A DNA stretch of 64,000 bases from Synechococcus sp. PROS-7-1 (GTDB lineage Bacteria; Cyanobacteriota; Cyanobacteriia; PCC-6307; Cyanobiaceae): positions 950,572 through 1,014,571 of the forward strand of contig NZ_CP047945.1 of the NCBI RefSeq assembly GCF_014279795.1, written 5' to 3'. Numbering within the stretch: position 1 is the stretch's first letter; every line of letters begins with the position of its first letter. The position numbers and the translations under genes are program-made. Shown here piece by piece: positions 1 through 64,000 of this stretch. Under the pieces are notes generated by a model. It did not search any database. It saw only the letters and a list, made by a program, of their open reading frames with translations, and was not told the origin of the DNA.

Positions 1-17
1 AGGATGATCAAACAGAT

Positions 18-356
18 GTGGCCGTGACCACCACGGTCTGGTCGGATGGACGTCCTGTGCAGGTGTATGCCAGCCCAACCGATCAGGTGTTCGTCTTCCG
101 TTACAGCGCCAATTACGGAGAGGCGACGGAGGCCCAAGTGCTCAGGGCTTGCAATCTGATCGATGAATTCCCCGTCCACGCCCGTGCGGAGAAGGACGAG
201 GGTGGTGCCTGGGTGATCACCTTTATCTATAAGCACATCGTGCCGGAGGGGGTGGGCCTTGGTGCTCGGGAAATCGTCGGTGTGTTCCGGGTGTTCGAGA
301 AACTGCTCACGGCCCATATGCAGAACTTTCACGCTCTGGTGATGCAGGCGGAGTGA
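18..356 (+). CDS. Hypothetical protein, 5' end at the window edge
   Basis: A 112-residue open frame beginning with GTG. No in-frame stop lies between the window start and this codon, so the true start may lie outside and the gene may be partial. The protein is soluble, with no signal peptide, membrane segment or cysteine motif. It has a mixed alpha/beta look with several aromatic residues in the middle. The 3' end runs about 50 bases into the convergent gene ending at 307. I do not recognise the family. Confidence 0.6.
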   Translation: MAVTTTVWSDGRPVQVYASPTDQVFVFRYSANYGEATEAQVLRACNLIDEFPVHARAEKDEGGAWVITFIYKHIVPEGVGLGAREIVGVFRVFEKLLTAHMQNFHALVMQAE

Positions 357-1422
357 TCCAGGGGTAGTCCGCCAGGATCCGCCGCAGTGAACAGAGCATG
401 GCCAGAACGTCGTGTTGCTCCACCCGACGGCTCCGGCCCGTGTCCTGCGGATGTCCCATCCAATTCCCGAAGGTGCGCACTTGGTGCATGCAGCTCAGCA
501 GCCAGGGGTCCAGCCCCAGGCTGCGCAACTGCTGAATACCGCTGTTGAGGCCTCGCTGCTGGTGGTCTCCGCACTGATGCAGGCAGTGCGCCACCAGACG
601 CTCCAGCAGCCGGCGGGAATGCAGCCCCAGGGAGATCGGTGAGACCTGGTCGCTTTGGAGAAGCTGGATCAGTTCCGTGAGGTCCGCGCCAACCCGCAGT
701 CGTTTGAGGCTGTCGTCCTCCAGAACACAGCGGCACAGATGACGCAGGCTCTCCAGGGCTGCCAGATCCTGGGGTAGTTCCACCAAGGTGTGATGGGGAT
801 CCTTGCGCTGAATCCTGCGGTCGATGGTGGCGCCGAGCGGGCGCAGCACCTGATCATCCCGATCGAACAGGATCAGCCGGTGCAGTTCAGGCAGATGCCG
901 GAAGGCCTGTTTGCAGATCTCCAGCAGATGGGGGTAATCAGCGGCAGCGTCAGGGCCGTTGGGATGGAGACCAAACAGTGGAGCGGCCACGGTGCGGCAG
1001 TGGATCCCCTGCATCGGCAGGATGGCCAGCAGGGAGAACAGACGGTTGAACGCTGTCCAGGGTTGATCCCGCTCCTGTTCATGGCCCAGACCTCCCGCCA
1101 CCACCGCCACCCGCTGAAAGTGGCTGTTCACCGGGCGGCCCCCCTGTCCTGCAGGGACCGGGTGCAGGGTCAGTTCAGCGCTGACCCAGCTGTTCACCAG
1201 GCTTCCGCTGAGATCCACGGCACGTTGTGTGCTCTGAAGCCTGAGCCCGTAGTCCCGTTGCAGTCGGGTGAGGAAGGCATCCGGTGCGGCGCCATTCGTC
1301 AGGCCTTCAGACGACACCGCCAGGAGATCGGCCTCGATTCCCAGACCGGCAAAGGCACCGGCGCGAAGCTCCAGGTTGCGCGTGCCGCTACTGGTCTCGA
1401 GATCGAAGGCATTGAGCAGCAT
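307..1422 (-). CDS. Hypothetical protein with a DUF4145/HEPN-like C-terminus
   Basis: About 371 residues from the ATG at 1422, which has a GGGG ribosome site nine bases upstream. The frame stays open to an ATG at 1509, but that would leave only 11 bases before the divergent gene at 1521. The last ~120 residues (RLLERLVAHCL, a long helix, then VRTFGNWMGHP) resemble the DUF4145 branch of the HEPN fold. The N-terminal half (NAFDLETSSGTRNLELRAG) looks like a globular alpha/beta domain I cannot name. No membrane segments. HEPN proteins often act on RNA or in toxin and defence settings, but the RNase motif RxxxxH is not evident, so no activity is assigned. Confidence 0.6.
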   Translation of the reverse strand: MLLNAFDLETSSGTRNLELRAGAFAGLGIEADLLAVSSEGLTNGAAPDAFLTRLQRDYGLRLQSTQRAVDLSGSLVNSWVSAELTLHPVPAGQGGRPVNSHFQRVAVVAGGLGHEQERDQPWTAFNRLFSLLAILPMQGIHCRTVAAPLFGLHPNGPDAAADYPHLLEICKQAFRHLPELHRLILFDRDDQVLRPLGATIDRRIQRKDPHHTLVELPQDLAALESLRHLCRCVLEDDSLKRLRVGADLTELIQLLQSDQVSPISLGLHSRRLLERLVAHCLHQCGDHQQRGLNSGIQQLRSLGLDPWLLSCMHQVRTFGNWMGHPQDTGRSRRVEQHDVLAMLCSLRRILADYPWITPPASPERESSAYGP

Positions 1423-1520
1423 CGCTGCGTTCCCCACATCTCGCTTCAGGATGGCGACCAAGGCGGATCGACGCCCGCAGTCCGCTACTGGCAAAGTTAT
1501 GCAGCGCATGCGTACGTGCC

Positions 1521-1766
1521 ATGGATGCCACCGATCCCCTCGACCAAGCCAAGGCCATTGCTGATGCGATCGAACGGATCGCCAATCAGCTCACCCCAGC
1601 GGTGATTCGCGCTGCGCGCAACGATGGCGAGGGACGAAACGATCTCGATCGGATCGAATATGCCTTGGGCACCATCGGCAAGGCGTTGATCCTCACCGAC
1701 TACACGATCGATGAGGAGAAAGACATGGACAAGCTTCAGGCCTTCCGGGACTCCCAACAGACCTGA
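1521..1766 (+). CDS. Small acidic hypothetical protein
   Basis: 81 residues, predicted mainly helical, rich in Asp and Ala, with no cysteines, signal peptide or membrane segment. The start ATG is the first in frame. It is divergent from the DUF4145-like gene and lies 42 bases before the CP12-tail-like small gene, so they may share a transcript. Family not recognised. Confidence 0.6.
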   Translation: MDATDPLDQAKAIADAIERIANQLTPAVIRAARNDGEGRNDLDRIEYALGTIGKALILTDYTIDEEKDMDKLQAFRDSQQT

Positions 1767-1808
1767 GGGGCGCAGCGGGTGTAGACCGGAAACAGACGAG
1801 GAGGAACG

Positions 1809-1958
1809 ATGAACAATCTCTTCAAACGCCCGCAGGCTCTCAACACCAAGCCCGTCTTCCGCCCACCCCTCGATCATCGCGGCGAGGATCTGGAGTATTG
1901 GACCCGTCGTTGCGCTGCTGATCCAACGGCGCCCGGGTGCAAGTTGTACGACGTCTGA
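1809..1958 (+). CDS. 49-residue protein with a CP12-like C-terminal tail
   Basis: Short frame with a strong ribosome site (GAGGAGGA) a few bases before ATG. The last 18 residues contain CAADPTAPGCKLYD, a Cys-x8-Cys hairpin followed by an acidic/aromatic end. This is the layout of the C-terminal half of CP12, which binds GAPDH and phosphoribulokinase in a redox-dependent way. The N-terminal Cys pair and the AWD core motif of full CP12 are absent. The start of the tautomerase gene lies 7 bases downstream of the stop. The resemblance rests on a short motif, so a CP12-type role is inference. Confidence 0.65.
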   Translation: MNNLFKRPQALNTKPVFRPPLDHRGEDLEYWTRRCAADPTAPGCKLYDV

Positions 1959-1965
1959 ATCGACC

Positions 1966-2304
1966 ATGCCCCTGATCAACGTGCGCACGTCTTTGACGTC
2001 TGTCGACGATGGCGATGGATTGCTGCAGCAGCTGTCGTCGTTGCTGGCAGAGCAAACCGGCAAGCCTGAGGCTTATGTGATGGCGCTGCTGGAGACCGGT
2101 GTGCCCATGACCTTCGCCGGCAGCCCGGAACCCTGCGCCTATGTGGAGGTGAAGTCCATCGGTGCCCTCCGTCCCCCAGCCATGACCGCGGCCTTTTGCG
2201 ATCTGATCAGTGCGCGAACGGGGATTGCTGCAAACCGCATCTACATCGGTTTTGAGGATGTTCCGGCGAGCTGCTGGGGCTGGAACGGCTCCACATTCGG
2301 TTGA
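1966..2304 (+). CDS. MIF-family tautomerase-like protein
   Basis: 112 residues, the usual length for macrophage migration inhibitory factor and D-dopachrome tautomerase homologues. The sequence opens M-P-L-I-N-V, so Pro becomes the N-terminal catalytic base after Met removal. It continues with the conserved segment around YVMALLETGVPMTFAGS and ends with YIGFEDVPASCWGWNGSTFG, matching the family's beta-strand end with N-G-STF. Family members catalyse keto-enol tautomerisation of phenylpyruvate-like substrates as cytosolic trimers. The natural substrate in cyanobacteria is unknown. Confidence 0.9.
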   Translation: MPLINVRTSLTSVDDGDGLLQQLSSLLAEQTGKPEAYVMALLETGVPMTFAGSPEPCAYVEVKSIGALRPPAMTAAFCDLISARTGIAANRIYIGFEDVPASCWGWNGSTFG

Positions 2305-2419
2305 TCAACCATCACGGGGTTTTTATTTTCTCAAGACTGCTTGAGCGAATCCAACGTTTAGCGGCTTTTGTTTTGCGCTGTGTTCACAGTTGGGATCTGT
2401 TCTCTCTGTGGCAGGCGTC

Positions 2420-5400
2420 ATGGCTGGAGTTGATCAAGCCGGTTGGGTGAATCGCAGTCTGGGCAGGGGGCAGAATTCCAAGCAATTCACGATCGCAGCC
2501 GATTCCCAGATCACTCTGTTGCGTCTTGATACGCAAGGGCGGCGGCTTGACTTCGGTGTTGAGAATGCATCCGAGCAAACGTGGCTTACGGGTTTTCAAG
2601 CAGCGAATGCCGCCTCGCTTGATCTTGAAAAAATTCTGGCCGGCACCTGGCCGCGTACCGAGGGTGTTGCACTCGGTGGACGCAAGGCAACGCCGATCAG
2701 TGCTGATACCTGGCTGCCGATTGCCAAAGATGCTTCCGGTCAACGTCTCAAACTGGAAGAGCTGACCCTGACGGGTAATAGCGCTACAGCGCGTTTCGCT
2801 GGTGGTGTTGAAGCGGTGTATTACGTCGGTGGTTCCGGTCTGCTTGAGAATGCGATTCCGGAAGGTTCTCGCGTCACAGTGAGGGCCACTGTTCGCAGGC
2901 TTGGTGATTTTAATAATGGCATTGCTCTCTATGAAGCTGATGCGCTGACAGGCGCTGTGGATGGCTTGCTACCAGGGGACTCGGGTTATCTCCAGGCCGC
3001 TTTGCAGAAAGCCAGAGAGGCCGGTCAGGTTTTTTCAGCGTTTCAACAGCCAGAATTCGGTGAGTCAGGATTCATTGATTTATCGATCTCGCCCGAGAAG
3101 AATTATGGATTCCTGCTGATCGTTGATGGTGATGAATCCAAGCTGTTCAGCTCCTACGAAGATGCAAACCCAAAAGGGAGTGTACAGGTTTCAAGTTTCA
3201 CCACAGAGGATGGTGCGCTGGCCTTTGGTTTTGAAGATCAATTAACCTCAGGCCGCTCAGACCAGGATTTCAATGACGTGATCCTGACGCTTCCAATCGT
3301 TACGAGTGAAGATGTTCTGTCTGAGGTTAACTATCGAATTGGCTCACTCTTCCCCACCTTGCAGGATGGGAGTCCTAATCTGATTCTCTCCTCTGGTCTT
3401 GAGCTGAGGACCATTGATGGTGAACGTCGTGTGGTTTCCTCGCTGCAGTCAGGAACACTCGATACGCCGATGCGTATTAGCTCCGATCCAGTACGCATCC
3501 CTGGAATCGATCGTTTTTTACGCGACTGGTTTATTCCTCAGCTGACGAATACTACCAGCTCGAAATCACTGTTTAATGCTTATAAGAAAGGCGTGCTCAG
3601 TAAGTGGACAACTCACGCGCGCAATCGATCCATGGAGGATTTACTAAAAATTGGCTATGTAGGACCCGGTAAAGATCAAAGTGCCACTAACGACGATTAT
3701 TGGAACGCAGTTGGAGTTGTTGGTAGTGACCTCTATAAAGCTGCTAGTGATTTAAGTAATTACAAGCCTGCAGAGCTTTGGGATGCTTACGACGGGAGCA
3801 CAACTGTCTTTTCTCGGTTTGATACCGATGCCCTCCTGCAGAGACTTGAAGCTTTAACTGATCCAGAGGCAAATCCCAATCCTGATCTCTGGTACCCCTC
3901 GATGCTTTACACCTTCGGGGTTCCGGGTGAAGGAACGAGTTACCCCGCTCCGGTGTTGATGATGCAACCCGGAGATGGGATGAACCTCAATTTCACTAAC
4001 GATATCAAGGTTGATGGCCTTAACGAAGAGCAAAATCAAGCGGCTTCATTGGTTAGCAACAGCACATATGGCAATGCAGCTGGCGATGGTCTGGGTGCTC
4101 TGAATGCTGTGAATTATCACTTGCATGGCTCGCACACGAATCCCGGTGGATTTGGCGATAATGTCGTCGCTCGCTACACCACGGGCCAGCAGTGGACAAC
4201 GGAGATCGATCTCCCTGCTGATCATGGTCAAGGTTCTTATTGGTATCACCCTCACTACCATCCTTCCGTGAATCAGATGGTTTACGGCGGGATGTCGGGG
4301 CCATTTCAAGTGGGTGATCCGCTCAGTAAAATTCCTTTGTTTAAGGACATTCCCCGCAATTGGGCTGTTCTTAAGACCATGGATGTGGGGATTGACGCTG
4401 AAACAGGCAAGCTTCGCTTGGATGGTTTTGACAATCTCGGCGGTGTCGTCAATCGGATGACGATGGTCACGGTGAATGGCGAATTTCAGCCCACGGCCGA
4501 GGCGGGAGAGGGTGGTTGGCAGGCGATTACGCTCTCAAATCAAACGAATCAAGCGTTTCATAACATCTCGCTGATTCATACGGATTCAGATGGCAACCGC
4601 ACAACATTGCCTCTCTATCTTTATGGAGAAGATGGCCATCAGTATCCACAAATCCGCGCTGCAACTGATGGGATTTTTGGTGCATCTGGTGCTTCTAATC
4701 AGTTGCCCACGGGATATACGCAAGCGGTGGATCTGCTCAGTTTGCCTCCGGCCAAGCGTGTGGACGTGCTGGTGTATCTACCGGAGGGAAAAACCGAGAT
4801 GGCCTCGACCTACTCATTCGAGCAGGATGGTGTTGATTACACGATCAACAATGCCGGCGCTTACCCCGATTTAACTGAGAGCAACACTGGCTTTGGTTCG
4901 AACACCGGAGCCGGTCCTCTCGCCTTGTTCAACGTTGAGGGCGGGCAGGCTTTGCCCACCACTGCGGAGTTGGATGCGGTCATTGCTCAGGCCAATGCCG
5001 GGATTGATGTTCAACAGATTCTCCCAACCACCTCCCAGGCTGACTATGACCCCCTTCAGGTTCCTTCCGTCGATCTGTTCGCCCAGGATGCTGACGGCTC
5101 CGATCTTTGGGATCCAATTCGTCAGCGTCAGTTCAACTGGACCAAAGGCACGTTAGTTGGGCCTGCCAGTGAGTACGACGCCGCCACTGTGGAGCTGCTT
5201 AAGCACTACAGCATGATGAATGATGGTGCTACTTACGAGCCTTACACCAGTCTTCCTGTTGGTAAGCCAGGGGTTGACAATTGGTTGGGTTATAACAATC
5301 CTTTCTTGATCAACGATCATGTTTTCCCCTATGGGAACATGACCATTGCCCAGCTGGGAACGATTGAGGAGTGGGTGAATCGTAATTGGAGTATTAATAG

Positions 5401-7666
5401 TCCTTCGAAATACATTGGTCATCCTTTCCATATTCACATTAATGATTATCAGGTAAAGGATAGTGATACGGAGCTTCAGAATAAGCGCAATCTTGAAGAT
5501 ACGACATCACTCAACTCCTCTGGGTATGAGTTCTATGATCCGGCAGCAAAAGAGGTTGTTTCTTTAGAGCCACAGCGTGGTGAGTTTCACTCCATCCCTG
5601 AAGCTAAAGATCCAGAGAAGATTGCTTCTTTGGCAACCTGGGGGGCTAACGATCAGACCATTCGCATGCTGTTCCAGGATTATTTAGGAACGTATGTTTT
5701 CCACTGCCACATCCTTCCCCATGAGGATGCCGGCATGATGCAGATTGTGACGGTGGTTGAAAATACCGATTCCAGTTGGTTGGTCGAAGCACAAGGCTTT
5801 TCGCAGAACGAATCCGGTGTTCGTCTCTACCAGGCCCAGACCTTTGACTCGGTGCAACTGCTAGCGCTTCCAGATTCCGGTCAGACCTGGAAGCGTGCTC
5901 AAGCAGGAGACCTTGGTGCTGATTTTGTTCAGGACATTGCCCTCGCTGCAGGGGGAGGTGGAGAGGCCGGCATCATCGAACTGTTTGATGGCGCTGCGCT
6001 TCTTCGTGGAGAGACTCTCAGGACCTCCAGATTGACTCCCTATGCCGATTCCAGTTTGGCGCCCTGGGTCTTCATCGAAGATTTCAGTGGGGATGGTCAG
6101 AGAGATCTGGTTACCGCCGGTTTCGATCAGGTGCAGTCGGATGTGGTGAACCTTAAGGATCTTGAAATCAAGGCGTTCTTGTCAGGTGAGGCGCCCGGTA
6201 GCTGGGACGAGCAGTTCAACTTCGACCCCTTTGATGACATCTCCTTGATGGCCCCCCACAGTGTGATGCCCCGAATGGGGCTCAGCGCTGACCAGGTGAG
6301 TGTGGCGATGGCTGATATGAATCTCGATAACTTCCAAGATGTCGCGATCGCTTATGCGGTTGAAGGAGGCGTGCGACTCGTCGTGATTGATGGAGCTGCA
6401 CTGTCACTCACGTTCCAGACTGGAGAGATTGAAGGAGGCTTCTTCGCTGACAGCAACGTGCTTGCCGATGCGGTGTTTTTGGATTCTGGCCTCAGTGATC
6501 TTTCTCAGTTGGTGTTGACCTCTGGATTCAACAGCTATGCCCAGTCGGCACTGGAGAACCTGGTGCTCACGACACAGTCTTCTGCAGGCTCACAGCAGTT
6601 CACTCTGCAACTCCAGGCCGGTCATTTCATCGCCACCAATCTTCCCGATTCTTCAGAATCTGGTGGTCATGGCGGTCATGGCGGTCATGGCGGTCATGGC
6701 GGTCATGGCGGTCATGGTGGTCATGGTGGTGCTGGCTTATCTCCTGATGAACGCATCACAAACCTGCGGAATAATTCATTGCCTCTGTTCCTTGTGGACG
6801 AGTTGCAGCTTGCGAACGGAACTGAGGCCGTCACTCCCACCATCAGTGCAGGCCTTGGTCATGGCGGCACTCTCTTGGACGGTCATGCCGTTATCGCCCA
6901 AGGCAATGAAGTGAACGGAAATGCCTCCAATTCAGACATCCTGATCAACACAACCCAGCAGCTGGTGATACCGCTGGATGGGTTGAATCTGATCAATGCC
7001 GATGATCTCACCGGAATCGTTGATACCACCAGCAGCAGCACGTTCACGGCTGAACAGGTGCAGCAGCGTTATCAACTCACGTCGATGACCTATCTGGCGT
7101 ACACCGGAAAGCTGCTTTGGCCTTCGGCTCTTGCTTCTCAAGCTGCATCGATTTTGGGAACAGGGGAGCAGGCGTCCGCGTTGGTCACGAATCTCTTGTC
7201 CTCGCCGGCTTATGCCGGTGAGATTGAGGCGTTGTATGGAGGCCCCCTTGCTGATCAGAGTGTTAACGACATTGTTGAAATTGCCTACTCCACGCTGTAC
7301 AAACGCTCGGCGACAGCCTCTGAACTTCAGGGTTGGCAAGCTCAAGTGAGTGGTGGGCTGGACCAAACCTTGCTTCCGCAGGCCATTCTTCAGTCCACGC
7401 AAGAGTCGGATCGTTTTCGCGTCGCCCTTCTCAGTGACATCACTCAGTGGACCGCGTTGCAATGGGGTACCAACGCAGAAGTGAGTGGTTCCTACGGTCA
7501 AGGCCTGGTTGGAGAAGAGGAGGTGTCCAATCGATTGGATGGTCTGGCCTCCTCCCTCGGGAGCTACGCCTCATTTGAAGAGGCACAGCAAGGGTTTGAC
7601 CTCTTCACATCCGAGGCCTTGCAAGAGTTGATTGGAACCCCTGTCTCGAAGAGCGGTTTCTTCTGA
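2420..7666 (+). CDS. Giant extracellular-type multicopper oxidase
   Basis: About 1748 residues from the ATG at 2420; the frame is open to a TTG at 2390. Residues ~230-295 match DUF4114 (FGFEDQLTSGRSDQDFND), a domain of secreted calcium-binding proteins. Multicopper oxidase ligands follow: HLHGSH near 565, YWYHPHYHP near 608, HPFHIHIND near 1000 and FHCHILPHE near 1094. The oxidase is roughly three times the usual length. After it come FG-GAP-like repeats (~1200-1400), seven Gly-Gly-His units (~1415-1437) and a DUF4214-like C-terminal domain (~1555-1675). There is no Sec or Tat signal at either start, which suggests type I or other C-terminal secretion. Very large oxidases of this type include bacterial Mn(II) oxidases; laccase or ferroxidase activity is equally possible. 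The gene is AT-richer than its neighbours. Confidence 0.92.
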   Translation: MAGVDQAGWVNRSLGRGQNSKQFTIAADSQITLLRLDTQGRRLDFGVENASEQTWLTGFQAANAASLDLEKILAGTWPRTEGVALGGRKATPISADTWLPIAKDASGQRLKLEELTLTGNSATARFAGGVEAVYYVGGSGLLENAIPEGSRVTVRATVRRLGDFNNGIALYEADALTGAVDGLLPGDSGYLQAALQKAREAGQVFSAFQQPEFGESGFIDLSISPEKNYGFLLIVDGDESKLFSSYEDANPKGSVQVSSFTTEDGALAFGFEDQLTSGRSDQDFNDVILTLPIVTSEDVLSEVNYRIGSLFPTLQDGSPNLILSSGLELRTIDGERRVVSSLQSGTLDTPMRISSDPVRIPGIDRFLRDWFIPQLTNTTSSKSLFNAYKKGVLSKWTTHARNRSMEDLLKIGYVGPGKDQSATNDDYWNAVGVVGSDLYKAASDLSNYKPAELWDAYDGSTTVFSRFDTDALLQRLEALTDPEANPNPDLWYPSMLYTFGVPGEGTSYPAPVLMMQPGDGMNLNFTNDIKVDGLNEEQNQAASLVSNSTYGNAAGDGLGALNAVNYHLHGSHTNPGGFGDNVVARYTTGQQWTTEIDLPADHGQGSYWYHPHYHPSVNQMVYGGMSGPFQVGDPLSKIPLFKDIPRNWAVLKTMDVGIDAETGKLRLDGFDNLGGVVNRMTMVTVNGEFQPTAEAGEGGWQAITLSNQTNQAFHNISLIHTDSDGNRTTLPLYLYGEDGHQYPQIRAATDGIFGASGASNQLPTGYTQAVDLLSLPPAKRVDVLVYLPEGKTEMASTYSFEQDGVDYTINNAGAYPDLTESNTGFGSNTGAGPLALFNVEGGQALPTTAELDAVIAQANAGIDVQQILPTTSQADYDPLQVPSVDLFAQDADGSDLWDPIRQRQFNWTKGTLVGPASEYDAATVELLKHYSMMNDGATYEPYTSLPVGKPGVDNWLGYNNPFLINDHVFPYGNMTIAQLGTIEEWVNRNWSINSPSKYIGHPFHIHINDYQVKDSDTELQNKRNLEDTTSLNSSGYEFYDPAAKEVVSLEPQRGEFHSIPEAKDPEKIASLATWGANDQTIRMLFQDYLGTYVFHCHILPHEDAGMMQIVTVVENTDSSWLVEAQGFSQNESGVRLYQAQTFDSVQLLALPDSGQTWKRAQAGDLGADFVQDIALAAGGGGEAGIIELFDGAALLRGETLRTSRLTPYADSSLAPWVFIEDFSGDGQRDLVTAGFDQVQSDVVNLKDLEIKAFLSGEAPGSWDEQFNFDPFDDISLMAPHSVMPRMGLSADQVSVAMADMNLDNFQDVAIAYAVEGGVRLVVIDGAALSLTFQTGEIEGGFFADSNVLADAVFLDSGLSDLSQLVLTSGFNSYAQSALENLVLTTQSSAGSQQFTLQLQAGHFIATNLPDSSESGGHGGHGGHGGHGGHGGHGGHGGAGLSPDERITNLRNNSLPLFLVDELQLANGTEAVTPTISAGLGHGGTLLDGHAVIAQGNEVNGNASNSDILINTTQQLVIPLDGLNLINADDLTGIVDTTSSSTFTAEQVQQRYQLTSMTYLAYTGKLLWPSALASQAASILGTGEQASALVTNLLSSPAYAGEIEALYGGPLADQSVNDIVEIAYSTLYKRSATASELQGWQAQVSGGLDQTLLPQAILQSTQESDRFRVALLSDITQWTALQWGTNAEVSGSYGQGLVGEEEVSNRLDGLASSLGSYASFEEAQQGFDLFTSEALQELIGTPVSKSGFF
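6661..6729 (+). repeat. 9-bp tandem repeat encoding Gly-Gly-His units
   Basis: Seven near-identical 9-base units (ggcggtcat) in frame within the giant multicopper oxidase gene. They encode a Gly-Gly-His tract that could bind Cu(II) or Ni(II)/Zn(II). Such a repeat should vary in length by slippage between strains. Confidence 0.9.
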
Positions 7667-7689
7667 TCGCTCAACGACACTCCATCGTT

Positions 7690-7854
7690 TCAACGCTGCC
7701 CGAGTAGGTCATCCCAACTGATCAGCTGGGATGACCGATCCGGCAACCGATCCGTTGACTGGTGGCCGCAAGGGCGATGGGTGGTCGAGGACTTCTCTGC
7801 ACCGATCGTTGCGGCAGAGGCCAACGCCTCCCTTCGGGGGGACAAGGTCTTCAT
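7690..7854 (-). CDS. Small hypothetical protein
   Basis: 54 residues from an ATG with a well-placed GGAG ribosome site. Basic, Ser/Thr-rich N-terminal part, then a hydrophobic/acidic end (LISWDDLLGQR). An overlapping 66-codon frame on the other strand (7781-7981) has no clear ribosome site. The 3' part of this gene contains a near-perfect 30-base palindrome (7707-7736). Family not recognised. Confidence 0.45.
   Translation of the reverse strand: MKTLSPRREALASAATIGAEKSSTTHRPCGHQSTDRLPDRSSQLISWDDLLGQR
7707..7736. other. Near-perfect 30-bp palindrome
   Basis: Ten-base arms GGTCATCCCA and TGGGATGACC flank a centre that is itself palindromic (CTGATCAG) except for one mismatch. It lies 41 bases after the stop of the giant oxidase gene. 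It could form the stem of its transcription terminator, but no T-run follows on either strand. It also sits inside the 3' end of the small minus-strand gene. Confidence 0.6.
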
Positions 7855-8018
7855 GGTGGTTTCTCCGTTGAGGTATCTGGATCGCGCTGAATGGTCTGTT
7901 TTCAGGCTCTCTCGGCGTGTAGGCGACGATCGGTCGACCCACTTCACATCAACAATGATGGCACAAGGAATGGTTTCTTGATTCTTCGGCCATACTCTGA
8001 CCCCCGTAAAGAAGGCCC

Positions 8019-8543
8019 ATGGCAGTTCTGGGACGTCAGGCCATTCTTCAGGCGATTGACTCCGGGGTGATCACGATCACACCCTTCAACCCTGAGCTTG
8101 TGGGGCCAGCCTCAGTGGATCTCACCCTGGCCGGCAGCTTCCGGGTGTTCCGCAAAGTGCACGAGGTGATTGCGGTGTGCGAGCACACCGACTACCGAGA
8201 GTTCACCGACAAGGTGGAGGTGCCCGAAGGAGAGCACATCCTGATCATGCCCGGCGAAACAATTCTGGGGATCACCCGGGAGCGCCTCAAGCTTGGACCG
8301 GGACTGTGCGGTTGGTTGGAGGGACGCAGCCGATTTGCGCGTTTGGGTCTGATGGTGCACATCAGTGCTCCGTTCATGGGGCCAGGGATCAACAGTCAGC
8401 AGGTGCTGGAGATGAGCAACTTTGGTCCGGCCCCTCTGGCCGTGGTTCCTGGCACCGCCATCTGTCAATTCATCTTTCAGGAGCTGGATGGCGAGGAGCA
8501 CTACGAAGGCCGTTTTGCCGGCCAGACCCAGCAGAGCTTCTGA
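8019..8543 (+). CDS. dcd: dCTP deaminase family protein
   Basis: 174 residues. The family core GRSRFARLGLMVH (loop plus strand) is followed by VLEMSNFGPAPLAVVPG, which carries the catalytic Glu of dCTP deaminase/dUTPase-like enzymes. The usual HRIDPG segment after the loop reads FMGPGI here, so the protein belongs to a divergent branch of the family. Expected role: deamination of dCTP to dUTP, feeding thymidylate synthesis, in a cytosolic trimer. Start ATG chosen as the first in frame. No operon partner on the same strand. Confidence 0.85.
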   Translation: MAVLGRQAILQAIDSGVITITPFNPELVGPASVDLTLAGSFRVFRKVHEVIAVCEHTDYREFTDKVEVPEGEHILIMPGETILGITRERLKLGPGLCGWLEGRSRFARLGLMVHISAPFMGPGINSQQVLEMSNFGPAPLAVVPGTAICQFIFQELDGEEHYEGRFAGQTQQSF

Positions 8544-8555
8544 TCGCGGGTTGAT

Positions 8556-9377
8556 TCAGTCGCCGATCATCTGACGGCGCACCATGGCGTCCCAGAGGCG
8601 CGTAGGGATGAAACGCTGAATCAACGCTGATTCCGACGAGCTGCCGCAGCGGTAGCGCGGGCTTGGGTCAGCCTCCGTGAGTGCTCGCTCGATGCAGGCG
8701 GCCACCACCTCAGGGTCGGACCCTTGTCGGAAGCCTTCGGCCCACGCCCTCGCGACGTTGCGCATCATCGATCCCCACACCGGATCATCGCCACCGGCCT
8801 CGAGTGAAGGCTTGCTCACGGCTTCAAATCCTGTGCGGATCAATCCTGGTTCGATCACCACCACCTTCACGCCGAAGCTCTGAAGTTCCATGCGCAGGGC
8901 GTCGCTGATGGCTTCAACAGCGAACTTGCTGGCGCCATACCAGCCGGCCCCCGGCGTCACGAACTGTCCTGCGATGGAGGAGATATTCACGATCCTGCCC
9001 CGACCGCGGTTGCGCATCACCGGAAGCAGCGACTGGGTCAGGCCCATGAGCCCGAACACGTTCACTTCAAACATCGCCCTTGCCGCATCAAGCGGCATGG
9101 TTTCCATCGGGCCGATCACTCCATATCCAGCGTTGTTCACCAGGCCATCCAGGCCTCCGCCGTGGTCTGCAACCGCATCACTGAGTGCTTGTCGTGATCC
9201 CGGATCCGTGATGTCGAGCGCATGCACGAAGGCTCCGCGGCTGCCCAGGTCCTCCATGGCATCGACCCTTCTCGCGGCTGCATGCACAGTCCAGCCCTTC
9301 TGCAACAGGCGCAGGGCCGTGATCCGGCCGATGCCGCTAGAGGCACCGGTGATCAGAACGCTTTTAGTGATTGTCAT
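8556..9377 (-). CDS. Short-chain dehydrogenase/reductase (SDR)
   Basis: 273 residues, a classical SDR. It has the nucleotide-binding TGASSGIG near the N-terminus, NNAG at ~88, the catalytic Ser in NISSIAG and the YGASK Tyr/Lys pair, then a substrate-binding end typical of oxidoreductases of the retinol/17-beta-HSD-like group. It would reduce or oxidise a carbonyl/alcohol with NAD(P)H; the substrate is unknown. The start is 3 bases after the stop of the Cu/Zn superoxide dismutase gene, so the two are almost certainly cotranscribed. Confidence 0.92.
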   Translation of the reverse strand: MTITKSVLITGASSGIGRITALRLLQKGWTVHAAARRVDAMEDLGSRGAFVHALDITDPGSRQALSDAVADHGGGLDGLVNNAGYGVIGPMETMPLDAARAMFEVNVFGLMGLTQSLLPVMRNRGRGRIVNISSIAGQFVTPGAGWYGASKFAVEAISDALRMELQSFGVKVVVIEPGLIRTGFEAVSKPSLEAGGDDPVWGSMMRNVARAWAEGFRQGSDPEVVAACIERALTEADPSPRYRCGSSSESALIQRFIPTRLWDAMVRRQMIGD

Positions 9378-9380
9378 TCG

Positions 9381-9905
9381 TCAGCCCACACCGCAGGCGA
9401 TGCGCGCTCCACCACCCCCAAGCGGTGGCACATCGCTGTAGGTGTCACCACCGGCGTGCACCACCAGGGCTCGTCCGCGCAGATCGGAGGTGCTCAGGCG
9501 CGGGGCGACCACGGTTGTTGTGGTGTTGCCATCGGCATCCACCACAAGCCTGCTGAGGTCACCGCGGTGACCATTCCCGAACGGCCCGAGATGGGTGTTG
9601 GTTTCGTCGGGGTCCCAATGTCCTTTGGCGGCGAGGCCCGCCACCATCACGCCCTCGGCATTCATCGCTGCCTCGCAGGAGTCGCCGGCGTGCAGGTGGA
9701 ACCCGTGCTCACCCTCGCTCAACCCCTGGAGTGATGGCGTGATCACCAGTCCCTGGTCGCTGTCATGGGCCTTCACGCTGCCGATGGGTTCTCCCACCCC
9801 CTCAGCGCTGATGGCGTGGAGCGTCACCTCCAGCGAACCGGCCGAGGCCTGACTTGGCATGCACAACAACAGGATCAACGTGATCAGGGGGACCAGGCGC
9901 ACCAT
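9381..9905 (-). CDS. sodC: Cu/Zn superoxide dismutase, secreted
   Basis: 174 residues from the ATG at 9905 (the frame is open to 9938). A signal peptide (MVRLVPLITLILLLCMPSQA) precedes the mature protein. Cu ligands are in GFHLH. The disulphide Cys is at GDSC and its partner in the C-terminal RIACGVG. The His/Asp zinc loop runs through AKGHWDP and HLGPFGNGHRGDL, and the last Cu-site His is in LVVHAGGD. It converts superoxide to peroxide and oxygen in the periplasm. Cotranscribed with the SDR downstream. Most picocyanobacteria rely on Ni superoxide dismutase, so this gene fits a metal-replete coastal lifestyle. Confidence 0.95.
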   Translation of the reverse strand: MVRLVPLITLILLLCMPSQASAGSLEVTLHAISAEGVGEPIGSVKAHDSDQGLVITPSLQGLSEGEHGFHLHAGDSCEAAMNAEGVMVAGLAAKGHWDPDETNTHLGPFGNGHRGDLSRLVVDADGNTTTTVVAPRLSTSDLRGRALVVHAGGDTYSDVPPLGGGGARIACGVG

Positions 9906-9944
9906 GGAGAACATCCAGATGTGTTCATTGTCATTCAAGCGGCG

Positions 9945-11021
9945 CTACCGCGGTGTTGGCACCGGTACCGCTTTGAAGTCAGCGACCAGGGCAGGGCAGG
10001 TTCTGTTGGCAATCCGTTGCGCTTGTCCCTTGCGGTCGTTCCGGAGCGGCTGCCTGCGAATGCCATCGCCTTCGATGTCGAAGCTGCGATTCACGCAATC
10101 GAGGCTGAGTTTGCGCAGGCGGTACCAACCATCGGGCTTGGCTTTGCCAACTTGCTGAAGCGAGTTCACACAGCGGTCTGCTGAGCCCAGGGCACAGCTG
10201 GCCGCTCCAAACAAACCAGTGAGGATGTTGCCAGCGATCTGCCCGCCCCGCTCGATTTCAAAGCGATACACGCGCGCTTGAATCCGTTTTGACGGTGACT
10301 CTGGGTTCAGTGGCAGCACCTTCGAAAAGGTTTCGGCTGTGTCCATCACCCACCCCTTCTGGCGTTCGGAAGAAACACCCTCGGCTTCCACACCGGCAAT
10401 GAACGCTGTGTAGCGAGCTTTTGGGTTGTTGTGGGGTGATTGCAGGTGAAAATCGCCAATACTGAAAAACAGATTGGCTGCATCGGTGAAGTCCTTCACC
10501 GATAGCGCTCCGTTGTCCATCAGCCAGGCCAAATAACGACCGGCTCTCCAGTCAGCAGCATCTTCTTCGCGATTGCTGAAGGCCCCGCGGGAGGAGCTGT
10601 GATTCACATGGTGCCCCCATTCATGGGCAAGGATCGTGAGTGCGATGAGGCGTTGACGCACATTGCGGCTCAGCGTCTGCCGTTTGCCGATGCTTTGTGG
10701 CTCAAGAATGATCTCCGCCGATTCGGGGCAGTAAGCGTTGCGGGCTCTGGCTCGGCCGCAAGCTGAAAAGCGAGAGCCTCGAGGAAGCAAAGTCACGCGC
10801 TGCATCTCCGGAGCCGCGTCGTTCGCCAGATGCCTCCAGTAAAGATCGAGCAACTCATGGTGGGTCTGGACGTAGGCCGCCTGCGTTTGCCCTTCGGTGA
10901 TGTCCATGCGGAAATCACGCACGAAAGCGAGCCGTTCCTGAATTGCTGAGGAGTCGACCGTGATCGGAGCAGGCGGGCTTGTGGCAGCAGCCAGCACCAG
11001 AGCAGCAGAAAAAATTGTCAT
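9945..11021 (-). CDS. Secreted neutral zinc metallopeptidase
   Basis: 358 residues with a short hydrophobic N-terminus that may be a signal peptide. The zinc site is HEWGHHVNH (HExxH) at ~135, followed about 25 residues later by EEDAADWRAGRYLAWL, which supplies the third ligand and matches the arrangement of YpfJ-type putative neutral zinc metallopeptidases (PF04228-like). Several cysteines in the C-terminal half suggest disulphides in the periplasm. The gene ends 39 bases before the sodC start on the same strand. The substrate is unknown. Confidence 0.8.
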   Translation of the reverse strand: MTIFSAALVLAAATSPPAPITVDSSAIQERLAFVRDFRMDITEGQTQAAYVQTHHELLDLYWRHLANDAAPEMQRVTLLPRGSRFSACGRARARNAYCPESAEIILEPQSIGKRQTLSRNVRQRLIALTILAHEWGHHVNHSSSRGAFSNREEDAADWRAGRYLAWLMDNGALSVKDFTDAANLFFSIGDFHLQSPHNNPKARYTAFIAGVEAEGVSSERQKGWVMDTAETFSKVLPLNPESPSKRIQARVYRFEIERGGQIAGNILTGLFGAASCALGSADRCVNSLQQVGKAKPDGWYRLRKLSLDCVNRSFDIEGDGIRRQPLRNDRKGQAQRIANRTCPALVADFKAVPVPTPR

Positions 11022-11110
11022 GGTTTGGCAACGGCGTAACGATCTTCGCGTTCGGTCTTGATGGTCATGGAGCGATCAGCCACGCTGGAGATGACCCATC
11101 AGGTCGCACC

Positions 11111-11212
11111 ATGAAACCCTGGCTGCTCAAGGTTGCCTTCCGCATCGGCATGCCGCTTGCGCTTTGGCCGCTGAAGCTTCTGGATACTCCGCGCTCGCAT
11201 GTTCAGCGTTGA
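11111..11212 (+). CDS. 33-residue hypothetical peptide
   Basis: ATG preceded by AGG. It encodes a basic, hydrophobic peptide with one possible amphipathic or membrane helix (IGMPLALWPLKLL). The frame is open upstream to 10979, which would overlap the metallopeptidase start on the other strand. Small size makes the call uncertain. Confidence 0.35.
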   Translation: MKPWLLKVAFRIGMPLALWPLKLLDTPRSHVQR

Positions 11213-11273
11213 GACCTCGAATTCGCCAAGGGGGCGATGCTGAGATAGGGGTTTTGATCAAGATTGATCAGGT

Positions 11274-11489
11274 TCAGTCTTTTGCCCAACGCTGGTTGCA
11301 ACGGCTGCTGCATTTCATTTCTCCATCCGGGTAGTCATAGCCGGCCTTTCGTGCATTTTTTTCGACTTCGCCAGGGTTGGAACCGCTGAAGGTGCGGGTG
11401 GTTTTGGCACCCGCAGGAACAACCAAAGCAAACGTCAAAACAACTGATGCAGCTCCTGCAGCGAGCGTGGCTGGGAAAGAACCTTTCAT
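11274..11489 (-). CDS. Small secreted hypothetical protein
   Basis: About 71 residues from ATG 11489; a TTG at 11495 is an alternative. It has a clear signal peptide (hydrophobic core AASVVLTFALVVPAGA) and a mature part with a Cys pair (CSSRC) near the C-terminus. Probably periplasmic. Family not recognised. It is divergent from the ferredoxin/MBL gene. Confidence 0.6.
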   Translation of the reverse strand: MKGSFPATLAAGAASVVLTFALVVPAGAKTTRTFSGSNPGEVEKNARKAGYDYPDGEMKCSSRCNQRWAKD

Positions 11490-11563
11490 CTCCAATCGAG
11501 CAATGCAAGCCGGAGCAAGAATAGTGCGGTTGAACCGTTGAAAGCTCTGCGATAAGCACCTTC

Positions 11564-12415
11564 GTGTTCCGCATCAACCATCGCTGCATCAACTGCGGCA
11601 CCTGCTGGCAATTTGATTCGGATCACTTCGCTCCCGAGGGTGAGCGTGCGTGCGTTCATGCCCAGCCTGTTGGCCAGGAGGCCACAGAGCAGGCGCTGCT
11701 GGCGTTGCAGGCCTGCCCTGTGGCTGCGATCGAAACCGACCGCAGCTTGCGCCAGACCACTCCGGTTGATGGCTTTCCTGCTCTGATCAAAGAGCATTCC
11801 GAGGGAACGATCTACTACTGCGGCTGGGCGTCGCGGCGCAGTTTCGGAGCCTGCAGTTGGTTGATCACCCGGCCCTCAGGCAACGTGATGGTGGATGTTC
11901 CGCGATGGAGTGCGCCTCTGGCCCGACGGATCCAGGCCCTTGGTGGTTTGCGCTTCATCGTGTTGCCCCACCGCGACGATGTCGCAGACCATGAGCGCTG
12001 GGCCCGGACGTTTGCTTGTGACCGCTGGATTCATGCGGCTGATGCTGACGCGGCCCCGCAGGCAGAACAGCTGATCACAGGCGGTGATGCGGTTGCGATT
12101 GCCGAAGGCCTTCAGCTCATCCCCACGCCAGGGCACACCGAGGGATCGCTCTGCGCATTGCTGGGGGATGCACGCTCCGTGTTGTTCAGCGGCGATCACC
12201 TCTGGTGGAATCCCGAGCATGCGGTGGTGGTGGCTTCAGAGCGCTACTGCTGGTGGGATTTTGCAACCCAGCTTGCGTCTGTGGAGCGGCTGCTGGATCT
12301 TGATGTGGCTTTGCTGCTGCCCGGTCATGGCCGGCGCCATGCCTTTGCGCCGGGAGCCTGGCGTACCGCCCTTGAGCAGACCTTGCGCTGGAATCGGCGC
12401 CATCATGAAAGCTGA
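11564..12415 (+). CDS. Ferredoxin-metallo-beta-lactamase fusion protein
   Basis: 283 residues. The N-terminus carries Cys8, Cys11, Cys14 and Cys51-Pro, a single 4Fe-4S cluster arrangement as in bacterial ferredoxins. Residues ~75-280 form an MBL-fold hydrolase with HRDDVADH (136-143), TPGHTEG (His191), FSGDHL (Asp211) and LLPGHGRRH near the end, so a two-metal site is intact. The combination suggests a redox-linked hydrolase or oxidoreductase in the cytosol; the substrate is unknown. The DUF427 gene follows after 13 bases, probably in the same transcript. Confidence 0.88.
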   Translation: MFRINHRCINCGTCWQFDSDHFAPEGERACVHAQPVGQEATEQALLALQACPVAAIETDRSLRQTTPVDGFPALIKEHSEGTIYYCGWASRRSFGACSWLITRPSGNVMVDVPRWSAPLARRIQALGGLRFIVLPHRDDVADHERWARTFACDRWIHAADADAAPQAEQLITGGDAVAIAEGLQLIPTPGHTEGSLCALLGDARSVLFSGDHLWWNPEHAVVVASERYCWWDFATQLASVERLLDLDVALLLPGHGRRHAFAPGAWRTALEQTLRWNRRHHES

Positions 12416-12428
12416 TCAGGACCAATCG

Positions 12429-12713
12429 ATGCAGGCTGTTTTCAACGGCACGGTGATTGCCGAGAGCGAGGACATCGTGATGGTGGATGGCAATCCCTAT
12501 TTTCCTCGCGCGTCGATGCACGCCGACTACTTTCGCGACTCCAGTCACACCACAGTGTGCGGTTGGAAAGGCACCGCCCGCTACTGGGATGTGGTGGTTG
12601 GTGATCAGGTGATCAGCAATGCGGTTTGGAGTTATGAATCGCCGAAGCCTGAAGCGGAACAGATTCGCGAGCGTTTCGCTTTTTATCGCGGCAAGGGTGT
12701 GGAGCTGAGCTGA
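12429..12713 (+). CDS. DUF427 family protein
   Basis: 94 residues from the ATG at 12429, with AGGA upstream; an in-frame ATG at 12405 overlaps the upstream gene. It matches DUF427 along its length: FNGTVIAES, then GNPYFP, the core CGWKGTARYWDV, and SYESPKPEAEQIRERFAFY. It is a small cytosolic beta-barrel-like protein of unknown function. It may share a transcript with the ferredoxin-MBL gene. Confidence 0.92.
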   Translation: MQAVFNGTVIAESEDIVMVDGNPYFPRASMHADYFRDSSHTTVCGWKGTARYWDVVVGDQVISNAVWSYESPKPEAEQIRERFAFYRGKGVELS

Positions 12714-12717
12714 GGAT

Positions 12718-12945
12718 TCAGCGTTTTCGCTGCCGGCGGCTTGCCTTGCGCGTGCCGCCGTACTGATATCCAGGTTGGCGTTCAATCCGGTACCAGCACT
12801 GCGGGCAGATCAAGGTCCAGTCTTTGATCAGATTGCTGCGCACGCGGAAGTGCACCGGGCCAGGGCTTTGACACAAGGCGCAGGGAATCATCTGCTCCTT
12901 GTGTTGGCTCTGGCTCACCGCAGGCGTGTCATCGGGTTGAGGCAT
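12718..12945 (-). CDS. Small zinc-ribbon protein
   Basis: About 75 residues. Two CxxC knuckles, CALC and CPQC, about 28 residues apart form a zinc ribbon, followed by a very basic tail (KASRRQRKR) that could bind nucleic acid. ATGs at 12954 and 12945 are both possible starts. Convergent with the DUF427 gene and divergent from the gene at 12984. Confidence 0.7.
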   Translation of the reverse strand: MPQPDDTPAVSQSQHKEQMIPCALCQSPGPVHFRVRSNLIKDWTLICPQCWYRIERQPGYQYGGTRKASRRQRKR

Positions 12946-12983
12946 GCACGGCATGGCTACCTTCCAGAAGCATGCATCGACCC

Positions 12984-13226
12984 ATGAGCAAGGCCACAAA
13001 ACTGCTTCTGGCGCTGGACCGAGAACTGCTGGCGATCGATGACTTCGGCCACGACCCTCTCAGCGAAATCGACGCTCTGATCACTCGCCTTGAACCTGAA
13101 ATTCAGCAGGTGGAGCTGAGGGGCCGCGCCAAACACCAGGCGGAGATTTACGTGGCCAGGGATCGCGCCTCCGTCAAGGTTGAGGTTCTCAATCGGGTGA
13201 TGGAGCGATGCCATCAGAGCCGTTGA
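12984..13226 (+). CDS. Small helical hypothetical protein
   Basis: 80 residues, charged and helical with no cysteines or membrane segment, starting at ATG 12984 (MSKATKLLLALDREL). An upstream ATG at 12972 is less likely because it would crowd the divergent gene. Family not recognised. Confidence 0.6.
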   Translation: MSKATKLLLALDRELLAIDDFGHDPLSEIDALITRLEPEIQQVELRGRAKHQAEIYVARDRASVKVEVLNRVMERCHQSR

Positions 13227-13298
13227 TGGCTGATCCGTCCTGTGCGTGATTGCTGAAGAGCGCGTTCAAGTCCCAGGGAATCCCGACAGGATTCACCC

Positions 13299-13568
13299 AT
13301 GTGGATGTCCAAACCCGATCAACGCCAGAAACCTCGGATCTCCGGCGCTCAGGGCTGGTTGATGAACCGGCAGGAAGGCCTTGTTGTGCGCTTTCAACAA
13401 GCCATGCCCACGTCCCATGCAGAGTGGGTTTGGGTGGAAACGGGGCGGTTGATTGCTCCTGGCCAGGCCACGCCTGAACATCGCAGACGCTTGTTGCGCG
13501 TCAACGCCATCAAAGCGTTCGAAACGATGCGCCTGACGGGTTGGGAGCGCACCATCGCCCATTGGTAA
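13299..13568 (+). CDS. DUF1651 family protein
   Basis: 89 residues with the pattern of the picocyanobacterial DUF1651 family: an N-terminal WLMNRQEGLVVRF-like strand pair, a central EWVWVETGR, LLRVNAIKAFETM, and a closing GWERT. The function is unknown. The family is expanded in marine Synechococcus and Prochlorococcus. ATG 13305 is an alternative start. Confidence 0.8.
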   Translation: MWMSKPDQRQKPRISGAQGWLMNRQEGLVVRFQQAMPTSHAEWVWVETGRLIAPGQATPEHRRRLLRVNAIKAFETMRLTGWERTIAHW

Positions 13569-13608
13569 TCAGGCCAACAGCAGACGTCCCATCCGTCCGC
13601 AACTTAAA

Positions 13609-13623
13609 TGAGAATCATTCCCA
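13609..13623 (+). promoter_or_regulatory. Zur-box-like palindrome
   Basis: TGAGAATCATTCCCA matches cyanobacterial Zur operators (TGATAATNATTATCA type). It shares TGAGAA..ATTCCCA with the reverse complement of the site before znuC in this window. No annotated gene starts nearby downstream on either strand. Confidence 0.65.
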
Positions 13624-13624
13624 C

Positions 13625-13763
13625 TGATTCTTCATGGTTTGTTTGTTCGAACACTGTTCTTTTGGATACACATCGATCGGATCATTGGTTAAAAAGTGAA
13701 TGTGGAAGTGAAACACCTTCCAATGCGTCGAGCGGGTGAGCTGAGGGGCTTGCCCATTTTTTT
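13625..13763 (+). ncRNA. Candidate Zur-controlled small RNA (or micropeptide mRNA)
   Basis: About 140 bases between the Zur-like palindrome and a factor-independent terminator, on the plus strand. The only open frame is a 21-codon ATG frame (13634-13699) with two cysteines and one His and no clear ribosome site. A hairpin (GGAAGTG aaa CACCTTCC) lies at 13703-13720. The transcript start is inferred from the operator position only. Neighbouring genes do not use this interval. Confidence 0.4.
13734..13763 (+). terminator. Factor-independent terminator
   Basis: Eight-base stem GGGTGAGC/GCTTGCCC (two G-U pairs) with a six-base loop, then ATTTTTTT. The T-run is on the plus strand, so it does not serve the minus-strand DUF924 gene ending at 13767. 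Confidence 0.6.
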
Positions 13764-13766
13764 GGC

Positions 13767-14267
13767 TCATTGATCGCGCCAGGGATACCGTCCCTCCTCA
13801 AGCAGAACTTTGAGATTGCGCTGGGCGATGGCTGCCGTGGCAGGGTCTGCCCAGCGTTCGAGAAGGGGGATCGCACTCTCAACGGTGGCGATGTCCTCGC
13901 TGTGCAGAAGTGGCATCAACCAGAACTGCCGCCTGGCGCGTTCCGGTTCGTTCTGAATCCAGCTCTGCCGCAGTGCTTCGCGGCTGAGGTTCACGGCGCG
14001 TGCATCCCCAGCAAAGGCTTGGGCCTGTCCGCGCCAAACATGACGGCTGAACTGATCCAGCAGCAGAACCAGCGCGAGTGCGGAACAAGCCTCTTGCTCC
14101 CAGGCGATGAGATCGCCGGTTTGCGCCGACAGGCAAAGAGCACCGAAGCGTTCCCCGATGCGTTGATCGAAGCTTGGATCGCGCCTGAACCACTGCCAAG
14201 GGCGACAGTCTTCAAACCAGAATCGGAGAATCGCGTCGGAGTCTCTGGCCGGTTCAGTCAGAACCAC
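13767..14267 (-). CDS. DUF924 family protein
   Basis: 166 residues. It matches DUF924 from start to end: ILRFWFE, WFRRDPSFDQRIGERFG, ALALVLLLDQFSRHVWRG, AFAGDARAV, and FWLMPLLHSED. It is an all-helical, TPR-like cytosolic protein of unknown function. Its start overlaps the 3' end of the membrane protein gene 14254-14571 by 14 bases, so three genes (14762 to 13767) form one translationally linked operon. Confidence 0.92.
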   Translation of the reverse strand: MVLTEPARDSDAILRFWFEDCRPWQWFRRDPSFDQRIGERFGALCLSAQTGDLIAWEQEACSALALVLLLDQFSRHVWRGQAQAFAGDARAVNLSREALRQSWIQNEPERARRQFWLMPLLHSEDIATVESAIPLLERWADPATAAIAQRNLKVLLEEGRYPWRDQ

Positions 14268-14571
14268 GAACCCGTTTCACGGCCAGGCCTGCTTCGCTCG
14301 CTGTGACCGCCGACAGCAGCACAAGTCCGAGAAGCCCAATCAACTGGTTCTGGGGATCGGCGTCTGGCTCAGCGTTCAAGCCCAGGGCAGCACCGGCAAC
14401 AAACCAGGCGGTGGCGAGTGCCGAGGTCATCCAGTAGGCCTTCCAGCGGCGTTGGTAGAGGTACCCCGCTCCCAAGCCCGGAACCACGTTGAGAACGACG
14501 GCCACCCATCCGGCAGAGGCCGCAAGGATCTGCTCCGGGCTTGGACCTGCCTTTGTTTCCGGTGTTGTCAT
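14254..14571 (-). CDS. Small membrane protein
   Basis: 105 residues from ATG 14571, which overlaps the stop of the preceding gene in an ATGA arrangement. Three hydrophobic segments: VVLNVVPGLGAGYLY, a YWMTSALATAWFVAGAALGL stretch, and LLGLVLLSAVTASEAG. The G-x-G-Y-L-Y-Q-R-R-W element recalls small cyanobacterial TM2-like proteins. Function unknown. Confidence 0.7.
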   Translation of the reverse strand: MTTPETKAGPSPEQILAASAGWVAVVLNVVPGLGAGYLYQRRWKAYWMTSALATAWFVAGAALGLNAEPDADPQNQLIGLLGLVLLSAVTASEAGLAVKRVRGSD

Positions 14572-14762
14572 GCTTTGCTCCGGCTGGCGGCATAGGCCAC
14601 AGCGCCTCCGGCCACGAGGGTGAGAACGCCGGTACTCAGAAGGAACCCGGTCAGCATGATCAAGCCAAGAAAGGAACCCAGCAGCGACATCTTCACGCGC
14701 AGAAGCTTGGACTTGATCAGAAGCACCAGCAGCAGCGTCACTGTGGCCTTGAGGCCTGCCAT
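14568..14762 (-). CDS. Small membrane protein
   Basis: 64 residues from ATG 14762 (longer upstream reading is unlikely because it would run through the divergent gene). Two hydrophobic segments separated by a short basic loop (IKSKLLRVK). First gene of the small operon leading to DUF924. Function unknown. Confidence 0.6.
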   Translation of the reverse strand: MAGLKATVTLLLVLLIKSKLLRVKMSLLGSFLGLIMLTGFLLSTGVLTLVAGGAVAYAASRSKA

Positions 14763-14865
14763 CTTCGCGGCGCTGATCGGGCAAAAAGGAAAGAAGGGGG
14801 GGAGCATCGACGGGAGGTGCGCAAAGGGTGCGACGCTTTCACTCTGACGTGTTCTCTCTTCTGCT

Positions 14866-15237
14866 GTGGCTCGAAGTCTGCGATGGCTTGCCTTGTGCTT
14901 CCTGCTTCTGCTCTGCATCGCCGTTCCCTTGAAACCTGTCTCGGCGGCCTGGATCTGTGATGGCGATCGGCTCACGGCGGAAGACCTCAGCCTTGGCCGG
15001 GAAGCGATTGGCGTGACTGCGGCTCCCCTGCCGAACAGCGCGGCAGGCACTGTGCCGGGTGATGGTGTGTTGCTTCACTGGCGCGGCGTGACGCTTCAGC
15101 TTCCTCGCACCAACAATGCGGGCACGCCGAGTTACACCGACGGGCGTTGGTGGTGGCAGGTGGAGGATCCCCTGCATCCCGATTTCCGCGAGCGGCGCGG
15201 CACCGTGATCAGCTACGCCTGCGAGGCCGTGGAGTGA
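14866..15237 (+). CDS. Secreted hypothetical protein
   Basis: 123 residues starting at GTG; no in-frame ATG is available. It has a signal peptide (LRWLALCFLLLLCIAVPLKP) ending near SAA. The mature part begins with WICDGDRL and carries a second Cys near the C-terminus (ISYACEA), suggesting one disulphide. Tryptophan-rich middle (GRWWWQVEDP). Probably periplasmic. Family not recognised. Confidence 0.65.
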   Translation: MARSLRWLALCFLLLLCIAVPLKPVSAAWICDGDRLTAEDLSLGREAIGVTAAPLPNSAAGTVPGDGVLLHWRGVTLQLPRTNNAGTPSYTDGRWWWQVEDPLHPDFRERRGTVISYACEAVE

Positions 15238-15239
15238 GC

Positions 15240-15338
15240 TCAAGCTCCGGGGGCCAGGCCCTGAAGCAAGACGTATTCGTACACCGTTACAGCGAGAACA
15301 AGGAGTCCAATTCCACTGAGAAGCAGTCGTCCGTCCAT
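15240..15338 (-). CDS. 32-residue single-span membrane protein
   Basis: A frame too short for most gene finders. M-D-G-R then a hydrophobic helix (LLLSGIGLLVLAVTVYEYV), ending LAPGA. The stop lies 2 bases from the stop of the convergent secreted protein. The ribosome site is weak. The length and single helix resemble small thylakoid accessory subunits, but no family can be assigned. Confidence 0.45.
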   Translation of the reverse strand: MDGRLLLSGIGLLVLAVTVYEYVLLQGLAPGA

Positions 15339-15401
15339 GGTGGTATCGGGTCAGCCGCAGTGGACTCAAGATCACTCCATGATGGTGTTTTGAAGAGTCA
15401 C

Positions 15402-15596
15402 GTGCACGATCCACGCTGGATTCTTGTTGCCTGGGGGGTCGTGGCTCTGGCAGCGGCCCTGCGGTTCTGGCGAATGACGCAGCCCTTCCGGGCCGGTTTG
15501 ACGACGCAGAATCGTTTGGCGTCGACCGATCTCGATCAAGCACGTGCGTCGTTGGAGCATTCCTGGCGTGAGAGCGAACGACGCGGCACCAGCTGA
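15402..15596 (+). CDS. Small membrane-anchored hypothetical protein
   Basis: About 64 residues if GTG 15402 is used; the frame is open further upstream but over unrelated-looking sequence. It has one hydrophobic helix (WILVAWGVVALAAALRFW) and then a charged helical tail (SLEHSWRESERRG). The start is uncertain. Confidence 0.45.
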   Translation: MHDPRWILVAWGVVALAAALRFWRMTQPFRAGLTTQNRLASTDLDQARASLEHSWRESERRGTS

Positions 15597-15627
15597 GGAT
15601 TGCTTTCAACGCCGTTACATTGAAAGG

Positions 15628-15981
15628 ATGAATCCGTCGATGTCACGACAGCAGATCGAAGAGGAGCTTGAGCAAGCCCGGGAGATGGGGCGATGGCTCA
15701 GCGATGAGGAGCGTGAACAACTGGCAGCGCAGAAGCAGGGTGAGCGGCTTGCCCTCGAGCGCGATCAGCGCTTGCGCATGCGCCTCATGGTGTTGACGGG
15801 TGTGTTCTTGCTGATCCCACCGTTGTGGCCTGTGGCCGCCGGCCTTGCGGTGTATCTGCTGTTCCCGCAGTCGTTTCGTCGGCTGATGCTTCTCGCCGGA
15901 GGCAGTCTTCTTGTGCTCGTCGCCTTGGGCGTCGGCACTGTGGGTGTGGTCTTGGCACTGCTCTGGGCCGTTCTGAGCTGA
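15628..15981 (+). CDS. Membrane protein with coiled N-terminus
   Basis: 117 residues from ATG 15628, preceded by GAAAGG. A charged helical first half (EEELEQAREMGRWLSDEERE) could form a coiled coil. Two transmembrane segments follow (LMVLTGVFLLIPPLWPVAAG and a LVALGVGTVGVVLALLWAV stretch). Function unknown; common arrangement in small cyanobacterial membrane proteins. Confidence 0.7.
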   Translation: MNPSMSRQQIEEELEQAREMGRWLSDEEREQLAAQKQGERLALERDQRLRMRLMVLTGVFLLIPPLWPVAAGLAVYLLFPQSFRRLMLLAGGSLLVLVALGVGTVGVVLALLWAVLS

Positions 15982-16095
15982 GGTCGACTGAAGCGTCAGG
16001 ATCTGTAGAGATTGTGTCGTCTGCGACAGACACGAGTGATTTGCGACACGATCAAGCCGTCCGCGCGTGTGGTGACGCAGACCGCGGACGAAGGC

Positions 16096-16359
16096 TCACC
16101 GCTCGGATGCATCCGGGGGAGGAGCCTTCATGGCCGGCGCATCGGGGTCAAAGTCGACCGTTTCAGAATCCTGGTTTTGGATCATGTCCTCGTCGTCCAA
16201 CGTGGCCGCAGCAGGGTTGGCGACAGTGATGAGCGCGAGACAGGCCGTGATGATCAAAGCTGCAGGATGACCCAGGCGAGTGAGCAGCCCACGATCAGAG
16301 ACAGAACGCCCAGGAGGGCTCGCCAGAACCTGGGATCGTTGGGTTGAAACACCAAGCAC
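16096..16359 (-). CDS. Small secreted acidic protein
   Basis: Up to 87 residues from GTG 16359, one base after the stop of the upstream gene. A hydrophobic segment (ALIITACLALITVANPAAA) with an Ala-rich cleavage-like site precedes a short acidic mature part (LDDEDMIQNQDSETVDFDPD). A later GTG would shorten the N-terminus by 19 residues. Function unknown. Confidence 0.55.
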   Translation of the reverse strand: MLGVSTQRSQVLASPPGRSVSDRGLLTRLGHPAALIITACLALITVANPAAATLDDEDMIQNQDSETVDFDPDAPAMKAPPPDASER

Positions 16360-16360
16360 G

Positions 16361-16528
16361 TCAGGCGCAGCTGTGGATCAGTTTGATTGAGCCGTTGTCC
16401 ACCTGACGGAGGAGATCCGTGCGTAGGCGTCGATCCTGATCATCCAGTTCCTGGAGCATCAGGACCGTGCGGTAGCTGTCGACGGTGATGCGGCTGTGCA
16501 ACTTGGCCTTCAAGTACAGCTCAACCAT
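16361..16528 (-). CDS. 55-residue hypothetical protein
   Basis: Helical, charged protein (VELYLKAKLHSRITVD, then DDQDRRLRTDLLRQVDNG) starting at ATG 16528. It is compact and evenly composed, as real small proteins are, and is followed after one base by the start of the secreted acidic protein, suggesting an operon. Family not recognised. Confidence 0.6.
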   Translation of the reverse strand: MVELYLKAKLHSRITVDSYRTVLMLQELDDQDRRLRTDLLRQVDNGSIKLIHSCA

Positions 16529-16596
16529 GGTTGAAACTTTGCGGCGTCAACGCTAGTCATGGCCGAGTCGGCAATGTGACGGACCGAGCAGGCTCT

Positions 16597-16797
16597 TCAG
16601 CCCTGTCCCCCGCGTAGAAACGGGGATGGTCCTTGGCGCATGATCCAGCTGGTGGCTGCTTTCTGGGTCTGCCAGGCCTGCATGAGTTGCTTGGCAAGTT
16701 GCCGGAGTTGATCGGGATCCTGGGTGGTGTCGAGGGCGCGGTTGAACTGTTCGATCTGAAACTGTTGTTCCGTGCTGAGCTGAATACTGCCGTTCAT
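16597..16797 (-). CDS. Small NblA-like helical protein
   Basis: 66 residues. The first ~55 follow the NblA pattern: short N-terminus, LSTEQQFQIEQFNRAL helix, then QLRQLAKQLMQAWQTQKA. NblA is the phycobilisome degradation adaptor, a two-helix protein of about this size with an L-T/S-x-E-Q-x-F opening. The resemblance is in length, opening motif and helix spacing only. A generic helical small protein is possible. Confidence 0.55.
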   Translation of the reverse strand: MNGSIQLSTEQQFQIEQFNRALDTTQDPDQLRQLAKQLMQAWQTQKAATSWIMRQGPSPFLRGGQG

Positions 16798-16915
16798 CGA
16801 GATCTCCAGTAACGGATGAAGGCAAGGTACGGGCTTAAATCAAACGATTTGTTGCAGATCACACGCTTGTGCCTGCGTGTCAGCACATGCGCACTCCCGA
16901 TCTGCTAGGCGGCGC

Positions 16916-17575
16916 TTAAAGCAGGCCGCGGTGTTGCACGAAGCGCTGGATCATCGCCCAGGAGCCCAGGGTCACCTTGAGGGCCACCAGCAGATTCAGT
17001 AGCGGAATCCAGCCTCCGCTCAGCAGACTTCCGAACTCACCGGCCCCTGGCGACAGCCCTTCGAGGGCCAGGAAGGACAAAACCACGAATCCCATCACTG
17101 CCGCTTTTTCCCAAAGATCCGCATTCCAGCGTTCGTGGAGCCGGCGACTGCGTTCACTTCCGCCGCTGATCAGCACCAGGCCAATGGCGGTGCCGCCGGC
17201 AACTCCTGCCGCGAATCCCCCGCCCGGGCTCAGGTGGCCTCGCAGTGCCAGCTCCACCGCCACCAGAGCTGCCAGCGTTGCCACTTGTTCGCACACCACC
17301 CGCGAGGGAATGTCGCTCAGGCTTCGGATCCGTGTCCGCAGGGGTTCGTCACGCAGCAGCATGCGCACACCGATGGAGGCCAAGGTGAACACCACCACTT
17401 CGCCGACGGTGTCGAACAAGCGGATGTGCAGAATCACCCCCGACACGAGATTGGGTACCTCTCCTTCAGCGGCCAGCCCGCTGATCAGTCCACCCATGCC
17501 ACCCACCTGAGGCAACGGTCCTGTGAGCGGTGCTGCGAAAAGCGCGATCGCAGCGAGCACATAGAGCCAGATCAT
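16916..17575 (-). CDS. mrpB: Mrp antiporter subunit B-like
   Basis: About 219 residues from ATG 17575 (MIWLYVLAAIALFAAP). It is a multi-span membrane protein with the MnhB core (LALRGHLSPGGGFAAGVAGG), the loop most conserved in that family. The N-terminal part (HIRLFDTVGEVVVFTLASIG) resembles the MbhE-like end of MrpA, so it may combine both. Last gene of the operon; the start overlaps the upstream stop by 4 bases. Part of the Mrp Na+/H+ antiporter. Confidence 0.85.
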   Translation of the reverse strand: MIWLYVLAAIALFAAPLTGPLPQVGGMGGLISGLAAEGEVPNLVSGVILHIRLFDTVGEVVVFTLASIGVRMLLRDEPLRTRIRSLSDIPSRVVCEQVATLAALVAVELALRGHLSPGGGFAAGVAGGTAIGLVLISGGSERSRRLHERWNADLWEKAAVMGFVVLSFLALEGLSPGAGEFGSLLSGGWIPLLNLLVALKVTLGSWAMIQRFVQHRGLL

Positions 17576-18129
17576 GGTGTTGGCTCCTCTGCTGGGATCA
17601 GCACCCCGCCGTTCTTGCGCCAATGCTCGTAGCCCGGGCTGCTCTGGAGACGTTGCTTCAGGGATGGCTGAACGATTGTGAGGCGACCTTGATCCTCCAG
17701 CCATCCATGGGGTGCTGAACCCTGCCGCACCAGCCGGAGCCGCAGATGCAGGGGCTGGATCCAGTGGCTCAGAACCTCGGCTTCAGCGTCGATCGATCCC
17801 TCAATGGCTCCCTCCGTGGCACCCCCCATTGCGCTGCTGCGTCGATCCTCAAGGCGCAGGGTCATCGACGAGCGCAGGGCGATCACATAAAGGGTGGTGG
17901 ACAGCAGGGTTCCCACCATTGCTTCGGTGAGGGCCACATCTGGAGCACCCAGGAGCACATAGAGCAGTGTGGCCACTGAACCGAAGACGCCGCGCAGCAT
18001 CAGGGCCTGGTAGGGGTTGTCCTGGCAGACCATCAGCACCGATACCAGCGGAAGCAACGCGGTGATCGGCAGCAGCAGCCCGAGGGAGCCTTGAAGACTC
18101 AACAGTGAGAGATCGAAATCAGGAAGCAT
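17572..18129 (-). CDS. MbhD/DUF4040-like subunit of the Mrp complex
   Basis: 185 residues from ATG 18129. The first ~110 residues hold three to four membrane helices with GAPDVALTEAMVG, the signature of DUF4040/MbhD, which in standard Mrp systems is the C-terminal part of MrpA. A soluble tail of ~75 residues follows, unusual for MbhD. Overlaps mrpG upstream by 11 bases and mrpB downstream by 4. Confidence 0.8.
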   Translation of the reverse strand: MLPDFDLSLLSLQGSLGLLLPITALLPLVSVLMVCQDNPYQALMLRGVFGSVATLLYVLLGAPDVALTEAMVGTLLSTTLYVIALRSSMTLRLEDRRSSAMGGATEGAIEGSIDAEAEVLSHWIQPLHLRLRLVRQGSAPHGWLEDQGRLTIVQPSLKQRLQSSPGYEHWRKNGGVLIPAEEPTP

Positions 18130-18442
18130 CACCCAGCTCCCGCGCCTTGGCATTGAGTAGTCGGCTCTGGTGAACCCCCCGGGCGACCACGTAACCGAAG
18201 ATCGTGTTCCAGAGCATCAAACCCAGCATGGCCAGGCCATAGAGCGGCCACCAGTCGGGACGTCGAATCAGAAGCCCCACCAGCATCAGCAGCGATCCCA
18301 GAGAGTCGGAAACCGTGAGCTTGTGCAGCCGGTCGAGCAGGGGACGCACCTCCAGCAGAGGCCAGCTGCCCCAGAACCAGAGGAACAGTCCCGCCATCAG
18401 AAACAGAAGGCTCACGGCCTCCTTCAGAAGCACAACACTCAT
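18119..18442 (-). CDS. mrpG: Mrp antiporter subunit G
   Basis: 107 residues with three membrane helices. The MnhG/PhaG signature lies in the middle (LLDRLHKLTVSDSLGSLLML), followed by a last helix. It is a small membrane subunit of the Mrp Na+/H+ antiporter. The start overlaps the mrpF stop by 4 bases. Confidence 0.88.
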   Translation of the reverse strand: MSVVLLKEAVSLLFLMAGLFLWFWGSWPLLEVRPLLDRLHKLTVSDSLGSLLMLVGLLIRRPDWWPLYGLAMLGLMLWNTIFGYVVARGVHQSRLLNAKARELGDAS

Positions 18443-18687
18443 GGCTCTCTCTCCTCCAGCAGCCTGGCCAGCAACAGCATTCCGGCGTCACCGGCGCTGA
18501 GCATCAGTGCCCCCACCAGGGCAATCATCCGATCTCCGCGCATCACGGCCACCACCAGGGCCAGCATCGCCACTTTGGTGCCAATGCTTCCAAACGCCGC
18601 CAGGCGATCCCACACACTGCCGTTGCGGCAGAGAAGAGCGATCGGAATCAACAGGGCGATCACCATGCCCCAGAGCAACAAGGTCAT
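18439..18687 (-). CDS. mrpF: Mrp antiporter subunit F
   Basis: 82 residues with three membrane helices. It has the MnhF pattern of a helix, R-N-G-S-V-W-D-R-L-A-A-F and two further helices. Overlaps mrpE by 4 bases and mrpG by 4. Short for the family but complete. Confidence 0.85.
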   Translation of the reverse strand: MTLLLWGMVIALLIPIALLCRNGSVWDRLAAFGSIGTKVAMLALVVAVMRGDRMIALVGALMLSAGDAGMLLLARLLEEREP

Positions 18688-19139
18688 TGCGGTGTCCTCT
18701 CGCCATCCGGCGCCTGCCCCCGGCGTGGTGCAGGGCGCAAGCGATGGATCCTGTAGCGATGGTGCGATCCCTCCACCGCATCCTCAACGCGCACGAGGTC
18801 GAGCACCAAGGTGAAGGGTGTGAGCGTGATCGCCAGCAGTTCCAGAAACACGACAAGCGGTGTGGCGGTGCCGCTGGCACGGTGCTCTGTTTCGTCACAG
18901 CGTTCGCATCCACCGGCAAGGATCAACGCCATCGCTTCGCCATAGGCCTGGGGAATGGCGACCAGGCTCTGCCCGACCGCCTTGAGCAGCGGCGCGATCC
19001 GTTCGCCGTGGTGGTGCGCTCTTGGTAAAAGGATCGCCACCAGCAAACCGAACAGGAGGTTGGTTCTGCCTGTTTCGCCTGTGAGCAACACCCACAGCAG
19101 CAAACGGAATCCCAGGCTCAGAATCACGGTCATCCCCAC
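18684..19139 (-). CDS. mrpE: Mrp antiporter subunit E
   Basis: 151 residues. MnhE layout: N-terminal hydrophobic pair with WVLLTGETGRTNLLFGLLVA, then the conserved LLAITLTPFTLVLDL strand-helix. The C-terminal tail is rich in His and Arg. Starts within the last 10 bases of mrpD. Confidence 0.85.
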   Translation of the reverse strand: MGMTVILSLGFRLLLWVLLTGETGRTNLLFGLLVAILLPRAHHHGERIAPLLKAVGQSLVAIPQAYGEAMALILAGGCERCDETEHRASGTATPLVVFLELLAITLTPFTLVLDLVRVEDAVEGSHHRYRIHRLRPAPRRGQAPDGERTPQ

Positions 19140-20644
19140 CCCTCCATGACATGCAGGCTGAGCAGCATTCCCGCTCCAACCACAGCCAGGCTGCCGATCA
19201 GATCCTGGAGTGATTCCAGATCAGGCCAGCGGCGTTCCAGCGCAGGTCGCCACCGCTGCAGACCCCGATCCAGCAGCAGACCGAGAGCGAACACCAGTCC
19301 GGTCACGGCCAGCTTCTGACCGTCGTGGGTGGGGGCAACGGCGAGGCCGATCAGAGCCGATGTACCGATCAACACCACCACAAGCAGACTGATGCTGCCC
19401 CCTGCAGGTGCCTGCACTGTGCCTTCACTGCTGGCGCTTCCGCCGGGGGCACACCACGGAGCACCCCAGAGCCTGGCGTAGATCGCCACACTGCCGATCG
19501 AAACCAGAAGCACGGCGGCGGCCCAGAACGGCGGCAACGCAGTCTCCAGCTCCGATTTGGCGGTGGAGCCAATCAACCAGGGGAAGCCTGCGATGGAGAG
19601 AGATCCGAGCCAGAGGGGAACCTGCAACCTGGCCGTGAGGGGACGCTGACGCCAGGTGTTGAGGTCGGTGGAGTCCACGCCTCCACTCATCAGAAACAGC
19701 AGGGCTTTCCCGAGGCCGTGCGCGAAGGCCATCAGTCCTCCGGCCACCGGTGAGAGGGCCACAAGCCCCATCTGGGACAGCGTGCTCCAGGCCAGAAGTC
19801 GACGCAGGTCGGTTTCGGTGAGCGCCCGTAAGAGGCCGAGCACGGCGCTGGCGATGCCGATCCAGCGAATGAGTGGTGCCAGCCCTGGGTCGATCTGCAT
19901 CAGTCGCAGCAGAGGCAGAACTCCGGCAGTGACCACCACCCCTGAGTGCAGTGCGGCGACCTCCGGCCTGGCTGCCGCATGACTGCGAGGAAGCCAGAGC
20001 CCGGGCAGGAACAATCCCCCCTTGCTGAAGAGTCCCAGAAGAATCAGCACCTGGGCACTGCCCAGTTCTAGGTCTGCCATGGCCTCCATGCTGAAGCTGC
20101 CTGTGCGCACATACACCAACCCGGTACCGATCAGGTACAGGGTCATGGCCGTGCTTGCGACCAGCAGATACCGGAGCGCGATCCAGTTCGAACGCGGCGC
20201 CTCCCGACGCAGTTGCAGCAGGAAGGCCGCGATGCCCACCACTTCCAGAGCGACATAAAGACTGATCAGGTCTGTCACCACGAAGCAGGTGTTCAGTCCG
20301 CCGAGCATGACGGCAGGCACCAGGGGGCCAGCGGCTCCCACAAGGTTGCGGCTGGCCAAACGGGTGGCGCCCAGCACCACGCCATTGAGCAGCAGAAACC
20401 AGGCAGCCGTGGCATCGATGCTCAAGCTGATGCCGTTGCTGCCGATCAGGTTGAGGCTGATGCTTTCGCCCAGCAACAGAGACGGCAACGCCATCAGCAC
20501 CGTGGCCAGACAGCAGAGCAGCAGAGGCAATTCTCCCAGCGCCGGCACCAAAGCACCGAAAAAGGCCAGCAGATAAGGCGCCAGCAGCCAGCCCACCACC
20601 ACAGCCGGCGTGAGCAGGGACACCAGGATCGTTTCAGGGGTCAT
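19130..20644 (-). CDS. mrpD: Mrp antiporter subunit D (proton-pumping type)
   Basis: 504 residues from ATG 20644, which overlaps the mrpC stop by one base. About 14 membrane helices of the NuoN/MrpD proton-antiporter family. Features include SLYVALEVVGIAAFLLQLRR, LLGLFSKGGLFLPGLWLPRSHA and LRRLLAWSTLSQMGLVAL, which hold the conserved Glu, Lys and His of the proton path. This is the only antiporter-like subunit here; the usual large MrpA N-terminal domain is missing. Confidence 0.92.
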   Translation of the reverse strand: MTPETILVSLLTPAVVVGWLLAPYLLAFFGALVPALGELPLLLCCLATVLMALPSLLLGESISLNLIGSNGISLSIDATAAWFLLLNGVVLGATRLASRNLVGAAGPLVPAVMLGGLNTCFVVTDLISLYVALEVVGIAAFLLQLRREAPRSNWIALRYLLVASTAMTLYLIGTGLVYVRTGSFSMEAMADLELGSAQVLILLGLFSKGGLFLPGLWLPRSHAAARPEVAALHSGVVVTAGVLPLLRLMQIDPGLAPLIRWIGIASAVLGLLRALTETDLRRLLAWSTLSQMGLVALSPVAGGLMAFAHGLGKALLFLMSGGVDSTDLNTWRQRPLTARLQVPLWLGSLSIAGFPWLIGSTAKSELETALPPFWAAAVLLVSIGSVAIYARLWGAPWCAPGGSASSEGTVQAPAGGSISLLVVVLIGTSALIGLAVAPTHDGQKLAVTGLVFALGLLLDRGLQRWRPALERRWPDLESLQDLIGSLAVVGAGMLLSLHVMEGWG

Positions 20645-21006
20645 CAACACGGGTCGTCCCTGTCGAACGTGCGCACATCCAGGAGGGGATCACGCATGGA
20701 GAGGCGGCTGATCACCACCAGCAGCAGGGCTTGGGTGGAGAGTCCGATCACGATCGCCGTGAGGATCACAGCCTGGGGAATCGGATCTGCGACAGCGGCC
20801 AAGGCCTGATCGGTCTCGCCGTTGGAGAGAATCGGGCTGCGCAGACCGGTGCGGGCCGCCACCAGCACAAAGAGCGCCACCACCGATCCGCCCATGACAT
20901 CCATGGCCAGCACCTTCAGGTAGAGGTTGCGGCGGAGCAGCAGCCCGAGAAATCCACTCAGCAGGCTGAGCAGAATCAGCAGTTCCAGGAGTCGGATGGT
21001 GGCCAT
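20644..21006 (-). CDS. mrpC: Mrp antiporter subunit C (NuoK-like)
   Basis: 120 residues with three membrane helices. NuoK/MnhC features: an NLYLKVLAMDVMGGSVVALF helix and DPIPQAVILTAIVIGLSTQA, the family's most conserved stretch. The start codon directly abuts the stop of the TerB/Coq4-like gene, so all eight genes from 22032 to 16916 look like one operon. Confidence 0.9.
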   Translation of the reverse strand: MATIRLLELLILLSLLSGFLGLLLRRNLYLKVLAMDVMGGSVVALFVLVAARTGLRSPILSNGETDQALAAVADPIPQAVILTAIVIGLSTQALLLVVISRLSMRDPLLDVRTFDRDDPC

Positions 21007-22032
21007 TCAATGGCTGACCGACGGGGACTCTGGGTATTCGGCGCTTCGACCTCTTGCAGGAATTGCAAATCGATCCCTCACCACCTCGAGCGGGTCGCTG
21101 AAGTGATCCCAGGGATCAATGTCGCGAATCAGGTCGGTGTTCACATGACTTCCATGCTCGAGGCCTGCGAAGACCCTGTCGGGATCCAGTTGTCTCCACT
21201 CCCCCGGGATGAACGGAGAGACGCCGATGCCCAGTTCAAACTCGGCCATCACAAACATGATCACATCGAAGGGATCCAGGCGCTCGAAACCGGCCTGGAA
21301 GCCAATCACCCCACCTTCCTCGGCGGCCGTTGTGCCATAGCCTCCGAGCACGTGGCAGCAGTCATGGCGAAACACCGGTGGTGGTGGTCCTCCCAAGGCT
21401 CCGGGAAAGGCGAAGTCATTGCGCTCGATGAAGTCGGCATAGGCCTTGCCGAAGCTGCCAGATGGATAACTGCGCAAGCTTTGGAAGCGCTCGATCATGG
21501 CGCGGTCCTCATGACCGCTGATCACCTTGAGGGTTGACGCAAACGCCGGAAGCCCACCATCACGCACCGTGGCTTCAATGGCCTGCCGCAAAAAACCACG
21601 TCGGGCGATGTCGAAGCGAACAATCGTCTGGCGATCCAGCATCACGTTCCTGTAGGTGCTCACCGGTCGGGCATCGACCCCGAACGCCTCGGCAGCAGCA
21701 TCCAGCAGGGAGAGGGTCTGGGGGTCAGGGTTGCCGTCGAACATGGCGACGAGCGTCATCCCCCGCAGAATCCGTTCTTTCCATTCGGGATCGGGATCAC
21801 AGGCACTAACGGCCTGCGCCATGGCCGCGGGCGTGAGGCTCGGGCGTTGTTGCAAATCACAGTCCACCTGCAGAAGGTGGTCGCGAATGGCGGAGATCCC
21901 GGCAAGGGCGCGTTCCGATGGTTCGCCCCGCAAGCGGGCCACGGTCATCAAGCAGGACAATCCGCTCTCCGCCAGACAACGCCGAAGCTCGGAGCTGAGG
22001 GGCCTTCCGGGATGAATGACCATGGCGATCAC
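21007..22032 (-). CDS. TerB-like/Coq4-like fusion protein
   Basis: 341 residues; ATG 22023 is an alternative start. Residues ~40-120 look like a TerB-type helical domain. Residues ~170-290 resemble Coq4: GSFGKAYADFIERNDF, then His223-Asp-Cys-Cys-His227 and Glu239, an exact HDxxHx11E metal motif. Coq4 acts in ubiquinone synthesis, a quinone cyanobacteria do not make, so the role here must differ; a lipid or quinone handling role is inference. No membrane helix. First gene of the Mrp operon. Confidence 0.65.
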   Translation of the reverse strand: MIAMVIHPGRPLSSELRRCLAESGLSCLMTVARLRGEPSERALAGISAIRDHLLQVDCDLQQRPSLTPAAMAQAVSACDPDPEWKERILRGMTLVAMFDGNPDPQTLSLLDAAAEAFGVDARPVSTYRNVMLDRQTIVRFDIARRGFLRQAIEATVRDGGLPAFASTLKVISGHEDRAMIERFQSLRSYPSGSFGKAYADFIERNDFAFPGALGGPPPPVFRHDCCHVLGGYGTTAAEEGGVIGFQAGFERLDPFDVIMFVMAEFELGIGVSPFIPGEWRQLDPDRVFAGLEHGSHVNTDLIRDIDPWDHFSDPLEVVRDRFAIPARGRSAEYPESPSVSH

Positions 22033-22115
22033 CGGCGCTTATCAGCCAGTGATAGCCATGGGGTGGGAAACAGCGTCAGATCGCGATGAACCTGTCCCGT
22101 CTGTCATGACCTGAT

Positions 22116-22970
22116 TCAACTGTGTTTGCTTTCAGCGACGGCCAGGGCAGCAGCAGGATCGCCGCTGAGATCGGCCTTGAGGAATGCTGGCGTTTCAGGG
22201 AGAGCCAGATGCAGGGCCTCTTCCCGATGCAGATCCACCTCGATCTGATCGCATTGCAGGTCAAGGACGTGGCCGGCGTGTTGCCGGTCATCGGTCAGTA
22301 GATGCAGATGGAATCCAGGCACGTTGATCGTGCGGGCATAGCTGGGGGTCCAAAACCCAACCAGGGTGCCGTTCACCCCTTCCTGCTGGAATTCGGCCTG
22401 ATGGGAGGTGGCGCTGACAAGGTCTGTGCCTGCTTCAGCGCGACAGGCCACCCGGTAACGGATGGAGTTGAAGTGCCCACGCAGACGCAAACCGACGAAC
22501 AGGTTGTCGTTGTCGCGCAGTGCATCGAGGCGCTGAGTCAGGTCCTCCCATCCCTTGATGTTGCTCAACTGCTCTGTCTTGTCTGCGTGGAAGCGGGTGG
22601 TCACCCAGAACGGGGCTTCAGCATCGGCAGGTGCTTCGCGCACACTGCCGTCGCTGCGGGCTTGCCAGCAGACTCCATCAAGCATGATGCCCTCGCCATC
22701 GAGGCTGTCGTAGGTCCCGAGGCCGAAGTCGCCATGTTTCAGGATTTCGGCAACGGTGACGCAGCCCTGGTAGACGCCCTGGACGAGAGCGCCCGAGGTG
22801 GAGACCTGATAAAGGGTGTGATGTTCCAGGTCGAGGGATTCGCTCAGCAGGCTTCGCACGAGGTGGGATGGAGATTCGCCACGTTGCCTACTCTCTTCGC
22901 ATAGGGCCTGCCAGAGGCCTGCACCAAGGCGCAGGCTCAGGGTGTGCCCGAGGTCGGGATGGGTTGTCAT
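22116..22970 (-). CDS. budA: Alpha-acetolactate decarboxylase with N-terminal extension
   Basis: 284 residues. The first ~45 (LSLRLGAGLWQALCEESRQR, then SPSHLVRSLLSE) look like a ribbon-helix-helix, absent from ordinary BudA. The rest is acetolactate decarboxylase: LYQVSTSGALVQGVYQG, GTYDSLDGEGIMLDG and GFHLHLLTDDRQHAGHVLD, which carries the His-x-His ... His zinc ligands. It converts acetolactate to acetoin. Starts 22 bases after the acetolactate synthase stop on the same strand. Confidence 0.93.
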   Translation of the reverse strand: MTTHPDLGHTLSLRLGAGLWQALCEESRQRGESPSHLVRSLLSESLDLEHHTLYQVSTSGALVQGVYQGCVTVAEILKHGDFGLGTYDSLDGEGIMLDGVCWQARSDGSVREAPADAEAPFWVTTRFHADKTEQLSNIKGWEDLTQRLDALRDNDNLFVGLRLRGHFNSIRYRVACRAEAGTDLVSATSHQAEFQQEGVNGTLVGFWTPSYARTINVPGFHLHLLTDDRQHAGHVLDLQCDQIEVDLHREEALHLALPETPAFLKADLSGDPAAALAVAESKHS

Positions 22971-22992
22971 GGTGTGGGATAGGCGGTCGTGT

Positions 22993-24636
22993 TCAGTGAA
23001 TGAAGTCCTGGTAGACGTCTTGCATCAAACGCTGGTTTTTTGAGTAGTCGACCGGGATGTCGATCAGCACGGGCACGTCCTGTTGCAGCCCCTCACGGAT
23101 CAGGGGAAGCAGTTGGTCGGGGTCATCGATTCGGTGGCCGCGGCAGCCGAAGCACTCAGCGAATTTCACAACGTCGTAGTCGCCGAGCTTCACGCCGGAA
23201 ACTCGCCCGTAATGGGCTTCTTCCTGGAATTCCACCATGTTGTAGGAGTGGCTGTTCCAGATCAGATGCACGAATCGGCTGCCGATCCTTTTGGCCGTTT
23301 CCAGTTCGGTGGCTGTGAACAGGAAACCGCCATCCCCTGATACGGAGAGGATTGGAGCATCGGGATAGAGCAACCGCGCCGCCATCGCCCAGGGCAGGGC
23401 TACCCCGAGGGTCTGCTGGCCGTTGCTCACCAGCACCTGACGGGCATGCTGGGCAGGTACATAGCGATTCATCCAGATGTAATGGGAGCCAACATCCAGG
23501 GCCAGAATCGTTTCAGGAGTAATCACCTGTTGGATGTCGTGCACCACCCTCAGGGGAGGGACCGGGCATCCGCCCATCTGGGCCCCCTCGGCCACGGTGC
23601 TGTGCAGTTCCGCCATGCGCTCAGCGGCTGATCGGCGGAAGTCCTCCTCCACCGTCAGCTTCAACATCCCCTGTAAAGCCTCGAGGCTGGCGCCAATGTC
23701 ACCGATCAGCTCCACTGCGGGGATGAAGGCCTGGTCCTGATCTGGTGCCACCACATCAGCGGCAATCAAGGGGCGGGGGTTGCCGGTGTTCCAGAGGCTC
23801 GGATCAAATTCCACGGCATCAAAGCCGATCGTGATCACGGCATCTGCTTCGTCGAGTAATTTGTCGGCCGGTTGGTTGCGAAACAGACCCACCCGACCGG
23901 CGAAGTGCTCGGGGACAACCCAGCGGCCAGGCCCCTGAAACGTGGAGCAATACGGAATCGCGGCGGCCTGCAAAAAGCGCTGGAGGGGCTCGGCTAGCTG
24001 GGGTGAAGACGCTTGCATGCCCAGCAAAGCGATCGGCTTGCGGCTGGTGTTGAGGACCTCTGCAGCCCGCTGCAATGCCGCCACTGGGGCGGGTCCAATC
24101 GAGTGGGACTGCCCCCAGGCGCCAGGTGGCAGTGCATCCAATGTCGCCAGCCCTACATCCTTGGGCAGACCGAGATACACCGCTCCGGGGCGCCCACTTT
24201 CCGCAGCACGCACCGCATTGCCGAACACCTCCGGCAGGTCATGCACGGTGAGCGCGGATTGAGAAAACTTCGTCACTGGACGCATGACATCCACACCGTC
24301 CAGTGCCTGGTGGGTGTGTTTGAAGCGGTCATCGAGGGGCACTTCACCGCCGATGGCCAGCACTGGATCACCCTCCGATGTGGCGGTGGCCAGACCCGTC
24401 ACCAAGTTGGTGACACCGGGGCCAGAGGTCACCAGGCACACACCGATTGTTCCAGTGAGCCGACCGAAGGCCTGGGCCATGAACGCGGCATTCTGTTCAT
24501 GACGGCAGAGCACCAGCTCGATCGGTGAATCGAGCAGGGCGATGAACATGCTGTCGACCTTGGCTCCTGGGATGCCGAAGACATGGGTAACACCGTGGTT
24601 CTCGAGCAATTTGACGAGGGCCTGGGCTCCATTCAT
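22993..24636 (-). CDS. alsS: Acetolactate synthase (catabolic, AlsS-like)
   Basis: 547 residues, a thiamine-diphosphate enzyme. CRHEQNAAFMA carries the catalytic Glu, SGPGVTNLVTG follows, and the cofactor motif runs from GDGGFLFTATELETA to the IWNSHSYNM end. The closing MVEFQEEAHYGR is typical of AlsS-type enzymes without FAD. It condenses two pyruvates to acetolactate plus CO2. Next to budA it forms an acetoin operon; a role in branched amino acid synthesis is less likely because no regulatory subunit is present. Confidence 0.92.
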   Translation of the reverse strand: MNGAQALVKLLENHGVTHVFGIPGAKVDSMFIALLDSPIELVLCRHEQNAAFMAQAFGRLTGTIGVCLVTSGPGVTNLVTGLATATSEGDPVLAIGGEVPLDDRFKHTHQALDGVDVMRPVTKFSQSALTVHDLPEVFGNAVRAAESGRPGAVYLGLPKDVGLATLDALPPGAWGQSHSIGPAPVAALQRAAEVLNTSRKPIALLGMQASSPQLAEPLQRFLQAAAIPYCSTFQGPGRWVVPEHFAGRVGLFRNQPADKLLDEADAVITIGFDAVEFDPSLWNTGNPRPLIAADVVAPDQDQAFIPAVELIGDIGASLEALQGMLKLTVEEDFRRSAAERMAELHSTVAEGAQMGGCPVPPLRVVHDIQQVITPETILALDVGSHYIWMNRYVPAQHARQVLVSNGQQTLGVALPWAMAARLLYPDAPILSVSGDGGFLFTATELETAKRIGSRFVHLIWNSHSYNMVEFQEEAHYGRVSGVKLGDYDVVKFAECFGCRGHRIDDPDQLLPLIREGLQQDVPVLIDIPVDYSKNQRLMQDVYQDFIH

Positions 24637-24657
24637 TGATGGCTGAAATGGCTGATC

Positions 24658-24673
24658 CTCTTGTTAGCAAGAG
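24658..24673. other. Small perfect hairpin in the alsS leader
   Basis: CTCTTG-TTAG-CAAGAG, a 6-base stem 22 bases before the alsS start. It may be an operator or a leader structure; nothing in the sequence shows which. Confidence 0.35.
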
Positions 24674-24728
24674 ATTTCTGATGGCTAGTGATCTACGAGA
24701 CTGCTGAATGTGCGGGGAGACATGGCCA

Positions 24729-24760
24729 ATAAAAAGAGGGGTGACACTGGTCACCCTCTT
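24729..24760 (-). terminator. Factor-independent terminator (minus strand)
   Basis: Stem of 11 bases (AAGAGGGTGAC paired with its complement, one bulged base) followed on the minus strand by CTTTTTATT. It lies 27 bases after the stop of the small gene 24787-24963 and would isolate it from alsS. Confidence 0.8.
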
Positions 24761-24786
24761 GGTGGATTCCCTTTGGGGAAACAGCG

Positions 24787-24963
24787 TCAGATGCTGTAGC
24801 GATACCCGAGATAACGCAGCTCAGTGGTTTTGCGTTCAGCCTTTTCGGGCTGATTGGCATCCAGTGATTCAGCGTCACGCTGATCCTTCGCCATCACCTG
24901 CTGGGCCTTTTTGAGGGCCTCAGCTTTGATCTGACGAGATTTGGTCAATTGAAGGGTGTTCAT
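24787..24963 (-). CDS. 58-residue hypothetical protein
   Basis: Starts at ATG 24963. Charged helix (KSRQIKAEALKKAQQVMAKD) and a C-terminal TTELRYLGYRYSI, which recalls the Tyr-rich motif of small DUF4278-type cyanobacterial proteins. Followed by a clear terminator, so it is a single-gene unit. Confidence 0.6.
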   Translation of the reverse strand: MNTLQLTKSRQIKAEALKKAQQVMAKDQRDAESLDANQPEKAERKTTELRYLGYRYSI

Positions 24964-25072
24964 AGCTGAACTCCACAGTGTCCACACCCCCGTTGCCTGG
25001 TGCGGAGCGAACTGCAGCCATAGGGCTCAACGTGTTTTTATTTTAATCCGATTGGCAAGGGATCGTCACGCG

Positions 25073-25423
25073 ATGGCTGCCTTGTATTCCCTGCTCCTGT
25101 CGGTTGCGGCGGCTTCAGGCGCAATGCTGATCGAGCGCCCGTTCTGTGACGGCGTCAAGAAGGCCGGGCAGTATTTCACCGGTTCCAATGTGTTCTGTCT
25201 ATCCACCGCTCTTGTGAACACCGAGGCCCGGGCTGTGGAAACCCTTGCCCATGAAATGGTGCACCTTGCCCAGGATTGTGCTGGAGGGGGGTTGCAGACG
25301 GACGCGTATGCCCTGCTGCTTTCAGAGCAGCCCCCCAGCGTGGCCGCGGCCGAGGACGAGGCCTATCAATTGGAACGCGATCCTCGGCGCGTGTTGGAGC
25401 TGGTGCGTCTCCACTGCTATTGA
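25073..25423 (+). CDS. Small secreted protein with a zincin-like HExxH motif
   Basis: 116 residues from ATG 25073 with a hydrophobic N-terminus (LYSLLLSVAAASGAM). HEMVHLAQD is a zinc-protease HExxH helix, followed by EDEAYQLERDPRRVLEL with acidic residues that could supply a third ligand. Three cysteines (FCDG, FCLS, QDC) may form disulphides. The short length suggests a mini-gluzincin or an inactive relative. Stop overlaps the convergent small gene by 7 bases. Confidence 0.65.
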   Translation: MAALYSLLLSVAAASGAMLIERPFCDGVKKAGQYFTGSNVFCLSTALVNTEARAVETLAHEMVHLAQDCAGGGLQTDAYALLLSEQPPSVAAAEDEAYQLERDPRRVLELVRLHCY

Positions 25424-25623
25424 TCACCATCCAGCTGGTGGATCTCCTCGATCAGGTTGTGATCGTTGTGGGTGTGCTCGCGAAGTTGCGACTGGTTGGG
25501 TTGGCTGCGGCGTTCGAGATCGGGTGAATCTTTCAGATGTTGACGGTCGCGATGCTCTGGATGAAGCCTTTCGAGAGCAGCTTTGTCGGGACGACGGCCG
25601 CTTTGATGATGTTCGTTGCTCAT
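25417..25623 (-). CDS. Small hydrophilic hypothetical protein
   Basis: 68 residues, almost entirely charged or polar (many His, Gln, Asp, Arg), probably disordered. The start overlaps the stop of the upstream gene in an ATGA arrangement. Low complexity makes homology hard to judge. Confidence 0.45.
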   Translation of the reverse strand: MSNEHHQSGRRPDKAALERLHPEHRDRQHLKDSPDLERRSQPNQSQLREHTHNDHNLIEEIHQLDGDQ

Positions 25624-25874
25624 GACGTCGTTGTGCGGAATGAGGATGGACCTTGTTCTTTCATCTGTGCATCCGTTTCAGTATTGATCTCTTCCATTGA
25701 TTCACCCCCAGAAGCCTTCAATTCTTCTGAAAGAACCTCAGGAGTGATGTTGTTGTAGCGGGCGTGATTCAAGCTGCGATTTCGCGTCATGTCGACGTGG
25801 AGAGGCTCAGCCTTCACGTGGTGTTGTGCATCACCTTGATGCCGGCGAGCATCCTGACTTTCCTGTTCGGGCAT
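25620..25874 (-). CDS. Small hydrophilic hypothetical protein
   Basis: Up to 84 residues; an internal ATG (MTRNRSLNHARYNNITPEVL) could be the true start. Polar, acidic C-terminal half. Translationally coupled to the gene below. Function unknown. Confidence 0.45.
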   Translation of the reverse strand: MPEQESQDARRHQGDAQHHVKAEPLHVDMTRNRSLNHARYNNITPEVLSEELKASGGESMEEINTETDAQMKEQGPSSFRTTTS

Positions 25875-25940
25875 GACCCAGACTCAGACGGTCCTTGACT
25901 AGCCAGACAGCAGATCGCTGTCATGTGATCAGAAGTACCG

Positions 25941-26114
25941 ATGACCCGCCCTCGCGATCGCCCCAGCAAGATCTGTCCTGTCTGCGGGCGACCTTTCCAG
26001 TGGCGACGAAAGTGGAAGGATGTGTGGGACGACGTGAAGTACTGCTCGGAGCGCTGCAGAAGGCATAAAAAATCCTCCGAAAGGATGTCGGAGGATTCTT
26101 CGCCGGTGCCTTAA
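25941..26114 (+). CDS. DUF2256 family zinc-finger protein
   Basis: 57 residues. Cys-Pro-x-Cys ([15 protein letters not shown]) and YCSERCR form the four-cysteine finger typical of DUF2256. The basic [19 protein letters not shown] block is diagnostic. Function unknown; widely present near cryptochrome/photolyase genes in other genomes, though none is seen here. Its 3' end overlaps a minus-strand terminator. Confidence 0.9.
26065..26097 (-). terminator. Factor-independent terminator (minus strand)
   Basis: Nine-base perfect stem AATCCTCCG/CGGAGGATT followed by TTTT on the minus strand. It lies about 25 bases after the stop of the gene at 26122-26289 and inside the end of the DUF2256 coding region. 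Confidence 0.75.
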
Positions 26115-26121
26115 GGCCCCA

Positions 26122-26289
26122 TCACCCGGCCGTCGAATGAACGCTAGAGAGAAGTTTCTCCAGTGCCACTCTTGCAGTCATCAATAGGCCTGGTGTGAGG
26201 ATTTGCGCAAGCCCCAGATCTAGTGTTGACGGCGGGCGAATGAATCGATGAGTTGCTCTTTCAGGTGCTTGTTTCGTTCCGTGCCCCAT
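26122..26289 (-). CDS. 55-residue hypothetical protein
   Basis: Starts at ATG 26289. The sequence THRFIRPPSTLDLGLAQIL, then a hydrophobic TPGLLMTARVALEKLL, looks like a genuine small amphipathic or membrane-associated protein. It is bounded by minus-strand terminators on both sides, which supports an independent transcript. No strong ribosome site. Confidence 0.5.
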   Translation of the reverse strand: MGHGTKQAPERATHRFIRPPSTLDLGLAQILTPGLLMTARVALEKLLSSVHSTAG

Positions 26290-26334
26290 ATGTGGTGTGG
26301 GGCGCCTCTCCTTGACGAAATGCTGCCCCGGTTC

Positions 26335-26364
26335 AATAAAAAAACCCCGCCGAAAGGCAGGGTT
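26335..26364 (-). terminator. Factor-independent terminator (minus strand)
   Basis: Stem AACCCTGCC...GGCGGGGTT followed by TTTTTTATTG on the minus strand. The transcript ending here has no convincing gene: a 34-codon GTG frame (26333-26437) runs through the hairpin itself. Confidence 0.75.
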
Positions 26365-26440
26365 CAGGCTCGGCAACGCAAAGACGTCTGACCTTGTTTC
26401 GACTCTTTGACGCTGACGATTCCTCACACAAGAGCACTTT
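26335..26440 (-). ncRNA. Candidate small RNA upstream of a terminator
   Basis: About 100 bases on the minus strand ending in a strong terminator, with only a dubious 34-codon frame that reads through the stem. Picocyanobacterial small RNAs often have this form. The 5' end is unknown. Confidence 0.3.
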
Positions 26441-26598
26441 CACGCCTGAACTGTCACAGTGCCAGTCGCCTCGGGACGGTTGTCGGTCCGTCCTTGTTTG
26501 TCGTGTTTGGGTCAAGAGATGTGAAGTGGCGGATCCTCGCCCTTGTGCCGGTTCTGCAGGCGGCGTTGAATGAGCTTGCGAGGTTCGGGCGATTGAAG

Positions 26599-26730
26599 AT
26601 GTCGGGCAGCATTTCACAGCTTGTTCTGCAGGCGATTACTCACGTCGACTGGGTGGGATCGATCGCTGTTGTGTTGTTGATGGTGGCGATCACGATGGTT
26701 GGCCATCGCATCAATCACCCGATTCTCTGA
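26599..26730 (+). CDS. 43-residue single-span membrane protein
   Basis: Starts at ATG 26599. Short polar N-terminus, then one helix (VGSIAVVLLMVAITMVGH) and a basic end. The frame is open upstream but that part overlaps the antisense terminator region. Function unknown. Confidence 0.45.
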   Translation: MSGSISQLVLQAITHVDWVGSIAVVLLMVAITMVGHRINHPIL

Positions 26731-26768
26731 CGTCTTAGCTGAAGACTAACGGCCAAAAGGATGCACCG

Positions 26769-26930
26769 ATGTTTGAGATCATCTGTGTGCTGATGCTTCC
26801 GCTGATGTTGATCGTGTATTACGTAATCCAGCGCTTGATTGTCCATCACAGCAGGATGGAAACTCAGCTCTTGATTCATGACCTGGTGATTGAGGCGATG
26901 AATAAGCACGACAGCGACTTCGGCGACTGA
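26769..26930 (+). CDS. 53-residue single-span membrane protein
   Basis: Starts at ATG 26769. N-terminal helix (IICVLMLPLMLIVYYVI), then a polar helix with several His (VHHSRMETQLLIHDLV) and an acidic end. Probably inner-membrane with a cytosolic tail. Function unknown. Confidence 0.6.
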   Translation: MFEIICVLMLPLMLIVYYVIQRLIVHHSRMETQLLIHDLVIEAMNKHDSDFGD

Positions 26931-27013
26931 TTGGGTGGGTGGAGATCCTCACCCTTTGCAGTGTTTTATGAGAAGCGAAAGGGGTTACAACAATTTCAGT
27001 TGCAGTTAATGAG

Positions 27014-27397
27014 ATGACACTGACCTCCTCCCATGGCTTCACTTTGGAATCAGTAGATGTGGCTCACGGATCCGTGATCACCGTGTTTGCTAGGGGCCGC
27101 CTCAGTCATCAGGATTATGTGGATTTCATTCCGCAGCTGGAGGCCGCCATCGCGGAACAGGCAGATGAACGACTGCGACTGGTTTTCGATGCCCGAGAAC
27201 TGGATGGATGGGAGCCGCAGGCTGCAATCGATGATCTACGCCTCGGCTTGCGTCATGGGCGTCATGTTCAGCGTGTGGCGCTGGTCACCGAGGCGCGCTG
27301 GCTGGCGTTGCTGAGTTCTGTTGTCGGTTTGCTGATGCCCGGTGAGTTGCGTCATTTCGAGGATCGGGCATCTGCGGATGCCTGGATTCGTGCATGA
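27014..27397 (+). CDS. SpoIIAA-like/STAS-fold protein
   Basis: 127 residues. Layout of the SpoIIAA-like family: ITVFARGRLSHQDYVDFIPQ, the strand LRLVFDARELDGWEPQAA, VQRVALVTEARW and a closing FEDRASADAWIRA. Members have a lipid-binding STAS-like fold; the cellular function is unsettled. Not part of the mnt operon by spacing, since mntC begins 67 bases later, though cotranscription is possible. Confidence 0.85.
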   Translation: MTLTSSHGFTLESVDVAHGSVITVFARGRLSHQDYVDFIPQLEAAIAEQADERLRLVFDARELDGWEPQAAIDDLRLGLRHGRHVQRVALVTEARWLALLSSVVGLLMPGELRHFEDRASADAWIRA

Positions 27398-27464
27398 GTT
27401 GACCGCTCTTAGATTCGAGACGGTTTCAAAGCAGCCTTTGCCGATTTGCGATTTACGCAGGATC

Positions 27465-28400
27465 TTGATTCGATGCACGATCGTCCCCGGATTGATCGGT
27501 TGTTGTCTGCTGGCGGCTTGTTCATCGCCTCGTGAAACGGAGCGACCTCGCAACGACCCGGATCAGCGCCCCCGGGTTCTCGCCACCTTCACCGTGCTGG
27601 CTGATCTGGCCAGAAACGTGGCGGGTGATCGCTTGAAGGTGGAATCAATCACCAAGCCTGGCGCAGAGATTCATGGCTATGAATTCACGCCCAGTGACAT
27701 CGAACGGGCCTCGCGCGCTGATCTGATTGTGGAGAACGGGTTGGGCCTGGAGCTCTGGGCGGGGCGTTTCACGGCTGCGGCCGGCGATGTTCCCTCGGTC
27801 ACGCTCACGGAAGGGATTCAGCCTCTCTTGATCCAGAACGATGCCTATGCCGGCCGGCCCAATCCCCATGCCTGGATGTCGCCGCAGCGCACCGAGCACT
27901 ATGTGGACCAACTCGTGAAAGCCTTTTCCTCTCTTGATCCAGAGGGGGCGCCGACCTACCGGGCGAATGGAGAGGCGTACAAGCTCAAACTGCGAGAGCT
28001 GGATGGCGAACTTCGTCAGGCCTTGCAATCACTTCCGAAGCAACAGCGCCTGCTGGTGACCTGTGAGGGGGCCTTCAGTTATCTGGCACGCGACTACGGA
28101 CTGGATGAGGCCTATCTATGGCCTGTTAATGCTGAAAGTCAGATCACGCCGCGTCGCATGGCCCGGCTGATTGAACGCGTCCAACGGGACCGGGTTCCGG
28201 CTGTGTTCTGTGAGACCACGGTCAGTGATCGAGCCCAACGGGAGGTGGCCCGTGCCGCTGGCAGCCGTTTCGGTGGCAATTTTTACGTGGATTCCTTGTC
28301 GGATCGCAACGGTCCTGCCTCCACCCTTCTCGATCTGCAGCGCCACAATGTGAAACTCATCCGAGAAGGGCTGGGGACTACCTCCGATCCAACGCCATGA
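27465..28400 (+). CDS. mntC: Manganese-type ABC transporter substrate-binding lipoprotein
   Basis: About 311 residues from a TTG at 27465; the frame has no ATG close to the signal peptide, so the start is uncertain. Lipobox LLAAC is at 27507-27521. Cluster A-I binding protein: PGAEIHGYEFTPSDI (first His), NPHAWMSPQ (second His), VTCEGAFSYLARDYGL (Glu where zinc proteins have His) and a C-terminal YVDSLSD Asp. The His-His-Glu-Asp set indicates Mn(II)/Fe(II) rather than zinc. It delivers metal to MntAB at the inner membrane. The stop overlaps mntA by 4 bases. Confidence 0.9.
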   Translation: MIRCTIVPGLIGCCLLAACSSPRETERPRNDPDQRPRVLATFTVLADLARNVAGDRLKVESITKPGAEIHGYEFTPSDIERASRADLIVENGLGLELWAGRFTAAAGDVPSVTLTEGIQPLLIQNDAYAGRPNPHAWMSPQRTEHYVDQLVKAFSSLDPEGAPTYRANGEAYKLKLRELDGELRQALQSLPKQQRLLVTCEGAFSYLARDYGLDEAYLWPVNAESQITPRRMARLIERVQRDRVPAVFCETTVSDRAQREVARAAGSRFGGNFYVDSLSDRNGPASTLLDLQRHNVKLIREGLGTTSDPTP

Positions 28401-29146
28401 CGATGCGCATCGCTGCTGAGCAGCTCTGTGTGGACTACAACGGCACGGTGGCGTTGTACGACGCCTCGCTGAAGCTTCCATCCGGATGCATCTGCGGGCT
28501 TGTGGGCATGAATGGTGCAGGCAAGTCCACGCTGTTCAAGGCTTTGACGGGGTTCATCCGCCCATCGCGAGGACGAATCCGGATCAACGGCTGCAGCATC
28601 GCTGAGGCCCAGCGCCAGCAGTCCGTGGCCTATGTGCCCCAGAGCGAAGAGGTGGACTGCCAATTCCCAGTGTCGGTCTGGGATGTGGTGATGATGGGGC
28701 GCTACGGATCGATGAATGCTCTGCGGATTCCCCGGAGTTCCGATCGGGTGGCCGTCCGTGATGCTCTTGAACGGGTTGACCTTTTGGAGCTGAGCCGTCG
28801 TCCGATCGGCACGCTCTCCGGTGGTCAGCGCAAACGTGCCTTCCTGGCCCGCGCCATCGCTCAGCGCGCTGACGTGCTGCTTCTCGACGAACCATTCAAC
28901 GGCGTGGATGTGCGTACCGAGAAATTGATGGCTGACCTGTTTCTGCAGTTCCGCCGAGAGGGATGCACGATTCTGATCTCCACGCACGACCTCACCCACG
29001 TGCGTGATTTCTGTGATCTCGTGGTGCTCATCAACAAAACCGTGCTGGCCTATGGCGAAACATCGGAAGTGTTCACACCCGAAAATCTGTCTTTGACCTT
29101 CGGTGGCTTGCCCCCTGACCTGCTCACCGGGAACAGCTCTCCCTGA
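28397..29146 (+). CDS. mntA: Manganese ABC transporter ATPase
   Basis: 249 residues. Walker A GMNGAGKST, Q-loop YVPQSEEVDCQFPVSV, signature LSGGQRKRAFLARAIAQ, Walker B VLLLDEPFNGVD, switch His in STHDLTH. A typical cluster A-I (metal) ATPase. Translationally coupled to mntC; mntB starts 10 bases after the stop. Confidence 0.95.
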   Translation: MTMRIAAEQLCVDYNGTVALYDASLKLPSGCICGLVGMNGAGKSTLFKALTGFIRPSRGRIRINGCSIAEAQRQQSVAYVPQSEEVDCQFPVSVWDVVMMGRYGSMNALRIPRSSDRVAVRDALERVDLLELSRRPIGTLSGGQRKRAFLARAIAQRADVLLLDEPFNGVDVRTEKLMADLFLQFRREGCTILISTHDLTHVRDFCDLVVLINKTVLAYGETSEVFTPENLSLTFGGLPPDLLTGNSSP

Positions 29147-29156
29147 GACTGGGTCG

Positions 29157-29993
29157 ATGGATCTTCTCCTGGAACCACTCAGCCACGCCTTCATGCTCAA
29201 GGCGCTGTTGATCAGCGCCCTGGTGGGAGGAGTTTGCGGTCTGCTCTCCTGCTACATGACCCTCAAGGGCTGGGCTCTGATGGGCGATGCCGTTTCCCAC
29301 GCCGTGCTGCCGGGAGTGGTGCTCGCCTATGCGCTGGGGCTTCCCTTCTCTCTCGGTGCCTTCGTGTTCGGCGTGGGGTCGGTGGCCACCATCGGCTTCG
29401 TGAAGCAGAAGTCGCGGATCAAGGAAGACACGGTGATCGGATTGGTGTTCACGGGCTTCTTCGCCCTGGGGCTGGTGCTGGTGTCGAAGACGCGCAGCAA
29501 CATCGACCTCACCCACATCCTCTTCGGCAATGTGCTGGGGATCTCCTCCGCCGACATCCTCCAAACCGTGCTGATCTCCAGCGTGGTGATCGTGCTGCTG
29601 CTGCTGTTCCGCAGGGATCTGCTGCTTTTCTGTTTTGATCCCACCCATGCCCGTTCGATCGGGATCAACACCGGTGCCCTGCACTACCTGCTTCTCTCAG
29701 TGCTGTCGTTGGCGGCGGTGGCCGGACTGCAGACGGTGGGCATCATTCTCGTGGTGGCCATGCTCGTCACCCCCGGAGCCACGGCCTATCTGCTCACGGA
29801 TCGCTTTGATCGCATGACCTGGCTGGCGATTGGCAGCAGTGTGCTGTCGAGTCTGCTGGGGGTTTATGTGAGCTACTGGACCGACAGCTCCACGGCGGGA
29901 TGCATCGTTCTTGTGCAAACCGGTCTTTTCCTGTTGGCCTTTCTTCTGGCACCGCGTCATGGCGTGTTGCGCCGTGGAAACCCTCAGGCCTGA
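29157..29993 (+). CDS. mntB: Manganese ABC transporter permease
   Basis: 278 residues from ATG 29157. ABC-3 family permease with eight or so helices: GLLSCYMTLKGWALMGDAVSHAVLPGVVL, the family signature, and ILVVAMLVTPGATAYLL. Forms the channel with MntA. Its last 10 bases overlap the convergent EamA transporter gene. Confidence 0.95.
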   Translation: MDLLLEPLSHAFMLKALLISALVGGVCGLLSCYMTLKGWALMGDAVSHAVLPGVVLAYALGLPFSLGAFVFGVGSVATIGFVKQKSRIKEDTVIGLVFTGFFALGLVLVSKTRSNIDLTHILFGNVLGISSADILQTVLISSVVIVLLLLFRRDLLLFCFDPTHARSIGINTGALHYLLLSVLSLAAVAGLQTVGIILVVAMLVTPGATAYLLTDRFDRMTWLAIGSSVLSSLLGVYVSYWTDSSTAGCIVLVQTGLFLLAFLLAPRHGVLRRGNPQA

Positions 29994-31063
29994 GGCGGTT
30001 CTGAAGGGTCGTGGTCATGGCGGTGGTGGAGGTCGCTCACGTGTGGATGGGTGTGCTGCATCGCTTCATGCTCGTGTTCATGGGCATGCCACAGCGGCGC
30101 TCCACCGGGATGTTGATGCTGGTGATGGGGATCGGGATCCTCCGCACTGTGTTGATGGCGGTGGTTGTGATGCATCGCCGCGTGGTGATGCCGGTGGCTG
30201 TGGTGATCACCGATCAGCAGGATCACGCCACCGGCCATCAGGCCCGCTGCGAGGACCAGGGCGCTGCTCAGGGCACTGCCCAGCACCACCACGGCAAACA
30301 CGGCTCCAACAAACGGCGCCGTGGCAAACAGCACGGCTTCCCGTGCCGCTCCAAGCTGACGCAGCGCGATCAGATCTAGCCAGATCGAGATGCCGTAGCC
30401 CAGTGCTCCAATCACCAGCAACGCGAGGCTGCTTCGCATCGGAGGGAAGGATTGCTGGAACACGGCTGACATCACCAGCAGTGGCAGGGAGGCTCCGAGG
30501 GCTTTGATGCAGGAGATCTGCAGGGGATCACGCAGGCTCAGGGCTTGGCTGAGGTTGTTGTCCACCCCCCAGGCCAGGCAGGCCAGGGCGATCAACACCA
30601 CCCCGCCAAGAGAACCGCCACCCAGGTGGCCTCCGCTCAGGATCAAGGCTCCAGCCAGGGTGAGTGCGGCCGCGCCGAACCCACGCCGACCCAGGTGCTC
30701 GCGGCCAATCAACACCGCGACGATCAATGTGAACAGGGATTCCAGATTCAGCAGCAGCGACCCTGTGGCGGGGGAGAGCCGTTCAAGCCCCATCACCAGA
30801 CAGAGGGGGCCGACCACTCCCCCCAGGAGCGTGAGCAGGGCCAGGCTCGGCCAGTCGGAGGGCTGAACCGGCGTTTCCTCTGCGTTCAGGTTCTCTTTCG
30901 CGCTTGATCGCAGGTGCTGCATGGGCAGCAGGACGGCACTGGCACCGAGGTAGAGCAGGGCGGTGACGGCCAAGGGGCCACCTTCAGAGGCCAGCTCCGC
31001 GATTAATGGAGCACTGCAGCCGAAGAACACGGCGGCCAGGAGACCGGTCCAGTAGCGACGCAT
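29984..31063 (-). CDS. EamA-family transporter with a histidine-rich C-terminal tail
   Basis: 359 residues. Two EamA repeats (ten helices) with SLALLTLLGGVVGPLCLVMG and LNLESLFTLIVAVLIGREHL, the half-repeat signature. The last ~75 residues form a hydrophilic tail with about 26 His and many Asp/Glu (runs such as HAHEHEHE), well beyond the usual length. Such tails bind Zn, Ni or Cu. Placed between the Mn and Zn uptake genes, it may export or sense a divalent metal; this is inference, as EamA proteins normally move amino acids or other metabolites. Confidence 0.88.
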   Translation of the reverse strand: MRRYWTGLLAAVFFGCSAPLIAELASEGGPLAVTALLYLGASAVLLPMQHLRSSAKENLNAEETPVQPSDWPSLALLTLLGGVVGPLCLVMGLERLSPATGSLLLNLESLFTLIVAVLIGREHLGRRGFGAAALTLAGALILSGGHLGGGSLGGVVLIALACLAWGVDNNLSQALSLRDPLQISCIKALGASLPLLVMSAVFQQSFPPMRSSLALLVIGALGYGISIWLDLIALRQLGAAREAVLFATAPFVGAVFAVVVLGSALSSALVLAAGLMAGGVILLIGDHHSHRHHHAAMHHNHRHQHSAEDPDPHHQHQHPGGAPLWHAHEHEHEAMQHTHPHVSDLHHRHDHDPSEPPQA

Positions 31064-31145
31064 GTCCGTTGGTAGACCTCATCACCATGCCAAGAATTGC
31101 TGAACCATGGAATGGTGGGTTTCGGATATTGCAGCTAAACCAACA

Positions 31146-31754
31146 ATGAATCGACTTTTGCAAATGATCGGTCGTTGTTTGTCAGTGGCTGCCGCTGCGG
31201 TTCTGGGGGCCAGCGCTCTGGCGCCCCTGCCTGCAGTCGCGGATCCTGAAGTGCAGGTGTTCAGCACCATGGTCACTGAAGAGGAGGTGATCAAGGCCCA
31301 GCGCGGCTGGTGTGCTGCTTTGGTTGCGATCAGCGATGCCTATCAGACCGGTGGTTACGCCGCTGCAAAGGCCAAGGCGTCTGCAGTGATTGATGCGGCC
31401 TACGGCTTCGACTACGGCCCGATCGCTTTCAAACCCACTTACACCACTGGGGAGGACACGTTCCGTTCCACCCGCGCTGGAGCTCTGGCTTATTTCGTGG
31501 GTCCTGATCCCTCGATTCCCCAGTTCGGCAAGAACCAGGGCTTTGCCACCTATCGCCATTGGAAAAGCTGTGAGATCGAGGACTACGTGATCCAGCTGTT
31601 CGGCAACACGGCCAACACCATGGGTTTGGTGCGGGTGACGGATGCCAAGGGGCAGGTGGGCGTTGTCGAGAAAACGTGGACCTTCGTGCGCGAGATGAAT
31701 GGCACGCTGCGGATCGTTCTCCACCACTCCTCGGCACCGTTCGATGCGCGCTGA
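31146..31754 (+). CDS. Secreted NTF2-like (CaMKII-association/SnoaL-type) protein
   Basis: 202 residues from ATG 31146, with a signal peptide (cleavage near VADPEV). The mature part follows the NTF2-like fold: an N-terminal helix VTEEEVIKAQRGWCAALVAI, FKPTYTTGEDTFRSTRAGAL, and a final strand TWTFVREMNGTLRIVLHHSS with the His-His-Ser end seen in calcium/calmodulin kinase association-type domains. Periplasmic, function unknown. Start chosen because the longer frame puts a charged segment before the signal. Confidence 0.75.
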   Translation: MNRLLQMIGRCLSVAAAAVLGASALAPLPAVADPEVQVFSTMVTEEEVIKAQRGWCAALVAISDAYQTGGYAAAKAKASAVIDAAYGFDYGPIAFKPTYTTGEDTFRSTRAGALAYFVGPDPSIPQFGKNQGFATYRHWKSCEIEDYVIQLFGNTANTMGLVRVTDAKGQVGVVEKTWTFVREMNGTLRIVLHHSSAPFDAR

Positions 31755-31825
31755 TTGGTGACAGGGATTCTCGCTCTCGTCGTTCCTGATGGAGAATGGG
31801 ACCCCTAAACCTTTCATTGCAGCCG

Positions 31826-32122
31826 ATGCAATTCCAGTCCACCCGTTTCAGGCGCAAGAGCGCTATGGCGCTCTTGGGTTTGCTCACCCTGGTGGGTGTT
31901 GCTTCGGCCCGCGCCCATCACGTGCCCGGTGATGACCACAGCGGCATGGTGTTGTCGGGTCAACCTCAACACTCCGATCAGAGCTCAGGCGGCAAGAAAG
32001 CCATGTTTGATACTCGGGAGGAAGCCGAGGCCGCTGCCCCTGGTTTTGGATGCAAAGGTGCGCACGCCATGGGCAGCAAGTGGATGCCCTGCGAGAGTCA
32101 TGGTCACGGCATGGGGGGGTGA
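31826..32122 (+). CDS. DUF3721 protein, copy 1
   Basis: 98 residues from ATG 31826 with a signal peptide (SAMALLGLLTLVGVASARA). The mature part is His/Met-rich. The DUF3721 domain is the run DTREEAEAAAPGFGCKGAH followed by SKWMPC, and the end is SHGHGMGG. Two Cys plus His and Met suggest Cu or Zn binding in the periplasm. It sits 87 bases before a cytochrome c6 gene, an arrangement repeated at 53.1-53.9 kb. Confidence 0.88.
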   Translation: MQFQSTRFRRKSAMALLGLLTLVGVASARAHHVPGDDHSGMVLSGQPQHSDQSSGGKKAMFDTREEAEAAAPGFGCKGAHAMGSKWMPCESHGHGMGG

Positions 32123-32209
32123 TCCCATGTCATTGCGTGACGATCATCTGAGGCCTGCGTGAAACCTCGCAGCAGGTTTTGAACAATCAGGTCATCCGAC
32201 AGGCATGCC

Positions 32210-32551
32210 ATGCGCTTCGTTGCTTCGTTCGTTCTGGCTTTATTGATTGGCTTGGTTTCGCCCCTTGCCGCCGATGCCACCGATGCGGTGCGTGGCGGTC
32301 AGATCTTTACAACCAATTGCGCCGCTTGCCATGCCGGCGGCGGCAACATCATCAAGGCGGAGCGCACCCTGCAGGAAGCTGATCTCAAGGCCCACCTTCC
32401 CAATTATCTCGGTGCCCATGAATCAGCGATCGTGGCCCAGGTCACCTACGGCCGCAATGCCATGCCCGCCTTTGTGGATGTGCTCAGTGAATCGGAAATC
32501 GCCGACGTTGCTGCCTACGTGGAAGAGCAATCGTCTCAAGGCTGGAGTTAG
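32210..32551 (+). CDS. Cytochrome c6-like protein
   Basis: 113 residues. Signal peptide (FVASFVLALLIGLVSPLAA), heme site CAACH, then the axial Met in RNAMPAF. The Gln before V-T-Y-G-R (residue important for high redox potential in c6) is present. Length and layout match soluble lumenal cytochrome c6, which carries electrons from cytochrome b6f to photosystem I or oxidase. A second c6 is at 53541-53882, which is closer to the canonical protein. Followed 15 bases later by the permease gene. Confidence 0.9.
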   Translation: MRFVASFVLALLIGLVSPLAADATDAVRGGQIFTTNCAACHAGGGNIIKAERTLQEADLKAHLPNYLGAHESAIVAQVTYGRNAMPAFVDVLSESEIADVAAYVEEQSSQGWS

Positions 32552-32566
32552 CACTCGGGCCAGGGA

Positions 32567-33526
32567 ATGACACGTGCCTCCACGGCTTGGGCCATCTTCC
32601 AAGGTCTGCTGATTGAGGCCCTTCCCTTCCTTCTGCTGGGAGTGGCGATTGCAGGGATCGCTCGGTGGCTCGTTCCCCAGTCGGCCTGGGTTCGCCGGCT
32701 TCCGCGCAATGCCTTTCTCGCACCGATTGTGGGGGCACTGCTCGGATTCGCTCTGCCGGCCTGTGAATGCGGCAATGTGCCTGTTGCCCGGCGGCTTCTG
32801 GCCAGCGGAGCACCCCTTGGAACGGGGTTTGGATTTCTCTTCGCGGCTCCGGTTCTCAATCCGATCGTGCTGGCCAGCACCTGGGCTGCGTTTCCCGATA
32901 AAACCTGGCTGCTCTGGGCCCGGCCTCTGGGTGCATTCCTGATTGCCTTGGCGCTCAGCATGCTTCTGGGAATGCTGGGTGAATCCCAACTCCTGGAGCC
33001 GGCTCTGCTGGAGGAGAGGCGCCTCACCCAACCGCTGTCTCGGGTGGGATTGCTCGAGCGTGGTAGTGGTCTGGTGGGGGGCAGTGCATCGATCTCTGAA
33101 CGGCCCCCATCCGCTGATCGGCTTGGACCCGGTGAGTTGCTCGGCCACAGCACCCGGGAATTTCTGAGTCTTCTCACCTTGCTGGTGCTGGGCAGCGCCC
33201 TGGCGGCGGTGGTTCAAACCTGGTTGCCCCGCAGCTGGCTTCTGGCACTCGGCAGTGCGCCGACACTGTCGGTGATCGCCTTGATGCTGCTGGCCTTGGT
33301 GCTGTCGGTGTGTTCCAGTGTGGATGCCTTTCTTGCGCTGGGGTTTGCCGCCCAGGTCACCCCTGGGGCACTGCTGGCGTTTCTACTCCTCGGTCCTGTC
33401 GTTGACCTCAAACTGGCTGGACTGTTCACTGTGTTGCTCACGCCCAGGGCGATCGCTATCACCGCAGTGGCGGCGTCATTGCTGGTGTTGCTGATTGGTC
33501 AGTGGGTCAATTTTCTTCAGCTCTGA
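32567..33526 (+). CDS. DUF318/YraQ-type permease
   Basis: 319 residues with about eight membrane helices. The diagnostic first half contains LPACECGNVPVARRLL and GTGFGFLFAAPVLNPIVL, and the second half CSSVDAFLALGFAAQVTPGALLAF, two related cysteine-bearing repeats of the ArsP/YraQ permease family. Members move metal, metalloid or organo-metalloid ions; the substrate here is unknown. The TIGR03943 partner gene follows after 16 bases, the usual pairing. Confidence 0.9.
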   Translation: MTRASTAWAIFQGLLIEALPFLLLGVAIAGIARWLVPQSAWVRRLPRNAFLAPIVGALLGFALPACECGNVPVARRLLASGAPLGTGFGFLFAAPVLNPIVLASTWAAFPDKTWLLWARPLGAFLIALALSMLLGMLGESQLLEPALLEERRLTQPLSRVGLLERGSGLVGGSASISERPPSADRLGPGELLGHSTREFLSLLTLLVLGSALAAVVQTWLPRSWLLALGSAPTLSVIALMLLALVLSVCSSVDAFLALGFAAQVTPGALLAFLLLGPVVDLKLAGLFTVLLTPRAIAITAVAASLLVLLIGQWVNFLQL

Positions 33527-33542
33527 GTTGCTCACTGAATTG

Positions 33543-34232
33543 ATGTCTCTGCTGCAACGCCTGCGCCGATCCCCCTGGTTGATGCCTCTGGCCTTGGGGC
33601 TGTGGGGCTGGCTGTTGCTCTGGAGCAGTGCGTCTGGACGTTTGGATCTGCTTCTCAATGCGGCCTTTCACCCTGTGGTGACGGCAGCCGGGGGTGTTCT
33701 GCTGCTGCTGGCGTTGATCCAGTTGCGTAGGGCCCGAACCCGTCCGGTTGGACCACTTCCGCTGGGCGTGTTGTTCTCGCTGGGCGTGGCCCTGCTGATG
33801 CTGGCCTTCCCCCCGGCTCCCTCCTTCAGTGATCTGGCAGCCAACCGTCAGGACAGTCTCCCTGAGGCTCCCCAGCTCAGTTTTTTCCTCCCCCCCGAGC
33901 AGCGCACACTGACGGAATGGGTGCGCTTGCTGCGCAGTCAGCCTGATCCGGATCTGCATGCTGGAGATCCGTTGCGGATCAGTGGTTTCGTTCTGGCGCG
34001 GCCTGGGGAGCCTGCGCAGCTGGCCCGTCTCACCGTGCGTTGCTGTCTGGCCGATGCAACGCCCGCCGGTTTGCCTGTGGACTGGCCTGAGGGAACGGAT
34101 CCAAAGCCGGATCAATGGCTGGAGATCGAGGGAACGATGACGGTGCAGGACCGAAACGGCGTGCCGACGAATGTGGTGAAACCCAAGGGCATCAAGGCGA
34201 TTCCCCGGCCGGAGCGCCCTCTGGAACCATGA
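33543..34232 (+). CDS. TIGR03943/DUF1980 family partner of the permease
   Basis: 229 residues. N-terminal membrane helices (WLMPLALGLWGWLLLWSSAS and another two), then a soluble domain with LTEWVRLLRSQPDPDLHAGD and ARLTVRCCLADATPAGLPV, the Cys-Cys signature of this family. It is usually encoded next to a DUF318 permease and thought to be its accessory subunit. The stop overlaps the next start by 4 bases, so it is translationally coupled. Confidence 0.9.
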   Translation: MSLLQRLRRSPWLMPLALGLWGWLLLWSSASGRLDLLLNAAFHPVVTAAGGVLLLLALIQLRRARTRPVGPLPLGVLFSLGVALLMLAFPPAPSFSDLAANRQDSLPEAPQLSFFLPPEQRTLTEWVRLLRSQPDPDLHAGDPLRISGFVLARPGEPAQLARLTVRCCLADATPAGLPVDWPEGTDPKPDQWLEIEGTMTVQDRNGVPTNVVKPKGIKAIPRPERPLEP

Positions 34233-35608
34233 CAGGCCGATTCTCTGGATCCAAGGGGCACTGGCTTGCGGCCAGTCTGACGTTGCTGGCCGGGGTGGCG
34301 CTGCTGCAGCAACAGCTGCTGGCGCGGCGGCCGCCCCGTTTGCTGGCGGTGGCGGTACAGCCGATCCGCTCCGGTGCTGCCGCTCTGGATGTGACCTTCA
34401 GCCGACCGATGGATCGCGCCACGGTGGCCGATAGCCCTCTCGTGCCCGAGTCCCCCCATCGCTGGCTCGGCCGGCAGACCCGGATGCGGCTGCTTCTGGA
34501 GTCCGGCGACCCTGTTTCAGGTCCTCTGCAGTTGGATCTTCGTGGCCAGGACCTGCGCCGCCTGCCGATGAAGCCGCAATCGTTGTGGTGGGATCCCAGG
34601 CCCTTTCTGCTTGCTGTGGCACCCGGGGACGACGGCGAGCGCTTGCTGATGCGGCTCCGTGATGGCCGCTGGCGTTCCTTGATGCCGGCGCAGCAACGCA
34701 TTCTCCAGGTGGAGCCCCTCGGTGACGGACGGGGTGTGGCCGTGGTGGGCGATGACGCCGAGACCACCCAGCAGGTGTTGTTTCGCCGGATCGATCAGCG
34801 CTCTCTCAGCGCCGTGCCATCAGGGCTGGGCGACCCTGACCTGGGCCCGCTGGAGACCCTGGAATCGGGTTCACTGCTGTTCGTGCATCTCAGCGCCAAT
34901 CAGCGCGGTGATCTCTTGATTCAGCTCGGGGGATTTGAACCCGGGAGTGACCGGATCTGGATCCTTGAGCAAGGCTCGGAACGTCGTCGCCTTGCGCTTG
35001 AGGCCAGCGGTGCCCTGCGCTTGCTCCCTGACGGCACGGGGCTGGTGCTTCCCTCGTTCGAGGGGCTTGAATTGTTGCCTCTGGAGTCCAAGCAAGGAGC
35101 CGCCTCACGGCAGACGCTGCCTGGCAGCCGTGAGGTGAAAGCGTTCTGTTCTGGGTCTGGTCGTGCGCTCCTGGTTCGGCACTGGCCCGACTATCGCCGT
35201 TCGGTTGAGTTGGTGATTCCCGGGCGTCCACCACGCCAGGTGTGGATCGGTGAGGCCGGTGTGATGGCTGCCGCCTGCGATAACGGTGGCGAGCGGTTGT
35301 GGCTCGTGCTTCGTGAGGCGGGACAGCAGGCCCGAGATCGGCTTCTGCTGCTCGATGCCGAAGGCCGCACGCTTCTGAATCGATCCCTCGACGAATGGCG
35401 CCTCAGCTCCGGAGCTGAACTCGACTTTGATCCGGTGAGCGATCAATTGCTCACGGTGCTGCGCCGCCCAGGGGACGATGATGCCGGGCGGGTGGCCTTA
35501 ATTAGCGGACGCACGTTGGATCTGACCGTTCTGGACCAGCCTGCGGTGCTGGCCCGTTGGCTCCCTGCCGGTGGGGCCTGGGCTGGCAGATCCAGAGGGT
35601 CTCGATAG
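34229..35608 (+). CDS. Membrane-anchored beta-rich protein of the zinc block
   Basis: 459 residues. Short cytosolic end, one helix (WLAASLTLLAGVALLQQQLL), then a periplasmic part. It opens with an Ig-like segment (LDVTFSRPMDRATV, the Big_5-type signature) and continues as a series of short beta repeats with W or L at regular spacing, probably a propeller. No known enzyme motif. Coupled to the TIGR03943 gene upstream; znuC begins 27 bases downstream, beyond a Zur-like site. A partner of the permease or a metal-delivery scaffold is inference. Confidence 0.75.
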   Translation: MTGRFSGSKGHWLAASLTLLAGVALLQQQLLARRPPRLLAVAVQPIRSGAAALDVTFSRPMDRATVADSPLVPESPHRWLGRQTRMRLLLESGDPVSGPLQLDLRGQDLRRLPMKPQSLWWDPRPFLLAVAPGDDGERLLMRLRDGRWRSLMPAQQRILQVEPLGDGRGVAVVGDDAETTQQVLFRRIDQRSLSAVPSGLGDPDLGPLETLESGSLLFVHLSANQRGDLLIQLGGFEPGSDRIWILEQGSERRRLALEASGALRLLPDGTGLVLPSFEGLELLPLESKQGAASRQTLPGSREVKAFCSGSGRALLVRHWPDYRRSVELVIPGRPPRQVWIGEAGVMAAACDNGGERLWLVLREAGQQARDRLLLLDAEGRTLLNRSLDEWRLSSGAELDFDPVSDQLLTVLRRPGDDDAGRVALISGRTLDLTVLDQPAVLARWLPAGGAWAGRSRGSR

Positions 35609-35614
35609 GTTGAG

Positions 35615-35629
35615 TGGGAATCGTTCTCA
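35615..35629 (+). promoter_or_regulatory. Zur-box-like palindrome before znuC
   Basis: TGGGAATCGTTCTCA; its reverse complement TGAGAACGATTCCCA is close to the sites at 13609 and 37136. It ends six bases before the znuC start, so binding would block initiation. Confidence 0.75.
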
Positions 35630-35635
35630 TGATGG

Positions 35636-36337
35636 ATGGGGGGTGCTCCCCTGGTTGCCGACGCGGTGTCGGCTGCTTTTGACAATCGCGTCGTTCTTCA
35701 AGACGTGTCTCTGACACTCCAGCCAGGCACGCTCACGGCCTTGGTTGGCGCGAATGGTGCCGGGAAATCCACCCTCCTGCATCTGTTGCAGGGGCAGCTC
35801 TCCCCCACGATCGGCCGGGTGCTCTGCGATGGCGTTCCCGTGCAGATGTGCCGCGATCAAGTGGTGCTCATGCCCCAGCGCGGACGGATTGACTGGTCGT
35901 TTCCGATCACGGTGCGGGAGTTCGTGGATCTCGGATCGGTGCGATCCAGGTCTTATGGCTGTTGTGACAGAGATGCAGCACTGCAACGGGTCGGTCTGAC
36001 AGCCCTAGCCGGTCGTCGCCTGGATGCCCTGTCCGGAGGCCAGCAGCAGAGAGCTCTGCTGGCGCGTGCGATCGTGCAGCCGTCTCGCGTGCTGCTGCTC
36101 GATGAACCCTGTGCCGCCATTGATCCCCCCTCGCGGGCGCAGTTGCTTCAGCTGATGCGGCAGCTGGCCGATGCAGGCCAGACCTTGCTGGTGAGCAGTC
36201 ACGACTGGGGCTCGGCCCTCGATCAGTACGACCGTGTGATCGTGCTCGACGGACGCGTGCTGGCCGACGGATCGCCTGATCAGATTCGGCATCGGCTTGG
36301 CGATCAACTCGATCCGGGAGCCCACTGCCATGACTGA
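35636..36337 (+). CDS. znuC: Zinc ABC transporter ATPase
   Basis: 233 residues from ATG 35636; nearby ATGs at 35629 and 35632 are out of frame. Walker A GANGAGKST, Q-loop LMPQRGRIDWSFPITV, signature LSGGQQQRALLARAIVQ, Walker B VLLLDEPC. Cluster A-I ATPase. Zinc is inferred from the Zur-like operators and the ZnuA-type binding protein downstream. Overlaps znuB by 8 bases. Confidence 0.92.
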   Translation: MGGAPLVADAVSAAFDNRVVLQDVSLTLQPGTLTALVGANGAGKSTLLHLLQGQLSPTIGRVLCDGVPVQMCRDQVVLMPQRGRIDWSFPITVREFVDLGSVRSRSYGCCDRDAALQRVGLTALAGRRLDALSGGQQQRALLARAIVQPSRVLLLDEPCAAIDPPSRAQLLQLMRQLADAGQTLLVSSHDWGSALDQYDRVIVLDGRVLADGSPDQIRHRLGDQLDPGAHCHD

Positions 36338-37115
36338 GATCGATCTCTGGCTTGTTCCCCTGTTGATGGCCCTGCTGGTCGGCGTGCTCTGTCCGGTGAC
36401 CGGCACCCTGTTGGTGACGCAGAGGCGGGTGTTGCAGGCGAATCTCATCTCCCATGCCGTTCTGCCTGGCGTTGCTGTGGCCGTGGCGTTCGGCTTGGAT
36501 CCTGCGATCGGTGGAGTGCTGAGCGGTCTGCTGGGATCCCTACTGGCGGAACGCTTGCAGCGGGGTCAGTCGGCTGGCCAGGAAGCGGTGATCAACACCG
36601 TGCTGGCTGGATTTCTCGGGCTGGGCGTGCTGCTGATTCCCCTACTCAATCTGCGCCTGGATCTGGAGGGCTTGCTGTTCGGCGATCTCCTGATCGTGGA
36701 CTGGTCGGATCTGACCCGGGTGCTGGTGGCGACCGCGGCCATGGGGTTGCTGTTGCTGACGCGCTACCGCCAGCTCGTGTTTCTCGGGGTGGATCCTGAA
36801 GGTGCGCAAGCCTCTGGTTTACCGGTGCGCAGTTTGCAATTGATGCAGGCTCTGGTGACCTCGATGGTGATTGTCAGTGCGATGGCGGCTGTCGGAGTGA
36901 TCCTGGTGATTGGTCTTCTCTGCGCACCAGTGCTGCCCGGCTTGCGTCGGGTGGGCAGTCTGAGAGCGGCGATGGTGCAGTCCGCTTGCATGGGACTGGC
37001 CGTCAGTGCCATCGGTTTTTTGCTGGCGGTGCCCCTGAACCTGCCTCCCGGTCCCCTGATCGGGGTGGTGTGCATGGCGCTTCTATGCCTGCCGAGGCTG
37101 AAGTTGGCCGGGTAG
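36330..37115 (+). CDS. znuB: Zinc ABC transporter permease
   Basis: 261 residues from ATG 36330. ABC-3 permease with VTQRRVLQANLISHAVLPGV and GVILVIGLLCAPVLPGLRR. About eight helices. Works with ZnuC. The start is inside the end of znuC, so translation is coupled. Confidence 0.92.
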   Translation: MTEIDLWLVPLLMALLVGVLCPVTGTLLVTQRRVLQANLISHAVLPGVAVAVAFGLDPAIGGVLSGLLGSLLAERLQRGQSAGQEAVINTVLAGFLGLGVLLIPLLNLRLDLEGLLFGDLLIVDWSDLTRVLVATAAMGLLLLTRYRQLVFLGVDPEGAQASGLPVRSLQLMQALVTSMVIVSAMAAVGVILVIGLLCAPVLPGLRRVGSLRAAMVQSACMGLAVSAIGFLLAVPLNLPPGPLIGVVCMALLCLPRLKLAG

Positions 37116-37135
37116 CCCATTTCTGGACAAGCGAA

Positions 37136-37150
37136 TGAGAATGATTATCA
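37136..37150 (+). promoter_or_regulatory. Zur box before znuA
   Basis: TGAGAATGATTATCA, the best match in the window to the Zur consensus TGATAATNATTATCA (one mismatch). It lies between znuB and znuA, so znuA has its own zinc-repressed promoter in addition to any read-through. Confidence 0.88.
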
Positions 37151-37175
37151 TTTTGGTATCGCGTTTCCATGCGTC

Positions 37176-38069
37176 TTGTTCGTCCCTCTTCTTCCGTCGG
37201 CCTCAGGGGTCCTGATTGCTGCTGCCGCTTCGGTGCCCACCGTGGTTGCTGCGGATGGAGTGCTCTGTGACATCACCAAAACGCTGGTGGCTGATCAGGC
37301 CAAGGTGGTCTGTTTGATTCCTGCCGGCGCCGATTCCCACACCCTGGCGTTGCGTCCTGCCGATCGCACCAATCTCAGCAAGGCCAATCTGGTGCTTGTG
37401 AATGGCTACAACCTCACGCCAGCGCTGAATGGCGTCAAAGCAGGTGGCCCTGTGGTGTCGATCGGTGAGATCGCTGTACCGAAGAACCCGGTCAAGGATC
37501 CGCACATTTGGCACGACTCATCCAATGCGGCGGCCATGGTCAACACCACAGCCTCAAAGTTGAAGCCGCTGTTTCAGGGTCAGCAAGACACGGCCATCAA
37601 TCGCAGGCGGTTATCGATGGACTCTGTGTTGAAAGCCTTGGGAACCTGGACTGGAGCTCAGATCCGCACTGTTCCAAAAGCGCAGCGCGTTCTGGTGACT
37701 GGCCATCGCGGCTTTTCGTTTCTGGCCAGGCGCTATGGAATCCGTGAACTTCCGGTGATTGACGAGTACGCCACCGGTGGCCGGATGCGTCCTTCCAGCC
37801 TGCGTGCCATCAGCAAGGCCATCAAGGCTTCCGGCACCAAGGTGATCTTCCCCGACGCGTTACCTCCTTCGAAGACGATGCGCCGGATCAGTCGCTCCAG
37901 CGGTGTGCCTTTGGCCAAGCGACCGTTGTTCGGCGATGGTCAGGCACCTGGACAAAGCCTGATTCAGACAGCCACCGGCAATGTGTGCAATTTCGTGGTG
38001 TCTCAAGGAGGGACGTGCGATCAGAAGGCGGCTGATCAGCTGCAGAAGCGCTGGGCTGCGATCAATTGA
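37176..38069 (+). CDS. znuA: Zinc ABC transporter substrate-binding protein
   Basis: 297 residues from TTG 37176. The only nearby ATG (37169) is in another frame; removing one base at about 37178 would join it to this frame and give a complete signal peptide, so a frameshift or a rare TTG start must be assumed. The hydrophobic signal ends near VVAADG. Metal-site elements: GADSHTLALRP, PHIWHDSSNA and VTGHRGFSFLARRYGI, with His where the Mn protein has Glu. A C-terminal Cys pair (VCNF, GTCDQ) may form a disulphide. No His-rich loop; the His-rich protein downstream may supply that role. Confidence 0.88.
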   Translation: MFVPLLPSASGVLIAAAASVPTVVAADGVLCDITKTLVADQAKVVCLIPAGADSHTLALRPADRTNLSKANLVLVNGYNLTPALNGVKAGGPVVSIGEIAVPKNPVKDPHIWHDSSNAAAMVNTTASKLKPLFQGQQDTAINRRRLSMDSVLKALGTWTGAQIRTVPKAQRVLVTGHRGFSFLARRYGIRELPVIDEYATGGRMRPSSLRAISKAIKASGTKVIFPDALPPSKTMRRISRSSGVPLAKRPLFGDGQAPGQSLIQTATGNVCNFVVSQGGTCDQKAADQLQKRWAAIN

Positions 38070-38140
38070 TCGTGTTCATCTTTGATCCTTTTTTATCACT
38101 CTCTTTTTCAGTTCTCTTTCCCATTTCTCTTCGTCCCCCA

Positions 38141-39283
38141 ATGGCTCGCTTTCGCTCCGTTGCACTCAACACCATCTCAACCCTTGCTCTGTTGATGGCT
38201 GGCGATGCTGCCGTTCGCGGTGCACAGGCCCATGGCGGTCATGGAGGCGATGGTGAAGATCTGCCTGCTGGTGAATTCCGCACCATTCCGATCATCACGA
38301 TCGAAGGCCACGGTGGATTTGAGAACAATCTGGATGGCCGCCCTCAGCACTACGCGATTGATGGCCAGTTCGGGGTTGTTCTGGAATGGGGTCTTCCCAA
38401 TAACGGCAGCTTCGCGATCGAAGCCTCCATGGGCCCATCGTTGGTGTGGGGTGAAGCTGAACACTTCTACGGCCGTGTTCACGTTGAACAGGGCCACGAT
38501 GATCATGGGGATGAGGATCATGGCGATGATGACCATGGCGACCACGCCGAGGGTCACCATGACGAGGATCATGGCGATGATGACCATGGCGACCACGCCG
38601 AGGGTCACCATGAGAAGGATCATGGCGATGATGACCATGGCGACCACGCCGAGGGCCACCATGAGGAGGATCATCACGATGATGATCATTCCGATCATGC
38701 CCACCATGGGCATGCCCATGGTTCAGGTGCGCCATTCCGCCGGACGGATATCAAGGGATATCTGGAGGCCCGCTATCAACCGAACGAACGTCTTGCGTTC
38801 TCTGTGGCTTGGATGCCCTACTACGTCACTGGAGATGAGGGTGAGGATTTTGGTACTGGCCTGAAAAATGAAGTGGGTGCTCAGGTGATTTATGCCTTTG
38901 GCGATGGCGATGTGAATTTCGCTCTTGGTGATGGTCTGGAAGACATGGTTGACGGAATCTTTGTTTCCGTTGAAAACCGCACAGGATGGGAAAGCGACGG
39001 CACCTTTATCGGTAATTACACCGACCCCTGGCTCGGCTTCGGCTTCAATGTCGACCTCCTCAATATCACTCTGTCTGGCGGTCCACGTTTCTACACTCCA
39101 GGCAGTTACTCAGGCCTGTCTCAACGGACGGACTGGGGCGGTGAGATCGAACTGGAATACCCAGTGGCTGAGAATGTGGTGTTGTTTGCCCATTGGGAAC
39201 CTGTTTACAGCACCGAAGGTGGGAATGGCTGGGGAGTGGGATTCCAGCACCACGTGGGCACTGGACTGACGCTTAGTTTCTGA
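38141..39283 (+). CDS. His/Asp-rich outer-membrane barrel, probable zinc-capture protein
   Basis: 380 residues from ATG 38141; the frame is open to 38066. A signal peptide precedes an N-terminal HGGHGGDGED. Strands start at FRTIPIITIEGHG. Residues ~117-195 form a surface-loop-like insert made of Asp-His-Gly-Asp units, including three 17-residue repeats. The rest is amphipathic beta strands ending in LTLSF, the C-terminal Phe signal of outer-membrane barrels. Placed just after znuA, it would concentrate Zn at the cell surface or pass it inward. No plug domain, so it is not TonB-dependent. Confidence 0.82.
   Translation: MARFRSVALNTISTLALLMAGDAAVRGAQAHGGHGGDGEDLPAGEFRTIPIITIEGHGGFENNLDGRPQHYAIDGQFGVVLEWGLPNNGSFAIEASMGPSLVWGEAEHFYGRVHVEQGHDDHGDEDHGDDDHGDHAEGHHDEDHGDDDHGDHAEGHHEKDHGDDDHGDHAEGHHEEDHHDDDHSDHAHHGHAHGSGAPFRRTDIKGYLEARYQPNERLAFSVAWMPYYVTGDEGEDFGTGLKNEVGAQVIYAFGDGDVNFALGDGLEDMVDGIFVSVENRTGWESDGTFIGNYTDPWLGFGFNVDLLNITLSGGPRFYTPGSYSGLSQRTDWGGEIELEYPVAENVVLFAHWEPVYSTEGGNGWGVGFQHHVGTGLTLSF
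38516..38668 (+). repeat. Three 51-bp tandem repeats encoding a His/Asp metal-binding unit
   Basis: Units at 38516-38566, 38567-38617 and 38618-38668, nearly identical in DNA, each encoding a 17-residue DHGDDDHGDHAEGHHDE-type block. Recent expansion is likely, and copy number should differ between strains. Confidence 0.92.
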
Positions 39284-39304
39284 TTCTGGTTGAATCAGAT
39301 CAAT

Positions 39305-39331
39305 AAAAAAGGCCGACATTTTGATGTCGGC
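39305..39331 (-). terminator. Terminator of the hupE transcript
   Basis: Ten-base stem GGCCGACATC... with complement, followed by TTTTTT on the minus strand, 46 bases after the hupE stop. The plus-strand side has no T-run. Confidence 0.85.
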
Positions 39332-39376
39332 CGGAAAGAGATCAGTACTTCAAACTTCCGCTCGCTGAGTCGAGAT

Positions 39377-40012
39377 TCAGTCGATCAAGGCAACCCAGGC
39401 AAAAGCCAGGCCAATGCCCATCCAGATGCCAGCACTGAGACGGCGGCCTTGCTCCCCCAGCTTGGCAACAACGCCCTTGGAGCATGCCGTGACCAGCAGC
39501 AGTAATGCCCCTTGACCGATCAGCAGGCCGAGGAAATAGGTGGCAAGAGGTGTGGGCTCGGCTCCCACGATCGTGCTGCCCAGCAGAAATCCATGCAGAC
39601 CGATCAGTGGCAGCAGCCACTGCGCCGGCAACAGGGTGAGCGCGATGAGCCCTTCGGCAACCAGAGACAGGGACACCAGTGCCTCGGCCCAAGGTGCGAT
39701 GGCCTCGGAGAGAGGAATGAACTGCGACAGGGCGCTTCCCCCGAGACCCACGGCGAGGAGGGGAATCACCCAGGCCATCGGGCGGCGCAGGCCGATGAAG
39801 GCAATCGCCAGGAGGAACAGGAGATGATCAGGGCCAAGAAGCGGATGGCCGATTCCGCTCAGCAGTCCCTGCCAGGCCGTCAAGCCAGTGCTGTCACCCA
39901 TGCCGAAGGGATGGTGGGCGTTGGCTGGTGCCGCAAGCGAAACACTGAGCAGCAAGGGGGCTGCCACCAGGCCTGCCCTGCGCACAGCTGCTCCAGGAGT
40001 GGAAAAAGTCAA
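39377..40012 (-). CDS. hupE: HupE/UreJ-type cobalt/nickel transporter
   Basis: 211 residues. A signal-like N-terminus is followed by HHPFGMGD, the metal-entry motif of the family, and by HPLLGPDHLLFLLAIAF in the first helix pair. Five or six helices. HupE-type proteins move Ni(II) or Co(II). The cobalamin riboswitch just upstream points to cobalt for B12 synthesis, as described for other cyanobacteria. Confidence 0.93.
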   Translation of the reverse strand: MTFSTPGAAVRRAGLVAAPLLLSVSLAAPANAHHPFGMGDSTGLTAWQGLLSGIGHPLLGPDHLLFLLAIAFIGLRRPMAWVIPLLAVGLGGSALSQFIPLSEAIAPWAEALVSLSLVAEGLIALTLLPAQWLLPLIGLHGFLLGSTIVGAEPTPLATYFLGLLIGQGALLLLVTACSKGVVAKLGEQGRRLSAGIWMGIGLAFAWVALID

Positions 40013-40038
40013 GGTCGATCCTCGTCGTGAAATGGCCT

Positions 40039-40168
40039 GGCGGGCGTTCTGACTGACTTCGCGTGGGGCGAAGCTTCACAGCTGCGGGACAGCGACGGAT
40101 TTGCACCGTTCTTTCCCCGTTTCCATCAGCGGCTGTTCCCCGCTGAAACCAGCAAACCAAGTTACCTC
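40039..40168 (-). promoter_or_regulatory. Cobalamin riboswitch
   Basis: On the minus strand, the conserved core reads CGGTGCAAATCCGTCGCTGT followed by CCCGCAGCTGTGAAGC, preceded by GGGGAAAGAA and a GGTTTGCTGG element upstream, and closed by AAGTCAGTCAGAACGCCCGCC-like sequence. These are the signature blocks of the B12 riboswitch. It ends ~27 bases before the hupE start, so adenosylcobalamin binding should hide the ribosome site or stop transcription. Confidence 0.93.
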
Positions 40169-40173
40169 TTATC

Positions 40174-40368
40174 TCAAATCCGTACTTTCCCGACCTCCGC
40201 TCTCAAAGGTGCCCGTCCTGTTCCCACAAGGATGGGTTGGCGGGTGTAGATCTCAACCCTGATCCCATGGCGGGCAATGCTGATCAAGGCTCGGCTCACA
40301 GCCAGTGCGATCAGAACTGAGGCACCAGGCCAGCGCCAGGCCACCAGGAGGTTGATCAGGTCCGCCAT
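40174..40368 (-). CDS. Small membrane protein
   Basis: 64 residues from ATG 40368. One helix (WPGASVLIALAVSRALISIA) and a basic tail. The stop is six bases before the riboswitch start. It may share a promoter region with hupE. Family not recognised. Confidence 0.45.
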   Translation of the reverse strand: MADLINLLVAWRWPGASVLIALAVSRALISIARHGIRVEIYTRQPILVGTGRAPLRAEVGKVRI

Positions 40369-40469
40369 GGGGCATTCACATCTTGTCCTCACTTAGCAAG
40401 GGCACGATCGAATCAAAGGGTGACAGCTGAGCGGCAAGCGGGCAGCATGGGGCACTCACGCTGAAACGC

Positions 40470-41294
40470 ATGCGTCGCATCGCTCTGGCTCTTGTGGGTG
40501 TCCTCGCCGTACCGCTTGCTGCGGAGGCAGGGCTGATGGACATTCTCGAGAGCATGAAGCCAGCTCCGCCTGTGCGCAATGAGCCTCAATTGCCGCCGCT
40601 GCCTCCCACGCCCGGGCGAGGCAAGAACTGGGTCGGCGATCGCATGCCCAAGAAAGACATGCCGATTCTGGTGCTTGCCGGCCATGCGGATTCCCAGAGG
40701 ATGTACGGGTCAGGAACGCCTGGTCGAGCAGTTGATCTTGGTGGTGCAGCTCCGATGCAAGCCGGCATCACTGACGAGCTCTACTGGAACTTGCGCACAG
40801 CGAAGGCTGTTGTGGCGGAGGGCAAGCGCCAAGGGTTGGATATCACCTTTTATGACCCGGGGGTGCGCACGATTCGCAATGGCGATGACCCCCGCACGAA
40901 TTGGAGTGTGGGGGGCGAGCATGCCGCCAAGGGTGGTTACGTGGTGGAGATCCATTACGACGCCTATGCGCCCCATGGCATCGGCGCTGGAATCATTCCC
41001 GCCGTGGCCTTCGGGTTCTCGGTGATGGATGAAGCGCTGGCCAAGGAATTCGGTGCCTACCCCTACGACTACCGAGGCATGTTGGGCGGTCCCCGCAAGG
41101 GGGTCTCGATGCTCGAGATCGGCATGCTTGAGGGTTCGCTGGAGGCCGGACTGCGTGATCCCTCCAAAAGGGAGGCCACGCTCAATCAAATCGCCAAGAG
41201 GGTGGTGACAGCTCTTCAGGAGGGACTTGAAGAGGGCCAGTCGCTTGACATGGTTTGCAGGATGCGGGGAAGGATTGCTGCTGATTGCAGCTGA
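40470..41294 (+). CDS. N-acetylmuramoyl-L-alanine amidase-like protein
   Basis: 274 residues with a signal peptide (IALALVGVLAVPLAAEAG) and a Pro-rich linker. Core: ILVLAGHADSQRM (first metal His), ELYWNLRTAKAVVAEGKRQG, YVVEIHYDAYAP (second His) and a Glu in SMLEIGMLEGSLE, the Amidase_3 pattern. It would cleave peptidoglycan in the periplasm. The motif spacing is looser than in standard AmiC, so a divergent amidase or related zinc hydrolase is possible. Confidence 0.7.
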   Translation: MRRIALALVGVLAVPLAAEAGLMDILESMKPAPPVRNEPQLPPLPPTPGRGKNWVGDRMPKKDMPILVLAGHADSQRMYGSGTPGRAVDLGGAAPMQAGITDELYWNLRTAKAVVAEGKRQGLDITFYDPGVRTIRNGDDPRTNWSVGGEHAAKGGYVVEIHYDAYAPHGIGAGIIPAVAFGFSVMDEALAKEFGAYPYDYRGMLGGPRKGVSMLEIGMLEGSLEAGLRDPSKREATLNQIAKRVVTALQEGLEEGQSLDMVCRMRGRIAADCS

Positions 41295-41338
41295 CCTTTT
41301 TCCATTTCTGCGGCTGCCTCAGGCCATGATTGAGGTTC

Positions 41339-42049
41339 ATGAATCTGATCCTGCTCAACAGCGACGACCAGTGGATTGACACGCAGCGCGTCCTCCTCAG
41401 GGATCGCCGTGCTGAGCACATCCGCAAGGTTTTGCGCTCCCAGCAAGGGGACACCCTGCGGGTTGGAATGCTGGGAGGCCAGCGGGGCACGGGATGCATC
41501 CAATCCATCGATGATCGCTCTGTGCTGATGACTGTGCAGTTGGGCGATTCGCCACCTGCGCGTCACCGGTTTGATCTTGTGCTGGCCTTGCCCAGACCCA
41601 AAATGCTCAGGAGAATTCTGCGCACCGTGGCGGAGTTCGGTGCGAGCCATCTTCATCTGATCCACACTGCCAGGGTGGATAGGAGTTACTGGCAGAGCCC
41701 TCTGCTTTCAGACGCCAAGGTGGATGAGGCCTTGCGCATGGGAATGGAGCGCTCCAGCGACACAATCATTCCTCAGGTGCACCGCCACCGGCTGTTCCGC
41801 CCTTTTGTTGAAGACCGGTTGCCTGAGATCTGCCAGGGCCGGCCTTGCTGGATTGCTCACCAGGACGCCAACGTTCGCTTGTCGGCTGTTGCGGTGCAGC
41901 CCGCCGTGGTGATGATCGGGCCAGAGGGTGGTTTTGTGCCCTTCGAGCTGACGCTGGCCGAGCAAATGGGTGCGCAAAGGGTTCACCTCGGCGGTCGAAT
42001 TCTGAGTGTGGACACTGCGTTGACAACTGTTCTTGCGCAGGCGTTGTGA
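41339..42049 (+). CDS. rsmE: 16S rRNA m3U1498 methyltransferase
   Basis: 236 residues from ATG 41339. RsmE pattern: an N-terminal PUA-like part (RRAEHIRKVLRSQQGDTLRVG), then the SPOUT knot with MLRRILRTVAEFGASHLHLI, MGMERSSDTIIPQVH, MIGPEGGFVPFEL and HLGGRILSVDTALTTVLA. It methylates U1498 of 16S rRNA using S-adenosylmethionine. Confidence 0.95.
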   Translation: MNLILLNSDDQWIDTQRVLLRDRRAEHIRKVLRSQQGDTLRVGMLGGQRGTGCIQSIDDRSVLMTVQLGDSPPARHRFDLVLALPRPKMLRRILRTVAEFGASHLHLIHTARVDRSYWQSPLLSDAKVDEALRMGMERSSDTIIPQVHRHRLFRPFVEDRLPEICQGRPCWIAHQDANVRLSAVAVQPAVVMIGPEGGFVPFELTLAEQMGAQRVHLGGRILSVDTALTTVLAQAL

Positions 42050-42064
42050 CTGCGGGGGGCAGAA

Positions 42065-42466
42065 TCAGGCCCAGTGGATTTCGGCGTTGATCAAAGGAAC
42101 GATGCTGCGTTTCACAGGGCACTGTTCGGCGACCCGTTGTAGCAGTGCACGCTGGTCGTGATCGAGTTGCTCTGGGAGTTGAAGGGTGACGCGCAGGGTG
42201 TCGATGCGTCTTGGCCCGTCGTTGCTCATCACTTTGTCCACACTGGCGCTTGCTCCCTCAAGCGACCAGCCCCGGCTGCGGGCGGTGATTCCCATGATTG
42301 TGAGCATGCAGGTGCCTAACGAAGTGGCCAGGAGATCAGTGGGGGAGAACGCTTCTCCCTTGCCTTCGTTATCCAGGGGCGCGTCGGTGCTCAGCCTGGC
42401 TCCAGATCCCGAATGAGTGGCCTCGCAATGGAGATCACCGGTGTAGGTGCAGGTGATGTTGGTCAT
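42065..42466 (-). CDS. OsmC/Ohr-family protein
   Basis: 133 residues. FSPTDLLATSLGTCMLTIMG carries the first redox Cys in its helix, and VAEQCPVKRSI carries the second Cys, the OsmC peroxidase pair. It reduces organic hydroperoxides. The start overlaps the CDF transporter stop by 4 bases, an unusual and telling pairing. Confidence 0.93.
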   Translation of the reverse strand: MTNITCTYTGDLHCEATHSGSGARLSTDAPLDNEGKGEAFSPTDLLATSLGTCMLTIMGITARSRGWSLEGASASVDKVMSNDGPRRIDTLRVTLQLPEQLDHDQRALLQRVAEQCPVKRSIVPLINAEIHWA

Positions 42467-43407
42467 GTTGAACTCACAAAGACGGGTTCGGAGGTGAGAA
42501 TGACTTCAGAAGCAACATTGGGATTTTGCAGCTCTGATTGCAGAGCCTGGTTGATTGCATGACGTGTGTTGTCAATTTGAGATGGTTGTATGGCATGTTC
42601 TGCATTGCAATACGCAACGATTAAAACTGAACGGCCAAGTTGTGTGATCAGGAGATTCTGGAGGGCCATCGCGTGATTCGAGCAGATGCCCTCAACTTGC
42701 TGTTCGAGGCTCTTGTCGTTAGCGAGATCACTTGTGCCGCCGCTGACCTGCCAAAGATTGAAAATAAAACCCTGGATGGCATCTTTCCCGATCACAACAC
42801 TGCAGATGATCAGGAGAATCGAGTCGAAAATCGGAGATATCACGGCGAGAGGCGTGATCTGCAGGAGTGGGCTTGCCAGGAGCGCGATACCCGTCACCAC
42901 AGTGTAGGCACCATCGGCCACGACATTCTGCATCTCATTTCTGAGGATGAGTGATTGGCGGCCAAGCTTGATCCAGTTTGACCTGTAGTTCATCCAAAGA
43001 AGACCACAGATGATGGTCATGATGATGGTGTAAGGGAGAATCTGTCCCAGTTCAAGAGCAGGGGGAACATCGCCGTCGATATAACTCCATATCGTGTACA
43101 CAGCGTTGAAGATTCCAAAGCCAAGGACGCCCGCTAGCACCAGGCATCGGAACATCACATACACAGCCTCCTGGCCTCCGTATCCATAGGGATAGCTGCG
43201 GTCTCGAGGTCGACTGGCATTACGACTGATGCTCTTTCCGACCAGGATGGAACAAAGCATCACTGTCGAATAAAGAGAATCAAATAGAACAACCGATGAA
43301 TTGGAGGCTACGCTTGCCCAGAGGCCATAACCAGCCATAAAGGCATTGGCAATAATTCCGTATTGAAGGGCCTTTTGCTCAAACTTCTCCTGGCTTTTGG
43401 CTGGCAT
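42463..43407 (-). CDS. Cation diffusion facilitator (CDF) transporter
   Basis: 314 residues with about six membrane helices. FDSLYSTVML stands for the first metal-site helix, YPYGYGGQEAVYVMF matches the family's Y-P-F/Y-G motif, and VADGAYTVVTGIALLA is the second site helix. A C-terminal cytosolic domain (~90 residues) ends the protein. CDF proteins export Zn, Mn, Fe or Co; the site residues (Asp with few His) do not fit a classic Zn site. Coupled with osmC. Confidence 0.9.
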   Translation of the reverse strand: MPAKSQEKFEQKALQYGIIANAFMAGYGLWASVASNSSVVLFDSLYSTVMLCSILVGKSISRNASRPRDRSYPYGYGGQEAVYVMFRCLVLAGVLGFGIFNAVYTIWSYIDGDVPPALELGQILPYTIIMTIICGLLWMNYRSNWIKLGRQSLILRNEMQNVVADGAYTVVTGIALLASPLLQITPLAVISPIFDSILLIICSVVIGKDAIQGFIFNLWQVSGGTSDLANDKSLEQQVEGICSNHAMALQNLLITQLGRSVLIVAYCNAEHAIQPSQIDNTRHAINQALQSELQNPNVASEVILTSEPVFVSST

Positions 43408-43464
43408 GATCTGATAATGAATGGTTTTGATCGATGACGATGGAGAAAATTAAAATTGTTTAGC

Positions 43465-44595
43465 TCAGATGCGATTGCCTTCTAGTTCGGGAATCAGGCT
43501 TCTCAGTTTGTCGTGGTGTTCGCGAAGGGCTTTTTCTGAATCGCCGAAGTAGCCTTGATGCCAATATTTTGATGCTGTGGCCTGATAATGAAGTGCGCAG
43601 ATGTGTTTGTCTTCTTTCAGCACGATGTCGTTGATGTCGGTGGCAATGTCCCTTGCTTGTTTCATGCTTTCGCTTTCATTGGCGTAGCTGTAATCGGCTC
43701 CGTTCATGATGGACTGGGTGGTGCTGAGAGGGATCGAGCGGTAAAAGCCCGCGGATTCCGGGTAGAACACCAACACTGAGCTTGGAAACAGGCCGATGTA
43801 CAGCCAGGCCTGGGGTAGAGCACTGAATGGTGAAGGGTGCTGTTCCACGAGCGCTCGATAGCGCTGGTTGAGTTCCTGACGCGACGGTGTCTGGTTGAAA
43901 GGGCCCCGAATTCGGTGGGTGCCATCGAGCCAGGGCCCTTCTTCGTATCCCTTGCCATAGAGATCAGTCAGTCCTGGGTGTGCCGAGGGGCAGTGGTAAC
44001 ACTCGTTGTCGACATCGACCATGGCTTTCCAGTTCACCTCCTGAATCGGACTGGTGTAAAAGCCGCTCGCAGGTTGCAGAGTTTCCAGGGGGTAGATCTC
44101 CAGTTCCTTTTCATGCCGTGCCATCAGGGAGGCCACGGATCCCTGGGGGCCCGGTTCGAACCGAAGAAACAGGAATCCTCTCCATTCTTCAAGATCCAGC
44201 GCCTGCAAGCTCCACTCGCTTGGATCCAGGGCTGGAAACTTGTCGGGCTGCGAAGGGGTTTTCAGTTGTCCCTCGAGCGTGTAAACCCAGGCATGAAAGG
44301 GGCAGAGCAAGGCACCACGACAATGCCCTTTGTCTCCCTCAACGAGGCGTGATCCTCGATGGCGGCAGGTGTTTTGAAAAGCGCGGATGGTTCCATCCTT
44401 GCCACGAATGACCAGTGCTCTTTCCCCGAGGAGATCGAAGCTGAGCCAATCCCCTGGTTCGGGTATGTCATTGGCATGCCCGACAACATGCCAATGGGTC
44501 AGAAACACACGCTCTTTTTCTAGTTCAAGGATTCGCTCGCTTCGATAAGACCATCCAGGGAGCCCCTCTCTGTTCCAGGATTCGCTTGAAGGCAT
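43465..44595 (-). CDS. Rieske-type aromatic-ring-hydroxylating oxygenase alpha subunit
   Basis: 376 residues. The Rieske [2Fe-2S] site is CRHRGSRL ... CPFHAW (Cys-x-His and Cys-x2-His), and the mononuclear iron site is DNECYHCPSAHPGL. The length and start (GLPGWSYRSERILELEKERV) resemble choline monooxygenase and related GbcA-type enzymes. The substrate is unknown. No reductase partner is next to it. Confidence 0.9.
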   Translation of the reverse strand: MPSSESWNREGLPGWSYRSERILELEKERVFLTHWHVVGHANDIPEPGDWLSFDLLGERALVIRGKDGTIRAFQNTCRHRGSRLVEGDKGHCRGALLCPFHAWVYTLEGQLKTPSQPDKFPALDPSEWSLQALDLEEWRGFLFLRFEPGPQGSVASLMARHEKELEIYPLETLQPASGFYTSPIQEVNWKAMVDVDNECYHCPSAHPGLTDLYGKGYEEGPWLDGTHRIRGPFNQTPSRQELNQRYRALVEQHPSPFSALPQAWLYIGLFPSSVLVFYPESAGFYRSIPLSTTQSIMNGADYSYANESESMKQARDIATDINDIVLKEDKHICALHYQATASKYWHQGYFGDSEKALREHHDKLRSLIPELEGNRI

Positions 44596-44669
44596 GGACG
44601 GGATGACGCTGCCATACCACTAGCCAAATTCATGTGATGTGGCACTGGATTGGCAATCCATCGCCGAAA

Positions 44670-45299
44670 TCACCAAACCCAGGGAATTAATCGGGTTGTG
44701 CGCTGACGATAGGCCGCGAAATCGGGATATTTTGCGCCCATCGACGTCTCTTTCTCTCCAATGCGTTGGAGGTAGAGAGCTGCGATCGCCAGGGGGACAA
44801 GAAAGGCCCAGGCCGAACCTGCAACTACAGCGAAACTGAGATAGCGCATCAGATCTCCGCTGTAGTTCACGTGGCGGATCTTGCTCCAGATTCCATCACT
44901 CACCAGATCGCGGCCCAATGTTTTCGCCGTCATTTTCTGGACGTCGGCAGACGTGTTGATCAAGCTGCCGAAGTAAAACAGTGGGATCGCCGTTGCTGTG
45001 GCAGCAATGGTGAGTGGATTTGGGTTGAAAAAAGCAAGAAAGGCCGGAAGTGAATAAAACACACCGATGATCAAGATGGCGCTGATCAGTCCTACAGGGC
45101 CAACCTTTTCCTGGAATAAAAACGTTCTTCGTTCCGGATAGATCCGTTGTTCAACGAGCCACCACACGCAGTAGCTGATGTGCATGCAGGCATAAAGAAT
45201 CTGTCGCTGGTCTGAAATGCCCACGATTGCAATCAAGCCAATCACAATCGCGATGGTGATCATCTTGGCAATGTTGATTGCCGTGAGCTGGCTGACCAT
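44670..45299 (-). CDS. Membrane methyltransferase-like protein (DUF1295/ICMT type)
   Basis: 209 residues with about five helices. DGIWSKIRHVNYSGDLMRYL is the cofactor-loop signature of isoprenylcysteine methyltransferase/steroid reductase-like proteins (R-H-x-N-Y), and GAKYPDFAAYRQRTTRLIPW closes the family pattern. The acceptor is unknown. Nearest upstream gene on the same strand is DUF2973. Confidence 0.8.
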   Translation of the reverse strand: MVSQLTAINIAKMITIAIVIGLIAIVGISDQRQILYACMHISYCVWWLVEQRIYPERRTFLFQEKVGPVGLISAILIIGVFYSLPAFLAFFNPNPLTIAATATAIPLFYFGSLINTSADVQKMTAKTLGRDLVSDGIWSKIRHVNYSGDLMRYLSFAVVAGSAWAFLVPLAIAALYLQRIGEKETSMGAKYPDFAAYRQRTTRLIPWVW

Positions 45300-45308
45300 A
45301 ACGACCTA

Positions 45309-45548
45309 TTAATTCGTGGAGCTTTCCAATGAACCCTGATCGGGAAAACGCACAACAAGCAGATCGTCTTTGGTGAGTTCGCCTTGTTCGTTGAGCAACT
45401 CAGGGTGAGTTGTGACCAGCCCGGTGCGATCATTGCGTTGCATGGCGCGAGCCATGACAGCTTTGCCCGGACGCATCATTTTGAAAGCCTGGAGAAGCAG
45501 AAAAAGCAGGCAAGCTGCGTAAACCAGGGGAAACAAAGAACCAGCCAT
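45309..45548 (-). CDS. DUF2973 family membrane protein
   Basis: 79 residues from ATG 45548. One helix (LFPLVYAACLLFLLLQAFKM), then the DUF2973 tail THPELLNEQGELTKDDLLVV. Cyanobacteria-specific family, function unknown. Starts 6 bases after the stop of the 39-residue protein. Confidence 0.88.
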   Translation of the reverse strand: MAGSLFPLVYAACLLFLLLQAFKMMRPGKAVMARAMQRNDRTGLVTTHPELLNEQGELTKDDLLVVRFPDQGSLESSTN

Positions 45549-45553
45549 CGAAA

Positions 45554-45673
45554 TTAATCCTTTTTCTTGAGTGAAGGCAGGTCGGTTGGCTGAGACAGCA
45601 CGTAAACGACAGCGGCCGTGATGACGACTCCAAAAACCACCATGCCGATGATGAATGGGGTGTAATCGGTCAT
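45554..45673 (-). CDS. 39-residue single-span membrane protein
   Basis: ATG 45673, M-T-D-Y-T-P-F then a helix (IIGMVVFGVVITAAVVYVL) and a Lys-rich end (LPSLKKKD). Size and layout are those of small thylakoid proteins. It lies directly before DUF2973 and is probably its operon partner. Confidence 0.65.
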   Translation of the reverse strand: MTDYTPFIIGMVVFGVVITAAVVYVLSQPTDLPSLKKKD

Positions 45674-45755
45674 GGCTGACTCCGCGAGATACAAACCTTA
45701 ACAATGCCCATCGCTCTTCGCGTGCTTAGCGTCTAGAAGAACGCCTGAGCAATGC

Positions 45756-46472
45756 ATGCGCTGGGGTCAGGCACTGAATCAACGCGACCGTCAGCCCGAA
45801 GTGATGGATCAGCCAGGGCTGGATCCCGCAGAGCATGCCCGTGCCCTTCGCGGTCTGCGCCGGATCAACGCGATCAGCCGCAGTTCTTCCGGATTGCTGC
45901 GTTCGCTGCAGGAGCTGCATGCATCGGTTTCAAAACCGATCAGCGTTCTGGAGCTGGCCTGCGGCGGCGGTGACATTGCTATTGATCTCGATCGGATGGC
46001 CAGGCGTTCAGGATTGGCGCTGGAGATCCGTGCCTGTGATCTCAATCCCGAAGCGATCCGTCTGGCCCGCGGCAATGCCCAACGCAGGGGCGGACAGGTG
46101 GAGTTCAGCGTGGCCGATGCCCTCGCGGAGCCCGCTCAGGATCAAGTGGATGTTGTGTATTGCACGCTGTTCGCCCACCATCTCGACGATGACGCTGTGG
46201 TGACACTGTTTCGGGTGATGGCAGCGCGCGCCAAGCATCTGGTGATCGTTGACGATCTAATCCGCAGTCGACTCGGTTATGCCCTGGCCTGGGGGGGGAC
46301 GCGCTTGCTCAGCCGTTCATGGGTGGTGCATACCGATGGCCCGTTGTCGGTGCGAGCAGCATTCACTCCCCAGGAACTTGAAAGGCTGGCCGAGCGTGCG
46401 GGACTCTTCGGGGCAACGCTTCAGCGCTTCTGGCCTCAGCGCCAAAGGCTGATCTGGAGTCCACCGTTGTGA
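45756..46472 (+). CDS. Class I SAM-dependent methyltransferase
   Basis: 238 residues. SAM motif VLELACGGGDIAIDLD, acidic motif RACDLNPEAIRLAR, VADALAEPAQDQVDVVYC and the VLIVDDL-like strand. UbiE-like layout. First gene of a three-gene operon with an FAD oxidoreductase (4-base overlap) and a type III polyketide synthase, so it probably methylates the polyketide product or an intermediate. Confidence 0.88.
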   Translation: MRWGQALNQRDRQPEVMDQPGLDPAEHARALRGLRRINAISRSSSGLLRSLQELHASVSKPISVLELACGGGDIAIDLDRMARRSGLALEIRACDLNPEAIRLARGNAQRRGGQVEFSVADALAEPAQDQVDVVYCTLFAHHLDDDAVVTLFRVMAARAKHLVIVDDLIRSRLGYALAWGGTRLLSRSWVVHTDGPLSVRAAFTPQELERLAERAGLFGATLQRFWPQRQRLIWSPPL

Positions 46473-47614
46473 TCGGCCCGATCTGGGATGTGGTGGTGAT
46501 CGGCGGCGGTGTCGCTGGAGGGATCGCTGCTCTCGACTGCGCCCGAAGGGGACTGAAGGTGCTCGTGGTGGAAAAGCGCGCCTTTCCCCGTTGGAAGGTG
46601 TGCGGATGTTGTTTCAACGCGCAGGCCCAAGGGGTGCTGGAGGCGGTTGGTCAGGGAGATCTGATGGCGCGTTGCGGTGCCCAGCCGCTGCAGCAGTTGC
46701 GTATTGGCTTCCACGGCCAGGCTGCGGCTCTTTCCCTGCCCGGTGGGTGGGTGCTCTCCCGGGAACGTTTTGATCAGGCCCTGCTGGAGGCAGCCGCTGC
46801 TGCTGGTGCCACGATTCGCTTTCAGACGCGGGGACAGCTGGGTCCGGCGTGTTCCGCGACGCGGAGTGTGCGGCTCAAATCAGCTGCTGGAGGGCCACAG
46901 GAGGAGGTGAAAGCGAGGGTTGTGCTCGTGGCGGCCGGTCTGGTGAACCACTGCAGCCCCGAGCACTCCAGCGTTGAAACCGTCGCCACATCCCGGGTGG
47001 GGGCTGGCTGTGTGCTGCCGTCCATGGCCCATGGTTACGCCAACAACGTGATCCATATGGCCCTGGGAAACGGGGGATATGTGGGATTAGTGCAACGGGA
47101 GGATGGAGCATTGAACCTGGCGGCGGCTTTCGATCGCTCCTGCGTCGCGGCTGCAGGAGGTCCCGCTGGAGCCGCAAGATCCGTTCTCCTGTCCGCGGGA
47201 TTTGACCTGCCTGCCGATCTCATGGCCGGGCAGTGGCAGTTGACGCCAGCCTTGACCCGCCGCCCTCTAGCGGTTGCCGGCAGCCGCTGTCTACTGATCG
47301 GTGACGCCGCCGGTTACGTGGAACCATTCACCGGCGAGGGGATGGCCTGGGCACTCACTGCTGGGGCTGCTGCCGCTCCATTTGTCGTTGCGGGGCTGGC
47401 TGACTGGAGCCCAGGCCTGGAGCATCGCTGGCTTCAGACCCTGGAGTCCCTGGTTGTGCGGCGTCAGAGGGTTTGCAGGGCTCTGGCCACAGTGCTGCAG
47501 CGCCCGATGCTCACCTCAAGCCTGTTCAGCCTCTGCAGGGTCTGGCCGGCACTCCCGGAGCGAATCGTGCGCCGCGTGAACCGCGTGCAGGTGCCCCCAG
47601 CGGAGATCGGTTGA
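46469..47614 (+). CDS. FAD-dependent oxidoreductase (geranylgeranyl-reductase-like)
   Basis: 381 residues. Dinucleotide motif VIGGGVAGGIAALDCARRG, a Cys-Cys after RWKVCGC (substrate loop), and the second FAD motif CLLIGDAAGYVEPFTGEGMAWAL. It matches the monooxygenase/geranylgeranyl reductase superfamily. Overlaps the methyltransferase by 4 bases and the polyketide synthase by one. Likely hydroxylates or reduces the polyketide. Confidence 0.9.
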   Translation: MIGPIWDVVVIGGGVAGGIAALDCARRGLKVLVVEKRAFPRWKVCGCCFNAQAQGVLEAVGQGDLMARCGAQPLQQLRIGFHGQAAALSLPGGWVLSRERFDQALLEAAAAAGATIRFQTRGQLGPACSATRSVRLKSAAGGPQEEVKARVVLVAAGLVNHCSPEHSSVETVATSRVGAGCVLPSMAHGYANNVIHMALGNGGYVGLVQREDGALNLAAAFDRSCVAAAGGPAGAARSVLLSAGFDLPADLMAGQWQLTPALTRRPLAVAGSRCLLIGDAAGYVEPFTGEGMAWALTAGAAAAPFVVAGLADWSPGLEHRWLQTLESLVVRRQRVCRALATVLQRPMLTSSLFSLCRVWPALPERIVRRVNRVQVPPAEIG

Positions 47615-48708
47615 TGGCCCTCACACTGCATGGCATCGGCACGGCCGTTCCCCACGGTTCCATCACCCGCGATGAGGCGGTTGCCTTGGCCGAGCATGTC
47701 AGTGGTGGCGACAGCCGGCAGACAGCGCTGCTGCAACGCATCCATCAGCGCAGCGGCGTGCGTCGCCGCGGCAGTGTGTTGATCGCTGATCACGGTGACG
47801 ACGACTCGTTTCTGGAGCGGGTGCCCTTCTACGGCAGCACCAGCCCCTCCACAGAGGAGCGCATGGATGTGTTTCAGCGCCATGCCGCTGCGCTGGCGCT
47901 GAAAGCCAGCTCAGCAGCCCTTTCTGAGTCTGGGGTCGCGGTTGAGGCGATCACCCATCTGATCACGGTCTGCTGCACTGGCTTCGAGGCTCCGGGGGTG
48001 GACCTTGCTCTGATCGAACGGCTTGGGTTGCGTGCCGATGTTGCGCGAACTCACGTGGGCTTCATGGGCTGCCATGCAGCGCTCAATGGCCTGCGGGTGG
48101 CTCGGGCGTTTGCTGAAGCCGATGCCGACGCCGTGGTTCTGATCTGCTGCGTGGAGCTTTGCAGCCTGCATCTGCAGTACGGCGGTGATCCCGAACAGGT
48201 GGTGGCCAATGCCCTATTCGCCGATGGTGCCGCTGCCGTGGTGGCCTCGGCGCAACGTTCCACATCGCTGCCGGCTCTTGTGCTGGAGACCAATGGGTCC
48301 ACCGTGATCCCCAGATCTGCTGGCTTGATGCACTGGAGAATCACTGATCACGGCTTTTCCATGGGCCTGTCGCCGCAGGTGCCGCAGACCGTGGCGCAGG
48401 CCTTGCGCCCCTGGTTGGATGATTGGTTGGGCGCTTGGGATCTCTCTCCCGCGTCCATCACCAGCTGGGCAATGCATCCCGGCGGGCCAAGGATTCTCAC
48501 GGCTTGCGGTGAGGTGCTGGAACTGAGCCCTGAGCAACTGCAAACGTCACGGGCCGTGCTGCACGACCACGGAAATATGTCTAGCGCCACGGTGCTGTTC
48601 ATCCTGCAGCGGTTGCGCCACTCAGCGAACCCTGGCCCCTGCCTGGCCCTGGCCTTTGGCCCCGGCCTCTGCGCCGAAGCGGCCTTGTTCCGGCTCATCC
48701 ATGGCTGA
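47614..48708 (+). CDS. Type III polyketide synthase
   Basis: 364 residues from ATG 47614. The catalytic triad is intact: Cys153 in GFMGCHAALNG, His288 in MHPGGPRIL and Asn321 in HDHGNMSSATVLF. CCTGFEAPGVD and FGPGLCAEAALF match bacterial chalcone-synthase-like enzymes. It extends a starter with malonyl-CoA to a pyrone, resorcinol or phloroglucinol. With the methyltransferase and FAD enzyme it forms a compact biosynthetic cluster. The product is unknown. Confidence 0.95.
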   Translation: MALTLHGIGTAVPHGSITRDEAVALAEHVSGGDSRQTALLQRIHQRSGVRRRGSVLIADHGDDDSFLERVPFYGSTSPSTEERMDVFQRHAAALALKASSAALSESGVAVEAITHLITVCCTGFEAPGVDLALIERLGLRADVARTHVGFMGCHAALNGLRVARAFAEADADAVVLICCVELCSLHLQYGGDPEQVVANALFADGAAAVVASAQRSTSLPALVLETNGSTVIPRSAGLMHWRITDHGFSMGLSPQVPQTVAQALRPWLDDWLGAWDLSPASITSWAMHPGGPRILTACGEVLELSPEQLQTSRAVLHDHGNMSSATVLFILQRLRHSANPGPCLALAFGPGLCAEAALFRLIHG

Positions 48709-48747
48709 CCTGCGGCCCCCCGCAGTTGCCTCTCTTTTTCGACAGGA

Positions 48748-49224
48748 TTGAGTTTTGTTGCAGAGCCCGTGATCGCCCTCGTTCGTCGCCTGGCCGGGCC
48801 TGCAGCCGCCGCCACTGGTGTTCTGGGCCTTGCCGTTTCCGGCACAGTCTGGAATTTCTATGGACGCTTGCCAGGCCTGAGCGGAACCATTGCCTCGCTG
48901 CTCGTTCTGGCGGTGGGACTGGTGCTTCTGCGGCCACTCCCCGCACCGACGCTGCCCGAGCCGTCCAGCGCCGAGAAGCCCGCCGCCGCTTCTGAGCTTG
49001 CAGCTGCAGAAGATTCACTTGCCTCCGGTGAATCGCTCACCACCGCTGAGGCCATCGCCCGTGAACTGGCTGAAGAGGAGAGCCGCAAGCCTGAGGTGGT
49101 TCTGGTGACCTACGCACCCGAGAATCTCCTCCCCGGCACCACTCTTCCGGTTCGCAAGCGTCGCCCCGGAGTGTCGTTCAATCCTTATCGGGAGATGACC
49201 GACGAGCTCTTCAAGAGTTCATAA
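48748..49224 (+). CDS. Membrane-anchored hypothetical protein
   Basis: Up to 158 residues from TTG 48748 (GTG 48769 is an alternative). Two hydrophobic helices (AAAATGVLGLAVSGTVWNF and ASLLVLAVGLVLLRPLP), then an Ala/Glu-rich linker and a conserved-looking C-terminal VVLVTYAPENLLPGTTLP with FNPYREMTDELF. Probably a cytosolic tail. Function unknown. Confidence 0.65.
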   Translation: MSFVAEPVIALVRRLAGPAAAATGVLGLAVSGTVWNFYGRLPGLSGTIASLLVLAVGLVLLRPLPAPTLPEPSSAEKPAAASELAAAEDSLASGESLTTAEAIARELAEEESRKPEVVLVTYAPENLLPGTTLPVRKRRPGVSFNPYREMTDELFKSS

Positions 49225-49238
49225 CCCCTGATTGATTC

Positions 49239-49469
49239 ATGACAGGAAATCTGCAGGCCATTGGCTTTCTCTTCGCCTGGGTTCTTGGTTGGGGTGTTGG
49301 AGGATCGTTGATCGACGCCGGATTGATTGAGTTCGGCGTTTATTCGCTTGAAACAGGCCAGATCGGCACAGCCATCACCTTCGTTCTTTGGTCTCTGCTG
49401 TGGGGCTGGGGTGGATTCAGGCTTTACCAGACCCTCACCGACTCCAGCCCGTCACAGGACGATCCCTGA
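49239..49469 (+). CDS. Small membrane protein
   Basis: 76 residues with two helices (IGFLFAWVLGWGVGGSLIDA and AITFVLWSLLWGWGGFRLY), rich in Trp and Gly. Starts 14 bases after the preceding gene. Function unknown. Confidence 0.65.
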   Translation: MTGNLQAIGFLFAWVLGWGVGGSLIDAGLIEFGVYSLETGQIGTAITFVLWSLLWGWGGFRLYQTLTDSSPSQDDP

Positions 49470-49488
49470 GCGGTTCCCTTTGGCTTCC

Positions 49489-50760
49489 TCACGACTTGTC
49501 GCGGGCGGATGCTGTCACCAGCAACCCTCCCCGGGGTGAGGGACTGGGGATCTGCTGAAGCGTCAAGTCTTGATCCGGTGCCAACTCCAGCCGCACGCGC
49601 TGCAGAAGCCCAATGGCCATCAGACGGATCTCCAGCTCAGCCAACGCCTTGCCCAGGCAAACGCGGCCGCCGCCGCCGAAGGGCAACAGGGTTTGGTTGA
49701 ACGATCCATCCAGGTGCCGTTGCGGCCTGATCTCTGCCAGGTCGCTGGATCCATCGCCAAGGTCGGCTGCAAGCGCCACCTGAATCACCCGATCTGGTGG
49801 GACCGCCACACCACCTAATTCAACGGTTTGCTTGGTTCTGCGGAAGAACCCACCCACTGGCGGCGTCAGGCGCATCACTTCCAGCACGGTGGCGTCCAGG
49901 CGCGGGCAGCTACGGGTCGTCAGGTTGGGCCAGGGCTGATCCAGCAGTTCCGGCAACAACCACTGCTCCACATCGGGGTTAAGCAACAGGGCGCGCATCA
50001 GACAGCTCAACGACGACGCGGTTGTTTCGTAACCGGCGAACAGCAGCAGGAGCAGTTGTTCCACCAGATCGTCATCGGTGAGTGGAATCCCTGCTTCATC
50101 CAGGCCACCGCTGAGCAGGTCCAGGCCTCCCCGCGTTGCTGATGTCTGGGCCACAACCTGTTTCAGGCGACCCAGCAGGCGCTTCTTGGCCTCCAAGGCC
50201 TTGGCGAAGGGAGTGCCAGGAATGGCGACGGGAATCGAGAACAGGGCCCGGGTCCAGATTTCGAAGTCGGCGAACAGGGCCTGCCGGTCGCTGGTATCCA
50301 GGCCCAGCACGGTGGTGGCGATCACGGCAAAGGCGAAGCGCCGCATGCAGGGCACGAGCTGAACCGGTGCCTTGGCTTGGATTAGATCCTCTGCCAGCTC
50401 CTCCACCAGTACGGCGATCGAGGGGGTGTAGCGGCTCAGAGCTGCTGCGGAAAACAGCTGGCCGACCACGCGACGGCGCGCTTTATGACCGTCCCCGCTG
50501 CGATTGGCCAAGGAGCGGTTGCCGAGAAGTTGGCGAACGCTCTCTGGCCACCAACCCTCGAGGACGTCCTCCTGAGCGAATAGATCAGCAATGGTCTGTT
50601 CCCCGCGAATGAACACGAGGCGCTGGTTGAGCAGCCGCGTTTCAAACACGTCGCCATGGGCCGTGAAGCGCTTCTGCGCGAATTGGGGGTCGCCGAAGAA
50701 GTCGAGGGTTTCCTTGATGCCGGTCACGGCACCCGTGCTCGGGAGGGTCTTGGCGGCCAT
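49489..50760 (-). CDS. Cytochrome P450
   Basis: 423 residues from ATG 50760 (a longer frame runs over the divergent gene). I-helix LLLFAGYETTASSL, ExxR in LEVMRL, heme loop FGGGGRVCLGKALAELE. The length and motifs resemble the CYP120-type of cyanobacteria, enzymes acting on retinoids or related terpenoids. It is convergent with the polyketide cluster; a tailoring role is possible but not shown. Confidence 0.93.
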   Translation of the reverse strand: MAAKTLPSTGAVTGIKETLDFFGDPQFAQKRFTAHGDVFETRLLNQRLVFIRGEQTIADLFAQEDVLEGWWPESVRQLLGNRSLANRSGDGHKARRRVVGQLFSAAALSRYTPSIAVLVEELAEDLIQAKAPVQLVPCMRRFAFAVIATTVLGLDTSDRQALFADFEIWTRALFSIPVAIPGTPFAKALEAKKRLLGRLKQVVAQTSATRGGLDLLSGGLDEAGIPLTDDDLVEQLLLLLFAGYETTASSLSCLMRALLLNPDVEQWLLPELLDQPWPNLTTRSCPRLDATVLEVMRLTPPVGGFFRRTKQTVELGGVAVPPDRVIQVALAADLGDGSSDLAEIRPQRHLDGSFNQTLLPFGGGGRVCLGKALAELEIRLMAIGLLQRVRLELAPDQDLTLQQIPSPSPRGGLLVTASARDKS

Positions 50761-50839
50761 CACGCACGGGAGAACGAAGGGCACCACGCTATCGACAACG
50801 CAGAGGTGCTTTGATCGGCCTGTTGATCTGAACTTGACG

Positions 50840-51157
50840 ATGGCCGAATCGGGCATGAATGACGCTCTTGCTGCGCTGGTCGCCGATGTGGGGATGGGCA
50901 ATGTGATCGATGCAGAGCTGCTCGAGGGTTGCCCGGTTGCTGCCCACGAGCTCGACGAGATGGATGCCGATCAGGCGGCGCGGGTGGCGGCGCACTGTTT
51001 TCAGACGCTCTTTGATCACCGCGTGGAAGCGCCTGTGGGGCTGGAGGCGGATGCCTCTGCGGGTTCGTGGAGCGGCACCCTTGATGGCTTCTGCTTCACG
51101 ATTAGCCGTGATGATCTCGGCGATTTGGTGCTGGATTTCAGCAGAGCCCAGGCATGA
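50840..51157 (+). CDS. Small acidic hypothetical protein
   Basis: 105 residues from ATG 50840 (ATG 50855 possible). Helical first half (AELLEGCPVAAHELDEMDAD), then beta strands (GSWSGTLDGFCFTISRDDLG). Overlaps the next gene by 4 bases. Divergent from the P450. Function unknown. Confidence 0.6.
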   Translation: MAESGMNDALAALVADVGMGNVIDAELLEGCPVAAHELDEMDADQAARVAAHCFQTLFDHRVEAPVGLEADASAGSWSGTLDGFCFTISRDDLGDLVLDFSRAQA

Positions 51158-51381
51158 CCATCGAGGAGCTCCGCGGAGACCTTGGCCGTCGAATCGGCAA
51201 GAGAGTGGAGGTGCTGTTCACCCGTGATGGAGAGCCTGCGCTGGAGATCAGCGATCTCTACCAGCCGTCTCCCGCGGGCTTTGGGGGGCAGCTGCAGCTT
51301 CGCGATGGATCCCGTCTGGCCTGGGAGCTGTGGCTTGAAGACGGGGAGCGCTGGAACTTCCACGCATCACCCATTTCCTGA
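51154..51381 (+). CDS. Small hypothetical protein
   Basis: 75 residues. Starts in the last bases of the gene above. Beta-rich, with LEISDLYQPSPAGFGGQLQL and a Trp-rich end (AWELWLEDGERWNFHAS). Translational coupling suggests the two products work together. Confidence 0.6.
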   Translation: MTIEELRGDLGRRIGKRVEVLFTRDGEPALEISDLYQPSPAGFGGQLQLRDGSRLAWELWLEDGERWNFHASPIS

Positions 51382-51583
51382 TGAACGGATCGTTTTTGGC
51401 TGTTTGCTTCAGGCAAGAAGCCAAGTGCAGATATTAAGTTGTGTTTTGATGATTATCCCAAGGTCAATATGGCTTGATACGCATCAATAATTGGCTTGGA
51501 TCGGAAGCCGGGATGATGTTTTGATTCCGCACTGATCCTGTAGTTCTTGATTCGTGCTTTGCCGCATTGGTTATGGTTTGTCT

Positions 51584-51820
51584 ATGAGTATTGAACTGCA
51601 ATTAGTTGTCTCCCGAGGCACCGCGCGTGGTCTTATTAATGGATCTTCTGCTGCTGATTATGGAGAGGTGATTTCACTTTGCAAGGTGCTTTATCTTGAG
51701 GGGGATTATCAGCTGGCATCTGATCTTCTTCAGTTAGCAAAGACTTTGCAGCCAACTCCTCTAGAACTGGCTCAATTCGGCTCTATTGATGAGTCTTCTC
51801 AACGGATGAAGGGTGTTTGA
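51584..51820 (+). CDS. Small helical hypothetical protein
   Basis: 78 residues from ATG 51584 in visibly AT-richer DNA. Helix pair (YGEVISLCKVLYLEGDYQLA and SDLLQLAKTLQPTPLEL), TPR-like. Followed by repeat copy A. Function unknown. Confidence 0.5.
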   Translation: MSIELQLVVSRGTARGLINGSSAADYGEVISLCKVLYLEGDYQLASDLLQLAKTLQPTPLELAQFGSIDESSQRMKGV

Positions 51821-51885
51821 AAGGGCAATGCAAGTGTTGCTGCTTCAGAGTGATCGGCGGCTTGGTCACTCAGCGCCCCTCTTCA

Positions 51886-51995
51886 GGAATTGGCTGCCAC
51901 TTGGTTTCCAGCTGGTGAACTGGGTCTGAGGGGCTTGGACCCCAGTTGTCCCTGGAACTTTGTGCAACTGGGCCGGATGGTGTGCAACTACAACT
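51886..51995 (+). repeat. Interspersed repeat, copy A (partial)
   Basis: About 100 bases matching copies B and C in the 3' half: GCTGCCAC-TTGG, GGTCTGA, then TTGTCCCTGGAA and TTTGTGCAACTGGG. The 5' half seen in B and C is missing or diverged. No open frame is kept. 51821-52084 holds no gene. Confidence 0.75.
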
Positions 51996-52084
51996 TATTC
52001 CTTAGCTGAAAAATGCCTCTGGATTGAAAACGTGAATCTCGGGAAGCAGCAGAGTCCCTTGCATGGACTGAGAAGGAAGCCTCT

Positions 52085-52576
52085 TTAAAGCGTTTCGGGC
52101 TTCAATCGGCTTGGCCGGTAAGAGATCAGAAAAGCCTGTTGACTGTCACTCTCTGACTTCACGGCTGTGATTAGGTCTTCACCTGTGTTCCAGACCCAGA
52201 CCTGGTCGTTGTGGCTGTCGTGCTCAAGGCTTGTGCTCAGGGGTGGGCCGTGTCGAGCGCGCAGGCCTGCAAGCACCTCAGTCATGTCATCGATGGCGAA
52301 CTCGTAAGCCAGGTTCGTTAGCCCTTTTTCGGGATCGACTTCAAAGGTGGCCTGAGAGACGGGCAGCCGATCCAGAAACACATCGCGAGTCACGTAGCGA
52401 CCGGACCGCTCTTCGTTCACGGTTTTCCCTTCACCCATATGGGTGGTCACCTGCTCCAACGGCATTCCCCAAGCCAACCCTTCAACGCACGCGTCCACGC
52501 GGCCTGCGCTGCACAACAACAGCAGCCCTAAACACGCAGTGATCAGAAGGTTCTGGAGTTGGGGCAGCACCTTCAT
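52085..52576 (-). CDS. Secreted hypothetical protein
   Basis: 163 residues from ATG 52576 (ATG 52591 also possible). Signal peptide (NLLITACLGLLLLCSAG), then CVEGLAWGMPLEQVTTHMGE, which looks like a conserved N-terminal block, and beta strands with DVFLDRLPVSQATFEVD. Periplasmic, function unknown. Confidence 0.65.
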   Translation of the reverse strand: MKVLPQLQNLLITACLGLLLLCSAGRVDACVEGLAWGMPLEQVTTHMGEGKTVNEERSGRYVTRDVFLDRLPVSQATFEVDPEKGLTNLAYEFAIDDMTEVLAGLRARHGPPLSTSLEHDSHNDQVWVWNTGEDLITAVKSESDSQQAFLISYRPSRLKPETL

Positions 52577-52703
52577 GCGGCGATCATTCACTGTGCAGAT
52601 TTTGTTGGCTCATGGCCCTGTTGCCTACTGCCTTTTGTGAAGGCAAGCCCTGAATCATCCGTTCAATCTTGAATTGCTGTCTCCTGAGCCGTCTTGGTGC
52701 CGA

Positions 52704-52850
52704 TCAGCCCAGCTTCGGGTGAATTCCAAACCACTCGCAGCAGTAGCCCAGCCTCAAGACCAAAGCGATCAAGACAGCCGAGGCTGCTGCCACAAAGGCG
52801 ATCCCCAGACAGAGCTGCCGGTTTTTCTCGTCTTGCGCCGATAGGACCAT
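52704..52850 (-). CDS. 48-residue single-span membrane protein
   Basis: Starts at ATG 52850. A short charged end (SAQDEKNRQ), then a helix (LCLGIAFVAAASAVLIALVL) and a Cys-Cys end (GYCCEWFGIHPKLG). Well formed as a protein but the ribosome site is weak. Function unknown. Confidence 0.5.
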   Translation of the reverse strand: MVLSAQDEKNRQLCLGIAFVAAASAVLIALVLRLGYCCEWFGIHPKLG

Positions 52851-52879
52851 TAAGAGGGAGAGGGTGTCAGCACTTACAC

Positions 52880-53044
52880 ATGCATCTTCCGCTTTTGCAA
52901 GGTCTACCCCAATTCAGCAGCCAGTCCCGCCTTTTCTCTGTAGACGGCTATGAAGCGCGACTGATGCGGGGACGTTCAGCAATCAAGCGTTGGCAGCGGC
53001 GCTGCAGCGATGACCACGACCCAGCGATGGATGGGGTTACCTAA
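52880..53044 (+). CDS. 54-residue basic hypothetical protein
   Basis: From ATG 52880. Rich in Arg and Ser (SRLFSVDGYEARLMRGRSAI, then KRWQRRC), possibly nucleic-acid binding. The frame is open upstream. Divergent from the membrane protein at 52704-52850. Uncertain. Confidence 0.4.
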   Translation: MHLPLLQGLPQFSSQSRLFSVDGYEARLMRGRSAIKRWQRRCSDDHDPAMDGVT

Positions 53045-53088
53045 GTCTGCTTCGAGGCGGGTGTTCTCCATTCCTCAGGCCATGGTGA

Positions 53089-53310
53089 TCAGTGATGTCC
53101 ATGCTGCTCCGCTTCCCCGTGTTTGGAGCACACCATCCACATGGATCCCATTTGGTGTGCCCCCTTGCAGCCGAACTCTGGCGCTGCTGCTTCTGCCTCC
53201 TGCTGGGTCTTGAACATCGCCTGCTTCGGCTGATCACCGTGGGGGTTGGCGAAGGCTGAACCTGCGGACATCACCAAGATGGAACTGAACAACAGAGCTG
53301 CGCGCTTCAT
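53089..53310 (-). CDS. DUF3721 protein, copy 2
   Basis: 73 residues from ATG 53310. Signal peptide (AALLFSSILVMSAGSAFA), then the DUF3721 core FKTQQEAEAAAPEFGCKGAH and GSMWMVC, ending in a His-rich tail (HGEAEQHGHH). Closest in the window to copy 1. Divergent from the cytochrome c6 gene; the shared ~230-base spacer probably holds both promoters. Confidence 0.88.
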   Translation of the reverse strand: MKRAALLFSSILVMSAGSAFANPHGDQPKQAMFKTQQEAEAAAPEFGCKGAHQMGSMWMVCSKHGEAEQHGHH

Positions 53311-53540
53311 CGGTCGATCGGATTCAACCCTCACGATGCAATTGACGACAGCAGTGCGCCGAAGATGTTGTTGTGCCTCCTGAAACGGAGCAAGAGGGAT
53401 GCAGTGCCTCGTTCAATTCAGGGCCAACATTTTGTTCCGGCCGCTGCCATGGCCTGATTCGAGATTTCTTGAAGAATCTTTTCTTCTTCTGAAGGTCGCG
53501 GAGCTTCAGTGGAATCATGCATGAGTCAAAAGACCTACGA

Positions 53541-53882
53541 ATGCGTCACTTTCTGTCTCTCGCGCTGGCGGCTTTGATCGCTCTTATTGCCCCATCCATG
53601 GTGTCCGCTGCTGATTCAGCGCATGGCGAGCAGATCTTCTCTGCCAACTGCGCTGCATGTCATATGGGTGGAGGCAACGTTGTTAACGGTCAACGCACGC
53701 TCCAACAGGACGATCTCAAGGCTTACCTGGCTAACTACAACGAAGGCCATGAAGAAGCAATCGCTTACCAGGTGACCAATGGCAAAAACGGCATGCCTGC
53801 GTTTGGCGGGAAGCTTGGTCCAGACGACATCGCTGATGTTGCCGCCTATGTTGAATCGCAATCGATCAACGGCTGGGCCTGA
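53541..53882 (+). CDS. petJ: Cytochrome c6
   Basis: 113 residues from ATG 53541 (ATG 53517 possible). Signal peptide ([19 protein letters not shown]), heme site CAACH, axial Met in GKNGMPAF, and the redox-tuning Gln before V-T-N-G-K. C-terminal [18 protein letters not shown] is typical. It carries electrons from b6f to photosystem I in the lumen, and replaces plastocyanin when copper is low. Followed by a clear terminator. Confidence 0.95.
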
Positions 53883-53925
53883 GCAGTCAACTCTACAGAT
53901 TTGAGCCTTTGACGGTTTTTAATAG

Positions 53926-53959
53926 AGCCCCTGATTGGTCAAACAACCAGGGGCTTTTT
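53926..53959 (+). terminator. Terminator of petJ
   Basis: Eleven-base stem GCCCCTGATTG/CAACCAGGGGC (one mismatch) followed by TTTTTC, 45 bases after the petJ stop. Confidence 0.9.
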
Positions 53960-54854
53960 CTTTGAGTAGATATAGAAGAGGGTATTTCCTTTGAAACGGA
54001 CTCTTCCTCTTACAGGTTGTTTGATTGTTCGATCTGAGCGTGAACACGGCTTTCCTGATTCAGTTGTGAACAGCAAAGGGTGGAAGACCACTCGTTTTGA
54101 ATTGATTTCTCCATTGCAGCGAGTGTTTAGGGCATTCAGTTGGGGCACTCATAGCCCTGTTGAGTGCCGGTGTTCGAGGGTGTCCCCTGGCCTGCTCCAT
54201 CGCTCTGCAGAATCACTGCATTGATGGGGAGCATGCTGGCGTCAATCCTGCTGATCAGCGCTGGGGTTTCTGGCCGCTGCTGCCACCTGGTTCTCAGTTG
54301 TTGAAACAGGTCTGAAAGGCTTGTCCCTGTATCGTCCCTGGGATTTTGTGCAACTGGGCGTGATTGTGGGCAACTGCTCGACTCCTCGATAAGCATCACG
54401 AGGCTGGGAACCTTGAAGTGGCGGGACTGGGATACGTCGCTATTATCCTTACTTATGGCTTATGGGATTCAAGCGGGAGCGGCTTGAGGAGTTGTTGCTG
54501 AGACCAGGATCTCTGGGCTTGGCTAGTCGGTCGACAGCAGCTGGAGAAACGCCATCCGGTCTGGCTGGTGAACAGGCAAGACGGGATGCTCATCCAGATC
54601 AAGCTCGATGCAGCTACGCAACATGCTTCGTTCGTTCTGTTGAGCTAACGCTCCTTGTCAGCACGGCTTGGGCAACCCGTTAGACAGCAGCGGATGCTGA
54701 GGCATCTAAGCATCGAGATGTGGATCAAACTGCTGACGATCGGTTGGCAGCGCTGCGTGCCGCCATAAGAAAAAATATGCACTATCAGGACCAACATTCT
54801 TTTTGGCGCAAATATGATTAATAAAATTTGTTCCACGTCAAGGTTTTCATTTTT
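53960..54854. other. Gene-poor accessory interval with degraded coding fragments
   Basis: About 900 bases without a convincing gene. It contains repeat copy B. It also has start-less fragments in good protein-like composition, for instance a frame with KRHPVWLVNRQDGMLIQIKL (about 54506-54648) and one with DDRLAALRAAIRKNM ending at 54817. These look like remains of decayed genes. The open frames starting at 53991 and 54462 have no ribosome site or family signal and are not called. Confidence 0.6.
54181..54393 (+). repeat. Interspersed repeat, copy B
   Basis: About 210 bases. Shared with copy C: CTCTGCAGAATCACTGCATT and GATGGGGAG, then GATCAGCGCTGGGGTTTCTG with GCCGCTGCTGCCAC, then GTCCCTGG..TTTTGTGCAACTGGG. 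Same orientation as copies A and C. It lies ~460 bases before the DUF1254 pair. Confidence 0.88.
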
Positions 54855-56414
54855 ATGCGTTCTCTTGCGATTGCTTTGTCTTTTGGGATGGTGTTTGGTG
54901 GATTGGCTGATCGGGGACTGATCACCCATGCCCAATCGGTTGATGTCACAAACATCAAAGATGAACTCAGTCCCGGTGAATTCAGGGCCTATGGAGAAAG
55001 TTCACCGAAGAATCTGAGGTCTCGCATTGGTGAGCTCACGTTCACCAAGGGTGGTTTTGCAGGCGGTTACCCCAGTCTTGAGACCATCAAGACTCTTAAG
55101 AACGAGCTCGATTTTCACAAGGCAACGCAGGCGTACATCTGGGCCGTTCCGATTGTTAGTTATGCCCGATGGCTTGAGTCCCATGAAGAGCTTTTCGGGG
55201 CCAAGGATGGTCAGATCGTGCGGATGATCTCTCCTAAGGCGAAGCAGGGAATTCTGACGGCAAATGCCACCACTCCCTATGCAGTTGCCTTTGCTGATCT
55301 TTCAAGAACAGGGCCATTGGTTTTTGACATTCCTAAAGGAATGTCAGCAGGAGTTGTCAATGACATCTGGCAGCGTGGCATTCATGATTTTGGGATGTCT
55401 GGTCCGGATCGAGGCAATGGCGCGAAGCTGCTCATCCTTGCGCCTGAGATGGCGATTCCAAATGGTTTGGATGCCAATGAGTACACCGTGATCCGTAACG
55501 GCTCGAACATTGTGTTTCTCGGGATCAGGGCTTTGATGCCTGATCCTGCTGAGGCGGATCAGCTGTTATCAAGTTTCCGCATCTTCCCTTACGCAAAACG
55601 GGCCAATCCCACCCTGCATCCGATCATTGATGTGGACGAAAGCACGGAGTGGGGGCAATGGCAGCCCCATGGGATGGCCTACTGGCAGGCATTGAAGAAG
55701 ATCATGGATCGCGAAGTTTTTGAAGATCGCGATCGTTTTTTTCTGAGCATGCTCGCTTCGCTTGGTTTGGAGAAGGGTCAACCTTTTCAGCCCACGGCGG
55801 CTCAAGCTGAAGTCTTGAAAGAAGCTGCCGTGATCGGTGAGGCGATGCTCAAATCGATCACCTTTGATAAGCCTTTCTCGAACAACGCTCCCTACAAGGG
55901 CACGAACTGGGATCAGCTGATGGTGGTCACGGTGGACGATCGAGACGGTGATATGGACCAGCTGTATCGCAGGGCTGCCTTTACCTGGGAGGCTGTTTCA
56001 AGGGGTAAGGCTTATTACATCGAGCAGGCAGGCATCGGACAGCAATACCGTACGGCTTACAAGGATGGTAAGGGCAACTTTTTCGAGGGCGACAAGCACT
56101 ACAAGCTGACGATGCCCCCCAATGCGCCGGCTGAGGTGTTCTGGTCGATTGTGGTTTATGACGTCAATACGCGCACGCTGATTCTCAACGATGAAGGAAG
56201 GGCTGCATTGAGCTCGCGAACCGGTCTGATTCAGAACGAGGATGGTTCAGTGACGGTGCACTTTAGCCCTGAATTACCGGCTGGCGTTGAAAAAGCCAAT
56301 TGGATCCAGACCAATCCTGATGAGAGCTGGTTCTCCTACCTGCGCTTTTATGGACCGACTCAGGCCTATTTCGATCAGACCTATCCCTTGCAGGACATCA
56401 TGCCTGTGAACTAA
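54855..56414 (+). CDS. DUF1254/DUF1214 protein 1, secreted
   Basis: 519 residues from ATG 54855, with a signal peptide (SLAIALSFGMVFGGLA). DUF1254 spans ~85-220 (QAYIWAVPIVSYARWLESHE, TANATTPYAVAFADLSRTGP) and DUF1214 covers ~400-505 (HYKLTMPPNAPAEVFWSIVV, LRFYGPTQAYFDQTYPLQD). The two-domain layout is standard for this periplasmic family of unknown function. AT-richer than the chromosome average. Followed after 124 bases by a paralogue. Confidence 0.92.
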   Translation: MRSLAIALSFGMVFGGLADRGLITHAQSVDVTNIKDELSPGEFRAYGESSPKNLRSRIGELTFTKGGFAGGYPSLETIKTLKNELDFHKATQAYIWAVPIVSYARWLESHEELFGAKDGQIVRMISPKAKQGILTANATTPYAVAFADLSRTGPLVFDIPKGMSAGVVNDIWQRGIHDFGMSGPDRGNGAKLLILAPEMAIPNGLDANEYTVIRNGSNIVFLGIRALMPDPAEADQLLSSFRIFPYAKRANPTLHPIIDVDESTEWGQWQPHGMAYWQALKKIMDREVFEDRDRFFLSMLASLGLEKGQPFQPTAAQAEVLKEAAVIGEAMLKSITFDKPFSNNAPYKGTNWDQLMVVTVDDRDGDMDQLYRRAAFTWEAVSRGKAYYIEQAGIGQQYRTAYKDGKGNFFEGDKHYKLTMPPNAPAEVFWSIVVYDVNTRTLILNDEGRAALSSRTGLIQNEDGSVTVHFSPELPAGVEKANWIQTNPDESWFSYLRFYGPTQAYFDQTYPLQDIMPVN

Positions 56415-56538
56415 TGACTACATGAGCAAGCCTCGCTTCGGGTCTGCTAGCGAAAGTTTTACTAGGGACGTGTGTTCAGTCCTTCCGATCACATCAAAGT
56501 TTTCAGGCAATTCAATTCAACAACAAGGAGATTTGAGA

Positions 56539-58056
56539 ATGAAAATCAATCGACTCACCCTCACTGCAGCATTTTTTGCAGGGTCAATTGCCGTTTTACC
56601 CCTCCAAGCGCAGGAGAGCCCAACCTATAAAGCGAAGGTTCCCGAGCAATTGCTAACTCCCGACAAGATGGAGAGCAGCTATCTCGGTGAACTGAGATTT
56701 CAAGACGGTTTTCCAACGAAGGAAACTGCCTCCAAAGTGAGCAACTTCGTGGACATCTCCCGGGCGGTTGAACTGTTCATCAATGGAACACCAGCCGCTT
56801 CGATGTATGGAATGCTGAACGGGCACGTCAAAATCGGTCTGGTGCCCAACCACTCAGTGGGGATCACTGAAGAGTTGATGAATGCCCGCTCCCTGTGGCT
56901 CACGCCACAGACGACCACGCCTTACGTGCATGCGGAAGTTGATGTAAAAGACGGACCCGTGGTGATCGAGATTGGCACACCGGTGCTTGGTTTTGTGAAT
57001 GATGCTTTCTTCCGTTATGTCACGGACCTGGGGGTGGTTGGCGCCGACAAGGGCAAAGGTGGCAAATACCTTTTCGTAGGTCCTGATTATAAAGGGGAGA
57101 TCCCCGAAGGATATTTCGTTTCCAGGACATCGACCTACCGTCATTGGGCGTTGATGCGTATTGCCGCCAAGCCAGGTGCAACGAAGGAGGCCATTGAGGC
57201 CTTCAAGAAAACCTTCAAGATTTATCCACTTGCTGATGCCAACAATCCGAAGCCGACTGGGTTTATCAATCTCTCCAGTAAGCAATACAACACTATTCAT
57301 GCCAATGACGCGAGCTTCTTTGATGAGCTCAATGAAGTGATTCAGTATGAGCCCGCGACCGCTTGGGATCCTGAGCTGGTAGGGCAAGCTGGGGCGATTG
57401 GCATCAAAAAAGGACAGACGTTCAACCCGGACGATCGGATGAAGAAGATCCTCGCCGAGGCTTCCACCATCGCCAATGCCTATGCCCGGACTGTCGTCTT
57501 CAGCCCTCGTAATGAAGAGGTTTACTTTTACCCAGGGAAGCGTCAGTGGTATTCCCCTCTGGCTGGAGGCAGCCATGAGTTTCTCAACAATGGCGAGCGC
57601 GTTTTAGATGATCGCCTGATCTTTTACTACTACGCCACGGGCAGCACCCCAATGATGGTGAAGCCGATGGTTGGCAAGGGATCGGTCTATGCGATGGCCA
57701 CTACTGATAGCAATGGTGTGCCTCTGAATGGAGCGAAGACTTACAAGGTGACGTTGCCAGCGCCGATCCCGGCCAAAGACTTCTGGTCTTTCATGGTCTA
57801 CGACAATCAGACCCGATCGATCCTCGAGACCGATCAAGTCACCGGTGGGTTAGATAGCAACTCAAAAGGTGTGAAACTGAATCCCGATGGATCTGCGACC
57901 GTCTACTTCGGCCCTAAGGCTCCGGAAGGACAAGAAGGGAATTGGGTGCAGACCATGCCCGGAAAGGGATACAACGCGATTCTTCGCCTTTACGGACCGC
58001 TTGAACCATGGTTCGAAAAAAGCTGGATGCCAGGCGACTTTGAATCAGTCAACTAG
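56539..58056 (+). CDS. DUF1254/DUF1214 protein 2, secreted
   Basis: 505 residues from ATG 56539 with a strong ribosome site (AAGGAG). Signal peptide ends near LQAQE. DUF1254 (AVELFINGTPAASMYGMLNG, TPQTTTPYVHAEVDVKDGP) and DUF1214 (TYKVTLPAPIPAKDFWSFMV, RLYGPLEPWFEKSWMPGD). It is clearly diverged from protein 1, so this is an old duplication or a joint import, not a recent tandem copy. Function unknown; secreted to the periplasm. Confidence 0.92.
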   Translation: MKINRLTLTAAFFAGSIAVLPLQAQESPTYKAKVPEQLLTPDKMESSYLGELRFQDGFPTKETASKVSNFVDISRAVELFINGTPAASMYGMLNGHVKIGLVPNHSVGITEELMNARSLWLTPQTTTPYVHAEVDVKDGPVVIEIGTPVLGFVNDAFFRYVTDLGVVGADKGKGGKYLFVGPDYKGEIPEGYFVSRTSTYRHWALMRIAAKPGATKEAIEAFKKTFKIYPLADANNPKPTGFINLSSKQYNTIHANDASFFDELNEVIQYEPATAWDPELVGQAGAIGIKKGQTFNPDDRMKKILAEASTIANAYARTVVFSPRNEEVYFYPGKRQWYSPLAGGSHEFLNNGERVLDDRLIFYYYATGSTPMMVKPMVGKGSVYAMATTDSNGVPLNGAKTYKVTLPAPIPAKDFWSFMVYDNQTRSILETDQVTGGLDSNSKGVKLNPDGSATVYFGPKAPEGQEGNWVQTMPGKGYNAILRLYGPLEPWFEKSWMPGDFESVN

Positions 58057-58140
58057 CTGGACAATTTTCATGCCCTCAATGCATTCAGACAACTGCACCA
58101 CTTGCGTAGCGAGTGGTGCAGCTCTGCGCCGGAGTGGGTG

Positions 58141-58358
58141 GTTTGACCCTGGCCTGATCCATTCCTCTGCAGAATCACTGCATTGATGGGGAGTGTGGTG
58201 GCTGGAGCTGGTGTGAATCCTGCGGATCAGCGCTGGGGTTTCTGGCCGCTGCTGCCACTTGGCTTCCAGTTGTTGGAACAGGTCTGAAGGGCTGGTCCCC
58301 GAGTTGTCCCTGGAATTTTGTGCAACTGGGTGTGTTTATGAGCAACTCGCGATAATGC
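58141..58358 (+). repeat. Interspersed repeat, copy C
   Basis: About 215 bases, very similar to copy B along its length and in the same direction. It lies 84 bases after the second DUF1254 gene and ends ~36 bases before the DUF411 start. The frame upstream of the DUF411 gene (from 58259) passes through it but is not likely to be translated. 58057-58393 holds no other gene. Confidence 0.88.
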
Positions 58359-58393
58359 GGAGAGTCGATTCAATTCGCTGCATTGAGGAATCC

Positions 58394-58927
58394 ATGAACG
58401 CTTCGCGTTTTGCGCATCTGTGTTCAGCTGCCGTGCGACAGAGCTTGGTTGGAGCCTTTGTAGTCGTCTCGCTGCTTTCAGCGAGTCAACCGCTTGAGGC
58501 GCATGGTGATGTGAAAGGGGATGCTGCGATGCCCGTCAACAGTGGGGCGACCGGGCCTCAGATGACGGTGTATCGATCGGCGAGTTGCGGTTGCTGTACG
58601 TCATGGGGATCCCACATCGTTTCAGCGGGATACCGCATTGAGGACCATGTCACCGAGGACATGGATGCCGTGAAGAAAGCGCGTGGCATCAGCCCACAAC
58701 AAGCTTCTTGCCATACCGCGGTTGTGGAGGGGTATGTGATCGAAGGGCATGTGCCCGCTTCTGCGATTCAGCGTCTTTTGACAGAACGGCCCAATATCCG
58801 AGGTCTGGCAGTTCCAGGGATGCCAATGGGTTCTCCCGGGATGGAGGTGGCTGGCGTCGAGGCTGAACGTTTCGAGGTGCTTGCCATTGCCCATGACGGA
58901 ACAACCTCCGTCTTCGCGCGTTATTAA
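58394..58927 (+). CDS. DUF411 metal-binding protein, copy 1
   Basis: 177 residues from ATG 58394. Signal peptide (VGAFVVVSLLSASQPLEA), then DUF411: SASCGCCTSWGSHIVSAGY (Cys-x-Cys-Cys), SCHTAVVEGYVIEGHVPASA and VPGMPMGSPGME, a Met-rich loop. The family is linked to copper handling in the periplasm. A paralogue is at 62864-63286. Confidence 0.92.
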   Translation: MNASRFAHLCSAAVRQSLVGAFVVVSLLSASQPLEAHGDVKGDAAMPVNSGATGPQMTVYRSASCGCCTSWGSHIVSAGYRIEDHVTEDMDAVKKARGISPQQASCHTAVVEGYVIEGHVPASAIQRLLTERPNIRGLAVPGMPMGSPGMEVAGVEAERFEVLAIAHDGTTSVFARY

Positions 58928-58961
58928 GCGGTTTCAGGGAGACCGCTTCGGGGAACGGGGG

Positions 58962-59231
58962 TCATCGCGATGGTTTTAACAGCATCGCTGCACCCGAAAC
59001 TGTGACGATGACGGTGAGCCCACCCAAGAGCATTGGGTAGACGGGCTGAAGATTCAGAACACCGAAATTCCCGGTGTGGATCTTCAGCAGCCAGAAGGCA
59101 TCAATGTCTTGCTCCAAGAGCAAGCTGTAGAGAGATCCCGTGCCTGCGGTGATCAGCAACGGAACAGCGGCGATTGGAACCAGCCAACGGTGAACTTTGC
59201 GTGCTCGCCGTGAAAGCGGTCGTTGGTTCAT
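58962..59231 (-). CDS. Small PepSY-associated-type membrane protein
   Basis: 89 residues with two helices. RKVHRWLVPIAAVPLLITAG with GSLYSLL is the opening of PepSY_TM proteins, but the PepSY domains are absent. Third gene of the DUF305 operon; overlaps the DUF3721 copy 3 gene by 4 bases. Confidence 0.7.
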   Translation of the reverse strand: MNQRPLSRRARKVHRWLVPIAAVPLLITAGTGSLYSLLLEQDIDAFWLLKIHTGNFGVLNLQPVYPMLLGGLTVIVTVSGAAMLLKPSR

Positions 59232-59479
59232 TGCTTGCGAAGTTGGCGGTGGAGTTTACGCTCATCTGCGCAGGGCATCCACTTTCCGTTGTTCTGATGC
59301 AGCGTATTGCAACCAATCTCACTGGCACGTTGTTGCGCGTCAGCTTTGGATTGGTAGATGCCTTTGCTGTGAGCATGGCTGGCCATGGGATGGACAACGA
59401 AAGCAGCGACGAGGGCGAATGAGATGGAGATCCATCCCATCATCGTTGTGGTGAAGGCATTAAAAGTGATTGCTTTCAC
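59228..59479 (-). CDS. DUF3721 protein, copy 3
   Basis: 83 residues. Signal peptide (ISISFALVAAFVVHPMASHA), then a shortened, diverged DUF3721 core YQSKADAQQRASEIGCNTLH with GKWMPC. Middle gene of the DUF305 operon; overlaps both neighbours by 4 bases. The WMPC and GC residues are kept while surroundings differ from copies 1 and 2, which points to metal binding. Confidence 0.8.
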   Translation of the reverse strand: MKAITFNAFTTTMMGWISISFALVAAFVVHPMASHAHSKGIYQSKADAQQRASEIGCNTLHQNNGKWMPCADERKLHRQLRKQ

Positions 59480-60177
59480 AGCGCGAAAAGGCCATCAAAT
59501 TTGTAGTAGTCCGGCTTATTCAGTCCTCCGCTTTGCAGCATCTTGCGGAGTTCGATGATCTCTTTGCGCTGGGCGACGATGATCTCGCGCGCCAGGCGAA
59601 GGACGGTGGGGTTGGTGGAGTTTTGCCGAGCCTCATGGGCCATCTGAAGTGCGCCTCCATGGTGCTCAATCATTCCCTCTAAGAACCACTGCACCCTGTT
59701 GTCGCGCGTTGGCTTCGTTCCCGACATGCGCATCGCGGCAATCACATCAGGACTCATGCGCACCAGATCTGCCATGGAGTTGGGGTCCCCGTTAGGGCGC
59801 AATGCCACGGGATAAACCGGTGCATCCGGATACCAGGCTTTGCGCCATTGGCGCATCGCCTTGATCTCACGGGCCTGCTCGTTCCAGATGCTGTTTGCCA
59901 ACGCCCCCACCCCAGGGGCGCCGATGTTGAAGACGTACTCACTCATCCGCAACGCCCCGGTGTGATGCTCGACCATGCCATCGATAAAGCGCAGGTCGTA
60001 GGTGCTGCCTGCTGGTCCCATGCCATGGGCATGGTGCTGATGGTTGCCGGAATGGGGGGGTGCAGCCTCTTTCGTTTTTTCAGGTGCTGGGTGATGCATC
60101 CCATGGTCCATTTGGGCCAATGCGACTTGAGGGGGCAGTGCCGAGATGGCGGCCAGAGCAAAAGCGATTCGACGCAT
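59476..60177 (-). CDS. DUF305 protein (CopM-like copper-binding)
   Basis: 233 residues from ATG 60177. Signal peptide ends near ALAQMD. A His/Met-rich linker (MDHGMHHPAPEKTKEA and SGNHQHHAHGMG) follows, then two DUF305 halves with FIDGMVEHHTGALRM and FLEGMIEHHGGALQMAHEA. Synechocystis CopM, a periplasmic copper-binding protein, has the same domain. First gene of an operon with DUF3721 copy 3 and a PepSY-type membrane protein, preceded by a MerR-type promoter. Confidence 0.93.
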   Translation of the reverse strand: MRRIAFALAAISALPPQVALAQMDHGMHHPAPEKTKEAAPPHSGNHQHHAHGMGPAGSTYDLRFIDGMVEHHTGALRMSEYVFNIGAPGVGALANSIWNEQAREIKAMRQWRKAWYPDAPVYPVALRPNGDPNSMADLVRMSPDVIAAMRMSGTKPTRDNRVQWFLEGMIEHHGGALQMAHEARQNSTNPTVLRLAREIIVAQRKEIIELRKMLQSGGLNKPDYYKFDGLFAL

Positions 60178-60198
60178 GGAAAGAACAATCACGTCGCT

Positions 60199-60229
60199 AT
60201 TGTGGAGTCTCCAGTAAGTGGAGAGTCAA
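60199..60229 (-). promoter_or_regulatory. MerR/CueR-type promoter of the DUF305 operon
   Basis: On the minus strand: -35 TTGACT, 19-base spacer, -10 CACAAT. The spacer holds the dyad ACTCTCCA-CTTAC-TGGAGACT. The long spacing and centred dyad are hallmarks of MerR-family activation. The same TTGACTCTCCA..ACTGGAG block recurs at 63308-63338. The dyad overlaps the 5' end of the divergent merR-type gene, so it may also autoregulate. Confidence 0.85.
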
Positions 60230-60235
60230 CCCTTC

Positions 60236-60616
60236 GTGCCTAAAGCGCCTGGCGATCTACTCAAGATTGGAGTTGTCTCTGCAAGAAGCAACATTTCGGT
60301 GAAAACGATTCGTTTTTATTGTGATGAAGGTTTATTGCTGCCAGTATCACGTACCGATTCCAGATATCGATTGTTTGATGAGTCTGTTTTTGACGATCTT
60401 AGTCTAATCCTTCGTCTGCGGGCCATGGACTTGCCTCTTGATTTGGTGAAAAAAGTAATTCAGGCACAGCGATCTGGAATCTGTACTTGCAGTGATCTCA
60501 AGACCACGATGCGCGAAAAATTAAGCGAGATTCATGAGCGCCTGGATGAATTGAAGGTGCTGGAGACTGAGATCAAAACGATGTTGAAGAGCTGGGAGCC
60601 TTGTGGCGGGGCTTGA
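60236..60616 (+). CDS. MerR-family regulator, probably copper-responsive
   Basis: 126 residues from GTG 60236; GTG 60218 would place the start inside the operator. DNA-binding domain: KIGVVSARSNISVKTIRFYC, then DEGLLLPVSRTDSRYRLFDE. A long dimer helix follows. Cysteines at CTCSDLK and in the C-terminal EPCGGA could bind metal, in place of the CueR Cys-x7-Cys. Divergent from the DUF305 operon it probably controls. Confidence 0.88.
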   Translation: MPKAPGDLLKIGVVSARSNISVKTIRFYCDEGLLLPVSRTDSRYRLFDESVFDDLSLILRLRAMDLPLDLVKKVIQAQRSGICTCSDLKTTMREKLSEIHERLDELKVLETEIKTMLKSWEPCGGA

Positions 60617-60640
60617 TCAGTCGCGTGATCAGCTCAGTAC

Positions 60641-62119
60641 TCAGGCTTCGATCAAGATGTTGCCCATCATGCCGAGCTCCTCGTGATCGAGGATGTGGCA
60701 GTGATACACGCTCTTGCCAGCAAAGTCGCTGAAGCGGGTGCGCACGCGCACGGTTTCGCCAGGGCGCACCAGCACCACATCCCGCCAGGCCCGGTAGGGC
60801 TCAGGCCTGCCATTGCGGCTGATCACCTGCATCGGATTCACATGCAGATGGAAGGGGTGATCCATCACGCCTGTGTTCAGCAGCTCCCAGTCCTCTGTGT
60901 CTCCCAATTGCACGCGCGTGTCAATGCGCCCATGGTTGTAGCTCTGGCCGTTGATCAAAAAGGCCATGCCCATGCCTGGTGCCATGCCGTGATTCATCAC
61001 AAATCGGCGCGTACGCAGCGGGCTGGGGAGCTCCTCCACCGCTAAGAGCTGCTGCGGCAGAGGCTGCGGCGCTACAACGCCATTGGTGCTCACCGTTGCG
61101 ATGACATCAGCTTGTTCCTGGCCAGACACCGCTCTCCCCATGCCCATACCCATACCCATGCCCATACCCATGCCCATACCCATGCCGCCCATCATTGGGC
61201 GCCCCAGGCGCCTGTAGGGGAGGTTGTTCAAGCGAAACCGACCACCTTCGGGAGCCACCTGCACCAACACATCGGCACGCTCGCCGGGCACCAGCAGCAA
61301 CTCCTGCAACGGCAGTGGTTGCTCCAGTGCACCACCATCAGTGGCAATCAGATGCATGGTGTGACCCTCCAGCGCCAGTCGCCAGAAGCGGGCATTGGAG
61401 GCGTTGAGAAGGCGTAGGCGCAGCAAGCCGCCGGCTGCAACCTGCAGCTCGGGCTTCACCTGGCCGTTCACGCTCAGAATCGAGCCTTCTCGGCCAAGCA
61501 TCACACCAGAACCGGAGCGCTGGTTGGCGGCTGGAAGATCCTTGAGCACAAGCACTTCTTCCTGGGCCGCCTGCACTTCAGGGATGCGATCGAGATCGCC
61601 TCTCACCAGCAGCGCACCACCCAGGCCACCAAACACCTGGTCAGCCACCGTTCCATGGTGATGGGGGTGGTAGTAGAAGAGGCCCGCCGGGTGATTGTCC
61701 GGCAAGGAGAAGCTGCAGCTCTGTCGCTGGCCAGGAGCAACCCTCAGGAACACATTGTCGGCTGCTCCGCTGGGTGGAATGTGCAGGCCGTGGTAGTGCA
61801 GATTCGTTGGCTGAGTCAGGCGGTTGTGCAGCTGGATCCGCACCGCATCACCAGGCTGCAGTTCAAGCTGGGGGCCAGGGAGTAAGCCGTTGTAGGTGAG
61901 TGCCCGTCCTGATGTGCCAGGGATGCTGATGGACGTTTCCTGCGCTACCAGATCCAGCTCCAGCAGGCCAGCTTGAGAGCGCACTGGCGACGTCGCCGCC
62001 GCGTTGATGCTCCTCCGTGGATCTGCGGCCCAGCCATGGCAGCCATGGCGCAGAGCCGCGACTGAGGCTGCTGCAGTGCCACCGGCTGCCAGGGCGAGAA
62101 AGGAGCGCCGGCTGATCAC
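60641..62119 (-). CDS. Multicopper oxidase with Tat signal and Met/Gly-rich insert
   Basis: 492 residues. Twin-arginine motif SRRSFLAL, then three cupredoxin domains. Copper ligands: HYHGLH (108-113), YYHPHHHG (149-156), HPFHLHVNP (~420) and YHCHILDHEELGMM (~475-488). A Gly-Met repeat (residues ~310-330) resembles the Met-rich substrate gate of CueO. Likely a periplasmic cuprous oxidase. Last gene of the operon begun at 63286, 4-base overlap with the glutaredoxin-MauE gene. Confidence 0.95.
   Translation of the reverse strand: MISRRSFLALAAGGTAAASVAALRHGCHGWAADPRRSINAAATSPVRSQAGLLELDLVAQETSISIPGTSGRALTYNGLLPGPQLELQPGDAVRIQLHNRLTQPTNLHYHGLHIPPSGAADNVFLRVAPGQRQSCSFSLPDNHPAGLFYYHPHHHGTVADQVFGGLGGALLVRGDLDRIPEVQAAQEEVLVLKDLPAANQRSGSGVMLGREGSILSVNGQVKPELQVAAGGLLRLRLLNASNARFWRLALEGHTMHLIATDGGALEQPLPLQELLLVPGERADVLVQVAPEGGRFRLNNLPYRRLGRPMMGGMGMGMGMGMGMGMGMGRAVSGQEQADVIATVSTNGVVAPQPLPQQLLAVEELPSPLRTRRFVMNHGMAPGMGMAFLINGQSYNHGRIDTRVQLGDTEDWELLNTGVMDHPFHLHVNPMQVISRNGRPEPYRAWRDVVLVRPGETVRVRTRFSDFAGKSVYHCHILDHEELGMMGNILIEA
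61138..61188 (-). repeat. Short tandem repeat encoding Gly-Met units
   Basis: Repeats of a 6-base ggcatg/ggtatg unit on the minus strand encode alternating Gly-Met in the multicopper oxidase. Copy number is likely to vary between strains. Confidence 0.85.
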
Positions 62120-62871
62120 AACGCACCCCCAGAAGCAAGAGCCATCACTGGCTGAATCAACATCGCCAAACCCATCAGCCCCATGATCAGATTCTCAGCG
62201 AAGCTCACCACCCCCAGCGGTGTGCGGGAGTTGCCGCCCACGCAGGCACAGTTCAGTGCCAGGTGATCGACGAACACGGCTTTGCCGACGGAGACCATGC
62301 CCATCACACCGAGAAGCACTGCTGTCACGCCAATCACAGCTTCAAGGCCCATACTCTCGGCCGATTGCAGCATCCCAAGTCCCACCAATAGCTCAACAGC
62401 GGGATACAGTTTTCCCCAGGCCTGCCAACGCTGCGTGAGCAGGTCATATTTGCGGAAGCTTGCAGCGAATGCCGCAATATCCATCAGCTTGAGCATCGCC
62501 AACAGGCAGATCGCCAGGCCCATGTAGCCCCGGATTTCGCCCCCTAATGCCAGGTTGATCAACAGAGCGCTCAGGAACACAGCGATCACTGGTGCGTAGG
62601 ACACCTCTGCTGTTTCCGCGGTGACACCAAGCCGTTTCGCCAGCTCGGTGTAGCCCCCAATGCGCTCCGCGCCGGCAAACACCTGCGGCGTGGTGGTCAC
62701 ACCGTGGGCATGCTTGAAGGCTTCCACCTCCGCCTGGCTGCGCAGAGGATGATCCTCAAACGGAATCCCCTGGGCGCGCAGGAGCTGAAGCGCGCGCTGC
62801 CCCCACGGACAGGCATGCTCGGGCGTCTCCATCCTGTAGAGACGCACAGCGCTGAGTTCCGGCTTAGCCAT
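62116..62871 (-). CDS. Glutaredoxin-MauE/DoxX-like membrane fusion
   Basis: 251 residues from ATG 62871 (the frame runs on to 62994 within DUF411). First ~80 residues are glutaredoxin-like (YRMETPEHACPWGQRALQLL, TPQVFAGAERIGGY) with a single active-site Cys. A four- or five-helix MauE/DoxX-type membrane part follows (YMGLAICLLAMLKLMDIAAF, LYPAVELLVGLGML) with a Cys pair in LALNCACVGGNSRTPLG. The combination suggests disulphide or thiol transfer to periplasmic copper proteins. Confidence 0.82.
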   Translation of the reverse strand: MAKPELSAVRLYRMETPEHACPWGQRALQLLRAQGIPFEDHPLRSQAEVEAFKHAHGVTTTPQVFAGAERIGGYTELAKRLGVTAETAEVSYAPVIAVFLSALLINLALGGEIRGYMGLAICLLAMLKLMDIAAFAASFRKYDLLTQRWQAWGKLYPAVELLVGLGMLQSAESMGLEAVIGVTAVLLGVMGMVSVGKAVFVDHLALNCACVGGNSRTPLGVVSFAENLIMGLMGLAMLIQPVMALASGGAL

Positions 62872-63286
62872 CACCCTCCACCGTCTGGAAGGCTTGGGTC
62901 CGGCCGGATTCGGTGAAGGTGAACACCGTGTAGCTCTCTGTCTTGAACGGTGATTCCATGCCGGGCGAACCGAGCGGCATACCGGGTACGGCAATTCCGG
63001 CCACCTGTGGGCGTTCCTTCAGCAGCCGCTGAATCGCCGACACTGGAATATGACCCTCAACCGTGTAACCCCCAATCCGGGCGGTGTGACAGGACTGCAG
63101 CTGAGGTGGAACGCCGTAGCGCTGCTTGATGCTCGCAAGGTTGCTCGTCACGTAGTCCTTCACTGTGAAGCCGGCTTGCCTGAGGTGGTCCAGCCAGCCT
63201 TTGCAGCAGCCACAGCTTGGGGAGCGATAGGCGGAAACCACCGCAGGCACAGGTATGGCGGCGACTGGAGGCATCAACAGAGGCAC
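62864..63286 (-). CDS. DUF411 metal-binding protein, copy 2
   Basis: 140 residues from GTG 63286; ATG 63274 is an alternative. Weak N-terminal signal. SPSCGCCKGWLDHLRQAGF, SCHTARIGGYTVEGHIPVSA and VPGMPLGSPGME match copy 1. First gene of the DUF411/glutaredoxin-MauE/multicopper oxidase operon; the stop overlaps the next start by 8 bases. Confidence 0.92.
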   Translation of the reverse strand: MPLLMPPVAAIPVPAVVSAYRSPSCGCCKGWLDHLRQAGFTVKDYVTSNLASIKQRYGVPPQLQSCHTARIGGYTVEGHIPVSAIQRLLKERPQVAGIAVPGMPLGSPGMESPFKTESYTVFTFTESGRTQAFQTVEGDG

Positions 63287-63307
63287 AGGAGGACGGCGAC
63301 TGCTTCC

Positions 63308-63338
63308 ACCGTAAACACTCCAGTCGGTGGAGAGTCAA
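63308..63338 (-). promoter_or_regulatory. MerR/CueR-type promoter of the DUF411 operon
   Basis: Minus strand: -35 TTGACT, 19-base spacer with the dyad ACTCTCCAC-CG-ACTGGAGTGT, weak -10 TACGGT. The same element is before the DUF305 operon. The -35 overlaps the stop codon of the sensor kinase gene. Confidence 0.82.
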
Positions 63339-64000
63339 TGGGGTGGCTCAGCCGCCGGAATCTCCAGGGAGAAGCAGCTGCCGCATCCAGTCCTGGAGTG
63401 CACCTGGATTGCTGCGCGATGGCGGACGGCGATGGCTTGCGCGATGGCCAGCCCCAGCCCACTGCCACCCTGGAGGCGTGAGCGAGACGGATCCAGTCGC
63501 GTGAAGCGATCAAAGATTCGGCCCTGCATCTCCTCAGCGATGCCAGGTCCGTTGTCGGTGATTGAAAGCTGGAAATGGCGACCCTGGTGCTTCAGGGAGA
63601 CGTCGATCGCGCCACCTGCTGGGCTGTGCTGCATCGCGTTGCTCAGCAGATTGATCACAAGCCGGCTGAGTTCTGTCTCCGCCCCAAGCACCTTGGCACT
63701 GGACATCCATGACGTGTGAATCAGGCTCACCTGAGCAGCCGCAGCTGTCTCTGAAAAATCCTCCATCACATCGGCCGTGATCTCGGCGAGATCACACACC
63801 GTTGCCGGCTCCCGCTCGCAGGGTCGTTCAAGGCTGGCGAGCAACAACAGGTCGCCGATCAGGTTCTGCAGGCGCCGGCCCTGGGCCAGCACCCGATCCC
63901 AGCGTCCTGTCTCCACCACTGCCATCAAGTTGGCCAGCGGGGTGCGTAATTCGTGGGCCACATCGGCGCTGAACTGCTCCTGTCGCTGATAGGCCTCCAG
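63335..64000 (-). CDS. Sensor histidine kinase, partial (5' end outside window)
   Basis: C-terminal ~221 residues. DHp box AHELRTPLANL with the phosphorylated His, N box LVINLLSNAMQHSP, G1 DNGPGIAEE, F box IFDRF, and G2 GSGLGLAIAQAIA. The frame stays open past 64000. Layout and neighbours suggest a heavy-metal sensor (CusS or CopS-like). The gene ends inside the DUF411 operon promoter. Confidence 0.9.
   Translation of the reverse strand: MEAYQRQEQFSADVAHELRTPLANLMAVVETGRWDRVLAQGRRLQNLIGDLLLLASLERPCEREPATVCDLAEITADVMEDFSETAAAAQVSLIHTSWMSSAKVLGAETELSRLVINLLSNAMQHSPAGGAIDVSLKHQGRHFQLSITDNGPGIAEEMQGRIFDRFTRLDPSRSRLQGGSGLGLAIAQAIAVRHRAAIQVHSRTGCGSCFSLEIPAAEPPH

Follow-up and report, generated by a model that had tools for sequence, protein, structure and literature searches.

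What does a protein that joins a TerB-like to a Coq4-like domain do when its gene lies directly beside mrpC, and is it tied to Na+/H+ antiport through that position? The presence of such a gene beside mrpC is confirmed in the 64,000-nucleotide stretch of Synechococcus sp. PROS-7-1 DNA analyzed here (the window), and the features concerned are collected in Table 1. The open reading frame begins with GTG and has an in-frame ATG at residue 4. Compared between the window and WH7803, the gene has a dN/dS of 0.118, which indicates purifying selection between these close strains. A promoter and terminator scan returned one promoter-like site against 0.9 expected by chance. An origin as a mobile or phage gene was rejected, since plasmid and phage collections gave no match at E 1e-5; a scan of viral contigs with alignment A1 likewise found no relatives of the protein.

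Table 1. The fusion gene, its parts and its neighbors, in window positions.
Feature	Position	Strand	Basis or remark
TerB-like/Coq4-like fusion gene	21007..22032	minus	341 aa; ORF, homology, dN/dS
TerB-like helical domain, N-terminal, about residues 14-122	21667..21993	minus	model match, profile, Pfam
Coq4-like core, C-terminal, about residues 180-327	21052..21495	minus	PDB profile matches, hhalign
HDxxHx11E putative metal site: H223, D224, H227, E239	21316..21366	minus	motif in 34/34; COQ4 Zn-site spacing (available text of PMC7615680)
mrpC	20644..21006	minus	ATG on the base right after the TGA of the fusion gene
Rest of the mrp operon: D, E, F, G, MbhD-type piece, B	16916..20650	minus	E and F weak
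budA, alpha-acetolactate decarboxylase	22116..22970	minus	PF03306, E 1.6e-71; upstream of the fusion gene
alsS-like TPP enzyme	22993..24636	minus	TPP enzyme domains; name by eye and from its place beside budA; in inserted cassette

The two-part make-up had been proposed from the letters of the DNA, and profile searches bear it out, with a predicted structure adding to the case for the TerB half. A profile of 34 sequences, the window protein included (A5), was searched against all PDB sequences at E up to 10 and returned just four matches, two of Coq4 type and two TerB. The TerB matches span profile positions 19-127 and are weak (2ou3, 'tellurite resistance protein of COG3793', E 0.011; 2jxu, TerB, E 0.42). 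AlphaFold, given three input sequences, produced a full model with a mean pLDDT of 51.5, in which the ten-residue blocks from 11 to 120 reach 66-85. This low-confidence model aligns with TerB 2ou3 at a Z score of 12.4 over 144 residues (rmsd 3.8), ahead of 2h5n (Z 8.5) and a third-best match at 5.3; mostly helical models can reach such Z scores without kinship, and the 2ou3 match is to be weighed with the profile results. Pfam TerB (PF05099) gave no match to the window protein alone and matched 9 of the 34 sequences scanned singly at E up to 0.1 (best 5.8e-4). Six further Pfam families appear similarly weakly, each in one or two of the 34 members, for example RecC_C in two (best 0.004) and NNH1 in one (0.012). 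One TerB-domain protein encoded in the same genome matches weakly (E 0.002).

For the C-terminal half, the Coq4-type matches of the same profile span positions 180-323, about 140 residues, and comprise 3msq ('putative ubiquinone biosynthesis protein', E 1.2e-8) and 6e12 (E 4.1e-7), the structure of Alr8543, which we take to be a Nostoc protein solved with bound geranylgeranyl monophosphate. An 18-sequence alignment compared by hhalign with the four Coq4 proteins of the same genome gave a probability of 98.5 and E 2.2e-15. Among the 34 sequences scanned singly, 33 match Pfam Coq4 at E up to 0.1, the best at 2.9e-5. With Pfam's own cut-off of 22.9 bits for PF05019 the window protein alone is sub-threshold at 15.3 bits, as are six relatives each scanned alone (7/7 with the window protein), and we therefore file these proteins as Coq4-like, not Coq4. 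NCBIfam gave no match to the window protein at E up to 1, and a single-sequence search of PDB sequences returned six chance-level matches (best E 0.49), with TerB and Coq4 absent among them. Modeled alone by AlphaFold from three input sequences, the Coq4 half reached a pLDDT of 36.4, short of a confident model, so that the assignment of a Coq4 fold rests on sequence profiles; the fold search with the full model listed no Coq4 structure, which, given the poor model of this half, is no evidence against that fold. Both resemblances, to TerB and to Coq4, are real and distant.

Residues 223-239 of the protein, HDCCHVLGGYGTTAAEE, fit HDxxHx11E exactly. The sequence-only reading had named this stretch as the Coq4 motif, and the wider comparison agrees: the motif is kept in all 34 aligned sequences (window counted in), with H223, D224, H227 and E239 invariant in every row, distant paralogs at about 20-30% identity among them, and it occurs in 18 of 20,000 shuffles of the fusion protein. 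According to the available text of PMC7615680, HDxxHx11E is a canonical Zn-binding motif of COQ4, with spacing identical to that of the fusion protein; COQ4 carries out Zn-dependent C1 decarboxylation in vitro, and double mutants in the four motif residues gave no detected product. A review describes oxidative decarboxylation by COQ4 in cells (PMC12938788, the available part of which lists Pelosi et al. 2024 among its references).

The invariance of the metal site in the Coq4-like domain speaks for an enzyme with Coq4-like chemistry. The reading that we tentatively favor, and consider quite possibly correct, is an accessory Zn-dependent Coq4-like enzyme acting on a prenyl or aromatic acid, neither a core step of plastoquinone synthesis nor an Mrp subunit. 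The protein would be soluble or lie at the membrane edge, with an all-helical TerB-like domain and a Coq4-like domain whose residues H223, D224, H227 and E239 would coordinate a divalent metal, most likely zinc. The analogy with COQ4 suggests that this metal may bind a carboxylated phenol, probably a prenylated one, and decarboxylate it, as an accessory activity in lipid or quinone tailoring or repair. A non-catalytic lipid- or quinone-binding protein, whose Coq4-like half binds a prenyl chain and whose metal site is structural, is the alternative that fares best, although we regard it as rather doubtful. The geranylgeranyl monophosphate of Alr8543 would speak for it, but four metal residues that stay invariant in 34 of 34 sequences, even in distant paralogs, would be unusual for a purely structural site.

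The distribution of the gene is patchy, with copies in decay. It is found in 36 of 400 family genomes (E 1e-50), two of which (G009 and G027) hold decayed copies, and it is full-length in 7 of the 31 genomes of the window's genus and absent as a full-length gene from 24, some of these genomes being incomplete. Remnants lie in G007, G009, G013, G023 and G027, and the copy in G020 runs off a contig end. The wider fusion family was detected in 16 of 339 genomes of the phylum by a profile search at E 1e-25, two of the 16 being outside the family, and a scan of named genomes gave matches in WH7803 and in Nodosilinea nodulosa PCC 7104, which lies outside the family and carries an ortholog at 58% identity. 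These proteins form a two-domain Coq4-like group that receives low scores from standard Pfam models and, in this analysis, comes mostly from the window's family. Just downstream of the ortholog in G028, inspection by eye showed a transposase-like ORF and several ORFs for Nif11-type leader peptides (L048 10738-13896).

Cyanobacteria make plastoquinone from 4-hydroxybenzoate. All 21 genomes tested encode UbiD, among them 9 that have an intact fusion gene and 12 that do not; since the fusion gene is patchy and in places decaying, an accessory activity is probable, and core plastoquinone synthesis need not use it. A role as the core plastoquinone decarboxylase is thus unlikely. The sequence-only reading had called a Coq4 motif odd in organisms that make plastoquinone and not ubiquinone, an argument that holds poorly given four separate Coq4 genes above the Pfam cut-off in the same genome and the solved structure of Alr8543. 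To our knowledge the host has no ubiquinone pathway, and proteins of this kind in organisms lacking ubiquinone invite the question which other carboxylated lipids or aromatics a Coq4 domain handles. As a separate observation, two canonical Coq4 genes lie close together in G000 (C1:1301706-1306061; L037, L038) with an MFS-type exporter, identified by eye, and a DUF2063 protein, possibly as a natural-product cluster. A prochlorosin-type cluster with a Coq4 is described in a figure legend in the available part of PMC10783134.

The protein could also act in oxidative or metal stress, its TerB-like half sensing or sequestering metal, without Coq4-type chemistry. We consider this unlikely. The TerB-like half is compatible with it, and ZnuA/ZnuC-type metal transporter genes lie about 2-6 kb away in the window and in several relatives; however, that transporter is encoded on the opposite strand and separated from the fusion gene by other genes, and ZnuA did not turn up at any of the 29 loci outside the genus. 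A Mn/Zn ABC transporter of WH7803 (SynWH7803_0988-90), possibly the neighboring one, is raised in low-temperature stress, but the fusion gene itself is not named in the available text of that stress-transcriptome study (PMC7393227).

There remains the antiporter. The stop codon TGA of the fusion gene meets the ATG of mrpC with zero gap in the window, in WH7803 and in G006, so that the abutment claimed for the window extends to two relatives and co-translation with mrpC is likely in the WH7803 clade. Within the mrp operon, the mrpE match has 25.3 bits, just below Pfam's 27, and mrpF is an NCBIfam match only (E 0.004). The claim that the fusion gene leads the operon fares less well, because budA and the alsS-like gene lie upstream on the same strand and the fusion gene need not be the first in this strain. 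Relative to G006, WH7803 (G010) and G009, the window carries the alsS-budA cassette (22082-24777) as an insertion, bounded by two identical copies of a 17-base direct repeat (22065-22081 and 24776-24792). In G027, a 5' piece of alsS lies beside the decayed fusion copy, where window 24355-24641 matches L053 10351-10637 over 287 bases at 99.0% DNA identity, against about 67-90% for the other matches of this locus to the window, which points to a recent exchange of the cassette between lineages.

Linkage to Mrp was compared across 37 loci with intact or near-intact orthologs, seven of them from the window's genus, one from Nodosilinea and 29 from 27 other family genomes, some flanks ending at contig ends. 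Mrp genes adjoin the fusion gene in three of them, the window, G006 and G010 (WH7803), which form one clade, and conserved membership of the Mrp operon is rejected on this count. The sequence-only reading had itself named missing Mrp linkage in relatives as a ground for its refutation, and this outcome largely amounts to that. The fourth member of the clade in the gyrB tree, G009, is without the stretch corresponding to window 16961-21462, from the end of mrpB to the middle of the fusion gene. At the joint (L052 9540-9600) the alignments on either side share 14 bases; the loss is apparently a single deletion, and most simply the mrp-adjacent arrangement is ancestral to the clade and was lost in G009 in one piece. 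The Nodosilinea ortholog is adjoined by a divergent Na+/H+ exchanger (PF00999; L045 6298-7554), and the orthologs in four genomes of genus g33 by a sodium:alanine symporter, Pfam-confirmed in one (L113 7591-8937); the three neighboring sodium transporters are of different families, and we draw no conclusion from them. Other neighbors include SelO (G131) and, by eye, mnmE- and nadC-like genes (G022) and a HupE-like gene (G030).

With the Mrp neighborhood limited to one small strain group, the fusion protein probably acts as a metal-dependent accessory enzyme rather than as a component of the pump. The gene came to lie directly ahead of mrpC in the WH7803 clade, where the two are probably translated together, and it is probably co-expressed with mrp in this clade. 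For WH7803, mrpCDF transcripts are described as mostly less abundant by day and more abundant at night (PMC7393227, available text).

Over the 400 family genomes, mrpD (E 1e-60) is present in 24 of 36 fusion carriers, the decayed copies of G009 and G027 counted as carriers, and in 37 of the 364 remaining genomes (Fisher p 1e-13, kinship ignored). As a yardstick, budA occurs in 7 of 36 carriers and 40 of 364 others (p 0.17), while for budA paired with mrpD p is 0.13; the co-occurrence of the fusion gene with mrpD is much stronger than either control. Again ignoring kinship, mrpD accompanies the gene in 6 of 7 carriers against 3 of 17 others in the window's genus (p 0.004; 24 genomes at least 90% complete, intact fusion copies only) and in 8 of 10 carriers against 6 of 23 others in genus g6. 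In a Pagel-type test on a gyrB tree of 53 genomes from these two genera, the dependent model fitted better than the independent one with an LR of 7.9 and an asymptotic p of 0.096, G020 being coded as lacking the gene though its copy runs off a contig end; the tree leaves out G386, which has no single intact gyrB, and 3 of the 33 genomes of genus g6. Of the 24 genomes that carry both genes, three have them 1.9 kb apart and three at 24-27 kb, and in the other 18 the distance exceeds 500 kb or the genes lie on different contigs. A functional link to Mrp is possible, as a statistical hint that is unproven; the earlier tie to Na+/H+ antiport is supported for one clade only, the co-occurrence across the family falling short of significance in the two-genus tree test.

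A direct service to the Mrp antiporter, as a peripheral metal- and lipid-binding partner or an assembly factor, seems to us decidedly unlikely. The zero gap in three genomes, a dN/dS close to those of mrpC (0.104) and mrpD (0.132), the co-occurrence with mrpD and the disappearance in G009 of mrp together with the gene's 3' part all speak in its favor, but the last looks like one deletion and is uninformative on function, adjacency is confined to the three loci above, most genomes that carry both genes hold them far apart, mrpD is below threshold in 12 of 36 carriers and 37 genomes have mrpD and no fusion gene, and the Pagel-type test gives a p of 0.096. A fusion protein serving the antiporter would matter more than an accessory enzyme; the relatives do not carry that claim. 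Least probable, and in our view a long shot, is that the TerB-Coq4 metalloenzyme makes or remodels a prenyl-aromatic lipid supporting Mrp, a relative of the membrane subunits of complex I, in picocyanobacteria with both, in which case a common task would underlie the co-occurrence across the family, and in the WH7803 clade the pair would have become fixed as a single operon.

The accessory Coq4-like enzyme that we favor can be set against three known systems, and among the titles and opening lines of abstracts that were available we found no relevant paper joining Coq4 and TerB. With Coq4 and COQ4 (PF05019; 6e12, 3msq) the fusion protein shares HDxxHx11E at identical spacing, an LPxGSLG-type block ahead of it and profile similarity that extends beyond the motif; it differs in the added N-terminal TerB-like domain and the sub-cut-off Pfam score, and the four above-cut-off Coq4 genes of its genome sit elsewhere. 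With TerB and COG3793 proteins (PF05099; 2ou3, 2jxu) it shares the N-terminal helical domain, at the Z score of 12.4 to 2ou3 reached by a largely helical model, whereas here that domain is joined to a Coq4-like one and the window protein has no Pfam TerB match. The third comparison comes from within the same genome, where a second TerB-Coq4 fusion at C1:668866-669765 (27% identity, E 4.5e-25) has the same two-part layout and the motif HDCCHxLGG, but lies between pyrophosphatase-like and hemC-like genes (by eye, in three genomes), in stretches where no Mrp match was found.
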